From contig NCGO01000006.1 in the NCBI GenBank assembly GCA_002256985.1, positions 94,551 through 158,550 of the forward strand: a stretch of 64,000 nt of DNA, in the 5' to 3' direction. Of the stretch, positions 1 to 64,000 are shown one piece after another. Under the pieces are notes generated by a model, which worked only from the letters and a program-made list of their open reading frames with translations, ran no database searches and was not told where the DNA came from. Each line of letters starts with the position of its first letter. The first letter of the stretch is position 1. The translations under genes were made by a program, and so were the position numbers. The DNA comes from Novosphingobium sp. 28-62-57. GTDB lineage: Bacteria > Pseudomonadota > Alphaproteobacteria > Sphingomonadales > Sphingomonadaceae.

Positions 1-1
1 C

Positions 2-130
2 GCTGCCGAGGCTGCCATCCGCGATCTGCAAGCCACGACGCGGAGCTTGCGCGAAGTGACCGACAAGCTGAATGACAAGGGCATTGGCGGTTTCGTTGGT
101 GGTCCCAAGCTGCCCGATTACGAGGATTGA
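2..130 (+). CDS. MCE/MlaD-family transporter protein, C-terminal fragment
   Basis: Only the last 42 codons are in the window; the gene begins upstream. The reading frame ends in TGA at 128-130 with the C-terminus KLPDYED. The heptad-like stretch with ATTRSLREVTDKLND is typical of the helical tail of MlaD/MCE substrate-binding proteins of lipid ABC transporters. The identification leans on the downstream neighbour, an ABC-transport auxiliary lipoprotein 7 bases away, which normally follows the MCE gene. Family assignment is inference from a short fragment and context. Confidence 0.5.
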   Translation, partial: AAEAAIRDLQATTRSLREVTDKLNDKGIGGFVGGPKLPDYED

Positions 131-137
131 GAAGGCG

Positions 138-716
138 ATGACGATGATCCGCAACACTCTGCTCGCCGCCGTGTTCGTCGCCAGCCTGTCGGGCTGCGTC
201 AGCCTTGGCCCCAAGGCGCCCGATACTTTGCTGGCGTTGACACCCGTCGCTGCAGCGGCCGTCGGTAGCGGCACCAGCGGTACGATCGGCACCGCGCTGG
301 TGGTGATCGAACCCGAAGCTGATGCCCGCGTTGCCGTCACACGGGTGCCGGTGCAAATCGATGATGCCAATGTCGCCTATCTGAAAAAAGCGCTGTGGGT
401 TGAGCGTCCTTCACGCCTGTTCCAGCACCTGCTCGCCGAAACGATCCGCGCGCGCGGCACGCGGCTCGTGATCGAGGGGGAGCCAGGTGCCACCAACCAG
501 CACCTTTCGGGCCGCCTGATCGACATGGGCTACGATGCGCGCAGCCGCATGGCCGTGGTGCGATTCGATGCGGTGAAGGAAGCGGGCGGGAAGTTTGAAA
601 CGAAACGCTTTGAAAGCACCGTGCCGGTGGCCGATGCAGAAGCGCAGTATGTCGGCCCGGCGCTGAATGAAGCGGCCAATGCGGTGGCCAAGCAGGTTGC
701 GGACTGGGTGGGGTGA
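138..716 (+). CDS. ABC-type transport auxiliary lipoprotein (PqiC/MlaD-associated type)
   Basis: The protein is about 192 residues and begins MTMIRNTLLA with a lipoprotein signal; the lipobox LSGC puts the lipidated Cys near residue 20. It should be anchored in a membrane facing the periplasm. The body resembles the ABC-type transport auxiliary lipoprotein family that accompanies MCE/Mla lipid transporters. The start at 138 is preceded by GAGAAGG; a longer frame exists from 72 but overlaps the upstream gene and lacks a leader. It follows the MCE-family gene by 7 bases, so the two are probably co-transcribed. Its exact substrate is not visible from sequence. Confidence 0.7.
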   Translation: MTMIRNTLLAAVFVASLSGCVSLGPKAPDTLLALTPVAAAAVGSGTSGTIGTALVVIEPEADARVAVTRVPVQIDDANVAYLKKALWVERPSRLFQHLLAETIRARGTRLVIEGEPGATNQHLSGRLIDMGYDARSRMAVVRFDAVKEAGGKFETKRFESTVPVADAEAQYVGPALNEAANAVAKQVADWVG

Positions 717-743
717 AGCTCTCGCCTGCAATCAAAACTTAGC

Positions 744-826
744 GCGCCCCCGCGTAGGCGGGGGCCTCAGGCGGATTACGCTGGTGTTCCGTAGCAACAC
801 CGAGGTCCCCGCCTTCGCGGGGACGC
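744..826. repeat. GC-rich intergenic inverted repeat (family A), copy 1
   Basis: Each arm carries a short GC-rich hairpin of the CCCCGCGTAGGCGGGG / CCCCGCCTTCGCGGGG type, joined by a spacer. About 83 bases are repeated identically at 907-989. It lies between two converging genes and contains no gene. Confidence 0.85.
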
Positions 827-906
827 GCAGCATTTGGGCGGTTCAGTCGCGCGCCAGCCCGGAAAGACGCACCGCCGCGTGGAACTATACACCTCCACGC
901 ATAACC

Positions 907-989
907 GCGCCCCCGCGTAGGCGGGGGCCTCAGGCGGATTACGCTGGTGTTCCGTAGCAACACCGAGGTCCCCGCCTTCGCGGGGACGC
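907..989. repeat. GC-rich intergenic inverted repeat (family A), copy 2
   Basis: This is an exact direct repeat of 744-826, 163 bases further on, ending just before the stop codon of the ATP12 gene. The identity suggests recent local duplication. Short frames through it (peptides with PREGGDL or PAFAG) are repeat translations, not genes. Confidence 0.85.
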
Positions 990-995
990 CGCGGG

Positions 996-1691
996 TTACG
1001 CTTTTGCCAGCCCCGCAAACCGGGCTGCCGCTGCAAACGCCGCCGCGCGCCGTTCGCGCCGTTCCAGCGCTTCTTCGTCCTTGCCCCACAGTTCAGCCTG
1101 CCAGTCTTCTTCCAGATTGGCGGCATCCCACAGGGCGTCGAGGTCTGCCTCTGGCATCAACGCTGCAAGGCCGATCACCAGCGAGGCGGCGAGGCTGGCG
1201 GTGTTGCGCAGGGCGGCCAGTTCGAAGGGGTTCAGCCGGTCCAGTTCAACCTGCAACCGCGCCAAAGTCTCGGGCGGTTGTGGCTTGTGGATGATGCCCG
1301 AAACCCGCACGAACTTCACGCCCAGCCGGGTTTCCGCATTTGCCAGCAGCGGCTCCCACATCAGCCGCTGTCGCACGGCGAAGGCCTCGTCCGGTTCGGC
1401 GCGATAGCACAACGTGTCGGTTTCGGCATAAGGCAGGATTTCGGCGGCAACGCTGGCCGGATTGCCGGTGACCACATCGAGCGCATAATCGGTCATATCG
1501 CGATAGACGAAGTGGGCGGGATTGATCGCCTCGCCTTGCCCGGCCCATTCTGCTGCCAGTGCCTCGGCCAGCGCGCGGGTTGGCACCACTTGCGGCCTGC
1601 CACCCACGGTCTTGATCGCCCGCCCATCGAGCCGCACCCCGAAGCCGCCGTCAGCCGCTTCGACCGTAACTTCCTTGTAAAATCGCTTCAT
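996..1691 (-). CDS. ATP12 family F1-ATPase assembly chaperone
   Basis: The protein is 231 residues, starting MKRFYKEV. It matches the ATP12 family: the N-terminal pattern of KRFYKEV, then GRAIKTVGGRPQVVPT, and later CYRAEPDEA. In mitochondria and alphaproteobacteria ATP12 binds the F1 alpha subunit before assembly; that role is from the family. A long upstream frame extends to 1946 but ignores the 4-base overlap with the membrane-protein gene at 1688, so 1691 is chosen. It is the last gene of a six-gene leftward operon starting at crcB. Confidence 0.88.
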   Translation of the reverse strand: MKRFYKEVTVEAADGGFGVRLDGRAIKTVGGRPQVVPTRALAEALAAEWAGQGEAINPAHFVYRDMTDYALDVVTGNPASVAAEILPYAETDTLCYRAEPDEAFAVRQRLMWEPLLANAETRLGVKFVRVSGIIHKPQPPETLARLQVELDRLNPFELAALRNTASLAASLVIGLAALMPEADLDALWDAANLEEDWQAELWGKDEEALERRERRAAAFAAAARFAGLAKA

Positions 1692-1912
1692 TGTCTGTCC
1701 GGTGTCTTCCACTTGCGGGCGAGCAGGCGCGGGACGAAGAAGAATTCGACCATGCCCACGGCCGCCAGCGCATAGCCTGCTTCCAGCGGCAGGCCAGCCA
1801 GAAACGATGGCGCGCGCCCGGTGCCGATCATCAGGCCCAACAGCAGCATCACAGCGCCCGAAAGCCGCACCGCCTGCAGCGCAAAGAATTTGCCCATGGC
1901 CGGATCGCTCAT
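1688..1912 (-). CDS. Small membrane protein of unknown function
   Basis: The protein has 74 residues with two likely transmembrane stretches: about residues 15-31 (SGAVMLLLGLMIGTG) and about 45-62 (GYALAAVGMVEFFFVP), followed by a basic tail RLLARKWK. It overlaps the HAD gene upstream and the ATP12 gene downstream by 4 bases each, which supports it being a translated member of the operon. No enzymatic motif is visible. Such a small protein next to ATP12 is seen in sphingomonads, but I cannot name a function. Confidence 0.75.
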   Translation of the reverse strand: MSDPAMGKFFALQAVRLSGAVMLLLGLMIGTGRAPSFLAGLPLEAGYALAAVGMVEFFFVPRLLARKWKTPDRQ

Positions 1913-2565
1913 GCCATGGCGTCCAGCAGGGCCCGCAGTTCGGCAATGCTGGTAGCCACCGCTTCGGCCCCGGCTTCGATCAGCTCATCCGTTTCGTGGT
2001 AGCCCCAGTCCACGCCGAAGGCCTTGACGCCCGCATTCACGGCCATGTGGATATCGTAAACGGTATCGCCGATCATCGCGGTGCGCAGCCGGTCGGCCCC
2101 GGCATCGGCGATGCATTGCTCGATCATCGAAGGATCGGGTTTCGAAGGGTGCCGGTCAGCGGTTTGCAAGGACACGAAGTGCCCGGTCAGGCCATGAGCG
2201 GCAAGGCAATGGGCAAGGCCCTTGTCCGATTTGCCGGTGGCAACGGCCAATTGCCAACCTTCGCCCGCCAGCTCAGCGATCAGGGCGGCAATGCCATCAT
2301 AGAGCGGTTCAGCCACCGCCCCGGCTGCGCGGCGGGCGCGGAAAGCGTCCTTGTAGAGTTCGGTCAGGCTGGCGTGATCCTGATGCGCGCCGTTGGGGTG
2401 CAGTTGCCGCATTGCTTCGTGCAACGAAAGGCCCACCACGCGGCGCGTGGCATGGCGCTCAGGCGGGATTAACCCGGCGGCTGTGAAGGCTGCGTCCATG
2501 GCCGCGCAGATATCGGCTTGGCTGTCCACTAGCGTGCCGTCGCAATCGAATATGGCCAGTTTCAT
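1909..2565 (-). CDS. HAD-superfamily hydrolase, phosphoglycolate-phosphatase-like
   Basis: The 218-residue protein carries the HAD motif I FDCDGTLVDS at residues 6-15 with the nucleophile Asp7 and acid/base Asp9. A motif II-like VATGK lies near residue 112, and the motif III/IV region KPDPSMIEQ and GDTVYDIHMA is near 145-170. The cap domain sits between motifs I and II, as in Gph-type phosphatases. It probably dephosphorylates a small phosphometabolite; the substrate cannot be read from the sequence. It lies 10 bases after paiB and overlaps the following small gene by 4 bases. Confidence 0.88.
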   Translation of the reverse strand: MKLAIFDCDGTLVDSQADICAAMDAAFTAAGLIPPERHATRRVVGLSLHEAMRQLHPNGAHQDHASLTELYKDAFRARRAAGAVAEPLYDGIAALIAELAGEGWQLAVATGKSDKGLAHCLAAHGLTGHFVSLQTADRHPSKPDPSMIEQCIADAGADRLRTAMIGDTVYDIHMAVNAGVKAFGVDWGYHETDELIEAGAEAVATSIAELRALLDAMA

Positions 2566-2575
2566 GATCTTGGCT

Positions 2576-3178
2576 TCACGGCACCAGCCTCCGCATCAGT
2601 TCGGCCATGGCCAAAGAGCCTTGCGCCTCCAGCCCTGCCGCCACGCGCGCCCGTTCATCGGCGCTCTTATTCTGCGATAGCTTGAACGTGGGCCGCCACG
2701 CCAGCACTTCCATCTCGAACCCGACGATTGCGCCCATCATCGCGCGCAGCTTATCTTCGGGCATCTTGTCCATCGTCCAGGGCATGCCTTCGGAGACGCG
2801 GGCTTCGTGGGCATCTGACACGGTCTCTAGCAGACCATGCAGCCCATCCTGATCCATCCGGCGCACCCGGCCTTCCAGCTCAAGCGCCACGTAGTTCCAC
2901 GTCGGCACTTGCGCTGGATCGGCATACCAGCGGGGCGAGACATAGCCGTCCGGCCCATTGACCACGGCCAGCGCGGTCATTCCGTGCAGATGCCTGGTCA
3001 GCGCATTGCCGCGCGCTAGGTGGAACTGCACCGCCCCATCGCCGGTGGAATGGAGCGGCACATGCGCCACGCGCGGGCCATCGGGCACGGTCGCAAAAAT
3101 CATTCCGAACCCGATCTCGGCAATCAGCGCCTCAAACAGGTCGCGGTCGTCAAGACGGAAGGCGGAATTGGGATGCAT
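2576..3178 (-). CDS. paiB: FMN-binding PaiB-family protein
   Basis: The 200-residue protein fits the PaiB family (annotated as FMN-binding negative transcriptional regulator): N-terminal HPNSAFR, the central VNGPDGYVSPRWYAD and TWNYVALELEGR, and the C-terminal WRPTFKLSQNKS segment. PaiB proteins have a split-barrel flavin fold; the regulatory role in sporulation is known from Bacillus and need not apply here. The start ATG shares one base with the stop of the upstream pseudouridine synthase gene (TGATG), indicating translational coupling. Confidence 0.88.
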   Translation of the reverse strand: MHPNSAFRLDDRDLFEALIAEIGFGMIFATVPDGPRVAHVPLHSTGDGAVQFHLARGNALTRHLHGMTALAVVNGPDGYVSPRWYADPAQVPTWNYVALELEGRVRRMDQDGLHGLLETVSDAHEARVSEGMPWTMDKMPEDKLRAMMGAIVGFEMEVLAWRPTFKLSQNKSADERARVAAGLEAQGSLAMAELMRRLVP

Positions 3179-4602
3179 CAGCGCGGTTTGCCTTTCGGCG
3201 GACCGCCCGCAGGCTTGCGCGCAGAGGGCCGTGCGCCCGAGGCATTGGCATCGGCGGCGCGGGCGACCGAGGCCCGGGCCGCGCCGAACTTCACCCCGGC
3301 AGGCTTGGCCGCAGGCCGCGCTGCGGTTTTGGCATCACCCCGGCCTGCGGATTTGGCCCCGGCAACTTTTGGCCCAGCTGTTTTCGGGCCTGCCGTTTTG
3401 GCACCCGGCTTGCCCAGCGGCTTGGCTCCAGCCCGCTTGCCGGTGGGCGTGCGGCCTGCACTGCCTGCGCCCTTTTCGCCATCGGCGCGCTTGCGGCGTT
3501 CGCCCCGGCGTTCTTTGCGGTATTCCTTGGCGTGGGCCTTGGCCGCGCGTTTCTGCATCGTCTTTTCGGGGATCGGCTTGATCGGATCGATGGCCAGATC
3601 GCCGTCTTCCTCGTGAAAGCCCAGTTGCGCCATGCTCGCTTCGAAGTGCGAGGGCAGGGGGGCCGTCACGTCCAGCAGGTCGCCTTCGGGATGCTCTATG
3701 CGCAGTCTGCGGGCGTGCAGGTGCATCTTGCGGCTGATCGTGCCGGTGAGGAACGCGGTCTGCCCGCCGTACTTGCCATCACCCACGATAGGGTGTCCGA
3801 TGGCCGCCATATGGACGCGCAACTGGTGCGTGCGGCCTGTCAGCGGCTGCAGTTCCACCCAGGCAGCAGCATTGCCCGCGCGGCTGATCACGCGATAGCG
3901 GCTGCGCGCGGTCTGGCCCTGTCCGCTTTCGTCCACCATCATCTTTTCGCCGCCAGTGCCCGGCTGCTTGGCAATGGGCAGTTCGATCAGGCCGTCCTTC
4001 ACATCGGGCACGCCCACGACCAGCGCCCAATAGATCTTGCGCGCGGTGCGGCCCGAAAAGCGCTTGGAAAAGAACGCCGCGCTGCCCGGCGTACGCGCAA
4101 TCAGCAGGACGCCCGAGGTGTCCTTGTCCAGCCGGTGGACCAGACGCGGGCGGGGTGCGCCTTCGGCAGCGTAGGCATCAAGCAGCCCGTCGACATGCTC
4201 ATAGGTCCCGCTGCCGCCCTGTGTGGCAAGGCCCGGCGGCTTGTTCAGCACGATGGCGGCGCGGTCTTTTTCCAGCACCATCGATTCGGCCAGCGCGATC
4301 TGTTCTTCGGTTAACGGCGCGCGCGGACGTTCGCCCTTGCCGGGGGTGCCGACCGGCGTTGCATTGCCCGGAGGCACGCGCAGGATTTGCCCGGCTTCGA
4401 TGCGGGTATCGACATCGGCGCGCTTGCCATCCAGCCGGATCTGCCCGGTCCGCGCCCAGCGCGATACAGTGGCAAAGCCGACTTGCGGGAGGTGGCGTTT
4501 GAACCAGCGGTCAAGCCGTGCGCCTTCATCATCCTTGCCGATGGTGAACTGGCGGACGTTGACGTCTGACAGCGCGCCCTGACCCTTTTTGAAGGCGCTC
4601 AT
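3178..4602 (-). CDS. RluC/RluD-type 23S rRNA pseudouridine synthase with long basic tail
   Basis: The 474-residue protein begins with an S4 RNA-binding domain (about residues 15-80). The RluA-family catalytic domain has the signature RLVHRLDKDTSG, in which the Asp after HRL is the nucleophile, and TGRTHQLRVH further on. The family is usually 300-330 residues; here about 110 extra C-terminal residues are rich in Lys, Ala, Gly, Pro and Arg, with repeats such as KTAGPKTAGPKVAG. The tail is probably disordered and RNA-binding. It overlaps crcB by 4 bases. Which uridine is modified is not deducible. Confidence 0.88.
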   Translation of the reverse strand: MSAFKKGQGALSDVNVRQFTIGKDDEGARLDRWFKRHLPQVGFATVSRWARTGQIRLDGKRADVDTRIEAGQILRVPPGNATPVGTPGKGERPRAPLTEEQIALAESMVLEKDRAAIVLNKPPGLATQGGSGTYEHVDGLLDAYAAEGAPRPRLVHRLDKDTSGVLLIARTPGSAAFFSKRFSGRTARKIYWALVVGVPDVKDGLIELPIAKQPGTGGEKMMVDESGQGQTARSRYRVISRAGNAAAWVELQPLTGRTHQLRVHMAAIGHPIVGDGKYGGQTAFLTGTISRKMHLHARRLRIEHPEGDLLDVTAPLPSHFEASMAQLGFHEEDGDLAIDPIKPIPEKTMQKRAAKAHAKEYRKERRGERRKRADGEKGAGSAGRTPTGKRAGAKPLGKPGAKTAGPKTAGPKVAGAKSAGRGDAKTAARPAAKPAGVKFGAARASVARAADANASGARPSARKPAGGPPKGKPR

Positions 4603-4997
4603 GCTGCACCTCGCATCAGCGAAAGGCCAAGGAAGAGCCCGGCCACGCCTGCCATGATCGACCCGAAGGCATAGGCCCCGGCCATGCCATAAAGCCCGCG
4701 CTCCATCAGCATCGCGGTTTCAAGGCTGAAGGCGGAAAAGGTGGTGAAGCCGCCCAGCACGCCCACACCCAGCAGCAGCCGCAGCGATTCGCTGCCGCCT
4801 TCGCGCGCCAGCCAGCCGGCCAGCAAGCCCATCAGCAGGCTGCCAGCAACGTTGATAAGGAAGGTGCCCCAGGGGAACACCATGTTGGGGCCGACAACGG
4901 TGGTGACCGCGCGCCCGGCATGATAACGCAGCATGGCGCCAATGCCGCCGCCCAGGGCGACGATGGCGGTTGCCGTCAGTGTATTGGGTGAGTTCAT
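4599..4997 (-). CDS. crcB: Fluoride exporter CrcB/Fluc
   Basis: The protein is 132 residues with four hydrophobic segments and the Fluc signatures GGGIGAMLRY near residue 15, WGTFLINVAGS near 46, and GGFTTFSAFSLE near 84, where Asn and the TFS(A)F phenylalanines line the fluoride pore in the family. Fluc works as a dual-topology dimer in the inner membrane. The start at 4997 gives the normal family length; a frame reaching 5417 would run through the rpsU gene. First gene of the leftward operon. No fluoride riboswitch was recognised upstream. Confidence 0.92.
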   Translation of the reverse strand: MNSPNTLTATAIVALGGGIGAMLRYHAGRAVTTVVGPNMVFPWGTFLINVAGSLLMGLLAGWLAREGGSESLRLLLGVGVLGGFTTFSAFSLETAMLMERGLYGMAGAYAFGSIMAGVAGLFLGLSLMRGAA

Positions 4998-5183
4998 CTG
5001 CCGCCCCTTAAACGCTTGGGCCGGGAAATGCACGACTTTGCTTGCCTTTGCTGCCCGATTTGGGTAGTGGCGCTCCCGTTCGGGCCGGTCCTGTGCGGAT
5101 TCGGCACGTTTGGTATTTCCTGATTCAAGGTGATTCCCGCCGGTTTCGCGGGCTCTTGCCACAGTTTTGAGGTGTAGCGGTTT

Positions 5184-5390
5184 ATGCAGATTCTCGTTCG
5201 CGACAACAACGTTGACCAAGCTCTTCGCGCTTTGAAGAAGAAGCTGCAGCGTGAAGGCGTGTATCGCGAAATGAAGCTGCGTCGTCACTTCGAAAAGCCG
5301 TCGGAAAAGCGCGCCCGTGAAAAGGCTGCTGCTGTCCGTCGCGCCCGGAAGATGGAACGCAAGCGCATGGAACGTGACGGCGGAAAGTAA
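5184..5390 (+). CDS. rpsU: 30S ribosomal protein S21
   Basis: The 68-residue basic protein begins [14 protein letters not shown] and ends in a Lys/Arg-rich helix, a full-length match to S21. It participates in start-site selection on the 30S subunit. It is a single-gene unit flanked by the divergent crcB promoter region and by a clear intrinsic terminator at 5453-5477. Confidence 0.97.
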
Positions 5391-5452
5391 GCTTTGACGG
5401 GGCGGTAAACGCCCCATCAGGCTCTTGCCGTTTCAGCCCGCTTGGGCCAAGA

Positions 5453-5477
5453 GGGCGCCGAACTTCGGCGCCCTTTT
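5453..5477 (+). terminator. Intrinsic terminator after rpsU
   Basis: A 10-bp perfect stem (GGGCGCCGAA with TTCGGCGCCC) closes around a single base and is followed by TTTT. Confidence 0.85.
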
Positions 5478-5566
5478 CCGTGTGCCGAAGGTAGCCGTTT
5501 CAAACATCCGGCGCGATTCGCGATCTGAATTCCGTTTCAGGCCGAATCACGCTTCAGGGGAATAGC

Positions 5567-6148
5567 ATGTCGGAAATCACCCGCGTTCCGCTCCAGCCCG
5601 TCGCCAAGGGCTCTTTGACGAAGATCTGGCTGGGCGTTGCCGCCGCCGTGGTGCTGGGGTCAGGCGTTGCCTATGCCACGCGCTATCAGGGGATCGAGAT
5701 CGAGACGATCAAGGCCGGCACCGGCGCATCGCCTACGAAAAGCGATGTGGCGCTGATCAACTACGTTGGCCGCCTTGCCAGCGGAAAGGAATTTGACCGG
5801 GGTGAGCGCGCGGTGCTTCCGCTGGAAACGGTGATTCCGGGCTTCTCCGAAGGCCTTGGCAAGATGCAGAAGGGCGGCAAGTACGTCCTCGAAATCCCGG
5901 CCGAGAAGGGTTACGGCGCAGAAGAAAAGCGCAATCCGCAGACGGGTGAAGTGGTGATCCCGGCCAATTCGGACCTCGTCTTCGAGGTTGAACTGATCGA
6001 TTACAAAAGCGCCGCCGAACTGGAACAGCAGCGCATGATGATGGAGCAGATGCAGCGGATGCAGGGCGGTGCCGGTGGGGCCGGAGCCGGTGGTGCGCCC
6101 AGCGGCATTCCGATGCCGCCGATGCCAGAAGGCGCGCCGCAACCTTGA
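5567..6148 (+). CDS. FKBP-type peptidyl-prolyl cis-trans isomerase, membrane-anchored
   Basis: The 193-residue protein has an N-terminal hydrophobic helix (about residues 18-37) serving as an anchor or uncleaved signal. A single FKBP domain spans about 45-147, with INYVGRLASGKEFD, VIPGFSEGL, GGKYVLEIPAEKGYG and LVFEVELID. The tail is Met/Gln-rich, then Gly/Pro-rich. It should assist folding at proline bonds on the periplasmic face. It precedes gatC by about 100 bases on the same strand; no terminator is obvious between them. Confidence 0.9.
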   Translation: MSEITRVPLQPVAKGSLTKIWLGVAAAVVLGSGVAYATRYQGIEIETIKAGTGASPTKSDVALINYVGRLASGKEFDRGERAVLPLETVIPGFSEGLGKMQKGGKYVLEIPAEKGYGAEEKRNPQTGEVVIPANSDLVFEVELIDYKSAAELEQQRMMMEQMQRMQGGAGGAGAGGAPSGIPMPPMPEGAPQP

Positions 6149-6249
6149 CATTGGCCGGGCGGGGCTTTTGCGGTCCTGCCTCGGCTTGAAGCACGCCGTG
6201 CGCTCTGGTAGCGCGCGGCGTTCCCGTTTTTTCGACAAGAGTATCCGCC

Positions 6250-6552
6250 ATGTCCGTAGATACCGCCACTGTGGCCAAGATCGCCTCGCTGGCCCGCATC
6301 AAGGTGACCGAGGCCGAAATCGGCGCGATGGTTCCCGAACTCAACGGCATTCTTGCCTGGGTTGAACAACTGGGTGAAGTGGACGTGACCGGCGTTGAGC
6401 CGATGACAGCGGTGATCCCCAACACGCAGCGCCTGCGCGATGATGTGGTGAACGCTGATCCGCTGACCGGCGGCGACATGCGCGATGCGGTGCTGGCTAA
6501 TGCGCCTGCTCCGGAACATGGGTTCTTTGGCGTGCCGAAGGTGATCGAATGA
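6250..6552 (+). CDS. gatC: Asp-tRNA(Asn)/Glu-tRNA(Gln) amidotransferase subunit C
   Basis: The 100-residue protein has the GatC pattern: [16 protein letters not shown] near the N-terminus, [19 protein letters not shown] in the middle, and LRDDVV with a C-terminal FGVPKVIE. GatC wraps around GatA and GatB in the transamidation complex that amidates mischarged Glu-tRNA(Gln) or Asp-tRNA(Asn). The stop codon lies inside a 35-base near-perfect palindrome. gatA follows after a 181-base gap filled by a repeat. Confidence 0.95.
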
Positions 6553-6576
6553 TCTGCCAGGCAGATCATTCGATCA
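6542..6576. repeat. 35-base palindrome spanning the gatC stop codon
   Basis: Two 17-base arms (6542-6558 and 6560-6576) are perfect reverse complements around a single A. The left arm encodes the last codons and the TGA of gatC. No run of T follows, so it is not a standard terminator. Confidence 0.9.
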
Positions 6577-6720
6577 TCCCCGCGCAGGCGGGGATCGCAG
6601 GCGGAACAGCACTCCGCGTCCCCGCGAAGGCGGGGACCTCGTGCCGCATTGCGCAAGCCCGCAGTATGCCCGACTGTCTCGTTATGCTGCCTGAGGTCCC
6701 CGCCTTCGCGGGGACGCCGC
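6577..6720. repeat. GC-rich inverted repeat cluster (family A) between gatC and gatA
   Basis: Three GC-rich hairpin units (CCCCGCGCAGGCGGGG, CCCCGCGAAGGCGGGG and CCCCGCCTTCGCGGGG) are spread over about 144 bases. They separate gatC from gatA inside what should be one operon. Confidence 0.8.
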
Positions 6721-6733
6721 TGGAAGTCTTGAA

Positions 6734-8218
6734 ATGACCGACCTTACCAATTTCGGCATTGCCGCCCTGCGCGATGGCGTGGCCAAGGGTGATTTCACCG
6801 CCACCGAAGTCGCCACCGCGTTCAACGCAGCGGTTGAGGCCGCACAGCCCGCGCTGAACGCCTTCATCGTCACAACGCCAGAAAAAGCGCTGGAAGCGGC
6901 GGCCAAGGTCGATGCCGACCGCGCCGCCGGAAAGTCATTGGGCACGATGGCGGGCGTGCCCATCGGCATGAAGGATCTGTTCGCCACCAAGGGCACGCAG
7001 ACCACTGCCGCCTCGAAGATCCTCGAAGGCTTCACCCCGCAATACGAATCCACCGTTTCGCAGAAGCTGTGGGACGCGGGCGCGGGGATGCTGGGTAAGC
7101 TGAACCTTGACCAGTTTGCGATGGGCTCCTCGAACGAGACCAGCGCGTTTGGCAATGTGATCTCTCCGTGGCGCAGGCCGAATGACACTGCGCCGCTGGC
7201 TCCCGGCGGCTCATCGGGCGGTTCGTCCTCTGCCGTGGCCGCGCGCATTGCGCCTGCCGCAACCGGCACCGACACCGGCGGTTCGATCCGCCAGCCCGCC
7301 GCCTTCACCGGCATTTCTGGCATCAAGCCGACTTATGGCCGCTGCTCGCGCTGGGGCGTGGTCGCGTTTGCGTCCTCGCTCGATCAGGCAGGCGCGATGG
7401 CGCATGATGTGACCGATTGCGCGATCATGCTCGAGGCGATGGCCGGTTTCGATCCCAAGGATTCGACCAGCCTCAACCTGCCGGTGCCGGAATGGACCGC
7501 AGGCCTGAATGCCGACATGAGGGGAAAGAAGATCGGCATTCCGCGCGAATACCGGCTCGATGGCATGGATGCAGATGTGGCCAAGAGCTGGGACGATGGC
7601 ATCGCCTGGTTGAAGGATGCGGGCGCGGAGATCGTCGAGATCAGCCTGCCGCACACCAAGTACGCGCTGCCGACCTATTACATCATTGCCCCTGCCGAAG
7701 CCTCGTCGAACCTCGCCCGCTATGATGGCGTGCGCTATGGCCTGCGCGATTTGCCGGATGGTGCGGGCTTGCAGGACATGTACGCAGCCACCCGCGCTGC
7801 CGGGTTTGGCCCGGAAGTGAAGCGCCGCATCATGATCGGCACCTATGTGCTTTCGGCAGGCTTCTATGACGCTTATTACACGCAGGCGCAGAAGGTCCGC
7901 ACCCTGATCGCGCGCGATTTTACGCAAGCGTTCCAGCAGGTTGACGTGATCCTCGTGCCGACCGCGCCGTCCTCGGCCTTCGCGCTGGGCGAAAAGAGCG
8001 CCGATCCGCTGGAAATGTACCTGAACGACGTGTTCTCGGTGCCCGCCAGCCTTGCCGGTCTGCCCGCCATGTCCGTGCCCGCCGGGCTGGACCGCAATGG
8101 CTTGCCGCTCGGCCTGCAGGTCATCGGCAAGGCATTTGACGAGCAAGGCGTGTTGAACGCCAGCCTTGCGATTGAGCAGCGCGCGCCGAAGATTCCGTCT
8201 CCGCCGAAGTGGTGGTAG
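6734..8218 (+). CDS. gatA: Asp-tRNA(Asn)/Glu-tRNA(Gln) amidotransferase subunit A
   Basis: The 494-residue protein belongs to the amidase signature family. The catalytic triad is visible: Lys80 in GMKDLF, the cis-Ser Ser160 in [10 protein letters not shown], and the nucleophile Ser184 in [10 protein letters not shown], with the usual spacing. It hydrolyses glutamine to supply ammonia to GatB. It lies 181 bases after gatC and is separated from gatB by two small genes that do not belong to the complex. Confidence 0.96.
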
Positions 8219-8262
8219 GAAACCGGGCAAGGTGTTACCTTGGGTAACACTGGAGGCATCCG

Positions 8263-8568
8263 ATGAACGCGCACAGCAAGATCGAGCAGGAAACACTGGT
8301 CAACATGACCAGCAAGGGTCAGGTCCTGATCCCCAAGGCCTTGCGCGACCGGGCCGGGTTGAAAGCGGGTCAGCCCGTGCGTGTTGGCACCAACGACCGG
8401 GGTGAAACGGTGATCTTGCCGGTTGATGCGTCGCAGCCCGAGACTCCTGAACAGCGCCGTGATCGCGTGCTGGCGGCGATAGATGAACTACGTGGCAAAT
8501 ATCCCACACCGAACGGGATGAGTACCGATGAATATATGCGGGACTTGCGGGGTGATTGGGAACCGTGA
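8263..8568 (+). CDS. AbrB/MazE/SpoVT-type DNA-binding protein, orphan antitoxin candidate
   Basis: The 101-residue protein has an AbrB-type swapped-hairpin domain at about residues 13-55 (VNMTSKGQVLIPKALRDRAG, cut here, then LKAGQPVRV). The C-terminal part, with RGKYPTPNGMSTDEYMRDLRGDWEP, resembles the toxin-binding tail of VapB-like antitoxins. No PIN-domain toxin follows; the next gene is a trypco2-like protein. It sits between gatA and gatB. It may be a remnant of a toxin-antitoxin pair or an autonomous regulator. Confidence 0.85.
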   Translation: MNAHSKIEQETLVNMTSKGQVLIPKALRDRAGLKAGQPVRVGTNDRGETVILPVDASQPETPEQRRDRVLAAIDELRGKYPTPNGMSTDEYMRDLRGDWEP

Positions 8569-8608
8569 TGATTTGTGTTTTTAAATATTTCCCCTGTTTG
8601 GATCAGTA

Positions 8609-8980
8609 GTGAAAGTCATGACAGAAGAAGCTGATACTGAGGAGCTTTCGGCTTTCGTAGCCAGCACACTTAGAGCGATCGCAGAAGGTGTGAGTATTGC
8701 GCAAAGAAATATCATCAGTTCTGCGCATGGTACGGGTACGTTCGCCTATGCCGCGCCGAAGGACATTGAGTTTGATATAGCTGTTTCAGCGAAGAAAATA
8801 GGTACGGTCGGTGGCGGCTTAAAGGTCGCTGTTTTTGGCATTGGTGCAAATGCCAAGGGTGAGGAAGCATCAGAAAGTTCGACAGTGAGCCGCATAAGAT
8901 TTTCAGTTCCTACGAGTTTTAAGCGGAATGCCTCAAACGATGCCCCAATTCCTACAAAATCAGTTTGGGGTGAAGATTAA
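8609..8980 (+). CDS. Trypco2-like domain protein (trypsin-co-occurring domain family), tentative
   Basis: The protein has 120-123 residues; the start is GTG at 8609 or ATG at 8618. An N-terminal helix ([20 protein letters not shown]) is followed by a beta-rich segment: [13 protein letters not shown], then glycine-rich [18 protein letters not shown], then [15 protein letters not shown]. That order recalls trypco2/CU044_2847-like domains, which in bacterial conflict systems accompany proteases or nucleotide-sensing modules. No such partner is adjacent. Base composition is visibly more AT-rich than the flanking gat genes, suggesting insertion. Its stop overlaps the gatB start by one base (TAATG). 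Confidence 0.55.
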
Positions 8981-10473
8981 TGAGCGAATATCGTATCCAG
9001 GGCGCAACCGGTGAATGGGAGGTCGTGATCGGCCTTGAAGTTCATGCGCAGATCACCACCCATGCCAAGCTGTTTTCGGGCGCGGCGACTGCTTTCGGCG
9101 CGGAGCCAAATACGCAGGTCAGCCTGGTCGACGCGGCAATGCCGGGGATGCTGCCTGTGCCGAACCGCGAATGCATCCGGCAGGCGGTGCGTACCGGCTT
9201 GGCGATCAATGCGCAGATCAACAAGTGGAGCCGGTTTGACCGGAAGAACTACTTCTATGCCGATCTTCCGCAGGGCTACCAGATCAGCCAGCTGTACCAC
9301 CCCATCGTGGGCGAGGGTGCGATCGACATTCTGCTGGATGACAAGAACCCGGATACCGCCAAGACCATTGGGATTGAGCGCATCCACGTGGAGCAGGATG
9401 CGGGCAAGCTGATGCATGATCAGCACCCGACGATGTCCTATGTCGACCTCAACCGGTCGGGCGTGGCGCTGATGGAAATCGTCAGCCGCCCGGACATGCG
9501 CTCGCCGGCAGAAGCCGGGGCCTATCTGTCGAAGCTGCGCACGATCCTGCGCTATGTCGGATCGTGCGATGGCAACATGGATCAGGGCTCGATGCGCGCC
9601 GACGTGAACGTCTCGGTCCGCAAGCCCGGAGACGAATTCGGCACCCGTACTGAAACCAAGAACGTCAACTCGGTCCGATTCGTGATGGCCGTTGTGGAGC
9701 AGGAAGCCAAGCGCCAGGTTGCGCTGATCGAGGATGGCGGCAAGGTCGTGCAGGAAACGCGCCTCTACGATCCTGACCGCAACGAGACGCGATCCATGCG
9801 CAGCAAGGAAGATGCGCACGATTACCGCTACTTCCCCGATCCTGATCTGCTGCCGCTGGAACTGGACGATGCGTTCCTGGAGGAATGCCGCGAAAGCCTG
9901 CCCGAGCTGCCCGATGCCAAGCGGGCGCGCTATGAAACGGCGCTGGGGCTTTCAGCCTACAATGCCAGCGTGCTGACGGCGGACGTGGAAACTGCGCGCT
10001 GGTTCGAAGTGCTGCTGGCCGAAACGGCGGCGCGGGCCAAGAAGCCCGAAGCCGATGTGGCCAAGCAGGCGGCGAACTGGCTGATCTCCGAACTGTTCGG
10101 CGCGCTGAACAAGCTGGGCGCGAGCCTTGAGACATCGCCGGTCAGCCCCGCCGCTGGCGCGGAACTGCTGGCGCTGATCGCCGACGGCACAATCTCCGGC
10201 TCCATCGCCAAGCAAGTGCTGGAAAAGATGCTCGAAACCGGTGACGGCGCAGGCGTTATCGTTGAACGCGAGGGGCTGAAGCAGACGTCGGACACCGGCG
10301 CGATTGAAGCGGCCATCGACACCATCCTTGCCGCCAATGCTGACAAGGTGGAGCAGTACAAGGGCGGCAAGGAAGCGCTGTTCGGGTTCTTCGTGGGCCA
10401 GACGATGAAGGCGATGCAGGGCAAGGCCAACCCCGGCGTGGTGAATGAGCTGCTGAAGAAAAAGCTGGGCTGA
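8980..10473 (+). CDS. gatB: Asp-tRNA(Asn)/Glu-tRNA(Gln) amidotransferase subunit B
   Basis: The 497-residue protein begins with the GatB cradle domain: [12 protein letters not shown], then [18 protein letters not shown] and the conserved [13 protein letters not shown] helical and YqeY-like C-terminal domain ends near [15 protein letters not shown]. GatB activates the misacylated tRNA with ATP and transfers ammonia. The start overlaps the stop of the trypco2-like gene, so translation may be coupled to a gene outside the pathway. Confidence 0.96.
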
Positions 10474-10577
10474 TTTCGCCCCGGCCGCATTGAACGGCGG
10501 TCTTGCTGCTGTCCTTTTTGCGCGATAGCACCCTCGCGTCTCTCCTGCACAGGGCAGGGTGACGCGGGGGTTTATCA

Positions 10578-11165
10578 ATGAGAGGCAAGTTGGCCATATT
10601 GGCCTGCGCCGCGCTGGCGGCAAACGGGGTTGTGCATGCGCAAGAGGTGGCGACAGCAGCCCAAGACGATGTGATGACCGCAATTCCCGATCCGGCAAGC
10701 ATTCCGATGCCTGATCTTGCGTTCACCTCGACCCCGCTGATCGAGGAAGATTTTGATAAGTATTATGTCTTCAACCGCGCCGGGACGAGCTTTGCCGAGG
10801 CGCTCACCGACATCCGGGATTGCGACAACCTCGCGCGTGGCCTCGATTCGGGCTATCGTTATCAGCAGGCGCCCTATCCCTATACTTATACGATGGCAGG
10901 TGCGGCTGGCGGGTTGATCGCCAATGCGCTGATGGGGGCAATTTTCGGTTCATCGGAAAAGCGCCGGTTGCGCCGTGTGAACATGCGCCGCTGCATGCAT
11001 TACAAGGGCTATGAGCGCTATGGCCTGGCCAAGGAAAAGTGGGAGCCGTTCAACTTTGAAGAAGGGCTGGATGGCGTGAAGGAAGCTGAACGGCAGCGAT
11101 TGCTGGCGCTGCAGGCCAAGGTGGCCTCGGGTCCGGCTCCTGCAGGAAAGGGGCTGGGCCTGTGA
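10578..11165 (+). CDS. Secreted protein of unknown function
   Basis: The 195-residue protein has a signal peptide (MRGKLAILACAALAANGVVHA) with cleavage near residue 21. The mature part has a Gly/Ala-rich hydrophobic stretch around 110-125 (GAAGGLIANALMGAIFG) that could insert in a membrane, followed by a basic segment KRRLRRVNMRRC. Two Cys residues flank it. I do not recognise the family. Its stop overlaps the GTG start of the next secreted protein, so the two form a pair. Confidence 0.7.
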   Translation: MRGKLAILACAALAANGVVHAQEVATAAQDDVMTAIPDPASIPMPDLAFTSTPLIEEDFDKYYVFNRAGTSFAEALTDIRDCDNLARGLDSGYRYQQAPYPYTYTMAGAAGGLIANALMGAIFGSSEKRRLRRVNMRRCMHYKGYERYGLAKEKWEPFNFEEGLDGVKEAERQRLLALQAKVASGPAPAGKGLGL

Positions 11166-12037
11166 AGATGGTCAAGACACTCGTGCTGATCGGCGCAATC
11201 GCCCTCCTGCCGCTGTTGGCCCATGCGGCTGATGACAAGGAAAAGTGGGAGCACAAGGCCGTGGCGGACAAGCCGCAGGTCGTGTTGAACCCGGCGAAGG
11301 CTTACATTGTGGTGCAGGCCGATTACGTGGTGGTGCCGCAATTCATGAAGCGGCCCAATGCGGACGAGGCGGCAAAGCATGCGGCCAAGCGCGCCGAGGA
11401 ATTGGCCAAAGAGCGCGAAAAGTGGACGAAGAAGCACGCTGCGTGGGAAAAGGACATGGCGACGCTGGCCAAGGCACCGTCATCAGTAAAGCGTCCGACC
11501 GAGCCGCAAGAGCCGACCGAGGCCAACTTCTCATGGCCGCGCTATGAACAGGTCCATGCGGTCTACCTCGGCCCGCAGAACCGCTTTGCCAAGGGCGAAG
11601 GCGGCAAATCCACCTATCTGCATGAAGTCGAGCCGGGAGAATACGTGTTCTACGGCAACGCGATGGCGGGCGGCGTCGGCGGCATCTGCGCCTGCCTTGG
11701 CACTGTGGCGTTCAAGGCCGAGGCGGGCAAGGTGACTTCGCTTGGCCAGTTCCGCATGCCCTGGGTCGATGGCTTGCGCGGGCCGAAGGAGCAGCGGGCC
11801 AAGACATCGCTCGATCTGCCGGAGGGTGTGACCACGATGGCCTTTGCTCCCATCGCGTTCAGCGATCCGCGCATTCCGGCCGACATGGTCGTGCCCGCAC
11901 GGTTTACGCCGGTGGACCGCATGCCCAACTGGTTCGGGCTTGAGGTGGACCGCGTGATGCCGATCGAGGGTGTGATGCGGTATGAGCGGGACAAGGTGGT
12001 CGATCTGACGGTTGCGGCAGGGCCCGCAACGCCTTGA
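11162..12037 (+). CDS. Secreted protein of unknown function
   Basis: The 291-residue protein begins GTG (11162) or ATG (11168), with a signal peptide (TLVLIGAIALLPLLAHA). Residues about 65-100 form a charged, probably helical segment (KHAAKRAEELAKEREKWTKK). A beta-rich second half follows with GEYVFYGNAMAGGVGGICACLGTVAFKAE, written here in part, where the Cys pair CxC stands out. I do not recognise a family. It is translationally coupled to the preceding secreted protein and ends before a hairpin at 12047. Confidence 0.68.
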   Translation: MKMVKTLVLIGAIALLPLLAHAADDKEKWEHKAVADKPQVVLNPAKAYIVVQADYVVVPQFMKRPNADEAAKHAAKRAEELAKEREKWTKKHAAWEKDMATLAKAPSSVKRPTEPQEPTEANFSWPRYEQVHAVYLGPQNRFAKGEGGKSTYLHEVEPGEYVFYGNAMAGGVGGICACLGTVAFKAEAGKVTSLGQFRMPWVDGLRGPKEQRAKTSLDLPEGVTTMAFAPIAFSDPRIPADMVVPARFTPVDRMPNWFGLEVDRVMPIEGVMRYERDKVVDLTVAAGPATP

Positions 12038-12046
12038 AATGCACAA

Positions 12047-12074
12047 GGGGGAGCAGGCACCGGCCCGCTCCCCC
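12047..12074. terminator. Hairpin between convergent genes, probable terminator
   Basis: GGGGGAGC at 12047-12054 pairs with GCTCCCCC at 12067-12074. It lies between the stops of two convergent genes (12037 and 12097). The T-tract is weak, so activity is uncertain. Confidence 0.5.
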
Positions 12075-12096
12075 AATTGACTTCTTCAGTTGGAAA

Positions 12097-12393
12097 TCAG
12101 CCCCGCGTGCCTTCCATCGGGAAGGTGCCGAACATGCCGGCGGTGACTTTCCCGGCCAGCGTATCGCCATCGATGGTGGCGGTGCAATCGAGCGTCATGG
12201 GCATCGGCACGGTCATTTTCATCTGCCAGGTCAGGGTGTTGCCATCGACCTTGCCGTTTTCGACCTCCATCGTGCCCATCTGGCCGCTGTTGACGCCGGT
12301 GAAGCTATCGCCATCGACATTGACGGTGAAGGTGCTGGTCTGATCGCCCATCGGGGTGTGGGTCACGCAATTGTAGCTGCCTGCAACGGACAT
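12097..12393 (-). CDS. Small protein of unknown function, lipocalin-like beta protein
   Basis: The 98-residue protein begins MSVAGSYNCV. The start at 12393 is preceded by GGGAGAG, while a longer frame to 12636 runs through a repeat and is rejected. Alternating polar/hydrophobic segments (TSTFTVNVDGDSFTGV, NTLTWQMKMTVPMPMT, CTATIDGDTLAGKVTAG) predict a small beta barrel in which a compound is carried or bound. Two Cys are present. No signal peptide. The family is not recognised with certainty; similar short proteins are annotated as hypothetical in sphingomonads. Confidence 0.65.
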   Translation of the reverse strand: MSVAGSYNCVTHTPMGDQTSTFTVNVDGDSFTGVNSGQMGTMEVENGKVDGNTLTWQMKMTVPMPMTLDCTATIDGDTLAGKVTAGMFGTFPMEGTRG

Positions 12394-12498
12394 CGGATGC
12401 TCTCCCAGTTTGGTGTTCTGGGGCAGTTTATCTACAAAAGTGTCAATAGCAAGACGGGCGGCGTGACGAAGCATTGCCTGTGCGTGGGCAAAGTAAAG

Positions 12499-12655
12499 CC
12501 CCCTCCTCTTCAGAGGAGGGGGTTGGGGGTGGTGTTGATTTTGAGCGGTGGTTTGTGGGGTGCACCACCCCCCAGCCCCCTCCTCTGAAGAGGAGGGGGA
12601 GAAGTTGGATAGCTCCCCTCCTCTGTTCTTCGACAAGCTCAGGATGAGGGGAGCG
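12499..12655. repeat. Pyrimidine/purine inverted repeat (family C)
   Basis: CCCCCTCCTCTTCAGAGG at 12499 begins an arm that recurs inverted at 12576-12600 (CTCCTCTGAAGAGGAGG). The arms are joined by a G/T-rich spacer. A short CTTCGACAAGCTCAGGATGA module follows at about 12628. No gene is seen in 12394-12664. Confidence 0.75.
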
Positions 12656-12664
12656 GGGTATTGG

Positions 12665-15523
12665 TCACTCGGGCGCGGCCAGTTCTTCCACGGGCAGGCC
12701 CAGTTTTGCGAGTTGCGGCTTTACCTTGGCGGCATCGCCGATCACCACCCAGACCATGCCATCGGTGTTGATCTTTGACCGGAAGGCCTTGTCAGCCTCG
12801 GCCACGGTCATCTTGCCATAGCGGGCCGAGAGGGTTTCGTAGAAGTCATCCGGGCGCTGGTAATTGACGATCTTGGCCATGCCTTCGAGCACGGCGGCGC
12901 TCGTTTCAAACGCGCCGGGCAATTCCCGGGCGCTGCCTTTGGTCGACCAGTCGAGTTCTTCTGCGGTCACGCCTTTGGCCGAGGCAAATTCGTCAATCTC
13001 GCGCTTGATTTCGACCATGGCATCGCCGGTCTTGTCGGTCTGAACTGGTGCTACAACCTGAAAACGGATGCGGTCGAACGGTTCGGTGACGCCGTTGTAG
13101 GCCCCATAAGTCCAGCCCTTCGCCTCGCGCAGGTTCATGTTGATGCGGCCCAGGAAATTGCCGCCCAGAATGTCGTTGGCGGTGTTCAGGGCCAGATTGT
13201 CGTCGGTGCCTTTGGCGTCGATGACTTTGCCCGCCATGATATGCGATTGCGGCGAGCTGGGGCGGTTGACGAGGATTACGCGGCTTTTCTGGGCAGGGAT
13301 CGCCGCCGAAAAGTCCTTTACCGGGCGGGCCATGCGGTTTGAAGGCCAATTGCCGAACGAGGTGTCGAGCATCTTCACGACCGCATCGAGCGTGGTATCG
13401 CCCACCACGAAGATCCGCGCCGTATCGGGGCGGAACCAGCGTGCGTGGAAGGCCTTCAGATCATCGCGCGTGGCGGCCTTGACCGCTGCTGGATCACCCA
13501 GCCCGCTGGACGGGAACGCGTAAGGGTGGCTGCCATAAAGCGTTGGCGCCAGCACCCGCGCGGCCAGCGCCTGCGGGTTCTTCATCTCGGCCGAAATGGC
13601 GGCAAGCTGCTGTGTGCGGACACGCTCAAGTTCTGCCGGGTCAAGCGCGGGACGGCGCACGACATCGGCCAGCAGGCCCAGCGAAGGGGCGAGGTTGGGG
13701 GACAGCGCGTTAAGCTGGAACGAGGTCAGATCGCTGGTGGCCGAAAGCGAGATGACCGCGCCAAGCCGCTCGCGCGCGGAGGCCAGCGCCGAACTGTCGA
13801 GCGTTTCGGTGCCTTCGTTCATCAGGCTGAGCAGCAGCGATTGCGTGCCCAGTGCGGACTTCGGATCGGCGGCATAGCCAGCATCAAAGCTGATGCGCAC
13901 GGCGACGGTCGGCACTTCGCTGCGCTTTGCGAAATAGACCGGGATGCCGTTTTTCAGCGTGGCACGCTGGATCGCGGGGAAATCGAGCGGCGCGAGGTCC
14001 CCTACGGCAGGGAGTTTTGACCGATCTGCCGCAGCAACGCTGGCAACCGGCGCGCCTTTGATCGGCACCGCAGGGTCAGCGAAAAAGGCCGGGCGCATGC
14101 CGGTGGCGTCATTGGTGTAAAAACCGCCGCGTGCCTCACCGCCCTCGGTGCGCTCACCCGGTTCGACGGTCAGCGAGAACGCCGGGCGGGTCAGCCACTT
14201 GGCCGCAGCGGCCCGCACATCGGCGGGCTGCATCGCCGCCACACGCGTCAACTCGGTGCGATAGTGCTGCGGATCGCCGCTGTAGAGCAGCCCTTCGGCC
14301 AGCTTTGGCCCCTTGCCATTGAATCCGCCGGTCCGTTCAAGCCCGCGAATCTGGTTGGCCGTGGCAGTCGTGGCGGCGCGCTGCAACTCGTCAGCGCTGG
14401 GGCCGTCCTTGATGAACCGCGCGATTTCCGCATCGAGCGCGGCGGCGACTTTGGCCGGGTCCTGCCCCGGGGTGACATCGGCCTTGACCACGAATTGCGC
14501 GGCCTGCGCAAAAATCTCCGCTTCTGCCGAAACGGCCACCGCGATCTTCTGCTGGCGCACCAGCGCATCATCAAGGCGCGAGGAGGCAAGGCCGCCCAGT
14601 ACCGAGCCTGCCAGTTCGAGCGGCAGGTAATCGGGATTGTCAAGGCCCGGAATCGCCCACATGCGATAGATGCGCGTGGTGGCGACCTGATCCTTGATCG
14701 TCTTTGCCAGCGGGGCGGGCAGCGTGGGCACTGGCGCGCTGACGGGCTTTACCTTTGGTCCCGGCTTGATGTCGCCGAACCATTTGGTGACTTTGGCCTT
14801 GGCACTGGCCGCATCGATATCGCCCGCCAGCACAAGAATGGCATTGTTCGGGCCATAGTGATCGGCGAACCAGCCCTTCACATCATCAAGGCTGGCCGAA
14901 TCGAGATCGGCCATCGAGCCGATCGTGGAGTGGTGATAAGGGTGGCCCGAGGGGTAGAGGTTCTCGAGCTGTTCGTATTCGACCAGGCCATAAGGGTTGT
15001 TATCCCCCTGCCGCTTTTCGTTCTGCACCACGGCGCGCTGGTTATCGAGCACCTGCTGCGTCACCGCGCCGAGCAGGTGCCCCATGCGATCCGATTCCAT
15101 CATCAGCACCATATCGAGCGCGGCGGTGGGCACGGTCTGGAAATAGTTGGTGCGATCAAACCACGTGGTGCCGTTCACATCGGTTGCGCCAACTTGCTGC
15201 AGTGGCACGAAGAAATCGCCGGGCACATTCTCGGTGCCATTGAACATCAGGTGTTCAAACAGGTGGGCAAAGCCGGTCTTGCCCTTGGGCTCGTTCTTGG
15301 AACCCACGCCATACCATATCGATACCGCCACCACCGGAGCCTTGCGATCGGTGTGGACCAGAACGGTCAGCCCGTTGTCCAGCGTGATGCTTTCGTAAGG
15401 GATCTGCACTTTGGCGACGAGGTCAGCCAGTGGAGCCGGCTTCACCTCTTGCGCCGTGGCAGGCACGGCAAGTGCGGTGGCGGCGGCAAGTGCGAACAGG
15501 CTGGTGGTCATTAAACGCTGCAT
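12665..15523 (-). CDS. M16 family zinc metallopeptidase, periplasmic
   Basis: The 952-residue protein has a signal peptide (residues 1-24, ending PATA). Two M16 halves follow. The first has the inverted zinc motif HLFEH (His87, Glu90, His91) and a distal Glu169 in VVQNEK; the second half lacks the motif and should be the inactive closing domain, as usual for fused M16B enzymes. Function is degradation of short, unfolded peptides in the periplasm. It diverges from the M28 peptidase gene; 15524-15731 holds both promoters. Confidence 0.9.
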   Translation of the reverse strand: MQRLMTTSLFALAAATALAVPATAQEVKPAPLADLVAKVQIPYESITLDNGLTVLVHTDRKAPVVAVSIWYGVGSKNEPKGKTGFAHLFEHLMFNGTENVPGDFFVPLQQVGATDVNGTTWFDRTNYFQTVPTAALDMVLMMESDRMGHLLGAVTQQVLDNQRAVVQNEKRQGDNNPYGLVEYEQLENLYPSGHPYHHSTIGSMADLDSASLDDVKGWFADHYGPNNAILVLAGDIDAASAKAKVTKWFGDIKPGPKVKPVSAPVPTLPAPLAKTIKDQVATTRIYRMWAIPGLDNPDYLPLELAGSVLGGLASSRLDDALVRQQKIAVAVSAEAEIFAQAAQFVVKADVTPGQDPAKVAAALDAEIARFIKDGPSADELQRAATTATANQIRGLERTGGFNGKGPKLAEGLLYSGDPQHYRTELTRVAAMQPADVRAAAAKWLTRPAFSLTVEPGERTEGGEARGGFYTNDATGMRPAFFADPAVPIKGAPVASVAAADRSKLPAVGDLAPLDFPAIQRATLKNGIPVYFAKRSEVPTVAVRISFDAGYAADPKSALGTQSLLLSLMNEGTETLDSSALASARERLGAVISLSATSDLTSFQLNALSPNLAPSLGLLADVVRRPALDPAELERVRTQQLAAISAEMKNPQALAARVLAPTLYGSHPYAFPSSGLGDPAAVKAATRDDLKAFHARWFRPDTARIFVVGDTTLDAVVKMLDTSFGNWPSNRMARPVKDFSAAIPAQKSRVILVNRPSSPQSHIMAGKVIDAKGTDDNLALNTANDILGGNFLGRINMNLREAKGWTYGAYNGVTEPFDRIRFQVVAPVQTDKTGDAMVEIKREIDEFASAKGVTAEELDWSTKGSARELPGAFETSAAVLEGMAKIVNYQRPDDFYETLSARYGKMTVAEADKAFRSKINTDGMVWVVIGDAAKVKPQLAKLGLPVEELAAPE

Positions 15524-15731
15524 AAGTTTCCCGACGTTTTCGTTGTGGCAGCACGGCTGCCGTTGTTTGTAAGGGCAAAAGCGGGTCCAGCCTGAACGAG
15601 GCCAGAATGCGATTGCTTCAGATTTGGTTTGATTGGTAACTTTCTAGTGCCCATGCTCGCGCGCGCAAGAGCGGCCTGTCCATTGGGCAGGTCACCCACA
15701 ACTCCTTTCGATAAGAGACTGAGAAAATCCG

Positions 15732-17351
15732 ATGAACGTCAAGACCCTGCTGATTGCCACTCTGATGGTCTCAACCGCTGCGCCCGCTTTGGCGCAAGAC
15801 CCGGTGTTCAATCCCGAAGCGGTGCGTGCGCATGTGACGTTTCTGGCCGATGATCTGCTGGAAGGGCGCGATACCGGCACGCGTGGCTATGATATTGCGG
15901 CCAACTATGTGGCATCGCAGTTCATCACGATGGGCCTGAAGCCTGCCGGGCCGGACGGATCGTTTTTCCAGAAGCTGACCGTGCGCGAAGCGCGGCTGGA
16001 TGGCACACCGAAGCTGACGCTGACCTATGGCGGCAAGGAAACCGTGCTGGCCGATACGGCGCAAGTGCTGGTGCGGCCGAGCCTGTCTGACAAGGCCGTG
16101 GCGGCACAAGCGCCGCTGGTGTTCGCAGGGTTCGGCTTTGACCGGCCCGATCTGGGCTTTGACGATTACAAGGGCCTGAACGTGAAGGGCAAGATCGTCG
16201 TCTTGCTGACCGGCTTTCCCAAAGGCACACCGAGCGAGCTTGGCGCGCATCTGAATTCCGAAAAGGCGGTCATGGCGATGAAGCGCGGGGCCGTGGGGGT
16301 GATCTATGTGCCCACGATCGAGGACAGTGCCCGCCGTCCATGGGCGCGGCGCGTGGAAATCTCCGATGGCCCGGCCAAGGGCTGGGTCGGCGCTGATGGC
16401 ACAGCGTTCAGCCGCACCGGCGCGATCAAGGGATCGGCCACGCTCAATCCCGATGCGGCCACGCCGCTGTTTGCCGCTGCGGGCAAGCCGCTGGCAAAAG
16501 TTTTGGCTGAGGCCAACAAGACCGGCGGACGCCCCAAGGGCTTTGACCTGAAAGCCAAGGCCAGCCTGACGTTTGCCAACATGTGGAAGGATGTGACGAG
16601 CGCGAACGTTGTGGCCATGCTGCCGGGGACTGATCCGCAAGTGGCGGGCGAATTTGTCGGCATGACCGCGCATCTCGATCATATCGGCGATCATGGGAAG
16701 GCTGCCGACAAGCTGTTCAACGGCGCGATGGACAATGCCTCGGGCGTTGCCACCATGCTCGAAGTGGCGCGCGCCGTGGTACAGGACCGGCCCCGCCGCC
16801 CGGTGATGTTTGCCGCGCTGACCGGCGAGGAAGGCGGGCTGATCGGGTCAGATTATCTGGCGCGAAATCCACTGGTGAAGGGCGATATTGTCGGGCTGGT
16901 CAACTTTGACATGCCGGTGCTGACTTACACATTCAGCGATGTGGTGGCGTTTGGCGCGGAAAATTCGACGATGGGGCCGGTGGTGGCCGAGGCAGCGCGC
17001 AAGGCCGGGATCAAGCTTTCGCCCGATCCGATGCCTGAGGAAGGACTGTTCACCCGGTCGGACCACTACCGCTTTGTGCAGCAGGGCGTACCCGCGGTGT
17101 TCATGATGACCGGCTTCGAAGGGCCGGGCGAAAAGGCCTTTCGCGACTTTCTGAAGACGCACTATCACCAGCCGAGCGATGACCTGAAACTGCCGTTCAA
17201 CTGGGAGGCAGGCGCGCTGTTTGCCAAGGTGAATTACTACACGGTCATGGGCCTTGCGAACGGGGCTGAGCGGCCGAGATGGTATGCAGGGAGCTTCTTC
17301 GGCAAGGAATTCGCGCCGGCTGCGGCGAAGGCGGCTGATCCGGCGAAGTAG
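15732..17351 (+). CDS. M28 family aminopeptidase with PA domain, secreted
   Basis: The 539-residue protein starts with a signal peptide ending ALAQD near residue 22. A protease-associated domain lies at about 125-270 and the M28 catalytic domain at about 290-520. Metal and catalytic motifs are HLDHIG (His314, Asp316), GAMDNASG (Asp334), TGEEGG (Glu366/Glu367), the NFDMP Asp393 and SDHYRF. It is predicted to be a di-zinc exopeptidase in the periplasm. It is divergent from the M16 peptidase, which suggests shared use in peptide turnover. Confidence 0.9.
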   Translation: MNVKTLLIATLMVSTAAPALAQDPVFNPEAVRAHVTFLADDLLEGRDTGTRGYDIAANYVASQFITMGLKPAGPDGSFFQKLTVREARLDGTPKLTLTYGGKETVLADTAQVLVRPSLSDKAVAAQAPLVFAGFGFDRPDLGFDDYKGLNVKGKIVVLLTGFPKGTPSELGAHLNSEKAVMAMKRGAVGVIYVPTIEDSARRPWARRVEISDGPAKGWVGADGTAFSRTGAIKGSATLNPDAATPLFAAAGKPLAKVLAEANKTGGRPKGFDLKAKASLTFANMWKDVTSANVVAMLPGTDPQVAGEFVGMTAHLDHIGDHGKAADKLFNGAMDNASGVATMLEVARAVVQDRPRRPVMFAALTGEEGGLIGSDYLARNPLVKGDIVGLVNFDMPVLTYTFSDVVAFGAENSTMGPVVAEAARKAGIKLSPDPMPEEGLFTRSDHYRFVQQGVPAVFMMTGFEGPGEKAFRDFLKTHYHQPSDDLKLPFNWEAGALFAKVNYYTVMGLANGAERPRWYAGSFFGKEFAPAAAKAADPAK

Positions 17352-17359
17352 GCTTTTCT

Positions 17360-17472
17360 GTTTCGCGCAGAGGCGCGGAGGCGCGGAGAAGAGTAAGTAG
17401 GAATGAGGCGGCGCTGCCGCAGGCTCTCACTCCATTTTTTTCTCTGCGCCCTCTGCGATCTCTGCGCGAAAC
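17360..17472. repeat. Long-loop inverted repeat (family D), copy 1
   Basis: GTTTCGCGCAGA at 17360-17371 is the exact reverse complement of TCTGCGCGAAAC at 17461-17472, with imperfect pairing further inside. The same ends recur at 47065-47233. Confidence 0.75.
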
Positions 17473-17480
17473 ATATATCC

Positions 17481-17569
17481 TGCTCCCCCGCGCAGGCGGG
17501 GGCCTCAGGCGTTTCGCACAAGTGTTCAGTAACAAGCCTGAAGCCCCCGCCTTCGCGGGGGAGCAGGTG
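17481..17569. repeat. GC-rich intergenic inverted repeat (family A)
   Basis: Two hairpin arms (CTCCCCCGCGCAGGCGGGGG and CCCCCGCCTTCGCGGGGGAG) flank a short spacer, between the M28 gene and clpB. With the family D copy, it fills the 325-base gap; a heat-shock promoter for clpB was looked for and not convincingly found. Confidence 0.8.
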
Positions 17570-17676
17570 GTTGATGCAACCACCCCTGTCGAAACGTGTA
17601 GCTTTTTCGTCGGCTCAGCCCTTGTGTTGCGTAAAAGCCACACCATGTTCTCCGTAACAGGAGGACGTTCAACGCC

Positions 17677-20256
<2,580 letters not shown>

Positions 20257-20281
20257 CCCGCAAAGGCAAACCTAATGAAGC

Positions 20282-20398
20282 GTGCGCCCCCGCGAAGGCG
20301 GGGGCCTCAGGAGGTTTAGTGTAGCCTTGCGTAACACTCGGTGTGCGCAACCAAACTCCCGTAAACGGCACGAGGTCCCCGCCTTCGCGGGGACGCAC
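20282..20398. repeat. GC-rich intergenic inverted repeat (family A)
   Basis: The arm GCGCCCCCGCGAAGGCGGGG near 20284 and the arm GTCCCCGCCTTCGCGGGGAC near 20375 enclose about 70 bases with GTAACACTCGGTG. It lies between clpB and ligI, whose ends converge. Confidence 0.8.
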
Positions 20399-20409
20399 AT
20401 CAATGCTAT

Positions 20410-21397
<988 letters not shown>

Positions 21398-21423
21398 AGG
21401 GTGGGGGCTGGTGCTGCAGATTT

Positions 21424-22482
21424 TTAGCCAAACACCACCCCATCCATCAGCTTGCGGGCGGTGCGCAGCAAGGCAGCGGTGCGGACGTCGCCGGAATCGT
21501 CCACTTCCAGCACGCAGCTCATTTCGCCGGTGGGGTGTTCAACCGAAAGCAGCTTGCGCGGGCCTTCAGGGATTTTTGCGACTTCGGCAGCGGGGGAGCC
21601 GGGGATCAGGCAGGCCGTCGCCACGCTGACCGCCCCCAGCACGCCGATCGTGGCATGCGCCCGGTGCGGTATGAAGCTGCGCACAGTAACCGCGCCGCCG
21701 TTCTTCGGGGGCGCGACGAGCATCATCTTGGGGACGGACTTCGACGTCACATCGCCAAGATTCATCATCGGGCCGACGATCAAGCGGATGGCTTCGATGC
21801 GGGCCTTCAGGTCCGTCGCACTATCGAGCCAGTCGCGGTCCTCGTAACCGGTGATCCCGAGATCCTCGGCCTTCATAACCACGCAGGGCATGCCGTTGTC
21901 GATCAGAGTGACGGCAACGCCGTTCACCACATCAACCGCGTTGCCAGTGGGCAGGAGCGCGCCGCACGATGACCCGGCAGTGTCGCGGAATTCCAGTGGC
22001 ACCGGGGCGTGGCTGCCCGGTACGCCGTCGATCTTCGCATCGCCCTTATAGGTGACTTTGCCATCGGGCGTGCTGACTGTAGCGACGGCGACTTGGCCCG
22101 TGTTCTCCATATAGATCGCAACGCGAGTTTCATCGCTTGTCGCTGCAACCAGCCCGCGTTCGATAGCGAAGGGTCCAACACCGGCAAGAATGTTGCCGCA
22201 GTTCTGTGCGTCGGTGACGATGGCCTGATCGACGAAGACCTGCAGGAACAGGTAATCGACGTCGATGCCTTCGCGGCTGGACTTCGAAACCACCGCGACT
22301 TTGCTGGTCAGCGGATCGGCGCCGCCCATGCCGTCGATCTGCACCGGATCGGGGCTGCCCATCATGGCGAGCAGGAAGGCATCGCGGGTGGCAGTGTCGG
22401 CAGGGAGGTCGTCCTTCAGGAAGTACCCGCCCTTGGACGTGCCGCCGCGCATCCACATGCAGGGGGCTGAGAGGCCGATCAT
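21424..22482 (-). CDS. ligU: 4-oxalomesaconate tautomerase LigU (PrpF family)
   Basis: The 352-residue protein has the PrpF/GalD/LigU pattern: CMWMRGGTSKGGYFL near the start, MGSPDPVQIDGMGGADPLTSKVA, written in part, then DAQNCGNILAGVGPFA and IPHRAHATIGVLGAVSVATA. LigU shifts the double bond of 4-oxalomesaconate between its allylic isomers, giving LigJ its substrate. The start at 22482 is preferred because the 12 codons upstream come from a 27-bp hairpin repeat. Between ligK and ligI on the same strand. Confidence 0.93.
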   Translation of the reverse strand: MIGLSAPCMWMRGGTSKGGYFLKDDLPADTATRDAFLLAMMGSPDPVQIDGMGGADPLTSKVAVVSKSSREGIDVDYLFLQVFVDQAIVTDAQNCGNILAGVGPFAIERGLVAATSDETRVAIYMENTGQVAVATVSTPDGKVTYKGDAKIDGVPGSHAPVPLEFRDTAGSSCGALLPTGNAVDVVNGVAVTLIDNGMPCVVMKAEDLGITGYEDRDWLDSATDLKARIEAIRLIVGPMMNLGDVTSKSVPKMMLVAPPKNGGAVTVRSFIPHRAHATIGVLGAVSVATACLIPGSPAAEVAKIPEGPRKLLSVEHPTGEMSCVLEVDDSGDVRTAALLRTARKLMDGVVFG

Positions 22483-22490
22483 GCTACGCT

Positions 22491-22556
22491 CCGTTCGTGT
22501 CGAGCGTAGTCGAGACATCTATGCGCCCGTGTCTCGACTACGCTCGACACGAACGG
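22491..22556. repeat. Perfect 27-bp stem hairpin (family B) between ligK and ligU
   Basis: The arms 22491-22517 and 22530-22556 are perfect reverse complements (CCGTTCGTGTCGAGCGTAG... and its mate) around a 12-base loop. A near-identical element is at 25367-25431. No T-tract follows in either direction. Confidence 0.92.
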
Positions 22557-22581
22557 GGGGAGGGGCTGTTGCGCCCCCGTC

Positions 22582-23357
<776 letters not shown>

Positions 23358-24515
23358 GTGGACATGGCAACTCACGCAATCAATATCCGCCATATCGCGG
23401 CTTTCGCGGCCACGGTGCGCCACGGCAGCGTGACGAAGGCAGCGCGGGCAGTGAACCTGACGCAGCCGGCCTTGACCCAAGCCATCGCGCGGCTGGAGGC
23501 GGACCTTGGGTGTGCGCTATTTGAACGCGGCCCTGCGGGGATGACGCCGACCGAGCCCGCACTGCTGCTGGCCCCACGCGCCGAGGCGGCGATTGCGCAT
23601 ATCGGCTCCCCACGCGTGACCGGCACGCAAGTGCGCGCGTTTCTGGCTTTGGCGCGGGCCGGTTCCTATGCTGTGGCGGCGGAGGCGACGGGGCTGTCGT
23701 CCGCCTCGCTGCACCGCGCGGTGGCAGACCTTTCGGTGGCAATGGGACAGCGGCTGGTGGACCGGCGCGGGCGGTCGGTTTCGCTGACGCCAGCGGGAGA
23801 GCGACGTGCGCGCGGGTTTGGCTTGGCCATGGCAGAGCTGCGCTCTGGGTTGGCGGAGGTCGCGGCTTGGCAAGGCAAGGCGGCGGGGCGAGTGGTGGTC
23901 GGCGCCATGCCGCTCAGCCGTGCGCGGTGGCTGCCCGAGACGATCCTGCGCTTTGCCGCTGCGCATCCGGGCGTAGATGTTGCCGTAGTCGAGGGGAGCC
24001 ATGCCGAGCTTTCCGGTCCGCTGCGCGATGGCGAAGTAGACATGATGCTGGGGGCGTTGCGTGAAACGGTCGCACTTGATGATCTGGCGCAAGAGGCCGT
24101 GTTCGAGGATCAGCCTGCACTGGTGATGCGCAGCGGGCATCCCTTGTTATCCTCGCCGGTCGATGGGGCAGCGCTGGCATCTTACCCTTGGATCCTGCCC
24201 GCCAGCGACACACCGCTGCGCCACTATTGGGAAGGCATGATGCGCGCGGCAGGGGCTGAGCCGCCGCACGTGGGGATCGAGTGCGGATCGGTGCTGACCG
24301 TGCGACAATTGCTGCTGGGGTCAGACGCGCTGACGCTGCTGTCTCCGGCGCAATTGGCGGTGGAATTGCAGGCAGGCGTGCTGGCGATCCTGCCGCCGCC
24401 GGTGCCAGTGGCGCGGACCATCGGCATCACCACCCGCGAAGGCTGGCGACCGACTGCACCACAAGGAGCCTTTGTGGCGCTGCTGCGTGAGGTGGCGGCG
24501 GAAGGCTTTGCATAA
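23358..24515 (+). CDS. ligR: LysR-type regulator with two HTH domains, LigR candidate
   Basis: The protein is 385 residues (GTG at 23358 or ATG at 23364), some 80 longer than usual. Residues 8-67 are a classical LysR HTH (SVTKAARAVNLTQPALTQAI). Residues 88-150 form a second one (SYAVAAEATGLSSASLHRAV followed by LTPAGERRARGF). The effector-binding domain starts near 172 (AAGRVVVGAMPLSRA). It probably controls the divergent ligK operon and the downstream ligJABC genes, with a pathway acid as inducer, as LigR does in SYK-6. The name is given by position and family. Confidence 0.8.
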   Translation: MDMATHAINIRHIAAFAATVRHGSVTKAARAVNLTQPALTQAIARLEADLGCALFERGPAGMTPTEPALLLAPRAEAAIAHIGSPRVTGTQVRAFLALARAGSYAVAAEATGLSSASLHRAVADLSVAMGQRLVDRRGRSVSLTPAGERRARGFGLAMAELRSGLAEVAAWQGKAAGRVVVGAMPLSRARWLPETILRFAAAHPGVDVAVVEGSHAELSGPLRDGEVDMMLGALRETVALDDLAQEAVFEDQPALVMRSGHPLLSSPVDGAALASYPWILPASDTPLRHYWEGMMRAAGAEPPHVGIECGSVLTVRQLLLGSDALTLLSPAQLAVELQAGVLAILPPPVPVARTIGITTREGWRPTAPQGAFVALLREVAAEGFA

Positions 24516-24577
24516 ATTTATGGCCCCGGCGATGTTTGCATTTGTTCCGCTGCCCTTCCCGACGCAGGACCGGTGCC

Positions 24578-25456
24578 ATGGAGAGCGCAATTGCCCTGAT
24601 CGGCTTCGGTGAGGCCGGGTCCACTTTTGCCAAGGCGGCAGGCTGGGAGTCTGCAGCGCTCGCGTTTGACATCAACCCGGCGCGGCGCGCAGGCATGGAA
24701 CAGGCGGGCGTGGTGGCTTGCGCAACGGCAGAGGACGCGCTGAGCGATGCCGACGTGGTGCTGTCGCTGGTCACGGCGGATGCGGCGCTGCCTGCGGCGC
24801 AGGATTATGCCGCGCTGCTTAAGCCGGGCGCACTGTGGTGTGATATGAACTCTGTAGCGCCCGATACCAAGCGCGCGGCGGCCAAGTCCATTGAAGCAGC
24901 GGGTGGGCGCTATGTCGATGTCGCCGTGCTGGCTCCGGTGAATCCGGCGCGGATGAACGTGCCGCTGCTGATTTCGGGCGCTCATGCCGCAGAGGCCGAG
25001 GCGCGGCTACAGGCGGCCGGCTTTGCCAAGACGCGCGTGGTGGGTGACGAGATCGGCCGGGCCAGCGCGATCAAGATGATCCGCTCGGTTATGGTCAAAG
25101 GCATTGAGGCGCTGACCGCCGAGATGATGCTGGCCGCCACCAAGGCAGGTGTCGTGGACGAAGTGCTGTCTTCGCTCAACGCCAGCGAAAAGGGCGATAG
25201 CTGGTTCATCCGCGCCGAATACAATGTGGAGCGGATGACGACCCACGGGCTGCGCCGTGCGGCGGAAATGGAAGAATCCGCCAAGACGCTGGAAGGTCTG
25301 GGCATTGAACCGGTGATGACCAATGGCACGGTCAAGCGTCAGCGCGAACAGGCTGGAAAAACGATCCCGTTCGTGTCGAGCGAAGTCGAGACACTTGCTC
25401 CCCGTGTCTCGACTTCGCTCGACACGAACGGACAGGGGGTTGAAAAGGTATTATGA
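24578..25456 (+). CDS. NAD(P)-dependent dehydrogenase, 6-phosphogluconate/3-hydroxyisobutyrate dehydrogenase-like, in lig operon
   Basis: The protein is about 292 residues. A Rossmann start (IALIGFGEAGSTFAKAA) is followed by VDVAVLAPVNPARMNVPLL and a DUF1932-like C-terminal helical domain from about residue 180 (IKMIRSVMVKGIEALTAEM). The start at 24578 precedes the Rossmann strand directly. Its stop overlaps the ligJ ATG by 4 bases, so it is translated with ligJ. The last 30 or so residues (VSSEVETLAPRVSTSLDTNG) come from the hairpin repeat at 25367-25431. Substrate unknown; a hydroxy- or oxo-acid of the lig pathway is a guess. Confidence 0.82.
   Translation: MESAIALIGFGEAGSTFAKAAGWESAALAFDINPARRAGMEQAGVVACATAEDALSDADVVLSLVTADAALPAAQDYAALLKPGALWCDMNSVAPDTKRAAAKSIEAAGGRYVDVAVLAPVNPARMNVPLLISGAHAAEAEARLQAAGFAKTRVVGDEIGRASAIKMIRSVMVKGIEALTAEMMLAATKAGVVDEVLSSLNASEKGDSWFIRAEYNVERMTTHGLRRAAEMEESAKTLEGLGIEPVMTNGTVKRQREQAGKTIPFVSSEVETLAPRVSTSLDTNGQGVEKVL
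25367..25431. repeat. Perfect 28-bp stem hairpin (family B) inside a coding region
   Basis: The arms 25367-25394 and 25404-25431 are exact reverse complements around a 9-base loop. They differ from the copy at 22491-22556 mainly by a T/A change in the stem centre. The element is read through as the C-terminus of the dehydrogenase. Confidence 0.92.
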
Positions 25457-26474
25457 CCATGATCATCGACTGCCACGGCCACTACACCGTGTTGCCCAAG
25501 GCGCACGACGAGTGGCGCGAGAAGCAGAAGGCTGCGTTCAAGGCCGGGACCGCGTGCCCCGCCTACCCAGACATCTCGGACGACGAAATCCGCGAGACGA
25601 TTGAATCGAACCAATTGCGCCTGCTGAAAGAGCGTGGCGCGGACATGACGATCTTTTCGCCCCGCGCTTCGGCCATGGCCCCGCACGTCGGCGACCAGTC
25701 GGTGGCGGTGAAGTGGGCGCAGGTGTGCAACGATCTGATCGCGCGCGTTGTCGGGCTTTACCCTGAGACCTTCGCAGGCGTGTGCATGCTGCCGCAATCG
25801 CCCGAAGCGGACATGACCAGCTCGATTGCCGAGCTGGACCGCTGCGTGAACGAGCTGGGCTTCATCGGCTGCAACCTCAATCCCGATCCGGGCGGCGGGC
25901 GCTTCACCCATCCGCCGCTCACGGACGAATACTGGTTCCCGTTCTACGAGAAGATGTGCGAGCTGGACGTTCCGGCGATGATCCACGTTTCGGGTTCGTG
26001 CAACCCGGCGATGCATGCCACGGGTGGTTACTATATCGCGGCGGACACCATCGCGTTCATGCAATTGCTCGAAGGCGATCTGTTCAGCAAGTTCCCGACC
26101 CTGCGCTTCATCATCCCGCACGGCGGCGGCGCGGTGCCCTATCACTGGGGGCGCTATCGCGGGCTGGCCGACATGCTCAAGAAGCCCGACCTTTCGGGGC
26201 ATCTGATGAACAACGTCTATTTCGATACTTGCGTCTATCACCAGCCCGGCATCAACCTGCTGGCCGATGTGATCGAGAACAAGAACATCCTGTTCGGGTC
26301 GGAAATGGTCGGCGCAGTGCGCGGGATCGATCCCACCACCGGCTTCTATTTCGATGACACCAAGCGCTATGTCGATGCGCTCGACATCAGCGATGCTGAA
26401 CGCCACGCGATTTTCGAGGGCAACGCGCGCCGCGTGTTCCCGCGCCTCGACGCCAAGCTGAAGGAGAGGGGCCT

Positions 26475-26478
<4 letters not shown>
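25453..26478 (+). CDS. ligJ: 4-oxalomesaconate hydratase LigJ
   Basis: The 341-residue amidohydrolase-superfamily protein begins MTMIIDCHGHYTVLPKA, with the metal-binding HGH. It continues through CNLNPDPGGGRFTHPPLTDE, FIIPHGGGAVPYHWGRYRG and LFGSEMVGAVRGIDP, closely matching LigJ of sphingomonads. LigJ hydrates the enol/keto tautomer of 4-oxalomesaconate to 4-carboxy-4-hydroxy-2-oxoadipate using zinc. It overlaps the preceding dehydrogenase by 4 bases and ligA by 4 bases (GTGA). Confidence 0.95.
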
Positions 26479-27732
<1,254 letters not shown>

Positions 27733-27753
27733 CTTTCAACCCATCCACCCTTG

Positions 27754-27786
27754 CCGGGCGGCTCACCAGCCGCCCGGTCCTTTTTT
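27754..27786 (+). terminator. Intrinsic terminator between ligB and ligC
   Basis: CCGGGCGGCT pairs with AGCCGCCCGG around CACC, and TCC plus six T follow. The structure is strong, yet ligC lies 18 bases beyond it on the same strand. Confidence 0.85.
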
Positions 27787-27803
27787 GAAGAAAGGGACAA
27801 GAC

Positions 27804-28748
27804 ATGCGCATCGCACTGGCAGGCGCCGGAGCCTTCGGCGAAAAGCACCTTGATGGCCTCAAGAACATCGACGGCGTGGAAATCACCTCGATCATCAGCC
27901 GCCGCGCAGAACAGGCCGCCGCCGTGGCCGAAAAGTATGGTGCCAAGCACTCGGGCACCGAACTGGAAGAGGCACTGGCCCGTGATGATGTGGACGCGGT
28001 GATCCTGTGCACCCCAACGCAGATGCACGCCGCGCAGGCCATCGCCTGCATGAAGGCGGGAAAGCACGTGCAGGTCGAAATCCCGCTGGCCGATAGCTGG
28101 GCGGATTCGCAGGAAGTGCTGCGCGTCCAGCAGGAGACCGGCAAAGTCTGCATGGTCGGCCACACCCGCCGCTTCAACCCTTCGCACCAGTACGTGCACA
28201 ACAAGATCACGGCGGGCGAATTCAACATCCAGCAGATGGATGTGCAGACCTACTTCTTCCGCCGCAAGAACATGAATGCCAAGGGCGAAGCGCGGTCGTG
28301 GACCGACCACCTGCTGTGGCACCACGCCGCCCACACAGTTGACCTCTTCGCCTATCAGGCGGGCAAGATCGTCAAGGCCAATGCGGTCGAAGGTCCGATC
28401 CACCCGGAACTCGGCATCGCCATGGACATGTCGATCCAGCTGAAGAGCGAAACCGGCGCGATCTGCACCCTGTCGCTCTCGTTCAACAACGACGGGCCGC
28501 TCGGCACCTTCTTCCGCTACATCGGCGATACCGCGACCTACATCGCGCGCTACGATGATCTGGTGAACGGCAAGGAAGAGCCGATCGACGTTTCGAAGGT
28601 CGATGTGTCGATGAACGGCATCGAACTGCAGGACCGCGAATTCATCGCCGCAATCCGCGAAGGCCGCGAGCCAAACAGCTCGGTCGCCCAAGTGCTCGAT
28701 TGCTACCGGGTGCTGGGTGAACTGGAACAGCAGCTGGCCGCTGGTTGA
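27804..28748 (+). CDS. ligC: 4-carboxy-2-hydroxymuconate-6-semialdehyde dehydrogenase LigC
   Basis: The 314-residue protein is of the Gfo/Idh/MocA fold: Rossmann start RIALAGAGAFGEKHLDGL, then AVILCTPTQMHAAQA and the substrate domain with VGHTRRFNPSHQYVHNKI and DHLLWHHAAHTVDLFAYQAG. It matches LigC, which oxidises the hemiacetal of the LigAB product to 2-pyrone-4,6-dicarboxylate with NADP+. AAAGGGA precedes its ATG. It follows a terminator, so its transcription relative to ligJAB may be attenuated. Confidence 0.95.
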   Translation: MRIALAGAGAFGEKHLDGLKNIDGVEITSIISRRAEQAAAVAEKYGAKHSGTELEEALARDDVDAVILCTPTQMHAAQAIACMKAGKHVQVEIPLADSWADSQEVLRVQQETGKVCMVGHTRRFNPSHQYVHNKITAGEFNIQQMDVQTYFFRRKNMNAKGEARSWTDHLLWHHAAHTVDLFAYQAGKIVKANAVEGPIHPELGIAMDMSIQLKSETGAICTLSLSFNNDGPLGTFFRYIGDTATYIARYDDLVNGKEEPIDVSKVDVSMNGIELQDREFIAAIREGREPNSSVAQVLDCYRVLGELEQQLAAG

Positions 28749-28758
28749 TTTGGACGGA

Positions 28759-28786
28759 GGCCCGCTGGAAACGGCGGGCCTTTTTT
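28759..28786 (+). terminator. Intrinsic terminator after ligC
   Basis: GGCCCGC pairs with GCGGGCC around eight bases, followed by six T, 11 bases after the ligC stop. Confidence 0.85.
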
Positions 28787-28816
28787 GTTTGGGGGCGCAT
28801 CATTTGCACTCTCCCG

Positions 28817-28900
28817 GCGTCCCCGCGAAGGCGGGGACCTTGGTGTTGTTACGGAACGTCAGTGTAAATCGCCTGAGGCCCCCGCCTTCGCGGGGGAGCA
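28817..28900. repeat. GC-rich intergenic inverted repeat (family A)
   Basis: The arms GTCCCCGCGAAGGCGGGGAC and GGCCCCCGCCTTCGCGGGGG enclose a spacer with TTGTTACGGAACGTC. It lies between the ligC terminator and the next gene. Confidence 0.8.
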
Positions 28901-28954
28901 GGAGGGCTTAGATATAGACCCGGACCCGCGCAAAGCGGGCCGCATACGGAGAGC

Positions 28955-29746
28955 ATGATGGAAGCGCTGATTGCCTATTCAGGCCGCAAATTTGCGCGGC
29001 CGCGCTACTATGCCAACGCGCATGAGCGTGACGAGGTGGAGATCGTGCCTACCCCGATGCCAATGCAAGATGCCCGCGCGGCAGGCACGACGATTGACGG
29101 TGAAGGCTTCCAGATCATCGCGCACAAAAGCGCTGTCACCGACTTTGCCGACCGCGAGCAAGTTGCGCGGCTGCACATGCGTGAAATCGAGGAACTGGTG
29201 CAGGCCCAAACAGGCGCAGATCATGTCCATGTCGGCGCGCCGGGCCTGCTGCGCTTTTCCGAACGCAGCGGCAAGGCCGGAACGCTCAACAATTCCATGC
29301 CCGCCCGCTTTGCCCATATCGACATTTCTGACGCCACGGCGCAGCAATTCGGGCAGCGCGGCGCAAATGGGCGGCCCTTTGTGCGCTGCGCCCATTACAA
29401 CGTCTGGCGCGCGATTTCCTCGCCGCCGCAGGACGTGCCGCTGGCGTTCTGCGATGCGCGCAGTCTGGCTCCGCAAGACCTGATCCTCGCCGATGCCGTG
29501 TTTGACGAGGCTGGCAAGCCCGAATGGTCGTTCGAAGGGCTGGTCGTCGCGCACAATCCCGCACACCGCTGGCACTGGTTCCCTGATATGCGGATCGATG
29601 AGGCGGTGCTGTTCAAGACCAACGACAGCGATCCCGCCCGCGCGCACCACGTGCCGCATGTGGCCTTTGACATGCCCAATTGCCCCACCGATGCGCCGCC
29701 CCGGGTCAGCATCGAAATGCGCGCGACCGCTTATTGGTGGGCTTGA
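28955..29746 (+). CDS. CmcJ/NvfI-family oxidoreductase-like protein
   Basis: The 263-residue protein has RPFVRCAHYNVWRAI, AFCDARSLAPQDL, VAHNPAHRWHWFPDM and RIDEAVLFKTND, a pattern of the CmcJ/NvfI family. These are related to cupin-like or non-heme Fe/2OG proteins that methoxylate or hydroxylate secondary metabolites and aromatic acids. His residues in the HRWHWFPDM segment are candidate metal ligands. It lies between ligC and the lignostilbene dioxygenase, so a role with an aromatic substrate is plausible. Family call is moderate and activity unproven. Confidence 0.65.
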   Translation: MMEALIAYSGRKFARPRYYANAHERDEVEIVPTPMPMQDARAAGTTIDGEGFQIIAHKSAVTDFADREQVARLHMREIEELVQAQTGADHVHVGAPGLLRFSERSGKAGTLNNSMPARFAHIDISDATAQQFGQRGANGRPFVRCAHYNVWRAISSPPQDVPLAFCDARSLAPQDLILADAVFDEAGKPEWSFEGLVVAHNPAHRWHWFPDMRIDEAVLFKTNDSDPARAHHVPHVAFDMPNCPTDAPPRVSIEMRATAYWWA

Positions 29747-29802
29747 TCTGGCGTTTGGACGTGCTACACCAACAATAACAATTGATAGGGTGAGGCAGGA
29801 TC

Positions 29803-31284
29803 ATGGGCGCGTTTCCGCAGACCATCTATTTCACAGGCGCCAATGCGCCGGTGGGTGAAGAGCCGGACTTGCGCGGGCTGAAGGTGGAAGGCCATCTTCC
29901 GCCAGAGGTGCGCGGCAGTTTCTATCGCGCGGTGCCCGATCCCGCTTTTCCGCCGATGTTTGATAATGACCACACGCTGTCGGGCGATGGCATGGTCAGC
30001 CGCCTGTCCTTCAACGGCGATGGCACGGCAGACTTCGTGCAGAAGTATGTCGAAACCGCGCGCTACAAGGCAGAGAAAGCCGCCGGAAAAGCGCTGTTCG
30101 GCAAGTATCGCAATCCGTTCACCGACGATCCTTCAGTGCAAGGCATAGATCGCACTGTGGCCAACACCACTCCGGTTTGGCACGCAGGCCGTCTGCTGAT
30201 GGCCAAGGAAGATGGCCGTCCTTACCGCGTTGATCCCAAAACGCTGGAAACGCTCGGCTCTTACGATTTCGGTGGCGCGCTGAAGAGCGAGACGATGACC
30301 GCACATGTGCGGATCGATGCCGAGACGGGCGAATTGTTCTTCTATGGCTATGAGGCGGACGGGCAGGCCTCGACCAAGGTCGCCTATTGTGTCGTCGCGC
30401 CCGATGGCACGCTGAAGTCCGAACAGTGGTTCGATGCGCCCTATTGCGCAATGATGCATGACTTCACGATCAGCCAGAACTACGCGCTGTTCCCGATCTA
30501 TCCGACCACCGCAGACCTCGACCGGCTGAAAGCAGGCGGAGAGCACTGGCACCATCAGCCGGAGCTGGATTCATGGCTGGGCGTGATGCCGCGCTATGGC
30601 AATGTGAGCGAAATCAAATGGTTCAAGGGCCCCAAGGGCTGTCATTCGTATCACATGATGAACGCGTGGGAGGATGCAGGCGGCATGCTCCACTTCGACG
30701 CCTGCCTCAACAATACCAATGCCTTCGCCTTCATCCGCGAACCATCGGGCATCCACATGGGTTCGCAGGATGTGGTCGGCGCGCTGACGCGGTGGACGGT
30801 TGATCCGCGTAATGAAGGCGGCGAAATGGTCGAGACGATCATCGGGCCACCGGGGGATTTCCCGGTGATCCCGGCTAAGCTGCAGGGGCGGCCATACCAG
30901 ACCGGCTTCATGCTATCGATGAACCCTGAACTTCGCGGCCCGCCACTGTTTGCAGGCCCGGTCGGCGTCAGCTTCAACATGCTGCTGCGGCTGGATGGGA
31001 TGGATACGCCGAACCCGCAGGTGACCAACGCGCTCGCCCTGCCGCCGATGGCCGGGTTCAACGAGCCGGTCCACGTGCCCGCCGCCGATCCCGCCAAAGA
31101 CGGCTGGCTGGTCTTCATCATGGACCAGCAGACAGGCGACAACCAGTTCATCCACGAGGCTTGGGTGGTCGATGCCGGGAACATCGGAGCCGGGCCAGTG
31201 GCCAAAGTCCACATCCCTGCGCGTCTGCGTCCGCAGGTGCACGGTTGGTGGGTGCCACAAGCGCAATTGGACGCCGTTGCTTAA
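29803..31284 (+). CDS. Carotenoid-oxygenase-family lignostilbene dioxygenase (LsdA/NOV type)
   Basis: The 493-residue protein is a seven-bladed-propeller carotenoid cleavage oxygenase. The four Fe(II)-binding His are His168 (MTAH), His219 (MMHD), His284 (HSYH) and His480 (QVHGWW), at the usual spacing. Tyr102 and Lys135 match the residues that hold the phenolic hydroxyl in lignostilbene dioxygenases. It would split a 4-hydroxystilbene into two benzaldehydes, such as vanillin, feeding protocatechuate to the lig genes. In SYK-6 lsdA is in the lig cluster as well, which supports the call. Confidence 0.9.
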   Translation: MGAFPQTIYFTGANAPVGEEPDLRGLKVEGHLPPEVRGSFYRAVPDPAFPPMFDNDHTLSGDGMVSRLSFNGDGTADFVQKYVETARYKAEKAAGKALFGKYRNPFTDDPSVQGIDRTVANTTPVWHAGRLLMAKEDGRPYRVDPKTLETLGSYDFGGALKSETMTAHVRIDAETGELFFYGYEADGQASTKVAYCVVAPDGTLKSEQWFDAPYCAMMHDFTISQNYALFPIYPTTADLDRLKAGGEHWHHQPELDSWLGVMPRYGNVSEIKWFKGPKGCHSYHMMNAWEDAGGMLHFDACLNNTNAFAFIREPSGIHMGSQDVVGALTRWTVDPRNEGGEMVETIIGPPGDFPVIPAKLQGRPYQTGFMLSMNPELRGPPLFAGPVGVSFNMLLRLDGMDTPNPQVTNALALPPMAGFNEPVHVPAADPAKDGWLVFIMDQQTGDNQFIHEAWVVDAGNIGAGPVAKVHIPARLRPQVHGWWVPQAQLDAVA

Positions 31285-31308
31285 AACGAAGCCGCTTAGA
31301 AGATACTC

Positions 31309-31392
31309 GCTCCCCCGCGAAGGCGGGGGCCTCAGGGTTGTTACGGAACACTTGCGTAAACCGCCTGAGGCCCCCGCCTTCGCGGGGGCGCA
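31309..31392. repeat. GC-rich intergenic inverted repeat (family A)
   Basis: The arms CTCCCCCGCGAAGGCGGGGG and CCCCCGCCTTCGCGGGGGCG enclose TTGTTACGGAACACTTGCG. It separates the lignostilbene dioxygenase from the NmrA-type gene. Confidence 0.8.
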
Positions 31393-31417
31393 GTGACATA
31401 AGGCAGGATGAAGTCAC

Positions 31418-32335
31418 ATGGCCAAGATTGTCATCACCGGAGCCTCGGGCAACTATGGCCGCGGCGTCACCGATCGCTTGATCGCGCAGGGCCGTGCGCA
31501 AGACCTCATCCTGATCACGCGCAAGCCCGAGAAGCTGGCCGACCGCGCCGCGCAGGGTTGCACCGTCCGCTATGGTGATTTCGACAAGCCCGAGACTTTG
31601 GCCGCAGCCGTGCAGAGCGCAGACAAGATGCTCCTGATCTCCGGCACCCGCGTCGGCGCGCGGGTGGTGCAGCACAAGGCGGCGATTGATGCAGCGGCGG
31701 CGGCCGGGGTGACGCATGTGATCTACACCAGCTTCATCGGCATCGACGACCCCGCCAACCCTGCCGAAGTGCGGCACGATCATATCGAGACCGAAGCGCT
31801 GATCCGCGCATCGGGCTGCGGCTGGACGATGCTGCGCGACGCGCATTATGCCGATGCCATGGTCCTGATGATGGGGCCGAACGTGATCCAGACCGGCAAG
31901 TGGTTCTCCAATGCTGGCGAAGGCCGCGAAGCCATGGTCTGGCGCGACGACTGCATCGAAAGCGCGGTCGCCGTGCTGACTGGCGAGGGGCATGAGAGCC
32001 AGATCTACAACATCACTGGCCCGCAATTGCAGACTTTCGCCGAAGTCGCCGCGATCATGACCGAAGTGACCGGACGCCCGGTGGAACACGTCTCGCTCGA
32101 CGATGAAGGCCAGTATGCGATGTTCGATGCGATGGGCATCCCGCGCCGGCCGGTGGATGATAGCGAAGTCGCGGGAATCCCTTGGAACAGCGACGACATG
32201 GTGACTTTCGGCCAGGCCATCCGCGAAGGCTTCCTCGAACTGTGCACAGATGATGTGGAGCGCCTGACAGGCCGCAAAGCACGCTCGGTCCGCCAGATGA
32301 TCGAGGAAAACGCCGAGATGCTGCGAGGAGCCTGA
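31418..32335 (+). CDS. NmrA-type NAD(P)-binding reductase (atypical SDR)
   Basis: The 305-residue protein has the atypical SDR nucleotide motif VITGASGNYGRGVTDRL at the start, then MLLISGTRVGARVVQHKAAI, THVIYTSFIGID and a DALITE-like acceptor region MLRDAHYADAM. It resembles QorB/TMR-type quinone or triphenylmethane reductases and pinoresinol-reductase-like proteins. Next to a lignostilbene dioxygenase, an activity on lignin-derived aromatics is possible. The substrate is not visible in the sequence. Confidence 0.8.
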   Translation: MAKIVITGASGNYGRGVTDRLIAQGRAQDLILITRKPEKLADRAAQGCTVRYGDFDKPETLAAAVQSADKMLLISGTRVGARVVQHKAAIDAAAAAGVTHVIYTSFIGIDDPANPAEVRHDHIETEALIRASGCGWTMLRDAHYADAMVLMMGPNVIQTGKWFSNAGEGREAMVWRDDCIESAVAVLTGEGHESQIYNITGPQLQTFAEVAAIMTEVTGRPVEHVSLDDEGQYAMFDAMGIPRRPVDDSEVAGIPWNSDDMVTFGQAIREGFLELCTDDVERLTGRKARSVRQMIEENAEMLRGA

Positions 32336-32340
32336 CCTGC

Positions 32341-32467
32341 TCCCCCTCCTCTTCAGAGGAGGGGGCCGGGGGGTGGTGCTGTATTGCACACAACTGCTCT
32401 GAAACCCCACCACCCCCAACCCCCTCCTCTGCCCTTCGACAGGCTCAGGATGAACGGAGGAGGGGGG
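32341..32467. repeat. Pyrimidine/purine inverted repeat (family C) with embedded module
   Basis: CCCCCTCCTCTTCAGAGGAG at 32342 and CCCCCTCCTCT near 32430 resemble the copy at 12499. CCTTCGACAGGCTCAGGATG lies within it at about 32432. No gene is seen in 32336-32550. Confidence 0.7.
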
Positions 32468-32550
32468 CCAGAGGCTTTTTCACTCATCTTCTTGCGGCAG
32501 ATTCAGGCAGATTAAAGCGCTTCTTAATCATGATGGCCTAGATCAGCCGC

Positions 32551-33483
32551 ATGCCACCGCTTGCCATTTCCGCCGCTCCTTCAGTCGTTCCTGATGCGCA
32601 GGGCGTTGCGGTTCCTTCACCTACCCGGGCGAGCTGGCTGGTTATCGCCTTCGGCTTTGTCGTCGCGCTCCTGACCTTGGCGGCGAGCGGCATCGGCATT
32701 GCCGTGATGAGCGTGGGGCCGCTGGCTTTCCTTGCGGCCACGCTTGTGGGGGTGCAGTTCCATTACACCCGCAACCGGCCCGATCCCCGGATTGCCGCGA
32801 CCTGCGGAATATTGGCCGTGCTGATCGCGGCCTGCCTGCTGGCGGCGATCATCAGCCACACCAGCCTGCGGTTTGGCAGTCCCCACATCGACAGCGCGCT
32901 CAGCGCAGCGGACCTTGCGCTGGGGATCCGTGCACCGGCCATCGTGCTGGCTTTCGCCGATTATCCCGCTTTCTCTGCCCTGCTTAGCGTGATCTACAGC
33001 AGTGCCATGCCGGTGTGCATTGTCCTTGGCCTCGCGCTGGCCGTATTGGGGCACGAAGCGAAAGCGTGGGAATTTGGCTTCTGCTTCACGTTCTGCCTCG
33101 TGCTGGCCGCGATAGTTTCAATCGGCTTTCCTGCGCTGGGCAGCACCGTTTACCACGGCATCGAAGGCGTGGCCGGGCTGCCAAGCGATGCGGGCAATTT
33201 CCACATGGCCACGGTCGATTATTACCGGAATGATCCCGCCGCCATTTTTGATCTTGCGAAGGTGCAGGGGATCGTCACGTTCCCGTCGTTCCACATGGTA
33301 ATGGCACTGCTGGTGCCTTACGCGCTGCGCGGCACGGGCCTGCCCGGCTGGATCGCCACGGTCTGGGCTGTGCTGGTAACCATCTCTTCCGTGGTTATCG
33401 GGGGGCACTATGTGGTAGATTTGCTCGGCGGCGCAATGACCTGGGCCGGATCGGCGTGGTGGATCGGCCGCGCCAGCCGCTAG
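32551..33483 (+). CDS. PAP2-family membrane phosphatase/transferase
   Basis: The 310-residue integral membrane protein has about six hydrophobic segments. The PAP2 signature residues are in the C-terminal third: TFPSFHMVMALL near residue 245 (PSxH motif) and SSVVIGGHYVVDLLGG near 285 (catalytic His and Asp). The family hydrolyses or transfers lipid phosphates; Aur1/Ipt1-like members act on inositol phospholipids, and sphingomonads contain sphingolipids. That specific role is inference. It converges with the dienelactone-hydrolase-like gene. Confidence 0.8.
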   Translation: MPPLAISAAPSVVPDAQGVAVPSPTRASWLVIAFGFVVALLTLAASGIGIAVMSVGPLAFLAATLVGVQFHYTRNRPDPRIAATCGILAVLIAACLLAAIISHTSLRFGSPHIDSALSAADLALGIRAPAIVLAFADYPAFSALLSVIYSSAMPVCIVLGLALAVLGHEAKAWEFGFCFTFCLVLAAIVSIGFPALGSTVYHGIEGVAGLPSDAGNFHMATVDYYRNDPAAIFDLAKVQGIVTFPSFHMVMALLVPYALRGTGLPGWIATVWAVLVTISSVVIGGHYVVDLLGGAMTWAGSAWWIGRASR

Positions 33484-33509
33484 GCAGTCGACGCGGCCTG
33501 ATCGCAACC

Positions 33510-34388
33510 TTACAGGTTGGCCTGATAGAGCGCGAGCATCCGTCCCCACGCTTTTTCGGCCTGCACCTTGTCATAGACCGGCGCGTCAATCGTGCACCAG
33601 CCGTGCTGTGCGGGGTACACCTCGATCTCGGCCGGACGGCCAGCGGCATCAGCAGCGGCGCGGAACTTCACCTTGTCGTCCGGCGCGCGTTCGTCGTCAT
33701 TTTTGGCGATGGCGATAAGGTAGGCGGCTTTGGTCTTGGGCAGCAGGCTGGTCGGGCTTTCGGGCGCATCGCCCACAAGACCCCCGCCGTGGAAAGACGC
33801 CGCAGCGCCCACGCGATCCGGGTTGGCAAAGGCAGTGCGCACGGTGAAGGGGCCACCCATGCAATAGCCGCAAGACCCGATCTTCTTCCTGGTGTCGACT
33901 TCGGCTTGGCTGTCGAGCCATTTCACGAAAGCACCTGCATCAGACACGGTGCCCGCAGGCGTTATGGCCGAAATCATCGGCTTCAGCTTTTCCTGCCCCG
34001 GCGGCGTGCGCCATTCCATCAGCGAATTCAGGATAGGGGCAGGGCTTGACCGGTAATACTGGTTTACCACCAGCACCGCATAGCCCGCTTCGGCCAGCAT
34101 GGTGCCCATGGTCTTGTAGGCATCGCGCAGGCCCGCAATGTCGGGCCACATGATCACGGCGGGGTGCGTGCCCTTGGCGGGATAAACGAAGAAAGCATCC
34201 GCCTTGCCATCGGGCGTGTCGATGGTGACAGTGCGGCTCTTGGTCTTGCCATCAGCCGCCGCTGTTGCGCAACCGGGCAGGGCGGCAAGCGCCGCGGCAC
34301 CCGCACCAACGCTGGCGAACTGGCGCCGATTCATCACAGACTGGCTCAACCAGAGGGCATTTTCCTGTTCGGTAATTTCGTCGCACAT
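33510..34388 (-). CDS. Dienelactone-hydrolase family protein with Tat-like signal
   Basis: The 292-residue protein starts MCDEITEQEN. A twin-arginine-like leader NRRQFASVGAGAAALAALPGC lies at about 20-40 (given here as two parts: NRRQFASVG and AALAALPGC), ending with a possible lipidated Cys40. The alpha/beta hydrolase domain has the nucleophile elbow GYCMGG (Cys176) and a C-terminal HGWC histidine. Dienelactone hydrolases open enol lactones; homologs are often broad esterases. A start at 34388 avoids a repeat upstream. It is unlinked to any operon. Confidence 0.82.
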   Translation of the reverse strand: MCDEITEQENALWLSQSVMNRRQFASVGAGAAALAALPGCATAAADGKTKSRTVTIDTPDGKADAFFVYPAKGTHPAVIMWPDIAGLRDAYKTMGTMLAEAGYAVLVVNQYYRSSPAPILNSLMEWRTPPGQEKLKPMISAITPAGTVSDAGAFVKWLDSQAEVDTRKKIGSCGYCMGGPFTVRTAFANPDRVGAAASFHGGGLVGDAPESPTSLLPKTKAAYLIAIAKNDDERAPDDKVKFRAAADAAGRPAEIEVYPAQHGWCTIDAPVYDKVQAEKAWGRMLALYQANL

Positions 34389-34494
34389 GAAGGCACCTCG
34401 TCGCGTTGTCCGTCCTGACATGACGATAGCGGGGCGCGGCGTGGCTGCAAGCGCCTTGGCAGTACCCGCACCAAAGCGCGCCCTCCCCTTTAAC

Positions 34495-34617
34495 CGCGCC
34501 CCCGCGAAGGCGGGGGCCTCGTGCATGTTACGGAAGGGCCGCGTAAAAGGCCTGAGGCCCCCGCCTTCCGGCGCTGCCGGAAGTTTATCCCGAGCTTGTC
34601 GAGGGGCGGGGGAGCAG
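34495..34617. repeat. GC-rich inverted repeat (family A) interrupted by a second module
   Basis: The arm GCGCCCCCGCGAAGGCGGGG is at 34496. The second arm, starting CCCCCGCCTTC at 34558, is broken by TTATCCCGAGCTTGTCGAGG before its end GGCGGGGGAGC. The same interruption occurs at 46829-46946. Confidence 0.75.
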
Positions 34618-34629
34618 TGCGATCAAGGG

Positions 34630-35550
34630 TTATGTGAGGTCATCCAGCCGAATAACCTGCCCCGCCTCCGCCGCCTTCATGGCCTCACGCCGCAACCGCT
34701 CGATGTGTAAGCGCTCAGGCGGCGCGTCCTCTTGCGGCAATGCGGCCAGCGATTTTTCATAGATCTCGCGGAAGTCATCCTGAAACTCCGGGTGCGTCAG
34801 GATCAGGCCATCGTTGCGGGCCATGCCCCGAAACACTTTCTGTCCTACCTCATAGGGGTCCATCCCGGCCTCGAACGCCCCGCCAAACTGCTCCAGCTCT
34901 GCCCGGTCGGCCGGAGCAAATCCGCTGTCTGCAAAAGCTTCAGGCCGTTTCAGCGCCGAATCCCACGCATTGGTGCGCGTCAGCGCCGGGCAGCACAGCG
35001 AACAGCCGATCCCATGCGGCGCAAGGTTGTAGCGCAGCGATTCGGTCAGCCCCCGCACCGCAAACTTGCTGGCGGTATAGATCCCCGCCTGCGGACCCGG
35101 CAGAAACGCCGCCATCGAGGCCACGTTCACGACATGGCGCAACCCGCTCGCCGCCTTTATCCGGGGCAGGAAGCTGACGAGGCCATTGACCACGCCGCCG
35201 AAGTTTACCCCCATGATCCAGTCGTAATCGGCGTAACTGGCCTCATCGCTCGGCCCGAACACGCTGACACCTGCATTGTTCACCAGCACATGCACCGCGC
35301 CAAAGTGCGCCTCAACCTGCTCGGCCGCATCCGCAAAAGCAGCGCGATCGGTCACGTCCAGCTTCACGAACAGGGGCTCCTCGCGCCTGTTGCGCGCGAA
35401 CCATTCGGCGGTCTGCGCGCGGTGCTCCTCATTGCGAAAACTAAGCGCCAGCCGCAGTCCTGCATCGCTCAGCGCTTGCGCCACGCCAAGGCCGATGCCG
35501 GTCACACCACCGGTGACGAAAGCCACCTGTCCTGCCCAGCCACCCATCAT
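34630..35550 (-). CDS. Short-chain dehydrogenase/reductase
   Basis: The protein is about 306 residues and starts MMGGWAGQVAF after GAGAGGAAAA. It has the NAD(P) motif TGGVTGIGLG, NNAGVS near 92 and the active site YTASK near 160, so it is a classical SDR. The C-terminal 60 residues are an extension with charged helices. It diverges from the NTF2-like gene across a 68-base region holding a palindrome, so both may answer to the MarR regulator. The substrate is unknown; a side-chain alcohol of an aromatic compound would fit the context. Confidence 0.85.
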   Translation of the reverse strand: MMGGWAGQVAFVTGGVTGIGLGVAQALSDAGLRLALSFRNEEHRAQTAEWFARNRREEPLFVKLDVTDRAAFADAAEQVEAHFGAVHVLVNNAGVSVFGPSDEASYADYDWIMGVNFGGVVNGLVSFLPRIKAASGLRHVVNVASMAAFLPGPQAGIYTASKFAVRGLTESLRYNLAPHGIGCSLCCPALTRTNAWDSALKRPEAFADSGFAPADRAELEQFGGAFEAGMDPYEVGQKVFRGMARNDGLILTHPEFQDDFREIYEKSLAALPQEDAPPERLHIERLRREAMKAAEAGQVIRLDDLT

Positions 35551-35579
35551 TTTTCCTCTCGCAATCGCTCTCCAGATTG

Positions 35580-35605
35580 TTAGTATTACATACAAATAAT
35601 ACCAA
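35580..35605. promoter_or_regulatory. Candidate MarR operator in a divergent promoter
   Basis: TTAGTATTA at 35580-35588 faces TAATACCAA at 35597-35605 across eight bases, one mismatch in nine. The same TTAGTA core is found palindromic upstream of the TonB receptor at 36963-36979. Confidence 0.6.
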
Positions 35606-35618
35606 TGGGAGAGTCGAA

Positions 35619-36350
35619 ATGAGCAGCCCAGAGTCCTCTACAGAATCCCGTCTCGCCGCGCTCGAAGCGCGCGTGACCGAACTGGAAGATCTCAACGCGA
35701 TTCGCCGCTTGCAGTGGGCCTATGGCTACTACATCGATTACAACCGGCCCGAGGAAGTGGCAGGCCTGTTCGCCAAGGATGGCGCGGTCGTGTTCCTTTC
35801 GGGCGAATACGTTGGCTACGCGGGCGTGATGCGGCTCTACGGCACGTGGTTCCAGAACCTGTTCACCGGCGGACGGCGCGGGCCGGTTCACGGGCTGCTG
35901 CTCGACCACTTCCAGTTGCAGGACGTCATCACCATTGCGCCTGATGGCCAGAGCGCCAAGGGCCGCTTCCGTGGCATTCTGGCGGGCGGTTGGCATGACG
36001 ATATCGTGAAGGACAAGCCCGAGGGCATGCCGCAGCAGTTCTGGGAAAGCGGTATCTACGAAAACGATTACGTGAAGGAAGACGGCGTCTGGAAGATCCA
36101 GCGGCTGGATTACATGATGCAGTGGCAGGCCGATTACGAAGCGGGCTGGTCAAAGACCGTCGCCCACCTCCAGCCCGCCGCCGTATGCTTCCCCGAAAAT
36201 CCCATCGGGCCTGACCGGCTCCTCCCCGAAACGCAAGTGCGCCAAACCTGGCCGCATCGTGCCGAGGTGCCGATGAGCTTCGCGCACCCGGTGCTGGCCA
36301 AAGCCTTTGCCGTGGGCGAATTCACTGCGCTGCAGCAGCAGTGGCCCTGA
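35619..36350 (+). CDS. NTF2-like/SnoaL-type protein, possible lyase or dehydratase
   Basis: The 243-residue protein starts at 35619 after GGGAGAG. An N-terminal coiled coil (ESRLAALEARVTELEDL) leads into an NTF2-like fold: LQWAYGYYIDYNRPEEVAGL, DGAVVFLSGEYVG, VHGLLLDHFQLQDVI and WKIQRLDYMMQWQADYE. The family includes the gamma-formaldehyde lyases LdpA and LsdE that process lignin dimers in sphingomonads; length and context fit but I cannot prove orthology. It is divergent from an SDR and precedes a MarR regulator. Confidence 0.72.
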   Translation: MSSPESSTESRLAALEARVTELEDLNAIRRLQWAYGYYIDYNRPEEVAGLFAKDGAVVFLSGEYVGYAGVMRLYGTWFQNLFTGGRRGPVHGLLLDHFQLQDVITIAPDGQSAKGRFRGILAGGWHDDIVKDKPEGMPQQFWESGIYENDYVKEDGVWKIQRLDYMMQWQADYEAGWSKTVAHLQPAAVCFPENPIGPDRLLPETQVRQTWPHRAEVPMSFAHPVLAKAFAVGEFTALQQQWP

Positions 36351-36356
36351 TTTGAA

Positions 36357-36848
36357 TCACCCGCCCCAGATGCCGATGCGGGCCAGCACCGCCGCGGCCA
36401 CGCGGCGAAAGGCATCGCGATCCCGCTGGGACACGCCCTTGAACAGATTGGCCCCCACCCGCTCCATCGCAGGCACCGTTTGCGCAAACAGCGCTTCACC
36501 CGCCGCCGTCAACCGCACCGGTTTGCGGCGGCGGTTCGATCGGTTGCGGCCCGGCTCTACAAGGCCGCGCTCTGCCAGCACGGCCAGCGCTCGGCTGACG
36601 TTCATCGGTGGCACGCCCATGATCTCGGACAGATCATGCCCGGCGAGTTCGCCTTCGCCGCCTAGCGCAAGGATGATGCGCAAATCCGTCGGCGTCAGGC
36701 CCAGTGGCTCGGCCACGCCTTCACGCATCGGTGTGCCGATGAACGTGCCAAGCTTCAGCAGATCGACCAGCAGCGCCACTTCGCCTTCGAACGCCAAAGG
36801 TTCGGGACTGGACTGCTCGGCCGGGAGAGAAGGGGGATCAAGGCTCAT
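36357..36848 (-). CDS. MarR family transcriptional regulator
   Basis: The 163-residue protein starts at MSLDPPS. A winged HTH spans about residues 45-115: LTPTDLRIILALGGEG, then HDLSEIMGVPPMNVSRALAVL and the wing GRNRSNRRRKPVRLT. It is flanked by the NTF2-like gene and the TonB receptor gene, whose promoters share a TTAGTA palindrome. It likely represses this cluster until an aromatic ligand binds; that is inference from the family and sites. Confidence 0.85.
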   Translation of the reverse strand: MSLDPPSLPAEQSSPEPLAFEGEVALLVDLLKLGTFIGTPMREGVAEPLGLTPTDLRIILALGGEGELAGHDLSEIMGVPPMNVSRALAVLAERGLVEPGRNRSNRRRKPVRLTAAGEALFAQTVPAMERVGANLFKGVSQRDRDAFRRVAAAVLARIGIWGG

Positions 36849-36962
36849 AACCCCCAGTCTATCGCCGGGTTCATGGTCCGGGGCAAGTGTCGAAGTGTGC
36901 CCGATCTGCATCACTTTGGCGATCCAACAACCAGCGCAAATGTTAGGCTTGCAAAGCGCTAA

Positions 36963-36979
36963 TTAGTATGTCTTACTAA
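36963..36979. promoter_or_regulatory. Candidate MarR operator upstream of the TonB receptor
   Basis: TTAGTA and TACTAA form a perfect inverted repeat around five bases, 44 bases before the receptor start and 114 bases from the MarR start. It overlaps the region where promoters of either gene could lie. Confidence 0.62.
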
Positions 36980-37023
36980 CAAACATCAGCGGTTCCCGAA
37001 GAGGAACAACTAGGAGAGGGGCT

Positions 37024-39357
37024 ATGGCCAAATCACACCGTACCACGTCACACGTGCGCCTTCTTGCTGCCGCCAGTTTTGCAGCACTTTCGCTTGGAAT
37101 GGCAATGCCTGTTTTGGCGCAGGATGCGCAAGCTGACCAGGCTGTCTCTGAATCCTCGCGAGAGATCGTGGTCACCGCACAGTTCCGCGAACAGCGCCTG
37201 CAGGACACGCCGCTGTCGATCACTGCGGTCGATGCCACGCTGCTCGCCTCGCGCAACCAGACCGACATCGCCCAGATCGCGCAGCAGGCTCCTAACGTGC
37301 AGCTCAATGCCATGGGCGGTGCCTATGGTTCCTCGCTCGGCGCGGCGATCCGCGGCGTTGGCCAGTTCGATTTCAACCCCGCTTATGAACCGGGCGTCGG
37401 CCTCTATGTCGATGATGTCTATTACGCCACGCTGACCGGCTCGATCTTCGACCTGCTCGATCTGGAACGCGTCGAAGTGCTGCGCGGCCCGCAGGGCACG
37501 CTGACTGGCCGCAACGCCATCGGCGGCGCGATCAAGCTGTTCTCGCGCAAGCCGACCGACGAAAACTCGGGCATGGTCGAAGCCGTCTACGGCAGCCGCC
37601 AGCGTGTGGACATTCGCGGCAGCGCCAACTTCATCATCGCCCCTGATCTCTACGCCCGCGTTTCTGGCGTCTACAAGCGGCAGGATGGCTATGTCGATCA
37701 GATCGATTATGGCTGCGCCAACCCCGGCAATCCGCAGGGCATCACCGGCTTCCCAAGCTCCGGGTCGAACTGCGTGATCGATCGTCTGGGCGAAAAGGGC
37801 TATGCCGGTATCCGCGGTTCGATCCGCTACAATCCCAGCGACAAATTCGATCTCGTCGTCATTGCCGACTACACGCACGAAGAGCGCACGAACGCTGCCG
37901 AAGTGATCTCGCTGATCAATCCGGCCCGCATCACGCCTGCATATGCTTGCGGCCGTTTCTGCACTTACGCCAATTTCCGCGCGCCTGCTGGCGGACAGGT
38001 CAGCCAGGACTATGCGATGCCCAACCGGCTCAAGTTTGATGGCTGGGGCGTTTCGGCGAACATGACCATCGGCCTGTCCGATACGCTGAACCTGCAATCG
38101 ATCACTGCCTACCGCGATTATCGGCAGGTCTGGGGTACCGACGACGATTTCACGCCAGATCTTGCCATTGCCGGCCAAGGTTACAACGATCTGGACTTCT
38201 GGTTCGTCAGCCAGGAATTGCGCCTGAACGGCCAGATCGGTGACAACATCGATTTCACCGTGGGCGGCTTCTATTCCGATCAGCGTTCGCTCTATTACAC
38301 GCGGCAGGACATCCGCTACATCGCCCCTGGCCTGAACTTCCAGTTCGTGGGCAATGACCCGGTCAATGCCGACAGCAAGGCCGTGTTCGGCACGGTCATC
38401 GCGCGTCCGATCGAAGGGCTGACGCTGACCGGCGGCGTGCGCTATACCAAGGAAGCCAAGGACTATACCTTCGTTCGCAAGAACTATGACGGCACCGTCT
38501 CGACCTTCCTCGGCGCACTTGATGGCGTGCAAGCAACGTTCGAAGGTGACCGCGTAGACTGGCGCGTGTCGGCTGACTATCGCTTCAGCCCCGAAGTGCT
38601 GGCCTATGCCACGGTCGGAACCGGCTTCAAAGGTGGCGGGGTGACCGCACGTCCGTTTGACGCCGCACAAGCGCTGAACGGCAGCTTCGATCCCGAAACC
38701 GTCACCGCCTATGAAATCGGTCTGAAGACCGATCTGTTTGACCGCCGTCTGCGCCTGAACATCGCTGGCTTCATCAACGATTACAACGATATCCAGCTGC
38801 CGCTGATTTCGTGCGCTTCGTTGGGTTCGCTGGCGCCATGCGGTGCACGGCAGAATGCGGGCAATGGCCAGATCAAGGGTGTCGAAGTCGAATTTCAGGC
38901 CTCGCCTGTCCCCGGCCTCGATATCGATGGTTCGCTCAGCCACATGACCGGCGAATACAAGAACATCGATCCGCGCGTGGGCAATGCCATCCTGCTCAGC
39001 GATCCGATCGTCACGCCCAACTGGAAGTGGAGCGTCGGCATCCAGTACCGCGCCGAACTGGGCTCTGCCGGTTCGATCACACCGCGCTTCGATTATGCCC
39101 ACACCGGGCGGCTCAGCGCGGGCCGCATCGCAGCGGGTGCGCCGATCGAATTCTTCAACGCCTATGACATCGGCAACTTCCGCCTGACCTGGCGCAATCC
39201 GGAAGAAGACCTGTCGGTCTCGTTCGAAGTGCAGAACGTGTTCAACGAATATTACACGCCGTTCCGCTTTGCTGCCGTCTATGCCTTCACCGGCACGGCC
39301 TACAGCCAGGTTGGCCGTCCGCGTGAATGGGGCGTCACGGTGCAAAAGCGCTTCTGA
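37024..39357 (+). CDS. TonB-dependent outer-membrane receptor
   Basis: The 777-residue protein has a signal peptide (about residues 1-36, ending VLAQD). A TonB-box-like EIVVTAQ is near 47 and the plug domain near 50-165 (LQDTPLSITAV, LRGPQGTLTGRNAIGG). A 22-strand barrel ends in VTVQKRF with the terminal Phe. It would import a scarce substrate across the outer membrane. Its promoter carries the putative MarR site, and catabolic genes follow, so an aromatic substrate rather than iron is likely. A terminator follows at 39385. Confidence 0.92.
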   Translation: MAKSHRTTSHVRLLAAASFAALSLGMAMPVLAQDAQADQAVSESSREIVVTAQFREQRLQDTPLSITAVDATLLASRNQTDIAQIAQQAPNVQLNAMGGAYGSSLGAAIRGVGQFDFNPAYEPGVGLYVDDVYYATLTGSIFDLLDLERVEVLRGPQGTLTGRNAIGGAIKLFSRKPTDENSGMVEAVYGSRQRVDIRGSANFIIAPDLYARVSGVYKRQDGYVDQIDYGCANPGNPQGITGFPSSGSNCVIDRLGEKGYAGIRGSIRYNPSDKFDLVVIADYTHEERTNAAEVISLINPARITPAYACGRFCTYANFRAPAGGQVSQDYAMPNRLKFDGWGVSANMTIGLSDTLNLQSITAYRDYRQVWGTDDDFTPDLAIAGQGYNDLDFWFVSQELRLNGQIGDNIDFTVGGFYSDQRSLYYTRQDIRYIAPGLNFQFVGNDPVNADSKAVFGTVIARPIEGLTLTGGVRYTKEAKDYTFVRKNYDGTVSTFLGALDGVQATFEGDRVDWRVSADYRFSPEVLAYATVGTGFKGGGVTARPFDAAQALNGSFDPETVTAYEIGLKTDLFDRRLRLNIAGFINDYNDIQLPLISCASLGSLAPCGARQNAGNGQIKGVEVEFQASPVPGLDIDGSLSHMTGEYKNIDPRVGNAILLSDPIVTPNWKWSVGIQYRAELGSAGSITPRFDYAHTGRLSAGRIAAGAPIEFFNAYDIGNFRLTWRNPEEDLSVSFEVQNVFNEYYTPFRFAAVYAFTGTAYSQVGRPREWGVTVQKRF

Positions 39358-39384
39358 TCGCTTTCGGATGCTGCAAGGAACAAG

Positions 39385-39413
39385 GGGGCGGTCAGCAATG
39401 GCCGCCCCTTTTT
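39385..39413 (+). terminator. Intrinsic terminator after the TonB receptor
   Basis: GGGGCGG at 39385-39391 pairs with CCGCCCC at 39402-39408, followed by five T. Confidence 0.8.
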
Positions 39414-39486
39414 CTGTTGGCGTTAACCATATCAAATGTTAGCGTTTGCGCGTGAGCCGAATCCAGCCACAATCGGGAGAGACCGC

Positions 39487-39888
39487 TTGCTGAGCCGCGA
39501 AGCCTATGACCGCTATGTCACAGCGTTCAACGCGAAGGACTATGATGCGGTGGCTGATTTCTATGTCGATCCGCCGCGGATGACGTTCTTCGGGGTCGAA
39601 ATCCGATCGCGGCAGGCGCTGAAGGAATTCTACGCCTTCTTGCACGATCATGTGAATGAAAGCGTGCGCGTGCTGAACTTTGCCGCGTCGGAAACGCTCA
39701 CCGCCATCGATGCGGTGATCCGGGTGGAAGGCGTGAAGGCGCTCACCCGCGAGGCGCTGGATGCCCGCGGCTTGCATGGCTTCTTCCCGATTGCCGTGGG
39801 CGAAGTGCAGGAAATGCGGCAGTTTATTTTCTACACGATCAACAACAGTTTGATCGAGCGCGTGGAATGCGCGCTGACACCTGCGTAA
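39487..39888 (+). CDS. NTF2-like (SnoaL-type) small protein
   Basis: The protein has 133 residues from TTG at 39487, which is preceded by GGGAGAG like the other genes here; an ATG at 39436 has no ribosome site. The fold is NTF2-like: AYDRYVTAFNAKDYDAVADF, then PPRMTFFGVEIRSRQALKEF and RQFIFYTINNSLIERVE. Such proteins often act as isomerases, dehydratases or lyases on polycyclic or aromatic compounds. It is followed closely by the aldehyde dehydrogenase. Confidence 0.75.
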   Translation: MLSREAYDRYVTAFNAKDYDAVADFYVDPPRMTFFGVEIRSRQALKEFYAFLHDHVNESVRVLNFAASETLTAIDAVIRVEGVKALTREALDARGLHGFFPIAVGEVQEMRQFIFYTINNSLIERVECALTPA

Positions 39889-39903
39889 GAGAGGAATGAT
39901 CCG

Positions 39904-41373
39904 ATGAACCCCGAAGGCGTCAACGTCGCCCACCCTGACCAGCTTTACATCGGTGGCCGCTGGGTGCCTGCACATTCTGGCCGCATGATCGATCTGATCT
40001 CGCCCAACACCGAACAGGTGGTGGGCCGAGTGGCAGAAGCGGATGAGGCCGATATGGACGCCGCTGTCGCCGCCGCGCGCGAAGCTTTTGATCATGGCCC
40101 ATGGCCCACCACGCCACCTGCGGAACGCATCGCCGCCTTCCGCCGCATGGTCGCCCATCTGGAAACCCGCGTGCCCGAATTGGCCAAGGCATGGACCGCG
40201 CAGATGGGCGGTCTCGCCTCGTTCGCAGGCCCGATGCACGGCGGCAGCGTGATGGCCTTGGGCCAGATTGCGGGTTTTGCCGAACAGTTTGAATTCGTCC
40301 AGCGCCGCCCGAGCATGGCCGCAGACACTGCGCTGATCGCCTATGAACCGGTCGGTGTGGTCGCGGCCATTGCGCCGTGGAACGGGCCGTTCGGCATCAT
40401 GGCAAACAAGGTCGCCTATGCGCTGCTGACCGGCTGCACCGTCATCATGAAGCCATCCCCCGAAACCCCGCTGGAGGCCTATATCATCGCCGAAGCCGCC
40501 GAAGCGGCGGGTATCCCGGCAGGTGTGGTCAACCTCGTCACCGGTCACCGTGAGGCAAGCGATCACCTTGTCTGCAACGAAGGCGTAGACAAGGTGTCCT
40601 TCACCGGCTCGACCATTGCCGGAAAGCGTATCGCCAGCGTTTGCGGCGCGCGCATGGCACGCTGCACGCTGGAACTGGGCGGCAAATCCGCCGCCATCAT
40701 CCGCGATGATTTCCCCATTGATGCCGCTGCCAAGATGCTGACCGGGACCATCACCCTGATGTCCGGTCAGGTCTGCGCGATGCTCAGCCGCGTGATCGTC
40801 CCGCGCCACCGTCACGATGAACTCGCCGCCGCCATCGCCGCTGAAATGCAGCAGGTCCGCATTGGCCATTCGGATGATCTGCAAGCCCAGCTTGGCCCAG
40901 TGGCGATGAAACGCCAGCTGGAACGCATTGAAATGTATATCGAAGAGGGCAAGGCCACGGCTGATCTCGTTACCGGCGGCGGACGCCCTTCGCACCTCAA
41001 CCAAGGCTATTTCATCGAACCCACCTTGTTCGCCAATGTGAAGAACGAAAGCCGCATCGCGCAGGAGGAAATCTTCGGCCCGGTGCTCAGCCTGATCCCG
41101 GTGGAGGACGAAGAAGACGCGATCCGGACTGCCAATGCCAGCGCCTATGGCCTCAATGGCTCGGTGCTGACGACCGACGCCGACGCCGCCTATCGCATCG
41201 CCCGCCGCGTGCGCACTGGCGGCTTTGGCCAGAACGGCTTGCGCATGGACTTCGGCCTGCCCTTTGGCGGGTTCAAGCAATCGGGCATCGGGCGCGAAGG
41301 TGGCCCCGAAGGCCTCTTCCCCTACATGGAAATGAAGACCATCCTGATCGACGGAATGCCAAAAGAGCTTTGA
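39904..41373 (+). CDS. NAD(P)-dependent aldehyde dehydrogenase
   Basis: The 489-residue protein is a complete ALDH. It shows IAPWNGPF, MKPSPETPLEA, GFTGST-type FTGSTIAGKRI, catalytic Glu in LELGGKSAA, catalytic Cys in SGQVCAMLSR and the EEIFGPVLS motif. It oxidises an aldehyde, possibly an aromatic or C2/C3 aldehyde released by a lyase, to the acid. It starts 15 bases after the NTF2-like gene and the SDR follows 13 bases after its stop, so the three form an operon. Confidence 0.92.
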   Translation: MNPEGVNVAHPDQLYIGGRWVPAHSGRMIDLISPNTEQVVGRVAEADEADMDAAVAAAREAFDHGPWPTTPPAERIAAFRRMVAHLETRVPELAKAWTAQMGGLASFAGPMHGGSVMALGQIAGFAEQFEFVQRRPSMAADTALIAYEPVGVVAAIAPWNGPFGIMANKVAYALLTGCTVIMKPSPETPLEAYIIAEAAEAAGIPAGVVNLVTGHREASDHLVCNEGVDKVSFTGSTIAGKRIASVCGARMARCTLELGGKSAAIIRDDFPIDAAAKMLTGTITLMSGQVCAMLSRVIVPRHRHDELAAAIAAEMQQVRIGHSDDLQAQLGPVAMKRQLERIEMYIEEGKATADLVTGGGRPSHLNQGYFIEPTLFANVKNESRIAQEEIFGPVLSLIPVEDEEDAIRTANASAYGLNGSVLTTDADAAYRIARRVRTGGFGQNGLRMDFGLPFGGFKQSGIGREGGPEGLFPYMEMKTILIDGMPKEL

Positions 41374-41386
41374 ATTGGGAGAGCAT

Positions 41387-42223
41387 ATGACCGGCCATAT
41401 CGCAGGCAAATCCATCGTCATCACCGGCGCGGGCGGGGGCTTTGGCAGCCTCGTTGCGCGCAAGGCCGCGGCGCTGGGCGCGCATGTCACTTGTGGCGAC
41501 ATCGATCTGGCCGCAGCCGAAGCGGTGGTCGAATACATCACGGCAGGCGGCGGCACAGCGCAGGCAGTGCAGGTGGATGTGCGCGATCTGGGCGCGGTCA
41601 AGGCGCTCGTCACCAAGGCCCTCGAAGCTTACGGCGCGGTTGATGTGATGATCAACAACGCCGGGATCATGCCGCTGGCGTTCTTCTCCGATCATGAAGC
41701 CGCTTCTCCCGCGTGGGAACGGTGCATCGATATCAATATCAAAGGCGTGCTCAATGGCATGGTCGCCGCCTATGATCCGATGATCGCGGCAGGGCGCGGG
41801 CAGATCGTCAACCTGTCATCGATCTACGGCAATTTCCCGGTGATTGGCGCAGCGGTCTATGGCGCGTCGAAATCGGCGGTCAATTTCCTGTCGGAATCGC
41901 TGCGCGTGGAAAGCCGGGGCAAGATCAAGGTGACGACGATCAAGCCCACTGGCGTTCCCACCACGGGCCTTTCTGGCACTGTCGTCAATCAGGCCGCTGG
42001 AATCGGCATCGTCGCGCACAATATGCCCGATTTCATGGACATGGTGGGGCAAATGGGCGCCGGAACTTTCCCGGCAGAGCGGCTCGATCCCGAAGCTATG
42101 GACTACGCCAGCCTGGCACCAGAACACATCGCCGATGCGATCATCCACGCCATCGACCAACCGTGGGGCGTCTCGATTTCCGAAATCACCGTCCGCGCGG
42201 CGGGGGATCACTTCGTGCTTTGA
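41387..42223 (+). CDS. Short-chain dehydrogenase/reductase
   Basis: The protein is 278 residues from ATG at 41387, with GGGAGAG upstream. It has TGAGGGFGSLVARK, MINNAGIMPLAFF and YGASKSAV, marking a classical SDR. It is the last gene of the NTF2-like/ALDH/SDR operon. It could oxidise an alcohol to the aldehyde used by the ALDH or a benzylic alcohol; no specific substrate is shown. A repeat follows. Confidence 0.88.
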   Translation: MTGHIAGKSIVITGAGGGFGSLVARKAAALGAHVTCGDIDLAAAEAVVEYITAGGGTAQAVQVDVRDLGAVKALVTKALEAYGAVDVMINNAGIMPLAFFSDHEAASPAWERCIDINIKGVLNGMVAAYDPMIAAGRGQIVNLSSIYGNFPVIGAAVYGASKSAVNFLSESLRVESRGKIKVTTIKPTGVPTTGLSGTVVNQAAGIGIVAHNMPDFMDMVGQMGAGTFPAERLDPEAMDYASLAPEHIADAIIHAIDQPWGVSISEITVRAAGDHFVL

Positions 42224-42277
42224 AATGCCCACCCGTTCCGCAGTGGGATGAGCGGGAATTCCAGCCATGCCATGATG

Positions 42278-42357
42278 CGTCCCCGCGAAGGCGGGGACCT
42301 CGTGCCGCATGGCGCCGCCTTCGAAGGCCTGAGGCCCCCGCCTTCGCGGGGGCGCAC
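42278..42357. repeat. GC-rich intergenic inverted repeat (family A)
   Basis: The arms GTCCCCGCGAAGGCGGGGAC and GGCCCCCGCCTTCGCGGGGG enclose GTGCCGCATGGCGCCG. It lies between convergent genes. Confidence 0.8.
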
Positions 42358-42374
42358 TGAAAGTGCACCAAACC

Positions 42375-43031
42375 TCAGCGGATCGGGCAATCCGGCGCGA
42401 GACGCATGTCGAGGTAGTTGTCCACCGCGCCCATCATCAGGTCCAGTTCGTTTTCGAAGAAGTGGTTGGCGCGGGGCACTTCATCGTGGTGGATGGTGAT
42501 GTGCTTTTGCGTGCGCAGCTTGTCGACCAGCTTCTGCACCGAATTTGGCGTCACCACCGTATCGGCGGTGCCCTGCACGATGATGCCCGATGCGGGGCAG
42601 GGCGCAAGGAAGCTGAAATCGTACATGTTGGCGGGCGGGGCGACCGAGATGAAGCCGCGAATTTCCGGGCGGCGCATCAGCAACTGCATGCCGATCAGCG
42701 CGCCGAACGAATAGCCGGCGATCCAGGTGGTGCTGGCTTCGGGGTGGATGGACTGCACCCAATCGAGCGCCGATGCCGCATCGGACAATTCGCCGATGCC
42801 GTTGTCAAAGCTGCCCTGGCTGCGGCCCACGCCGCGAAAGTTGAAGCGCAACGTGGCAAAACCGCGCGCCACGAAGGTCTTGTACATCGCCTGCGTGATG
42901 CGGTCATTCATCGTGCCGCCTGCCTGCGGGTGCGGGTGCAGGATCATGGCGACCGGCGCGCGGGCGCGCGTGGCGGGTTGGAAACGGCCTTCGAGGCGGC
43001 CTTCGGGGCCGGGGAAAATGACTGCGGGCAT
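42375..43031 (-). CDS. Alpha/beta hydrolase (COG2945-like)
   Basis: The 218-residue protein begins MPAVIFPGPEGRLEG. The oxyanion strand ILHPHPQAGGTM, FNFRGVGRSQG, the nucleophile elbow AGYSFGA (Ser near 108) and the terminal histidine ANHFFE are those of small cytosolic alpha/beta hydrolases of unknown substrate. It is divergent from the cysteine desulfurase pair across about 125 bases. In sphingomonads this gene commonly neighbours Fe-S assembly genes, though the link is not explained. Confidence 0.85.
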   Translation of the reverse strand: MPAVIFPGPEGRLEGRFQPATRARAPVAMILHPHPQAGGTMNDRITQAMYKTFVARGFATLRFNFRGVGRSQGSFDNGIGELSDAASALDWVQSIHPEASTTWIAGYSFGALIGMQLLMRRPEIRGFISVAPPANMYDFSFLAPCPASGIIVQGTADTVVTPNSVQKLVDKLRTQKHITIHHDEVPRANHFFENELDLMMGAVDNYLDMRLAPDCPIR

Positions 43032-43156
43032 TGCCTGTCGGGGTATCCTGTGGTCTGGCCGCACGGCACGGAATGCCGGGGCTGGGAATTGCGCTGATGG
43101 CTATATAGAAAGCATCCTTGCCAAAGCAATCTTTCCACGCATTTCCGGGACCCAAG

Positions 43157-44206
43157 TTGCCAGCAAATCCGATCTATCTCGACCACGCCGCCACCACGCC
43201 GCTCCTGCCCGAGGCTTTGGCGGCGATGCAGGATGGGTGGCAGCTATGGGCCAACCCATCCAGTCCGCACGCTGCGGGCCGTGCGGCACGGGCGGCGCTG
43301 GAGGGTGCGCGGGCAAGAATGAAGGTGCTGCTGGGCTGGCAGGGTGAGGTGATCTTCACCAGCGGGGCGAGTGAGGCCTTGGCGCTCGGCATCGGGCGCG
43401 CGAAGTGTGGGCAAGTGCTTGTTTCAGCTGTGGAACATGACGCAGCCTTGCGCGCGGCGGGGGGCGCGCAAAGGCTCGAAGTGGGGCCGGATGGGCTGGT
43501 AATCCTGAACAGCACCAAGATGCACCTAGGTGGCACCAAGCAGCCTTTAATCGTTGTTCAACAGGTGAATAGCGAGACCGGCGTGGTGCAGGACATCGCT
43601 GCCATTTCCGAGGTTGTGCGCACTGCCGGAGGGGTGTTGCTGTGCGATGCGGCGCAGGGGGCCGGAAAGTTGGATATCCCCGTCGAGGCCGACATGGTGG
43701 TCCTCTCGGCGCATAAATTTGGCGGGCCGGTCGGCGTCGGCGCGCTGCTGGTGCGCGATTGGGCGCTGCTGGAGCCGACCGGCGGGCAGGAGCGCGGCTA
43801 TCGCGGCGGGACGGAGTCGCTGCCGCTGGTGCTGGGCATGGTGGCCGCGCTGGAGGCAGGTAACGCATGGCTCAAGCCCGCTTCAGCTTTGCGGGAATCC
43901 CTGACGAATCAACTGCTTGAAAATGGGGCGGAAATCGTGGCGGCGGAGTCCCCGCGCGTTCCCACGATTGCCGCCTATCGCATGCCCGGCAAATCGAGCG
44001 TGGCGCAATTGATCCGCTTTGACGGCGCGGGCATCGCGGTTTCGGCAGGCAGTGCGTGCTCGTCAGGTTCCTTGAAGGCCAGCCATGTGCTGACCGCGAT
44101 GGGCTATGCGCATCCCGGCGAAGTAATCCGCGTGTCGATCGGGCGCGAGACAACTGAAGCAGAGACTGCGCGGTTTGTGGCGGGTTGGAAGGAGATACGG
44201 GGTTGA
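43157..44206 (+). CDS. Cysteine desulfurase (NifS/IscS class), first of a tandem pair
   Basis: The protein is about 349 residues from TTG at 43157 (a TTG at 43118 would add 13 residues); neither start has a strong ribosome site, the former having GGGA at -10. It has IYLDHAATTPLLPEAL, FTSGASEAL, CDAAQGAGK, the PLP lysine in LSAHKFGGP and the active-site Cys loop SAGSACSSGS. It releases sulfur from cysteine as a persulfide for Fe-S or thionucleoside synthesis. Its TGA overlaps the TTG of the next desulfurase. Confidence 0.85.
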   Translation: MPANPIYLDHAATTPLLPEALAAMQDGWQLWANPSSPHAAGRAARAALEGARARMKVLLGWQGEVIFTSGASEALALGIGRAKCGQVLVSAVEHDAALRAAGGAQRLEVGPDGLVILNSTKMHLGGTKQPLIVVQQVNSETGVVQDIAAISEVVRTAGGVLLCDAAQGAGKLDIPVEADMVVLSAHKFGGPVGVGALLVRDWALLEPTGGQERGYRGGTESLPLVLGMVAALEAGNAWLKPASALRESLTNQLLENGAEIVAAESPRVPTIAAYRMPGKSSVAQLIRFDGAGIAVSAGSACSSGSLKASHVLTAMGYAHPGEVIRVSIGRETTEAETARFVAGWKEIRG

Positions 44207-45285
44207 TATACCTCGATTATCAGGCAACGACCCCGCTCGCCCCCGAAGCGCGCGCCGCGATGCTGCCGTGGCTCGACGGGCCTGAAGCGCCCGGCTTCGC
44301 CAATCCGCACAGCCCCCACCGCGCGGGCCGCGCAGCGACGGCAGCGGTTGAGGTGGCGCGCGAGCAGGTCGCGGCGCTGCTGCCGCCGGGCGGGCGGGTG
44401 GTGTTCACCTCTGGCGCGACTGAGGCGATCAATCTCGCGATAATCGGGTCCGGCGCAATGCGGATGGCGGTTTCGGCCATTGAGCACGCCGCCGTTCTCG
44501 ACACTGCGCGGTTCATCGATCCCGAAGTGGCAGTGCTGCCGGTGGATGGCGCGGGGTTGGTCGATCCTGACGTGGCGATTCCGCAAGGCACTGATCTTGT
44601 TGCAGTAATGCAGGTCAACAACGAGATTGGCACTGTGCAGCCAGTCGAAGCTCTTGCACGGCGTGCGAAGGATATGGGCGCGCTGTTTCTGTGCGATGCG
44701 GTGCAGGGGGCGGGGAAGATTTCAGCGCCCGAAAATGCCGATTTCATAGCGATTTCAGCGCACAAGATGTATGGGCCGAAGGGCATCGGCGCGTTGTGGG
44801 TGCGTGATGGGGTGCCGCTTTCGCCGCTGATCCACGGTGGCGGGCAGGAGGGCGGCTTGCGGTCCGGCACACTCTCGCCCGCGCTGTGCGCCGGGTTTGG
44901 CGCGGCGGCAGCGCTGTGCACAAGTCTGTCGGAAAGTGACCGGGATCATGTGGATAGGCTGTGGACCAAGGCGCAGGCGCTGTTTGCAGGCTGGACGCTG
45001 AACGGCAGCGCCGATGCGCGTTGGCGGGGCAATCTCAATCTGCGGTTGCCGGGGCTGGATGTGGGCCGACTGTTGTCAGAATGCCGCAATGTGGCATTTT
45101 CTGCAGGGTCCGCCTGTGCCAGCGGCTCTGGCAGGCCAAGCCATGTCTTGCGCGCGCTCGGACTTTCCGACAGGGATAGCAAAAGCGCGATCCGCATCGG
45201 ATATGGACGCTATACGGGGGATGATGAACTGGAACAGGCCGCCGCGGCGATCAACGCCGCGGCTCGGGCGCAGGGAGTCATTTAA
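44203..45285 (+). CDS. Cysteine desulfurase (NifS/IscS class), second of a tandem pair
   Basis: The protein is about 360 residues from TTG at 44203, which has AAGGAG upstream and overlaps the first desulfurase stop (TTGA). It shows IYLDYQATTPLAPEA, FTSGATEAINLAI, MQVNNEIGTVQPVE, the PLP lysine in ISAHKMYGPKG and the Cys loop SAGSACASGSG. It is closer to IscS than its partner, given NNEIG and YGPKG. The ferredoxin gene follows after 2 bases. Confidence 0.9.
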   Translation: MIYLDYQATTPLAPEARAAMLPWLDGPEAPGFANPHSPHRAGRAATAAVEVAREQVAALLPPGGRVVFTSGATEAINLAIIGSGAMRMAVSAIEHAAVLDTARFIDPEVAVLPVDGAGLVDPDVAIPQGTDLVAVMQVNNEIGTVQPVEALARRAKDMGALFLCDAVQGAGKISAPENADFIAISAHKMYGPKGIGALWVRDGVPLSPLIHGGGQEGGLRSGTLSPALCAGFGAAAALCTSLSESDRDHVDRLWTKAQALFAGWTLNGSADARWRGNLNLRLPGLDVGRLLSECRNVAFSAGSACASGSGRPSHVLRALGLSDRDSKSAIRIGYGRYTGDDELEQAAAAINAAARAQGVI

Positions 45286-45287
45286 GC

Positions 45288-45620
45288 ATGGTCAGTGTCA
45301 CCTTCGTCACCGCCAAAGGCGAAAAGATCCTCGCTCAGGCCCAGCCGGGGCAGCGCTTGCTGGAGGTTGGCCAGAACATCGGCATGCCATTGGAAGGCAC
45401 GTGCGAGGGGCAAATGGCCTGCTCCACCTGCCATGTGGTGGTGGCACCGGACTGGTTTGACCGGCTGGCCCATGCGGTCGACGATGAAGAGGATATGCTG
45501 GACCTTGCCGCCGGGGTGACCCGCACCAGCCGCCTGTCCTGCCAGATCGAAGTGACCGATGCGCTGGACGGGCTGGTCGTTCACATTCCGGCCGAAGCGC
45601 GGGATATGCAGGGGCGTTAA
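45288..45620 (+). CDS. fdx: [2Fe-2S] ferredoxin, adrenodoxin/Isc type
   Basis: The 110-residue protein has the vertebrate-type cluster pattern: CEGQMACSTCH (Cys-x5-Cys-x2-Cys) near 40-49 and the fourth Cys in SRLSCQIEV near 85. The acidic segment DDEEDMLD is a partner-docking patch. In Isc systems such ferredoxins supply electrons for cluster assembly next to a desulfurase, which fits this operon. Confidence 0.92.
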   Translation: MVSVTFVTAKGEKILAQAQPGQRLLEVGQNIGMPLEGTCEGQMACSTCHVVVAPDWFDRLAHAVDDEEDMLDLAAGVTRTSRLSCQIEVTDALDGLVVHIPAEARDMQGR

Positions 45621-45688
45621 GGCGTATAATCCCGATTGCTTGGAACAGTTTTCGGGAACCGTGCATGGCCTGAGGCTTTCACAAGGGC

Positions 45689-46864
45689 ATGCAAGTTTCC
45701 AAAAGTGCCGCGAATGCAGGCTTTTCCGCCAATCCTGAACTTTTCATAGCTGAAACCGGCGATTGGATCGCTGAAAACTGGCTGCGCATTGCCATCGCAG
45801 TCGGCATTGCGGCGGCCATCGTGCTGGTGCTGCTGACCGTGCAAAAGCTGGCACAGCGCCTTTGCCGTGAAGGCGAGGCGTTGGTGGGTTGGCGCACGAT
45901 TGCCGGAAGGCTGGCGGCGCGCACCAAGTTCTGGTTTCTGGTGATTCTGGCGGCGAAGATCGTCGATAACTATGCTGCGGCGCCGCTGTGGCTGGACCGC
46001 ACGATTACCTTCCTCTTCACGGTCGGCATGACGGTGCAGGCCGCCATCTGGGCGCGTGAACTGGTGTTGGGCGTGGTGGAGCACCGCGCAGGTGATGCGC
46101 AGCATGGCAACGGGGCTTTGACTTCGGCCATGAGCATCATCCGGGCGCTGGTGACGTTCCTGATCTTTGCCATCGCGCTGGTGCTGATTCTGGGCAACCT
46201 GGGCGTGAACGTGGCGGGGCTGGTGGCGGGCCTTGGCATTGGCGGCATTGCCATCGGTCTTGCTGCGCAAGGCATCTTTTCCGATTTGTTTGCAGGCGTT
46301 TCGATCCTGTTCGACCGGCCTTTCAAGGTGGGCGACAACATCAGCTGGGGCGATGCCAGCGGCACGGTGGAGCAGATCGGCATGCGCACCACGCGCGTGC
46401 GGCTGTTCACCGGCGAACTGCTGATCGTTTCGAACAAGAACCTGCTCGACAAGGAAATCCGCAATGTGACCGTGCGGCGCCATATCCGCCTGAGCTTCAT
46501 GCTGGGCGTGACCTATGAGACTCGGCCCGAAACCTTGGCGCGCATCCCAGCGATGCTGACTGAAATGGGTGAGGCGCAAGGCGCGACAGTGGCGCGGGCC
46601 GGATTTGAAGCTTTTGGTGCAAGTTCGCTGGATTTCTCGTTCATCGTCGATGTGCCGGGGGCGGATTGGGGTGTAGCCCATCCCACGCGCGACCGGCTGC
46701 TGGTGGCGATCATGGAACGCTTTGCGGCTGAAGGCGTGAGCTTGGCCTATCCGACGCAGACGTCATATACCGCAGCGCCTGATGGGACGCTGATCATGCC
46801 TTATGCGGAACTGCCAGCCGATCTGCTGCGCGTCCCCGCGGCGGCGGGGACCTCAGGCGGTTGA
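45689..46864 (+). CDS. MscS-family mechanosensitive channel
   Basis: The 391-residue protein has about four N-terminal membrane segments. The pore helix and MscS signature follow: GLGIGGIAIGLAAQGIFSD near 185, then GVSILFDRPFKVGD. A cytosolic beta and alpha/beta domain ends at about 385. The last residues RVPAAAGTSGG are translated from a family A repeat, so the native end was probably upstream. It gates on membrane tension to release osmolytes. Confidence 0.9.
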   Translation: MQVSKSAANAGFSANPELFIAETGDWIAENWLRIAIAVGIAAAIVLVLLTVQKLAQRLCREGEALVGWRTIAGRLAARTKFWFLVILAAKIVDNYAAAPLWLDRTITFLFTVGMTVQAAIWARELVLGVVEHRAGDAQHGNGALTSAMSIIRALVTFLIFAIALVLILGNLGVNVAGLVAGLGIGGIAIGLAAQGIFSDLFAGVSILFDRPFKVGDNISWGDASGTVEQIGMRTTRVRLFTGELLIVSNKNLLDKEIRNVTVRRHIRLSFMLGVTYETRPETLARIPAMLTEMGEAQGATVARAGFEAFGASSLDFSFIVDVPGADWGVAHPTRDRLLVAIMERFAAEGVSLAYPTQTSYTAAPDGTLIMPYAELPADLLRVPAAAGTSGG

Positions 46865-46946
46865 CGCTGTGGTCGCGTTAGTGGCCTGAGGCCCCCGCCT
46901 GCCCTTCGGGCAGTTTATCCCGAGCCTGTCGAGGGGCGGGGGAGCG
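46829..46946. repeat. GC-rich inverted repeat (family A) overlapping the mscS 3' end
   Basis: The arm GTCCCCGCGGCGGCGGGGAC near 46831 lies inside the coding region. The other arm is interrupted by TTATCCCGAGCCTGTCGAGG, as at 34495-34617. Confidence 0.8.
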
Positions 46947-47064
46947 GAGATTTGGGCTGACGTTGCATAAGCGGCCTTTGTTTCGTTTGAGACGATTGGA
47001 TCGCTCAAAAACACGCCCATTTGGCGCGCGTTGTGATGTGGCTGTCTGGTTCAAGCAAAGAAGG

Positions 47065-47233
47065 GGGTTTCGCGCAGAGGGCGCAAAGAGAGCAGAGATG
47101 AAGCGCCGGACCGCAGGGCCATCTATCCCTTTGACTTTGACAAAAATGCGGCGTCTGGATTCGTGAGATGGCTTCGCCGTCAAGTTAATCTCTTTGCGAT
47201 CTCTGCTTCCTCCGCGCCCTCTGCGCGAAACCC
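47065..47233. repeat. Long-loop inverted repeat (family D), copy 2
   Basis: GGGTTTCGCGCAGAGGGCGC at 47065-47084 is exactly complementary to the 20 bases at 47214-47233, with a 129-base loop. Its tips match the copy at 17360-17472. No gene is seen in 46947-47314. Confidence 0.85.
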
Positions 47234-47314
47234 TTTTTCATTGATGAAGGGAGCGGTGCAAACGTCATTAGCGCCTTATTTTAGGGTTTGGTTCTATTGC
47301 GCCCCCACTCCCAA

Positions 47315-47338
47315 CCCTCTCCCCTAAAGGGGAGAGGG
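47315..47338. terminator. Hairpin next to the DJ-1/PfpI gene end
   Basis: CCCTCTCCCC and GGGGAGAGGG form a perfect 10-bp stem around TAAA, 10 bases past the stop of the leftward gene. There is no clear T-run, so it could be a repeat rather than a terminator. Confidence 0.45.
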
Positions 47339-47347
47339 CTTAAGTCG

Positions 47348-47875
47348 TCAGTCGTCGGTCAGGGCTTCGATCAGGGCCTTGGAGAAGGCGGGAACGTCGT
47401 CCGGGTTGCGGCTGGTGATCAGGTTGCCATCGACCACCACCTCTTCGTCGACCACATCAGCCCCGGCATTGGCGAGATCGACGCGGATCGAGGGCCAGCT
47501 CGTGACCGTGCGGCCATCGACGATGTCGGCTTCGATCAGCAGCCATGGCGCGTGGCAGATCGCGGCGATGGGTTTGTCCAGATCATCAAAATCGTTGATC
47601 AGATCAATCACGCGATCGTCCATGCGCAGAATATCGGGGTTCATCTGGCCACCGGGCAGCAGCAGCGCATCGTAATCGGCGGCTTCCACGTCATCGATGG
47701 TGACGTCTACCGCCACAGCATCGCCCCAGTTCTTGTCCTTCCAGCCAGTGATCGATCCGGGTTCAAGGCTGGCGACCACGGTTTCAAAGCCAGCCTCTTC
47801 CAGAGCCTTCTTCGGGCCATCGAGTTCGGATTGCTCGAAGCCGTGCGTAGCCACAATGAGGACGCGCTTGGTCAT
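47348..47875 (-). CDS. DJ-1/PfpI family protein (type 1 glutamine amidotransferase fold)
   Basis: The 175-residue protein begins MTKRVLIVATHGFEQSEL. The catalytic Cys is in AAICHAPW near residue 108 with the partner His next to it, and Glu in GFEQSEL near 16 is the usual third residue. This is the PfpI/YhbO type, reported as protease, glyoxalase or deglycase; which activity holds here cannot be decided. The start at 47875 has GGAGAAT upstream. Divergent from parC. Confidence 0.9.
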   Translation of the reverse strand: MTKRVLIVATHGFEQSELDGPKKALEEAGFETVVASLEPGSITGWKDKNWGDAVAVDVTIDDVEAADYDALLLPGGQMNPDILRMDDRVIDLINDFDDLDKPIAAICHAPWLLIEADIVDGRTVTSWPSIRVDLANAGADVVDEEVVVDGNLITSRNPDDVPAFSKALIEALTDD

Positions 47876-47994
47876 GGTATTCTCCTTTGGGGAATCGGGG
47901 GGAGTGGCAATGTGCCCTGACAAGAGAATTGCCGGGGACTGCTGCGGTTCCATGACTTTCGCTCCAGCAATCGTGTTGCTAAGACGTTCCGACC

Positions 47995-50280
47995 ATGGCG
48001 ATAGACACGACTGAACCCGATCCGTTCGACGCAATCGTCGATGCCCCGTTCGATTCTGCGCTGTCAGAGCGCTATCTTGTCTATGCGCTGAGCACGATCA
48101 CCGCGCGCTCGCTGCCCGATTTGCGCGATGGGCTGAAGCCAGTGCACCGCCGCTTGCTGTGGGCGATGCGGCAGTTGAAGCTGAACCCCACCGACGCGTT
48201 CAAGAAATCGGCGCGCGTGGTGGGCGATGTGATCGGCAAGTATCACCCGCATGGCGATTCCAGCGTTTATGATGCGATGGTCCGCCTCGCGCAGGATTGG
48301 GCCCTGCGCTATCCGCTGGTCGAGGGGCAGGGCAACTTCGGCAATATCGATGGCGATAATGCGGCGGCCTATCGCTACACCGAAGCGCGGCTGACCAAGA
48401 CCGCGATGCAATTGATGGCCGGGCTGGATGAAGGCACGGTCAACTTCATTCCGACCTACAATGGCGAGGATGAGGAGCCGGAGATCTTTCCGGGCCTGTT
48501 CCCGAACCTTCTGGCCAATGGTTCCAGCGGGATCGCGGTGGGCATGGCCACCAATATCCCGAGCCACAATGTGGCCGAGATCATCGATGCCGCGCTGCTG
48601 CTGATTGACAATCCCCACGCTGAACACAGCCAGTTGATGGAAGTGTTCCATGGGCCGGACCTGCCGACCGGCGGCATTGTGGTTGATAGTCCGGCGGTGA
48701 TTTCCAACGCTTATGAAACCGGGCGCGGTGCCATTCGGGTGCGGGCGCGCTTTTCCACCGGGCGCGACGAGGCTGGGAACTGGGAGGAGACCGGCGTTGA
48801 AAAGCTGGGCAGCGGCCAATGGCAACTGGTCGTCTCCGAAATCCCCTACATGGTGCAGAAGGGCAAGCTGATCGAGCAGATCGCGCAGCTGATCGCCGAC
48901 AAAAAGCTGCCGATCCTGGAAGACGTGCGCGACGAATCTGACGAGGTGATCCGGCTGGTGCTGGTGCCCAAGAGCCGCAATGTCGACCCTGAATTGCTGA
49001 AGGAATCGCTCTACAAGCTGACCGATCTGGAAACGCGGTTCGGCCTGAACCTTAACGTGCTGGATTCGCGGCGGACACCCGGCGTGCTGGGGCTGAAGCT
49101 GGTGCTGCAGGAATGGGTGATCAGCCAGATCGACATCCTGCTGCGCCGTTCGCAGCACCGGCTCGATAAGATCGCGAACCGGCTGGAGCTGCTGGGCGGC
49201 TATATCATCGCCTATCTCAACCTTGACCGGATCATCGAAATCATCCGCACCGAGGACGAGCCCAAGCCGGTCATGATGGCCGAATTCGAGCTGACCGACC
49301 GGCAGGCCGAGGCGATCCTCAACATGCGGCTGCGGTCCTTGCGCAAGCTGGAGGAAATGGAGCTGCGCAAGGAGCGCGACGGGTTGCTGGCTGAGCAGGA
49401 AGAGCTGCAAAAGCTGCTTGATGATCCCAAGCTCCAGAAAAGGCGGCTGAAGGCTGATCTGAAAAAGCTCCGCAAGGATTACGCCGAGGACACCGTGCTG
49501 GGGCGGCGGCGCACGACGATTGCCGAAGCTGCGCCAACGCGCGAATTCAACATGGACGCGATGATCGAGAAGGAGCCGGTGACGGTGATCCTGTCGGCCA
49601 AAGGCTGGATCAGGGCGGCCAAGGGGCATTTGCCGCTGGACGGCGATTTCAAGTTCAAAGAGGGCGATGGCCCCGCCTTTGCGTTCCATGGTCAGACCAC
49701 CGACAAGCTGCTGGTGGCAGTGGACAACGGGCGGTTCTATACGGTGGGGGCCGACAAATTGCCCGGCGCGCGGGGCTTTGGTGAGCCGATCCGCACGATG
49801 GTAGACATCGATTCCGATGCGCAGATCGTCAGCGTGGTGATCTACAAGCCCAAGGGGCAGTTGCTGCTGGCAGCCAATACCGGGCGCGGCTTTGCGGCCG
49901 AGATGGACGAGCTGCTGGCCGAAACGCGCAAGGGCCGCGGTGTGGTTTCGACCAAGCCGGGGGTGAAGCTGATGGCGGTGCGCGAGATTGCTGCAGAGCA
50001 CGATCACGTGGCAGTGATCGGGCAGAACCGCAAGCTGGTTATCTTCGCGCTTTCCGAAGTGCCGCTGCTGGCCAAGGGGCAGGGCGTGACCCTGCAGCGC
50101 TACAAGGACGGCGAGATGGCCGACGTCATCACGCTGCGGCTGGAGGATGGCCTTAGCTGGACCATGGGCGGCGAAAGCGGCCGCACGCGGGTGGAAAAGG
50201 ACCTGCTGCCATGGAAGGTCGCGCGCGGCGCGGCTGGCCGGCTGCCACCAAACGGCTTTCCGCGGGACAACAAGTTCTGA
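47995..50280 (+). CDS. parC: DNA topoisomerase IV subunit A
   Basis: The 761-residue protein has the type IIA A-subunit layout: [19 protein letters not shown] near residue 40, the quinolone-pocket segment [14 protein letters not shown] (Ser89, Asp93), the catalytic Tyr in AYRYTEARL near 123, a coiled-coil gate and a shortened beta-propeller CTD. The length and CTD favour ParC over GyrA. It decatenates daughter chromosomes. Its end marks the start of a low-coding region. Confidence 0.93.
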
Positions 50281-50960
50281 GCGGTTCGCGCAGGCGGTTG
50301 AGAACCGCCTGGAAGTGCCGGATCGTGCCGACTATGGCGAGGGGAAAGCCCCTGTAGCTCAAGATGTTGCGCCACTCCCGCAGGAGTTTTGGTGCCAGAA
50401 GAGGACTCGCATCTAAATATATTTTGCGTTGTATAACAGCAACATATGCGATGTTGTTTTTACAAAGGCCCACAGAAAGGCCCGCATTTCAATGTGGGCT
50501 CGAGGTTCGAGTCTTTTCATGGGACTCTAATCTTCACAAAACGGCAGATTTCCGCCATTCACGTACCGTGAACGAAAGAAGAAAATTCGACATTTCAGGG
50601 ACCGAAAGGCCCGCAGAAAAATGTTCCTGAAACGTTCCAGTTTGCCCTGCTTCGTCTCATGGAGTGTCTATTGGTCGGCGGCTTGTCTTTGCGTCATTTG
50701 CAATCAGACATCGCGTGCCGTCCTGGCTGCCCCCATCAGAGTTGCCGATCATGGTCCGCTTCAGTCACCATAACTCGCCAGCCATTGGCCGGGTTCTTTG
50801 ACCACTCGCTGACCATTCACCAGGTTCCGTCCGTCGGCCTCCTGGATCACGCGGATGTCAACGTCCCGCTCAACTAGAGCCATAGCAAAACTGTCGCGCT
50901 GCGCATGGGGCCGACCCCCTTCTTGATGCCAGCGACCTCGGCCGCCTCCCGAAAAGCGCG
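50281..50960. other. Intergenic region, no gene supported
   Basis: About 680 bases after parC with a lower GC content than the flanks. Short frames are present, but none has a ribosome site, a family resemblance I would defend, or a consistent codon use. No tRNA or terminator was recognised. It is the left edge of the presumed island. Confidence 0.6.
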
Positions 50961-50978
50961 ATGTAACGGCTATGACGA

Positions 50979-51143
50979 GATCGGAAAACACGCGAGGAGG
51001 CCCGGCAGGACGTATTCGATTACATCGAGATGTTCTAAAACCCGATGCGCAAGCACGTCAGGAACGGGCTTCAGCCACCTGCCGGGTTCCAACGACAGCA
51101 GTTTGTGAAAGTGAAAGGCGTCGAGAAAACTAGGGGCTATTGA
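50979..51143 (+). pseudogene. IS3-family transposase (OrfB) C-terminal remnant
   Basis: Reading the frame through 50991 gives TREEARQDVFDYIEMF, a stop (TAA 51036-51038) and then NPMRKHVRNGLQPPAGFQRQ, with the end VEKTRGY and TGA at 51141-51143. This is the conserved C-terminus of IS3-group transposases, in which F-Y-N-P is expected, so the stop replaced the Tyr codon. The upstream two-thirds of the gene are absent. Confidence 0.8.
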
Positions 51144-51159
51144 AGGATCGACTGACAGT

Positions 51160-51510
51160 TCATGCACTGTCTGCGCTCCGCAGACTATCGGGTAAATTGC
51201 GTGCGCTTGGAATTCAAATCGATAAGGCTGAAGGCCCGGATCCAAGCGTGGCACCGGAGCGGAGAAACCTCTCGCCGGCTGGCTAAGATCCTTTTGATTG
51301 GCCCAATCACCGCGTGGCGGCATCTTCGTTTTTCGGATCAGGACGCCAGTTTGTGGCATGGCTTTGGGCCGACACCTAGGCCGCACAGCTTTTCCGGCAA
51401 ACCAGTTACTTCGGGGAATATCCAGCAAGGTGATGGCTACCTGCGCCTATGCCTCGTCTTGTAGGCGACAACAATTGCGGCGCTCCGCGGCCCGCAAATC
51501 TTTGTGAAGC
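51160..51510 (+). pseudogene. IS110-family transposase C-terminal remnant, frameshifted
   Basis: Pieces in two or three frames line up with the Transposase_20 region of IS110/IS1111 elements: IQAWHRSGETSRRLAKI, IGPITA, then SGRQFVAWL in another frame, GPTPRPHSFSGKPV and GDGYLRLCLV, a stop, and ATTIAALR. At least two frameshifts and one stop are needed, so it is dead. It follows the IS3 remnant directly. Confidence 0.75.
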
Positions 51511-52010
51511 TCTGGTCCTAGATTATCCAGCAAGGGTGAGGGCAGCAACGGCATTCTGAGTGTATTTTCGATCGGGATGTCGCCCAGACTGCGAAGGTTC
51601 GCCCCGTCTCGAAGTCCACATTTTTTGTGCACGCAGGCAAACGCACGTCGGCAGAAGAAGCCTATTCTATCCTGCTAGTGCGAGGTGGCATTCAAATTTG
51701 CACAAAGCGACAAGAAGTGAAAGGCTGTCGAGCTTTCTCTGAGGCCGCCCCTGAGTGACACTGTTCGCGTACGAGTGTCCTGACTTCCTGGAACGAGAAC
51801 GCACACCGTATATTGTGCTATTCGTCGATCGCCTCGCGGTTCACTCTCAGCCAAGTGTAATTACGATGATGCTTGTCATTATTTTTCGTTGCATCTGAAA
51901 CTGTGCTATCATAGTTTTTAATGGCGTAGCGAAGAAGTGCTGCGTCGAGGCCTGAGAACCTTGCTCTGGTAGCTTTCCCGTTTCTGCCGTCGCAAGCGGC
52001 CGGATCGCCC
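51511..52010. other. Intergenic region, no gene supported
   Basis: About 500 AT-richer bases between the IS110 remnant and the sigma-factor gene. It probably holds the promoter of the sigma-FecR genes near its right end, but no promoter pattern is convincing. No other feature was recognised. Confidence 0.5.
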
Positions 52011-52016
52011 TTGTCC

Positions 52017-52673
52017 ATGTCCAAGTCCTTCGGGGCCAAAGGCAACGGCGCATGTCTCCAGACGTGTTCTCAGGATCCGGCCAACCGCCGGAATGCCTCG
52101 CGGGCTGGGACTTGGCGTTTGACAAAACCTCTTGCAGCAAAGGCAGGCCATGACTGCAATGGCCAGAATGCCGCAGAAGCTCGTCCACCCGACGTGGCAG
52201 CTATTGAGGCTGAATACCGCCACTCACGCCCCTCGCTGCTGCGCAAACTCGCTCGTAAGACCGGCATGACTATGGCGGAGGATCTCGTTCAGCAGGTGTT
52301 CCTGCGTCTCATGGTGAGCCGCCAGCGCCAGATCGATAACTTGTCCGGCTACGTGCGCGTTGCTACAGACAACGCGAGGAAAGACCTTGTCAGGCAGGAG
52401 TTGCGCCAGCACCGTCACAGCCATGAGCCGTTTGAGGATATACATCCGGGATCCGATTTCCAGTCGCAACTAGAAGCGCGCGATCGCCTTGCCCGGCTCG
52501 AACAGGCGCTTGCCCGACTTAAGCCACTAACGCGAAACATCTTCCTTGCCCGCCGGCTCGATGGTTATAGCTATGCCGAGATCGCAGAACAGACGGGGTT
52601 GAGCGTGCGGGGCGTGGAGAAACAGATGAGTCGGGCGCTCAAGGCTCTGGCGCGGCATCTCGCCGAGGATTGA
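52017..52673 (+). CDS. FecI-type ECF sigma factor
   Basis: The protein is up to 218 residues from ATG at 52017; the first 60 are not sigma-like, and a GTG at 52194 could be the true start. Region 2 is MAEDLVQQVFLRLMVSRQRQ, then LSGYVRVATDNARKDLVRQE; region 4 is LTRNIFLARRLDGYSYAEIA and GLSVRGVEKQMSRALKAL. With FecR and a TonB receptor downstream it forms a cell-surface signalling set. Its target is probably the receptor/isopeptidase operon. Confidence 0.88.
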   Translation: MSKSFGAKGNGACLQTCSQDPANRRNASRAGTWRLTKPLAAKAGHDCNGQNAAEARPPDVAAIEAEYRHSRPSLLRKLARKTGMTMAEDLVQQVFLRLMVSRQRQIDNLSGYVRVATDNARKDLVRQELRQHRHSHEPFEDIHPGSDFQSQLEARDRLARLEQALARLKPLTRNIFLARRLDGYSYAEIAEQTGLSVRGVEKQMSRALKALARHLAED

Positions 52674-52679
52674 CCGCGC

Positions 52680-53642
52680 GTGACGAGACAACCCATTCCC
52701 AACAAGATCCGCGATGAAGCGGCAGAGTGGCTGGCGCGCAACGAGAATGCCGGTCAATCGCGCGCACCCGGTTTCGAAGCGTGGCTTGCCAGCGACCTGC
52801 GACATCGTCTCGCGTACGCCGAAGTGGAGCGCGCGTGGCGCGATAGCCTGGCCCTGGATCAGAGCCCCCTTGGCCAGGAGCGCAAGCTGACCCGTGCACC
52901 GTTGCACCTGCAACGCAGCACACAGCTCGCCGCCGTCGGCGCATGCCTGTTGCTTGGCATGGGATTGCTGACAATGCGGCTTTCAGGGAACCACCCGGTC
53001 TTCGGCGTTGGAACCACCGTTGAAGCCAAGACATATGTCACGGCAGCAGGCGAAACGCGGACATGGCATCTCGTCGATGGAAGTTCCTTGACGCTGAAAG
53101 GGCTCAGCAAGGCGCGAACCGATATCACGCCTGCCAGCCGCCAAGTGACGATCGATGGCGGTCGCGTTCGCATCCGTGTGGCTCGGCGCGACAAACATGC
53201 AATGCAGATCATCGGTGCCGGCACCAGAATCGAAAGTGTCGAAGGTGCAGTGGACATTGTACTTGTGGAGAATGGTCTGAGCGTCGAGGTCGTTGATGGC
53301 GATGTTCAGGTGCAGAGCGCCGAAGGCGCTCGGCACACACTTGGCCGCGGGTCTCACATGATCGAAACTGGGCCATCTGTGCCCAAACATCGCTCCGGGC
53401 GAATCGGTTCGGCACAACCTGCCATGACGACCGGTGACCGCATATCTTTGGGAGAAGCGGTCAGCCTGCTCAACGCGCGCAATGGCCTACAGCTTCGCCT
53501 CGCAAGTCCTGCGCTGGCCGACAGGACTCTGGCAGGTGCCATTCGCCTCGACGATCCAGAAGGTTTTGCGAGGATTCTTGAGGCCTTGGGCGGAATTTCG
53601 GTAACGCGGCGCGCCGACGTGTTAGTGATCGACACAGCCTGA
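52680..53642 (+). CDS. FecR-family anti-sigma/sigma regulator
   Basis: The 320-residue protein starts GTG 6 bases after the sigma-factor stop. Residues 1-60 form the cytosolic sigma-binding domain (DEAAEWLARNENAGQS, HRLAYAEVERAW). A membrane helix lies at about 82-102 (LAAVGACLLLGMGLLTMRL). The periplasmic FecR domain (about 110-215, GETRTWHLVDGSSLTLKGLS) is followed by an STN-like C-terminal domain (SLGEAVSLLNARNG). It should read the signal passed by the TonB receptor STN domain. Confidence 0.9.
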   Translation: MTRQPIPNKIRDEAAEWLARNENAGQSRAPGFEAWLASDLRHRLAYAEVERAWRDSLALDQSPLGQERKLTRAPLHLQRSTQLAAVGACLLLGMGLLTMRLSGNHPVFGVGTTVEAKTYVTAAGETRTWHLVDGSSLTLKGLSKARTDITPASRQVTIDGGRVRIRVARRDKHAMQIIGAGTRIESVEGAVDIVLVENGLSVEVVDGDVQVQSAEGARHTLGRGSHMIETGPSVPKHRSGRIGSAQPAMTTGDRISLGEAVSLLNARNGLQLRLASPALADRTLAGAIRLDDPEGFARILEALGGISVTRRADVLVIDTA

Positions 53643-53891
53643 AGCCTCCTGACCCCCTCGAGAATCTGTCGATGATCCTTGGGTTGTCCGACCGGCGGCT
53701 CATCTCCCTGCGAGAGCACTCTTTCGCTTCCCGGACAGAGGAAAGGAGGCGGTGGATCGGTGCGCGCTGACGGCTCGGCATGATCTCAACAAGTAGCGGT
53801 GGATACCCTGACCGGCTGCGGGCCGTCGGCTAACATGAGTGCCGGAAAAAATTCTGGCGGGTGTATTTGCGCGATGGCGTCCCAACCGATG

Positions 53892-53913
53892 CGCGTCCCT
53901 TGAGACGGACGCG
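53892..53913 (+). promoter_or_regulatory. Leader hairpin before the TonB receptor ribosome site
   Basis: CGCGTCC at 53892-53898 pairs with GGACGCG at 53907-53913 and abuts the ribosome-binding AGGGAGG. It could affect translation of the receptor. The function is a guess. Confidence 0.4.
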
Positions 53914-53925
53914 AGGGAGGCAATC

Positions 53926-56862
53926 ATGACGTTCAAGACATCAACGCATGCCAGGGTCATCGCAATGCTGACGGCACCTTTTGTGGCGGCAGCGACGGCG
54001 GGCGCGCAGGAGACCGATACCTTTACGCTGGACCTGCCGGCGCAGGCCATGGCGCGATCGCTGCACGATCTTGCCGCCAAAGCCGGTGCGACCATCGTCG
54101 CAGACGACAAGCTTGTGGCGGGCCGCACTGCTCCGGCAGTGCAGGGGAACTACACTCTCGTTGGCGCGCTTGGCAAAATCCTCGAGGGCTCGGGACTTCA
54201 GGGCATCGCGACTGGACAGGGATACGCAATCCGCCCTGCAGCATCGGCCATGGCAAAGCGTGGTGCATCCGCAGAAAGCGGTACTGACGATATTGTGGTA
54301 ACCGGCACGCGCATTCGGGGTTCGGCACCGGCGGGCGCTGCCGTGATCGCGATCGACCGCAAGGCCATCGAGGAAAGCGGCCGGGCAACGGTGCAGGACC
54401 TTGTCTCGGTCCTTCCGCAGAACTTCGGGGGAGGGCCCAACGAAGGCACGCTCGGCTTTACCCAGCGGAACAATGCCAATGCCAACATTGGTTCCGGTGC
54501 CAGCATCAACTTGCGCGGCCTTGGCACGACCTCGACCCTGACGCTCGTCGATGGTAATCGCCTGGCGCTGGGAGCCGCGAGCTCCACCGTCGACATCTCA
54601 CTGATTCCGGCCAGTGCGATCGAACACATCGAAGTCCTCGCAGATGGTGCGTCAGCCATCTACGGCTCCGATGCTGTTGCAGGCGTAGTCAACGTGCGCC
54701 TGCGGCGCGGATATGAAGGGGCCGAGACATCCTTTCGGGTCGGTATCGCCGACGGCTTCAGCGATATCCAGACAAGCCAGTTGGCGGGTCTGCGCTGGAA
54801 CAGCGGCAGCCTGATGGCGGCCTACGAATACTACCGGCGCGACCGCCTCGACGCCCAGGATCGTGACTATGCAACGGAGGACCTTACCCGCTTTGGTGGC
54901 CCTGACTATCGTCAGGCATTTGCCAATCCTGGCACGATAACTGCAGCCAATGGCGCCATCTTCGGCATACCGGCAGGACAGGATGGTAGGGCGCTGCAGG
55001 CAAACGATCTGCTAGCCGGAGTGCGCAACCTTGGCGACGGCCGGCGCCTGACCGATATCCTGCCACACACACGCAGACACGCGGGCGTCATCGCGCTCGA
55101 ACAGGACCTGTCATCCTGGCTGACCATGCGGCTTCAGGGTTTTGCCGCCGACCGCCGCTCTGACCAGCGTTACATCGTCTTTGGATCGCAAGTTACGGTG
55201 CCCGTGAGCAACCCGTTCTATGTCGATCCGATCGGAACGGGTCAGCCGGTTAGCGTCGGTTATGATTTTCGCGACGATCTCGGTCCGAATGTCAATCGTT
55301 CGCACGTCACCAACTGGACGATTGCAGGCGCGCTGGAAGCACACTTCGGTGCATGGCGTGGAGAGGCATACGGCAATCAAGGCGTCCAGCATGAAGAACT
55401 CCTGCGGGACAATCTCGTCAATCGCGCACGGCTTGCGCAGGCTCTCGCCGATCCCGATCCGGCCAAGGCTTTCAATGTGTTCGGTGATGGCTCGCACACC
55501 AGCGCAGCTACCATCGCCTATGTGCGCGGATCATCACTGACCAGTGCACGCTCGCGCCAGAGCACCGCCGGTCTCAAGTTCGATGGGCCGCTCCTCGCGC
55601 TTCCAGGTGGCGCGCTGACGCTGGCATTCGGAGGAGAATATCGCGAGGAGGCATACGGTTCGCGCAGCCTCGCAGATGAGACGACTCTTGCTCCGGTCGC
55701 CAGCGGTGACAATGGTTACCCTCTTGCGCGCAACGTGATTGCGGGATTTGCTGAACTCCGCGCACCGCTGGTCGGTCCGGAGCAAGATATTGCCGGCATG
55801 CATCGGCTCGACCTGTCGATGGCAGGACGCATCGAGCGCTACTCGGATTTCGGGACGACGACCAATCCCAAGATCGGACTGACCTGGGAGCCGGTGCGGG
55901 GACTTGCGTTGCGAGGCTCCTACGGGACCTCGTTTCGTGCACCTGGCTTCTTCGACGTGCGCCAGGGTCCGGGTCTCAGCCAGGTCGTGCCGATACCCGT
56001 CACAGACCCCGGCTCACCTTCGGGAAGTAGCAATGTCATTGCCCTGTTCGGCAATGATCCCGGGATCGGCCCGGAGCGCGCCCGGACATGGACGGCGGGC
56101 TTCGACCTCAAACCTTCTACGATGCCCGGGCTTTCCATGAGTGCCACGTGGTTTGACATTTCCTACACGGACCGCATCTTCAATCCGGCGGTCGACGCCT
56201 TCACCTTCCTTGCCCAGCGTTCGCGCTACGAGCCACTCATCACGGCCAATCCGTCGTCAGCGCAAGTGGCAAGCTTCTATGCGAGCCCCGATTTCAGCAA
56301 TCCTTTCGGCATTGCTGCGGGCTCGATCCGATACGTAATCGATGCACGCAACGCCAACCTGGCGCGCAACCATCTCGACGGGATAGATTTTGATCTCAGT
56401 TACCGCCACGAGACGGCCAGAAGTGCGCTTTCGCTTGGCGCATCGGGGAGCTGGCTGTTCCACCTGACGCAGCAGTTGACGTCGGCTGCTCCACCCACGC
56501 AAGCCTTGGGGACGATCGGCAACCCGGTGCGCTATCGTTTGCGCGGGCGCGCCGGGTTCGAACAGGATGGATTCGGTGCGACAGCCTTCGTCAATCACAT
56601 GGCGGGCTATCGCAATACTGCGGTGGCACCGGTCGAGTCGGTTGCAAGCTGGACGACTGTTGATCTTACGCTTTCCAAACGGTTCGGAGAGGAAGCCGGG
56701 GCCATGGCGGGCACGCGCTTTGCCTTGAGCATCACCAACCTTTTCGATCGTGATCCTCCCTATGTGAACAATCGCACGCCGTTCAGTGCAGCCGGCTTCG
56801 ATCCCGAGCAGGCAAGCGCAGTTGGACGGTTTGTCGCAGTGCAGGTGACGAAGTCATGGTAA
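53926..56862 (+). CDS. TonB-dependent receptor with STN signalling domain, lasso-peptide locus
   Basis: The protein is 978 residues from ATG at 53926 (GAGGGAGG upstream). After a signal peptide ending TAGAQ comes the STN domain at about 28-105 (FTLDLPAQAMARSLHDLAAK), then a TonB box DIVVTGTRI and a plug with VQDLVSVLPQNFGG and LVDGNRLALGAASS. The barrel ends in VQVTKSW. The STN domain marks a transducer for FecR/FecI. Its stop overlaps the isopeptidase start by 7 bases, so it most likely imports the lasso peptide cleaved by that enzyme. Confidence 0.92.
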   Translation: MTFKTSTHARVIAMLTAPFVAAATAGAQETDTFTLDLPAQAMARSLHDLAAKAGATIVADDKLVAGRTAPAVQGNYTLVGALGKILEGSGLQGIATGQGYAIRPAASAMAKRGASAESGTDDIVVTGTRIRGSAPAGAAVIAIDRKAIEESGRATVQDLVSVLPQNFGGGPNEGTLGFTQRNNANANIGSGASINLRGLGTTSTLTLVDGNRLALGAASSTVDISLIPASAIEHIEVLADGASAIYGSDAVAGVVNVRLRRGYEGAETSFRVGIADGFSDIQTSQLAGLRWNSGSLMAAYEYYRRDRLDAQDRDYATEDLTRFGGPDYRQAFANPGTITAANGAIFGIPAGQDGRALQANDLLAGVRNLGDGRRLTDILPHTRRHAGVIALEQDLSSWLTMRLQGFAADRRSDQRYIVFGSQVTVPVSNPFYVDPIGTGQPVSVGYDFRDDLGPNVNRSHVTNWTIAGALEAHFGAWRGEAYGNQGVQHEELLRDNLVNRARLAQALADPDPAKAFNVFGDGSHTSAATIAYVRGSSLTSARSRQSTAGLKFDGPLLALPGGALTLAFGGEYREEAYGSRSLADETTLAPVASGDNGYPLARNVIAGFAELRAPLVGPEQDIAGMHRLDLSMAGRIERYSDFGTTTNPKIGLTWEPVRGLALRGSYGTSFRAPGFFDVRQGPGLSQVVPIPVTDPGSPSGSSNVIALFGNDPGIGPERARTWTAGFDLKPSTMPGLSMSATWFDISYTDRIFNPAVDAFTFLAQRSRYEPLITANPSSAQVASFYASPDFSNPFGIAAGSIRYVIDARNANLARNHLDGIDFDLSYRHETARSALSLGASGSWLFHLTQQLTSAAPPTQALGTIGNPVRYRLRGRAGFEQDGFGATAFVNHMAGYRNTAVAPVESVASWTTVDLTLSKRFGEEAGAMAGTRFALSITNLFDRDPPYVNNRTPFSAAGFDPEQASAVGRFVAVQVTKSW

Positions 56863-58880
56863 CGCGATGGTACTCAGTCCCGCTGTCGTTTGCCATGGCC
56901 GCCCCGGTCCCGTTTGCAGCGCAAGCTGCGGACGGGGCCGGGATCCGGCCCGCCATAGAAATCACGCGGATCGATAGCCCGTCCATCTCGCCGGATGGCT
57001 CGCTGGCCTTGTGGCGCGAGTACCGCGCCTCGGTCGACCGCAATGATTATGATGCCGCATGGCTGGTGGCGCCGTCTGACGGTTCGGCGCCTGCAAGACG
57101 CATCGCCGATGCTGGCGAAATAGAATGGCTCAACGGCTTTCCCCTGGCGTCGAGCGCGCAGTGGACGCGCGATGGCAGAAACGTGTTGTTTCGCAAGATC
57201 GCAGGCGGGCAAGTCCAGGTCTGGAGAGCAGCGACAGACGGATCAGGTGCTGCGCAGGTTACCAGCGAGGCTGGCAATGTCAGAGACATGATCCCTCTTG
57301 CAGGTGGCAAGGCATGGTTGCTCGGGTTTGGCCCGGAGCGCGCCGCGATCGAGGCGGCCGAGCAGACCGAGTACGATGGCGGAACGCGGATCGATGCAAC
57401 CGTCGATCCGCAAAGGCCGCTATATCGTGGCGATCGCATCGATGGCCGCTGGGCAAGCGGACGTCTCCAGGGCGCCTGGTTCGAGCAGGGCGGCATCATG
57501 CCTGCGGGCCAGCCCAAGCTCAAGGTGCTCGGGCAAGACCTCGTGACAATCCGCGATGCCACTGCCGTGGAGGCCCGCAATTACGCCTCCCGCCCGCGCT
57601 CGCTCGAACGCTTGGCTGACTGGTACGTGGCCCTGCGCCAGCCCTCGGGCGATGCCAGGGGCGTTGCGGTTGTCCTGTCCAAAGGCGTGGCGTCGCGTCT
57701 GGTCATCGTCAATGCCCAGGGGCAGGAACTGGCGCGCTGTGAAGCCGTGCAATGCAAAGCTGCTCGGGCGCGTTCAGTCGCTTGGGCTGGCACGGACAAT
57801 GCCCTGATTTTCGAAGGCCGCAATCGCCACGGTGGCAGCACACTGGCAAGATGGGACCCGGCCAGTGGCCAGGTCGAGGAGGTGTTCCAGAGTTCGGGCG
57901 AACGCAATGGCGGAGACAACGGCAAGGCTTGCGCGGCTTCGACCCGGATGCTCATCTGTGTCGCGTCCACGGCCAACGAGCCACCGCGCGTGGTGGCGGT
58001 TGATCTGGCAACACGCCATGAGCAGGTCCTCAGCGCTCCCAATGCGCCGCTCGAGAACCCAACTATCCGCTTCGACCGGCAGGTCTGGCAAGACCGCGCA
58101 GGGCGAACGTTCTCGGGATATCTGGCTCTACCGCCAGGCCAGACCCGGCCAGTGCCGCTGTTCATTACCTACTATTCCTGCGAGGGGTATCTGCGCGGCG
58201 GGACGGGGGACGAGTATCCCTTGCGCGATCTCGCAGCATCGGGAATCGCGGCCTTGTGCATCAATCGTCATCCCGGCCTGGCGGGCGGCGGGGACAACGT
58301 CGAAGCCTACGCGGTCGCTGCCAGCGGGATCGCGGCGATCATCGGAGAGCTGTCCGGGCAGGGCAAGATCGATGTTTCGCGCGTCGGCATGGGCGGGGTC
58401 AGCTTCGGCGGCGAAGTCACAGCCTGGCTCGCCATGCACACTAGGTTGCTGAAGGCCGCAGCGGTGGCCAACGTCATGGTCACCCCGACCTACTTCTGGT
58501 TCAATGCCGTCGCGGGGCGCGACGTGCCCGCCATGCTCAAGTCGGCCTGGGACCTGGGTGATCCCGATACGGATCAGGCCGGGTGGAGGCGCGTATCCCC
58601 CGCCTTCAATGCCGACCGCATCTCGGTGCCGTTGCTGATGCAATTGCCCGAGCAGGAGTATCGCGCCAACGTTGAGCTCCTTGCGCGGCTGCAGCGCGCC
58701 GGGAAACCTGTCGAACTCTGGGCATTTCCCGGTGAAATGCACCTCAAATGGCAACCGCGTCACCAGTTGGCGGCCAACCTGCGCAACTTCGACTGGTTCA
58801 GGTTCTGGCTGCTGGGTGACGCGGGCGGCAAGCCTGCTGATCCGGCATCCTGGCAACGCTGGCGGGATATGAAGCCCTGA
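56856..58880 (+). CDS. Lasso-peptide isopeptidase (AtxE2 family, S9-like)
   Basis: The 674-residue protein has a signal peptide (about 1-25, ending AAQA). A beta-propeller spans about 35-400 and the alpha/beta-hydrolase domain about 405-660. The nucleophile is Ser516 in GGVSFGGE, and His629 lies in FPGEMHLKW. The acid appears to be Glu599 (QLPEQ), at the same 83-residue spacing as the Ser-Glu pair of AtxE2. It opens the isopeptide bond of threaded lasso peptides in the periplasm. It is coupled to the TonB receptor and converges on lasC. Confidence 0.88.
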   Translation: MVTRWYSVPLSFAMAAPVPFAAQAADGAGIRPAIEITRIDSPSISPDGSLALWREYRASVDRNDYDAAWLVAPSDGSAPARRIADAGEIEWLNGFPLASSAQWTRDGRNVLFRKIAGGQVQVWRAATDGSGAAQVTSEAGNVRDMIPLAGGKAWLLGFGPERAAIEAAEQTEYDGGTRIDATVDPQRPLYRGDRIDGRWASGRLQGAWFEQGGIMPAGQPKLKVLGQDLVTIRDATAVEARNYASRPRSLERLADWYVALRQPSGDARGVAVVLSKGVASRLVIVNAQGQELARCEAVQCKAARARSVAWAGTDNALIFEGRNRHGGSTLARWDPASGQVEEVFQSSGERNGGDNGKACAASTRMLICVASTANEPPRVVAVDLATRHEQVLSAPNAPLENPTIRFDRQVWQDRAGRTFSGYLALPPGQTRPVPLFITYYSCEGYLRGGTGDEYPLRDLAASGIAALCINRHPGLAGGGDNVEAYAVAASGIAAIIGELSGQGKIDVSRVGMGGVSFGGEVTAWLAMHTRLLKAAAVANVMVTPTYFWFNAVAGRDVPAMLKSAWDLGDPDTDQAGWRRVSPAFNADRISVPLLMQLPEQEYRANVELLARLQRAGKPVELWAFPGEMHLKWQPRHQLAANLRNFDWFRFWLLGDAGGKPADPASWQRWRDMKP

Positions 58881-58932
58881 TCGCTCATCGGTCCGCTATC
58901 GCGATGGCTGGTCGATTGCGCCGGTCAGCAAC

Positions 58933-60642
58933 TCAAGGATCGCCTAGCCAGGCGCGAAGCCAGCTCTCGGTGTCGATCAGCGGCAGGAGAAGATGTGCCC
59001 GGGGATCCGCGCGCCTTGCCCTTTGCCGCAACGCGCTCTCCACTCTGGCCAGATCGAGCAGGCCCTGGCGCGCCAAATGACCATCCAGCAGAAACGGTAG
59101 CAGTTCTCGTGTCTGCTGCTCAATCGCGGCAAGTGCGTAGCCATCGAGTGCTCCTTTGCTGCGTCGATCGCGGATCAGGTCGGGCAGGCGGTTTGCAAAT
59201 GCGGCACGGGCTACGGCCCGGTCCTGCCCGCCCTCGACCCAGAGCCAGCTTGGTATGCGCAAGGCGGTTTCGACGACGGGCTGGCTGAGCAGCGGAAACC
59301 GCGTCGGGGCAATGGCGTGGCGAGGATAACCGTCGACGTGAGCGAGGCTGGCGAGGATGGCATGAACATGGTCCCGCTTTCCGGGCAGCATGCTGATGGT
59401 TTCAGTGAGCCACGGGTGCAGCGGAGCGCCGGCAAAGTGCACAGTATCGGCAAGATATCCGCAGGTGCGCGGCCACTCGCCCCGCTCGTTTGCGCCTCGT
59501 GCTTGCTGCCAGGCCCTGCCAGCGACTGACCAGACACTGGCATTGTGATAACGGGCAAGCGCCTCGATGGTGCGCCAGGTGGACATCGCCGCCCAACCCG
59601 AGCGGATGGCGGCATCAGCCGCAGCCCCGGCAGCGTTTGGCGTTGCAAAGACGCAATCGCCACCCGCGCCGCTGAAGAATGCTGTGATTGCCAGCGCCTT
59701 GCCCTTTTTTGCCAGCACCGCGTCGGCAGCTTCGAGAATAATCGGCAGGCCAGGACGGGCTTCGCGGCTTCGTGCCGGGCCAACCAGGTTGGATATCCCG
59801 ACTTCGCGCAGTTCGAGCGGGATGCCTGCAGCATCGGCGGCCGCTTGCGCATAGATGCGCTCATCGCTCTCCGCCGAGCCCGTCGAAAGGCTGACCGCTA
59901 GCGCCTGGGCCTCACAGGTCGTCAAGGCTGATGCAATGATCGAGGAATCGAGCCCACCCGACAATTCGAGCAGGACCTTGCCCTCACCTGCGAGGCACCG
60001 GACAGCCTCGTCTATGCTGTCGGCAAGGCGTCTGTTGGCGTCAGCGAAGTCCGCGATCTCGATGTCGGGGCGCACGAACTTTCCCGGGGACCAGGCCGTT
60101 GTTCTCCTCGCCGGTTCCACGGCAAAATCGAGCCATTGCCCGCCCAGAAGTTCTTCGATGCCGATCAGGCCGGTTTGCACGGTCTTGAGATGCTGGAAAG
60201 CAAGGTGCTTCGCGACGAAAGTCCAGTCGATTTGCGGCTTTGCAGAGCACGCAGGAGCAAGCACTGGGACATGCGAGGAGACCCACAGTTTGCCGGCCAC
60301 AGCGGCCGTGTAGACAGGGAGATGGCCAAGCGGCGCTCGCAGCAACCACGCCGGACGCCCGTTCTTGGACATGTGCAGAGCAAGGTAGTTGCCCCAGCAA
60401 TGCGCCAAGAGCAGGTCGGGATGAAGGTCGGCGCGCTGCAACACCGCAAGATCGCCGAAGATCTGTCCGATGATCACCGTCCTGCCGATTTGCCGAAATG
60501 CAGTCGATGGTGAGACATGGATGGTCAGCCCTTCGAACGTTCGTGAGCGCCACGGACCGGGCGCCCGGTGAATGAGATTCTCGGGCGATCGCTCATCCGG
60601 CTGCCCGTCGAGGGCGAATTCGGCGAGATAGCCTTCGGTCAC
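58933..60642 (-). CDS. Lasso-peptide macrolactam synthetase C (asparagine-synthetase-like)
   Basis: The 569-residue protein starts GTG at 60642, overlapping the B stop (GTGA). The N-terminal glutaminase-like half lacks the catalytic Cys after the start (VTEGYLAEF). The synthetase half has the PP-loop SGGLDSS at about 228-234 and FFSGAGGDCVFA near 330. It adenylates the side-chain carboxylate (here predicted Glu8) and closes the ring on Gly1. Its end converges with the isopeptidase at a 52-base gap. Confidence 0.92.
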   Translation of the reverse strand: MTEGYLAEFALDGQPDERSPENLIHRAPGPWRSRTFEGLTIHVSPSTAFRQIGRTVIIGQIFGDLAVLQRADLHPDLLLAHCWGNYLALHMSKNGRPAWLLRAPLGHLPVYTAAVAGKLWVSSHVPVLAPACSAKPQIDWTFVAKHLAFQHLKTVQTGLIGIEELLGGQWLDFAVEPARRTTAWSPGKFVRPDIEIADFADANRRLADSIDEAVRCLAGEGKVLLELSGGLDSSIIASALTTCEAQALAVSLSTGSAESDERIYAQAAADAAGIPLELREVGISNLVGPARSREARPGLPIILEAADAVLAKKGKALAITAFFSGAGGDCVFATPNAAGAAADAAIRSGWAAMSTWRTIEALARYHNASVWSVAGRAWQQARGANERGEWPRTCGYLADTVHFAGAPLHPWLTETISMLPGKRDHVHAILASLAHVDGYPRHAIAPTRFPLLSQPVVETALRIPSWLWVEGGQDRAVARAAFANRLPDLIRDRRSKGALDGYALAAIEQQTRELLPFLLDGHLARQGLLDLARVESALRQRARRADPRAHLLLPLIDTESWLRAWLGDP

Positions 60643-61316
60643 AGTGCCAGTACCACTTCGAAGCGGCGCACCTTGTCCAGTGGATCGGTCAGCACGAGGC
60701 CACCTGATTGAACCCAGCAATGGGCTTCGAAGGGATGAAGTTTTACCCCGAAAACCAGATCGACGGCAAAGCCCTCCCGCCTTGCCATGTGCGCATAGGC
60801 CAGCGCATCAGGGAGGCATCTTGGCCGAATCGGCGCAAAGCGTCGCGCCCTGTCGAACGCACGTGCGTGTGTGACAAGATCACCGGTAGTACGGCCGCGA
60901 GATGCTGTCGGCAGGTCGATCAGGACTTGATGGAGCGTGGCAAAGCGCAAAGCCATCCTGGCGCGAATGCAGTTCCAGACGCTCATGAGCAAATATGCGG
61001 GCCGCACCCGACCGGCTTCGGGACCCTCCAGCGCGCTGTTGGTTGGGGTCCGGATGTCCCTCGCCGTCAGCCAAGGTCCTGCGTTGTGTGTTTCGCTCGT
61101 GACCAGGCCATGTTTCTCCAGTTTGCGGCAGTCGTCCAGACGCACCGGACACGGATTGCCACTCCGCAGGTCCCGCAGCGCTGAGGCGCAAGACCCGTTC
61201 CACATCGTGTAGCGATCGTGCCGCGCATCGAGCACGATGGCCTTGTCGCCGATCAGCGCAACACCGACCGCGGTTGCGATCCGGCGAGTGAGAAAATCCG
61301 AGCTAAGCGAAGTCAT
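60639..61316 (-). CDS. Lasso-peptide leader peptidase B (RRE plus transglutaminase-like B2)
   Basis: The protein is 225 residues from ATG at 61316 (GAGG at -9); an in-frame GTG at 61370 would add 18 residues of non-homologous look. Residues 1-80 resemble a PqqD-type RRE that binds the leader. The C-terminal part has the papain/transglutaminase triad: Cys167 (RPRCLPDAL), His199 (EAHCWV) and Asp211 (LTDPLD). It cuts the leader off the precursor. Fusion of B1 and B2 is normal for proteobacterial lasso clusters. Confidence 0.9.
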   Translation of the reverse strand: MTSLSSDFLTRRIATAVGVALIGDKAIVLDARHDRYTMWNGSCASALRDLRSGNPCPVRLDDCRKLEKHGLVTSETHNAGPWLTARDIRTPTNSALEGPEAGRVRPAYLLMSVWNCIRARMALRFATLHQVLIDLPTASRGRTTGDLVTHARAFDRARRFAPIRPRCLPDALAYAHMARREGFAVDLVFGVKLHPFEAHCWVQSGGLVLTDPLDKVRRFEVVLAL

Positions 61317-61381
61317 GTCGGCCTCGTACATGGACAAGGCAGGTGTGCCTGGCGAGAAGGCCATGCACACCTGCCAGTGGA

Positions 61382-61513
61382 TCAGTCGCGATCAAGGCCC
61401 GGCAGTTGCGCGAGCACACCGAACTCGATCTGATCTCCCGGAGGGCCGAGCGTTTCGATGCTGGCGGTGCCCAGGTCTTCAACGTCTTCGACGAGATGGA
61501 AAGTGCGTTCCAT
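61382..61513 (-). CDS. Lasso-peptide precursor A
   Basis: A 43-codon gene read directly from the sequence, with AAGGAG seven bases before the ATG. The leader MERTFHLVEDVEDLG continues with TASIETL and carries Thr at position -2. The predicted core has 21 residues: ring GPPGDQIE (Gly1 to Glu8), then FGVLAQLPGLDRD as loop and tail. Phe9, Leu12, Leu15 and Leu18 could form plugs; C-terminal Asp-Arg-Asp is charged. The next gene is lasso B, 65 bases on. No close match to known cores comes to mind. Confidence 0.88.
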   Translation of the reverse strand: MERTFHLVEDVEDLGTASIETLGPPGDQIEFGVLAQLPGLDRD

Positions 61514-61598
61514 CGGTCTTCTCCTTTTTACCTCGCCGCGTGATTGCGGCAGGATCAGACTATGGACGGCGTTGAGCTATCTGAAATTTATACGAATT
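61514..61598 (-). promoter_or_regulatory. Leader region of the lasso ABC genes
   Basis: Eighty-five bases between the GntR stop and the precursor start, AT-rich near 61588-61610 with the imperfect palindrome ATACGAATTCTAT. It holds the ribosome site AAGGAG. Whether it has its own promoter or is read through from gntR cannot be told. Confidence 0.4.
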
Positions 61599-62234
61599 CT
61601 ATATGCCGATTGTTGGCGCGGGCGGGGTCGCCGGTCGGTGCAGGGCGCGCAGGATCTCGGCAGAGCTGCGAATGCGACGACGGTGGTAGGCGCCAAGTAA
61701 CCGTCGCAGCTGGTCCTTGTCGCCGCTGTCCAGCGCGCGTTCGATGTCGCAGACTTCTGTGATGGAGCCTTGCAGCACGCACGGTTCGATCATGCGAACG
61801 GCATGGAGGCGTGCGTTAAGGAAGACCATGACCCTTCCATGCTCCGTGTTGATTGAAGCGCGTGCCACCCCTTCGAGTGCATCGGCAACGCGTTCGGCAT
61901 AAGCCGTCCGACGCTCGGCGATCCGGTCCCAGTCCACGATCGTCCATGGCCGCAAAAGGCGGAGCGCTAGGCCCAGCACTTCGTTACTAAAGGAATACAT
62001 GTCTTTGAGCGTTGGCTCGTCGAGAGTCGGGAGAAAGAACCCGCCCGCGCGATGTGTCACGACAAGCTGCTCTCCGCACAGCACATGCAGGGCCTCGCGC
62101 ACAGGCGTGACGCTTGCACAGAGCTGCTCGCTGATTATTGCGGGATCGAGCCTCTCACCCGGCATGAACGCGCGCGACAGGATCATGATACGCAATGCGT
62201 CATAGACGCGCTCTGCTATAGGGCCGGGGCTCAT
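61599..62234 (-). CDS. GntR family (FadR-type) transcriptional regulator
   Basis: The 211-residue protein has an N-terminal winged HTH (IAERVYDALRIMILSRAFMP, then LDPAIISEQLCASVTPVREAL and HRAGGFFL). The C-terminal domain is all-helical FCD-like (about 80-205) with LHAVRMI and HRRRIR as metal/ligand helices. It overlaps the PhyH gene by 4 bases. It lies between the PhyH/LuxI pair and the lasso precursor on the same strand, so it may control both. Confidence 0.88.
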   Translation of the reverse strand: MSPGPIAERVYDALRIMILSRAFMPGERLDPAIISEQLCASVTPVREALHVLCGEQLVVTHRAGGFFLPTLDEPTLKDMYSFSNEVLGLALRLLRPWTIVDWDRIAERRTAYAERVADALEGVARASINTEHGRVMVFLNARLHAVRMIEPCVLQGSITEVCDIERALDSGDKDQLRRLLGAYHRRRIRSSAEILRALHRPATPPAPTIGI

Positions 62235-63103
62235 CCGCTTCTCCCGTGAGCAAAGGCACTTGCTTGCTGCATCTGGTCAGGACGCAGGGCGTCGATTGCC
62301 CCAAGGGGCTCTCCCTTGTAGTCCCCAAGCAGGACCGAAGGGCATTGCCCCTCGAAGTTTCCAAGATTCGGCCGGTGTTGTACGTAACCTGCAAGTGCCG
62401 AAAGCGCCGGCGGAAAAGTTTTTGCGATCTCGGGTGGATAGGCAAGCCACGGGTTTTCGTAAGGTTTGAGCCAGCCCAGCGAATAGCCGATCACGATACC
62501 GCGCCGCTCTTGCGCACTCGCGTTTTCGCCCGCGCCATGCAGCGTCGAGCCGAGAAACAGCAATGCTGATCCCGGGGAAAGTTCAGGCGAGATGAAGTCC
62601 GCATCGGCAAAGGCCGATAGCGCGTGGCAGCCATGGCTTTGCGGCCAGATCCGCGTGCCCCCGTTCCTTTCCGTAAAGCTGGTCAGCGGCCACATGACGT
62701 TCACGAGATATTCGCGTTTGCCGAAATCGGCTTGCCACATGTCCTGGTCGCGATGTGGTAACTGCGACGGGGCGCCAGGATGGACCGAAATAGCCTGAGT
62801 CGTGTTGAGCTGGATGCGATCGCACCAGGGACCAAGGATCTGACTCACAACATCCTGAATGACGGGATGCAGGACCAGGCACTGCGTGGCAGCGGAACGT
62901 CGGAGAAGCCTGCCAAACCGCTTGGTCCGCTCGCCGTAGAACATCCCTGTGCCGAAAGGCGTGGCTGCAAAGTCGTCGTCCAGATCCTTTTGAAGCTGCT
63001 CGATCACGGACGCGGGCAGGGCTTCATGCAGGATCGCGTAGCCATCAGCCTGCAGCTGACCGGCGATCATGCCCGGTTGGTTGGCCGGATCCATCAGTGC
63101 CAC
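62231..63103 (-). CDS. Phytanoyl-CoA dioxygenase (PhyH) family Fe(II)/2-oxoglutarate oxygenase
   Basis: The 290-residue protein has the double-stranded beta-helix ligands: His117 and Asp119 in LPHRDQDMW, His189 in GSTLHGAGEN, and Arg200/Arg201 for 2-oxoglutarate. SPGSALLFLGSTLH is a standard PhyH stretch. It hydroxylates an acyl chain, amino acid or peptide; the substrate is unknown. It overlaps the LuxI-type gene by 10 bases and gntR by 4, so the three are one transcription unit. A tailoring or signal-modifying role is inference. Confidence 0.87.
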   Translation of the reverse strand: MALMDPANQPGMIAGQLQADGYAILHEALPASVIEQLQKDLDDDFAATPFGTGMFYGERTKRFGRLLRRSAATQCLVLHPVIQDVVSQILGPWCDRIQLNTTQAISVHPGAPSQLPHRDQDMWQADFGKREYLVNVMWPLTSFTERNGGTRIWPQSHGCHALSAFADADFISPELSPGSALLFLGSTLHGAGENASAQERRGIVIGYSLGWLKPYENPWLAYPPEIAKTFPPALSALAGYVQHRPNLGNFEGQCPSVLLGDYKGEPLGAIDALRPDQMQQASAFAHGRSG

Positions 63104-63735
63104 TCCTTTTGCCCGGCGGGCAGTGGGCTGGATTTGGCCGGAGCAAGTTTGTCACCGTGGCTGCAATGGATTCCGGCCGCATCGAGCAGTTGCGGTGTGT
63201 CGGCGGTAATGCCAATTTCAAGACCGACCAGTTCCTGCCCTCCTGTCCGGATGGGCGCACCCAAAGCCCGGCAGCTCCAGCCGAACCGTTCGATCTGCCT
63301 GAACCAGTCAAGGCCTGCGACTGCGCAGTACCGCGAAATCCTGGCCTCGATGGCATAGGTTGCAAGCGCGTGGACAAGGGCATTGCGGACGTCGCGCCGC
63401 TCTCGGGCGTTCAGTGACCTGTCGAGGCAGAAACGGGTGATCTCGAACGTATCTGGTGCGCAAGGCACGGGCCCAGCACAGAGCATCGGGAAAAGGCCCG
63501 ACAGAATTCCTTGCCGTGTTGTCGGCAGGAGTCTCGCAGACGCGAGGTGATCGCCGTTGTAGCTCAAGATCAGGTATCGTGCGTGCTCATCGTCAAACTG
63601 GTCCATTTCGTATTGCCCGGCGAGGACCGGCAAGTCCCATCCAAGTAGATCGATGAAGACTGCCTTTCTTGCAGCAAACATGGCGCGCAGCAGGGCAGCG
63701 TCCGGCTCGGTGCCGGGCGTCGTGACTTTGATCAT
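63094..63735 (-). CDS. LuxI-type acyl-homoserine-lactone synthase-like protein
   Basis: The protein is 213 residues from ATG at 63735. Conserved LuxI residues are all present: Arg23, Phe27 and Trp33 (RKAVFIDLLGW), Asp45 and Asp48 (DQFDDEH), Arg68 (SARLLP), and Glu98 and Arg101 (EITRF). The fold is GNAT-related and should couple an acyl donor to S-adenosylmethionine. No LuxR gene is in the window. It is first in the unit luxI - phyH - gntR leading to the lasso genes. The acyl chain is unknown. Confidence 0.85.
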   Translation of the reverse strand: MIKVTTPGTEPDAALLRAMFAARKAVFIDLLGWDLPVLAGQYEMDQFDDEHARYLILSYNGDHLASARLLPTTRQGILSGLFPMLCAGPVPCAPDTFEITRFCLDRSLNARERRDVRNALVHALATYAIEARISRYCAVAGLDWFRQIERFGWSCRALGAPIRTGGQELVGLEIGITADTPQLLDAAGIHCSHGDKLAPAKSSPLPAGQKEWH

Positions 63736-63795
63736 TGCAGCGGTGCTCCTCAACCGAACTGGTCGGTCGAGGATCAACCGGCTGCCTGATCCTCG

Positions 63796-63903
63796 CTATC
63801 CCCAGAAATGGGGGTAGCGCCACGGCTGGACATCTCCGAACGTGAGTGTTCCGTCATAAAGGGTCAGGGTGATCAGCAATTGTCTCTTGAAAATCCCGTA
63901 GCT
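63796..63903 (-). pseudogene. Truncated gene, C-terminal fragment, unknown
   Basis: Thirty-five codons on the minus strand read IHSYGIFKRQLLITLTLYDG and then TLTFGDVQPWRYPHFWG, stopping at TAG 63798-63796. Upstream the frame hits a stop inside the putative insertion-sequence end, so the gene lost its 5' part. I do not recognise the family. Confidence 0.5.
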
Positions 63904-64000
63904 GTGGATCGGCGTGCAAAAAGGACCCCGTTAGCGGGGTGATCGGCGTCTAAAAGGGACCCCTCATTTCGATGGTTTAAGCAGCTGGCTGGATTTTCAG
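63904..64000. mobile_element. Putative IS21-family element end
   Basis: Two 23-base direct repeats at 63907-63929 and 63941-63963 (20 of 23 identical, GATCGGCGT...AAAA.GGACCCC) are separated by a short CCCCGTTAGCGGGG hairpin. Repeated blocks of this kind near a TG tip mark the ends of IS21-type elements. The window ends before any transposase gene, so the call is not proven. Confidence 0.55.

Follow-up and report, generated by a model that had tools for sequence, protein, structure and literature searches.

A subterisin-type lasso precursor gene in Novosphingobium, with a candidate leader RNA over its ribosome site and luxI nearby

Introduction

What does the small gene in front of the lasso protease gene of Novosphingobium sp. 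28-62-57 encode, and how might its expression be controlled? What isopeptidase-type lasso peptides do in nature is unsettled, and PMC9266682 calls their role enigmatic. A first-pass annotation of the locus had proposed a 43-codon lasso precursor gene whose product would carry a Gly1-Glu8 ring and a core unlike those already known. We followed up these proposals in the window (the whole stretch of 64,000 nucleotides that was analysed) and in related genomes.

Materials and Methods

The 105 precursor places of the genus yielded 90 leaders (15 places were left out). Together with 13 leaders from named records and that of the window, this gave 104. Four further precursors (L039, L044, L046 and L047) duplicate the protein sequence of L038 or L045 and stayed out of the set. 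L021, a copy of the window, was removed, as were L022, L075 and L082, whose start or tandem context was uncertain. The 84 distinct leaders were reduced to 70 at less than 80% identity; alignment A1 consists of the window and these 70, and alignment A2 is a hand-made selection of 24 among the 71 rows of A1. From 54 places in other genera 29 leaders were fetched and 26 added, resulting in a set of 96 leaders that excludes the window and includes the near-identical L024. A class-wide search matched 2 of 385 genomes, namely the window's own and one with a 22.8-bit hit below cut-off. Since no further precursor over cut-off was obtained in this way, the leader comparison was confined to the bacterial family.

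As controls we used 104 non-redundant ORFs out of 144 of at least 150 codons with ATG and a motif resembling the Shine-Dalgarno sequence (SD), the starts being called by script. The strand-swap test is alignment-free and uses fixed coordinates: an upstream strand (-52 to -32) is paired with an SD strand (-22 to -3), and partners are permuted 10000 times. The ring sub-type was defined as the 8 precursors fitting the pattern ETLG.PG or ETLGSLG.

Results and Discussion

Gene A and its product

Gene A lies on the minus strand (61382..61513), with its ATG at 61513 and a stop codon that ends at 61382. The 43 codons are exactly those proposed, and the good ribosome site noted before them is the SD sequence AAGGAG (61521..61526, minus strand), 7 nt upstream of the ATG. 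The precursor is composed of a leader peptide of 22 residues, MERTFHLVEDVEDLGTASIETL (61513..61448, minus strand), and a core of 21 residues, GPPGDQIEFGVLAQLPGLDRD (61447..61385, minus strand). As in other lasso precursors, the leader has Thr at position -2 (TL-G junction), and the core starts with Gly and has an acid, Glu8, within ring positions 7-9. The precursor scored 52.5 bits with PF24178 (Subterisin, cut-off 27) and 40.5 bits with NF033522 (the NCBIfam benenodin family, cut-off 33). It is the sole match to either family in its own 4.1-Mb genome (one match per family), and neither family matched in any of 14 control genomes.

Gene B (60639..61316, minus strand) follows directly, as had been annotated; between the two lies a strong hairpin with 11-bp arms, GGCAGGTGTGC ... 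GCACACCTGCC (61338..61375, minus strand). Gene C comes next, so that A adjoins both the protease and the synthetase of a lasso system. The reading frame of A is maintained among relatives, since dN is 0.021-0.032 and dS 0.176-0.220 against five close relatives (dN/dS about 0.10-0.15). Loss of the frame beside the same B and C genes had been named in advance as the result that would speak against a precursor. A strict pattern found a precursor-like ORF near B in 17 of 28 B-containing loci, including all 11 in which B is at least 42% identical over nearly its whole length; the 11 loci in which it found none are L048-L058. At the level of sequence, 61382-61513 (minus strand) is confirmed as a genuine lasso precursor gene.

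Some clusters carry at least two precursors in tandem: L012/L075 (G127:C22), L062/L087 (G053:C35) and L023/L083 (G193:C1).

The core is not novel. It had been described as resembling no known core, and this claim is wrong: the scan of 28 B loci found the core GPPGDRIEFGVLAQLPGLDRD at the same place in all five Novosphingobium genomes whose B is 76-79% identical to that of the window. These include N. subterraneum DSM 12447. Its core is identical to GPPGDQIEFGVLAQLPGLDRD at 20 of 21 residues, with Arg6 in the ring where the window has Gln6, and its leader peptide differs at one residue (Asp6 there, His6 here). Subterisin itself reportedly comes from Sphingomonas subterranea (Kuroha et al. 2017), a name that the taxonomy equates with N. 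subterraneum. We take the GPPGDRIE... gene of N. subterraneum to be the maker of the published peptide; its precursor scores 50.1 bits with PF24178, and the genome has a second PF24178 precursor at 32.8 bits. S. subterranea is also given as the source of subterisin in PMC11006600.

The subterisin system of N. subterraneum and that of the window also share the order A-B-C, the isopeptidase and the TonB-dependent receptor. Thus the lasso peptide specified by gene A is very probably of the subterisin type, with a Gln6 form of the N. subterraneum core. That gene A should instead specify a new peptide, whose core bears no relation to those known, is hardly credible: one core residue and one leader residue do differ, but the remaining 20 core residues are shared, and the Pfam family that matches the precursor at 52.5 bits is named Subterisin. 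As far as sequences can decide, the unrelated core is refuted.

Searching the PDB sequences (a library of chains of at least 20 residues) with the precursor returned only a SNARE protein (E 1.3), and with the core no match. Two 10-letter strings of the core had no occurrence in a text search of the literature.

The predicted Gly1-Glu8 macrolactam ring is well supported, because Glu8 is invariant in the 8 sub-type precursors, whereas Asp, Asn and Val all occur at position 5. The proposed ring and the dismissal of Asp5 as the ring acid both agree with this pattern. Among 108 distinct precursors, 95 have an acid at position 8 and the other 13 at position 9 only. The remoter sub-type relatives GAPGNQLE, GSLGNQIE, GAPGNQIE and GLPGVQNE also carry Gln6; therefore Gln6 may be the older state of core position 6. 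The calculated mass of the dehydrated 21-residue product is 2175.096 Da, and that of a C-terminally trimmed form would be, for example, 1675.857 Da. As a natural ring variant, the Gln6 form could be used to probe how position 6 bears on folding and on isopeptidase recognition.

The gene cluster

B is a transglutaminase-like leader protease (PF13471, 78.3 bits; NF033537, 76.6 bits, cut-off 33). Its residues Cys167, His199 and Asp211, presumably the catalytic ones, are invariant in an alignment of five sequences including that of the window. C (58933..60720, minus strand; start codon uncertain) is an asparagine-synthetase-like macrolactam synthetase (PF00733, 92.8 bits). Beyond it, on the plus strand, lie genes for an AtxE2-type lasso isopeptidase (56856..58880; NF033523, 548 bits, cut-off 400), a TonB-dependent receptor (53839..56862; PF00593, PF07715, PF07660), a FecR-like anti-sigma regulator (52680..53642; PF04773) and a FecI-like ECF sigma factor (52011..52673; PF08281). 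On the other side, A is preceded by a gene for a GntR-family regulator (61599..62234, minus strand; PF00392, 45.4 bits), which is retained before A in close relatives. Isopeptidase, TonB receptor, FecI/FecR and GntR are thus all present, as in isopeptidase-type clusters.

Every gene from gntR through the receptor was found in all five close relatives (L032-L036), and FecR and FecI were found in four. The longer series of luxI, phyH, gntR, A, B, C, isopeptidase and receptor was found in four of the five; luxI and phyH were not found within the stretch examined of L034. In L032 the isopeptidase gene lies about 3.5 kb farther off, and the stretch examined stops inside the receptor gene. Outside chromosomes, 16 plasmid records have B relatives, all below 60% identity, and none of 13 candidate stretches of viral contigs encodes one.

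This layout is already known, since a GntR gene before the precursor, with TonB and sigma genes beyond the isopeptidase, is called almost constant in PMC9266682. As described there, astexin, benenodin and sphingopyxin clusters share with the window both the GntR gene before A and the receptor and sigma/anti-sigma genes beyond the isopeptidase. The window differs from such clusters by a luxI-phyH module directly upstream and by a luxR gene that is broken in this strain. The sphingocin cluster (PMC11006600) likewise combines A-B-C with a divergent set containing isopeptidase and TonB receptor; the sphingocin core sequence differs from that of the window. None of the genes from fecI to luxI was recognised as encoding an ABC exporter. 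According to PMC11006600, the subterisin cluster is also without an ABC transporter and the peptide occurs in the supernatant.

Gene content, order and conservation are as observed above, and we infer the following enzymatic steps, uptake and signalling. B would bind the leader peptide and cut after Leu22, and C would link the amine of Gly1 to the side chain of Glu8 around the threaded tail. The exported peptide would probably be re-imported through the neighbouring TonB-dependent receptor; once returned, it could signal via FecR/FecI, after which the isopeptidase would open it.

The luxI-phyH module

Upstream of gntR, on the minus strand, lie genes for a PhyH-type Fe/2OG dioxygenase (62231..63103; PF05721, 92.6 bits) and a LuxI-type acyl-homoserine-lactone synthase (63094..63777; PF00765, 66.9 bits). 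Among 195 genomes of the genus, PF24178 occurred in 67 (105 places) and LuxI in 69 (101 places, one gene being counted as two pieces). LuxI was found within 20 kb of 68 of the 105 precursor places, and a precursor within 20 kb of 63 of the 101 LuxI places (raw counts that ignore kinship of genomes), compared with about 1% expected from random placement (estimate 0.0135). Two layouts predominated. At 40 of the 105 places luxI lies within 3 kb, always upstream and on the same strand; at 23 others it is on the opposite strand, 9-20 kb downstream (9-13.4 kb in 21 cases). Contigs without any LuxI account for 31 of the 105 places. In 40 genomes of other genera, LuxI was within 20 kb of 33 of 54 precursor places, kinship again being ignored. 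Thus lasso precursors have a luxI neighbour far more often than expected by chance, an adjacency that is not in itself proof of regulation.

PhyH, as an Fe/2OG-type enzyme encoded two genes upstream of A, might hydroxylate the lasso peptide. CanE provides a precedent with canucin (PMC9266682). The distribution of phyH argues against such a role, which we regard as very improbable: phyH lies within 2.5 kb of 56 of the 63 precursor-near LuxI genes and of 30 of the 38 that are not near a precursor, and 7 precursor-linked LuxI genes have no phyH within 2.5 kb (in one, G128, it lies at 2.9 kb). Since phyH is similarly frequent near LuxI with or without a precursor, it goes with luxI. In G078, phyH and a luxI were each matched as two overlapping pieces (G078:C1:3453658-3454522 and G078:C2:1128303-1128796), which suggests frameshifts.

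A neighbouring luxI-phyH pair in Novosphingobium was described in 2013, in a text that does not contain the word lasso (PMC3704786). PMC9716278 reports a lassopeptide-homoserine lactone region from a single strain, Sphingomonas sp. So64.6b, in which a lasso cluster and homoserine-lactone genes form one antiSMASH region. No family-wide account of a link between lasso clusters and luxI appeared in the titles and abstract openings of the literature searched.

Upstream of luxI, a luxR remnant (63799..63915, minus strand) matches residues 218-256 of the 256-residue LuxR of N. subterraneum, its first few residues running into the end of an insertion sequence that closes the contig (63902..64000). 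The latter is taken as a multi-copy insertion sequence because 98-99 of its bases recur identically at the ends of five other contigs. Of LuxR, no more than about the C-terminal 35-39 residues are left between this sequence and luxI. The LuxR N-terminal domain (95 bits in N. subterraneum) had no match in the window's assembly, and the rest of the N. subterraneum protein had no convincing match there (best other E 5.6e-5, residues 96-230, 32% identity). In this strain luxR would thus have been cut by the insertion sequence. In L034, other ORFs, read by eye as transposase and reverse transcriptase, occupy the place where luxI and phyH would lie. The signal module is therefore damaged or was not found in 2 of 6 clusters that keep their lasso genes, which speaks against signalling being needed to retain these genes.

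The 5' leader of gene A

Upstream of A, a hairpin is predicted in the 5' leader of the mRNA (61516..61560, minus strand; minimum free energy -18.3 kcal/mol). Its outer strands, GTCT-GA-TCCT (61560..61551) and AGGA-GA-AGAC (61525..61516), enclose an inner hairpin, GCCGC-AATCAC-GCGGC (61550..61535), and the outer 3' strand overlaps the SD, which has a predicted pairing probability of 0.62. Most of the precursor leaders examined share this predicted fold, a GC-rich hairpin nested in a stem whose 3' strand holds the SD. Averaged over 70 leaders, the 60 nt preceding the ATG had a folding energy 2.5 sd below that of dinucleotide shuffles.

RNAalifold predicted no structure on the full 71-row MAFFT alignment (A1), and on the 24 hand-picked rows (A2) it returned the inner stem only. 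We therefore relied on the alignment-free strand swap and on counts in the inner stem. In 96 leaders, the upstream strand paired with its own SD strand at -11.33 kcal/mol, against -9.39 kcal/mol for permuted partners (sd 0.26; z -7.5, 0/10000). The 26 leaders of other genera gave -11.21 against -9.49 kcal/mol (z -3.5, 5/10000). The 104 control genes showed no preference for their own partner (-9.73 against -9.74 kcal/mol; z 0.0, 5141/10000). Thus the SD and upstream strands match each other family-wide, as proposed for a leader that sequesters its SD. A strand farther upstream of A also slightly prefers its own SD (z -1.9, 299/10000; 4/10000 in the first version of the test), and relatedness therefore explains part of the matching.

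Pairing probabilities gave a similar picture. Pairing between the SD and a strand lying at least 15 nt upstream exceeds a probability of 0.5 in 86% of the 96 A leaders and 24% of the 104 controls, the means being 0.72 and 0.27 (p 3e-19); in 5 of the 96 leaders the SD is hardly paired (probability below 0.3). In the inner stem, 87.2% of pairs are standard and double-change cells number 21, compared with 82.3% and 7.1 in shuffles (0/500 for each), and sliding the partner drops pairing to 28-66%.

Such a hairpin could also be an inverted repeat of the DNA, acting as an operator, or a product of composition or relatedness, without any control of translation by RNA. Operator-like palindromes do lie just upstream, inner-stem mismatches show no excess of G-U over A-C (21 and 20), and the leader of the window, judged by itself, does not reach significance (z -1.71; 13 of 200 shuffles fold equally well). 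However, in 67 of 71 leaders the SD core falls within the best duplex formed with the upstream strand, and the own-partner preference is absent in control genes. Moreover, over 50 nt folding favours the sense over the antisense strand by 2.12 kcal/mol (p 3.6e-6; controls 0.50, p 0.06), a modest asymmetry that shrinks over 60 nt (1.80, compared with 1.14 kcal/mol in controls, control p 0.013). An origin at the DNA level or from composition thus appears rather unlikely.

Alternatively, the hairpin might shield the 5' end of the mRNA from decay, SD pairing being a by-product without regulatory meaning. It would indeed be near the 5' end if the promoter included a CATAG-like block that some loci have about 50 nt ahead of the ATG. 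A hairpin serving stability would not need outer SD-pairing strands matched to each other, and we find this explanation doubtful.

The matching of the strands was observed; the chances that the 5' leader controls the translation of A are about even. Folded over the ribosome site, the leader would probably restrain translation. The most far-reaching reading joins this control to the genomic context, and we give it a probability of roughly 0.5. According to it, subterisin/benenodin precursors in Sphingomonadaceae would be preceded by a previously undescribed cis-acting RNA, in which an outer stem maintained by compensatory change locks the SD as a translational switch. The peptide would probably belong to a density-controlled programme, because such clusters so often adjoin luxI, and the strain of the window would retain the synthase and the lasso genes but no longer have the signal receptor.

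No SD-sequestering leader before lasso precursors was described in the titles and abstract openings of the open-access literature searched. Rfam gave no match over threshold in 20 loci, and within 61300-61800 of the window it returned only P5 (E 7.1, 14.3 bits, cut-off 60), outside the leader. An RNA thermometer is unsupported, since the predicted unpaired fraction of the SD in the window rises only from 0.36 (15°C) to 0.42 (60°C). A terminator at the leader was rejected, as neither of the two terminator-like sites in 58800-64000 lies there.

PMC7549694 lists the removal of a hairpin for expression of astexin-1, and its table gives replaced ribosome sites for heterologous production of several isopeptidase-type lasso peptides. 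A leader lock, if true, might help to explain these replacements. Together with the luxI link it would offer two direct handles on when and why such peptides are made, and it is the leader RNA and the luxI association that merit experimental work.

Upstream DNA elements

A perfect 15-bp palindrome, TATACGAATTCTATA (61589..61603), lies upstream of A, where it overlaps the 3' end of gntR and could serve as an operator. It occurs once in the window at up to 2 mismatches and is identical in all five close relatives (L032-L036). Some other loci carry different palindromes before A, for example GAATATATCGCG...CGCGATATATTC in L020, as if each GntR had its own operator. A scan of 58800-64000 detected no sigma-70-like promoter. 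A TTCGGA block was present in 18 of the 96 A upstream regions and in 1 of the 104 controls, at -115 to -38 and mostly at about -73 to -67, and is possibly a promoter element.
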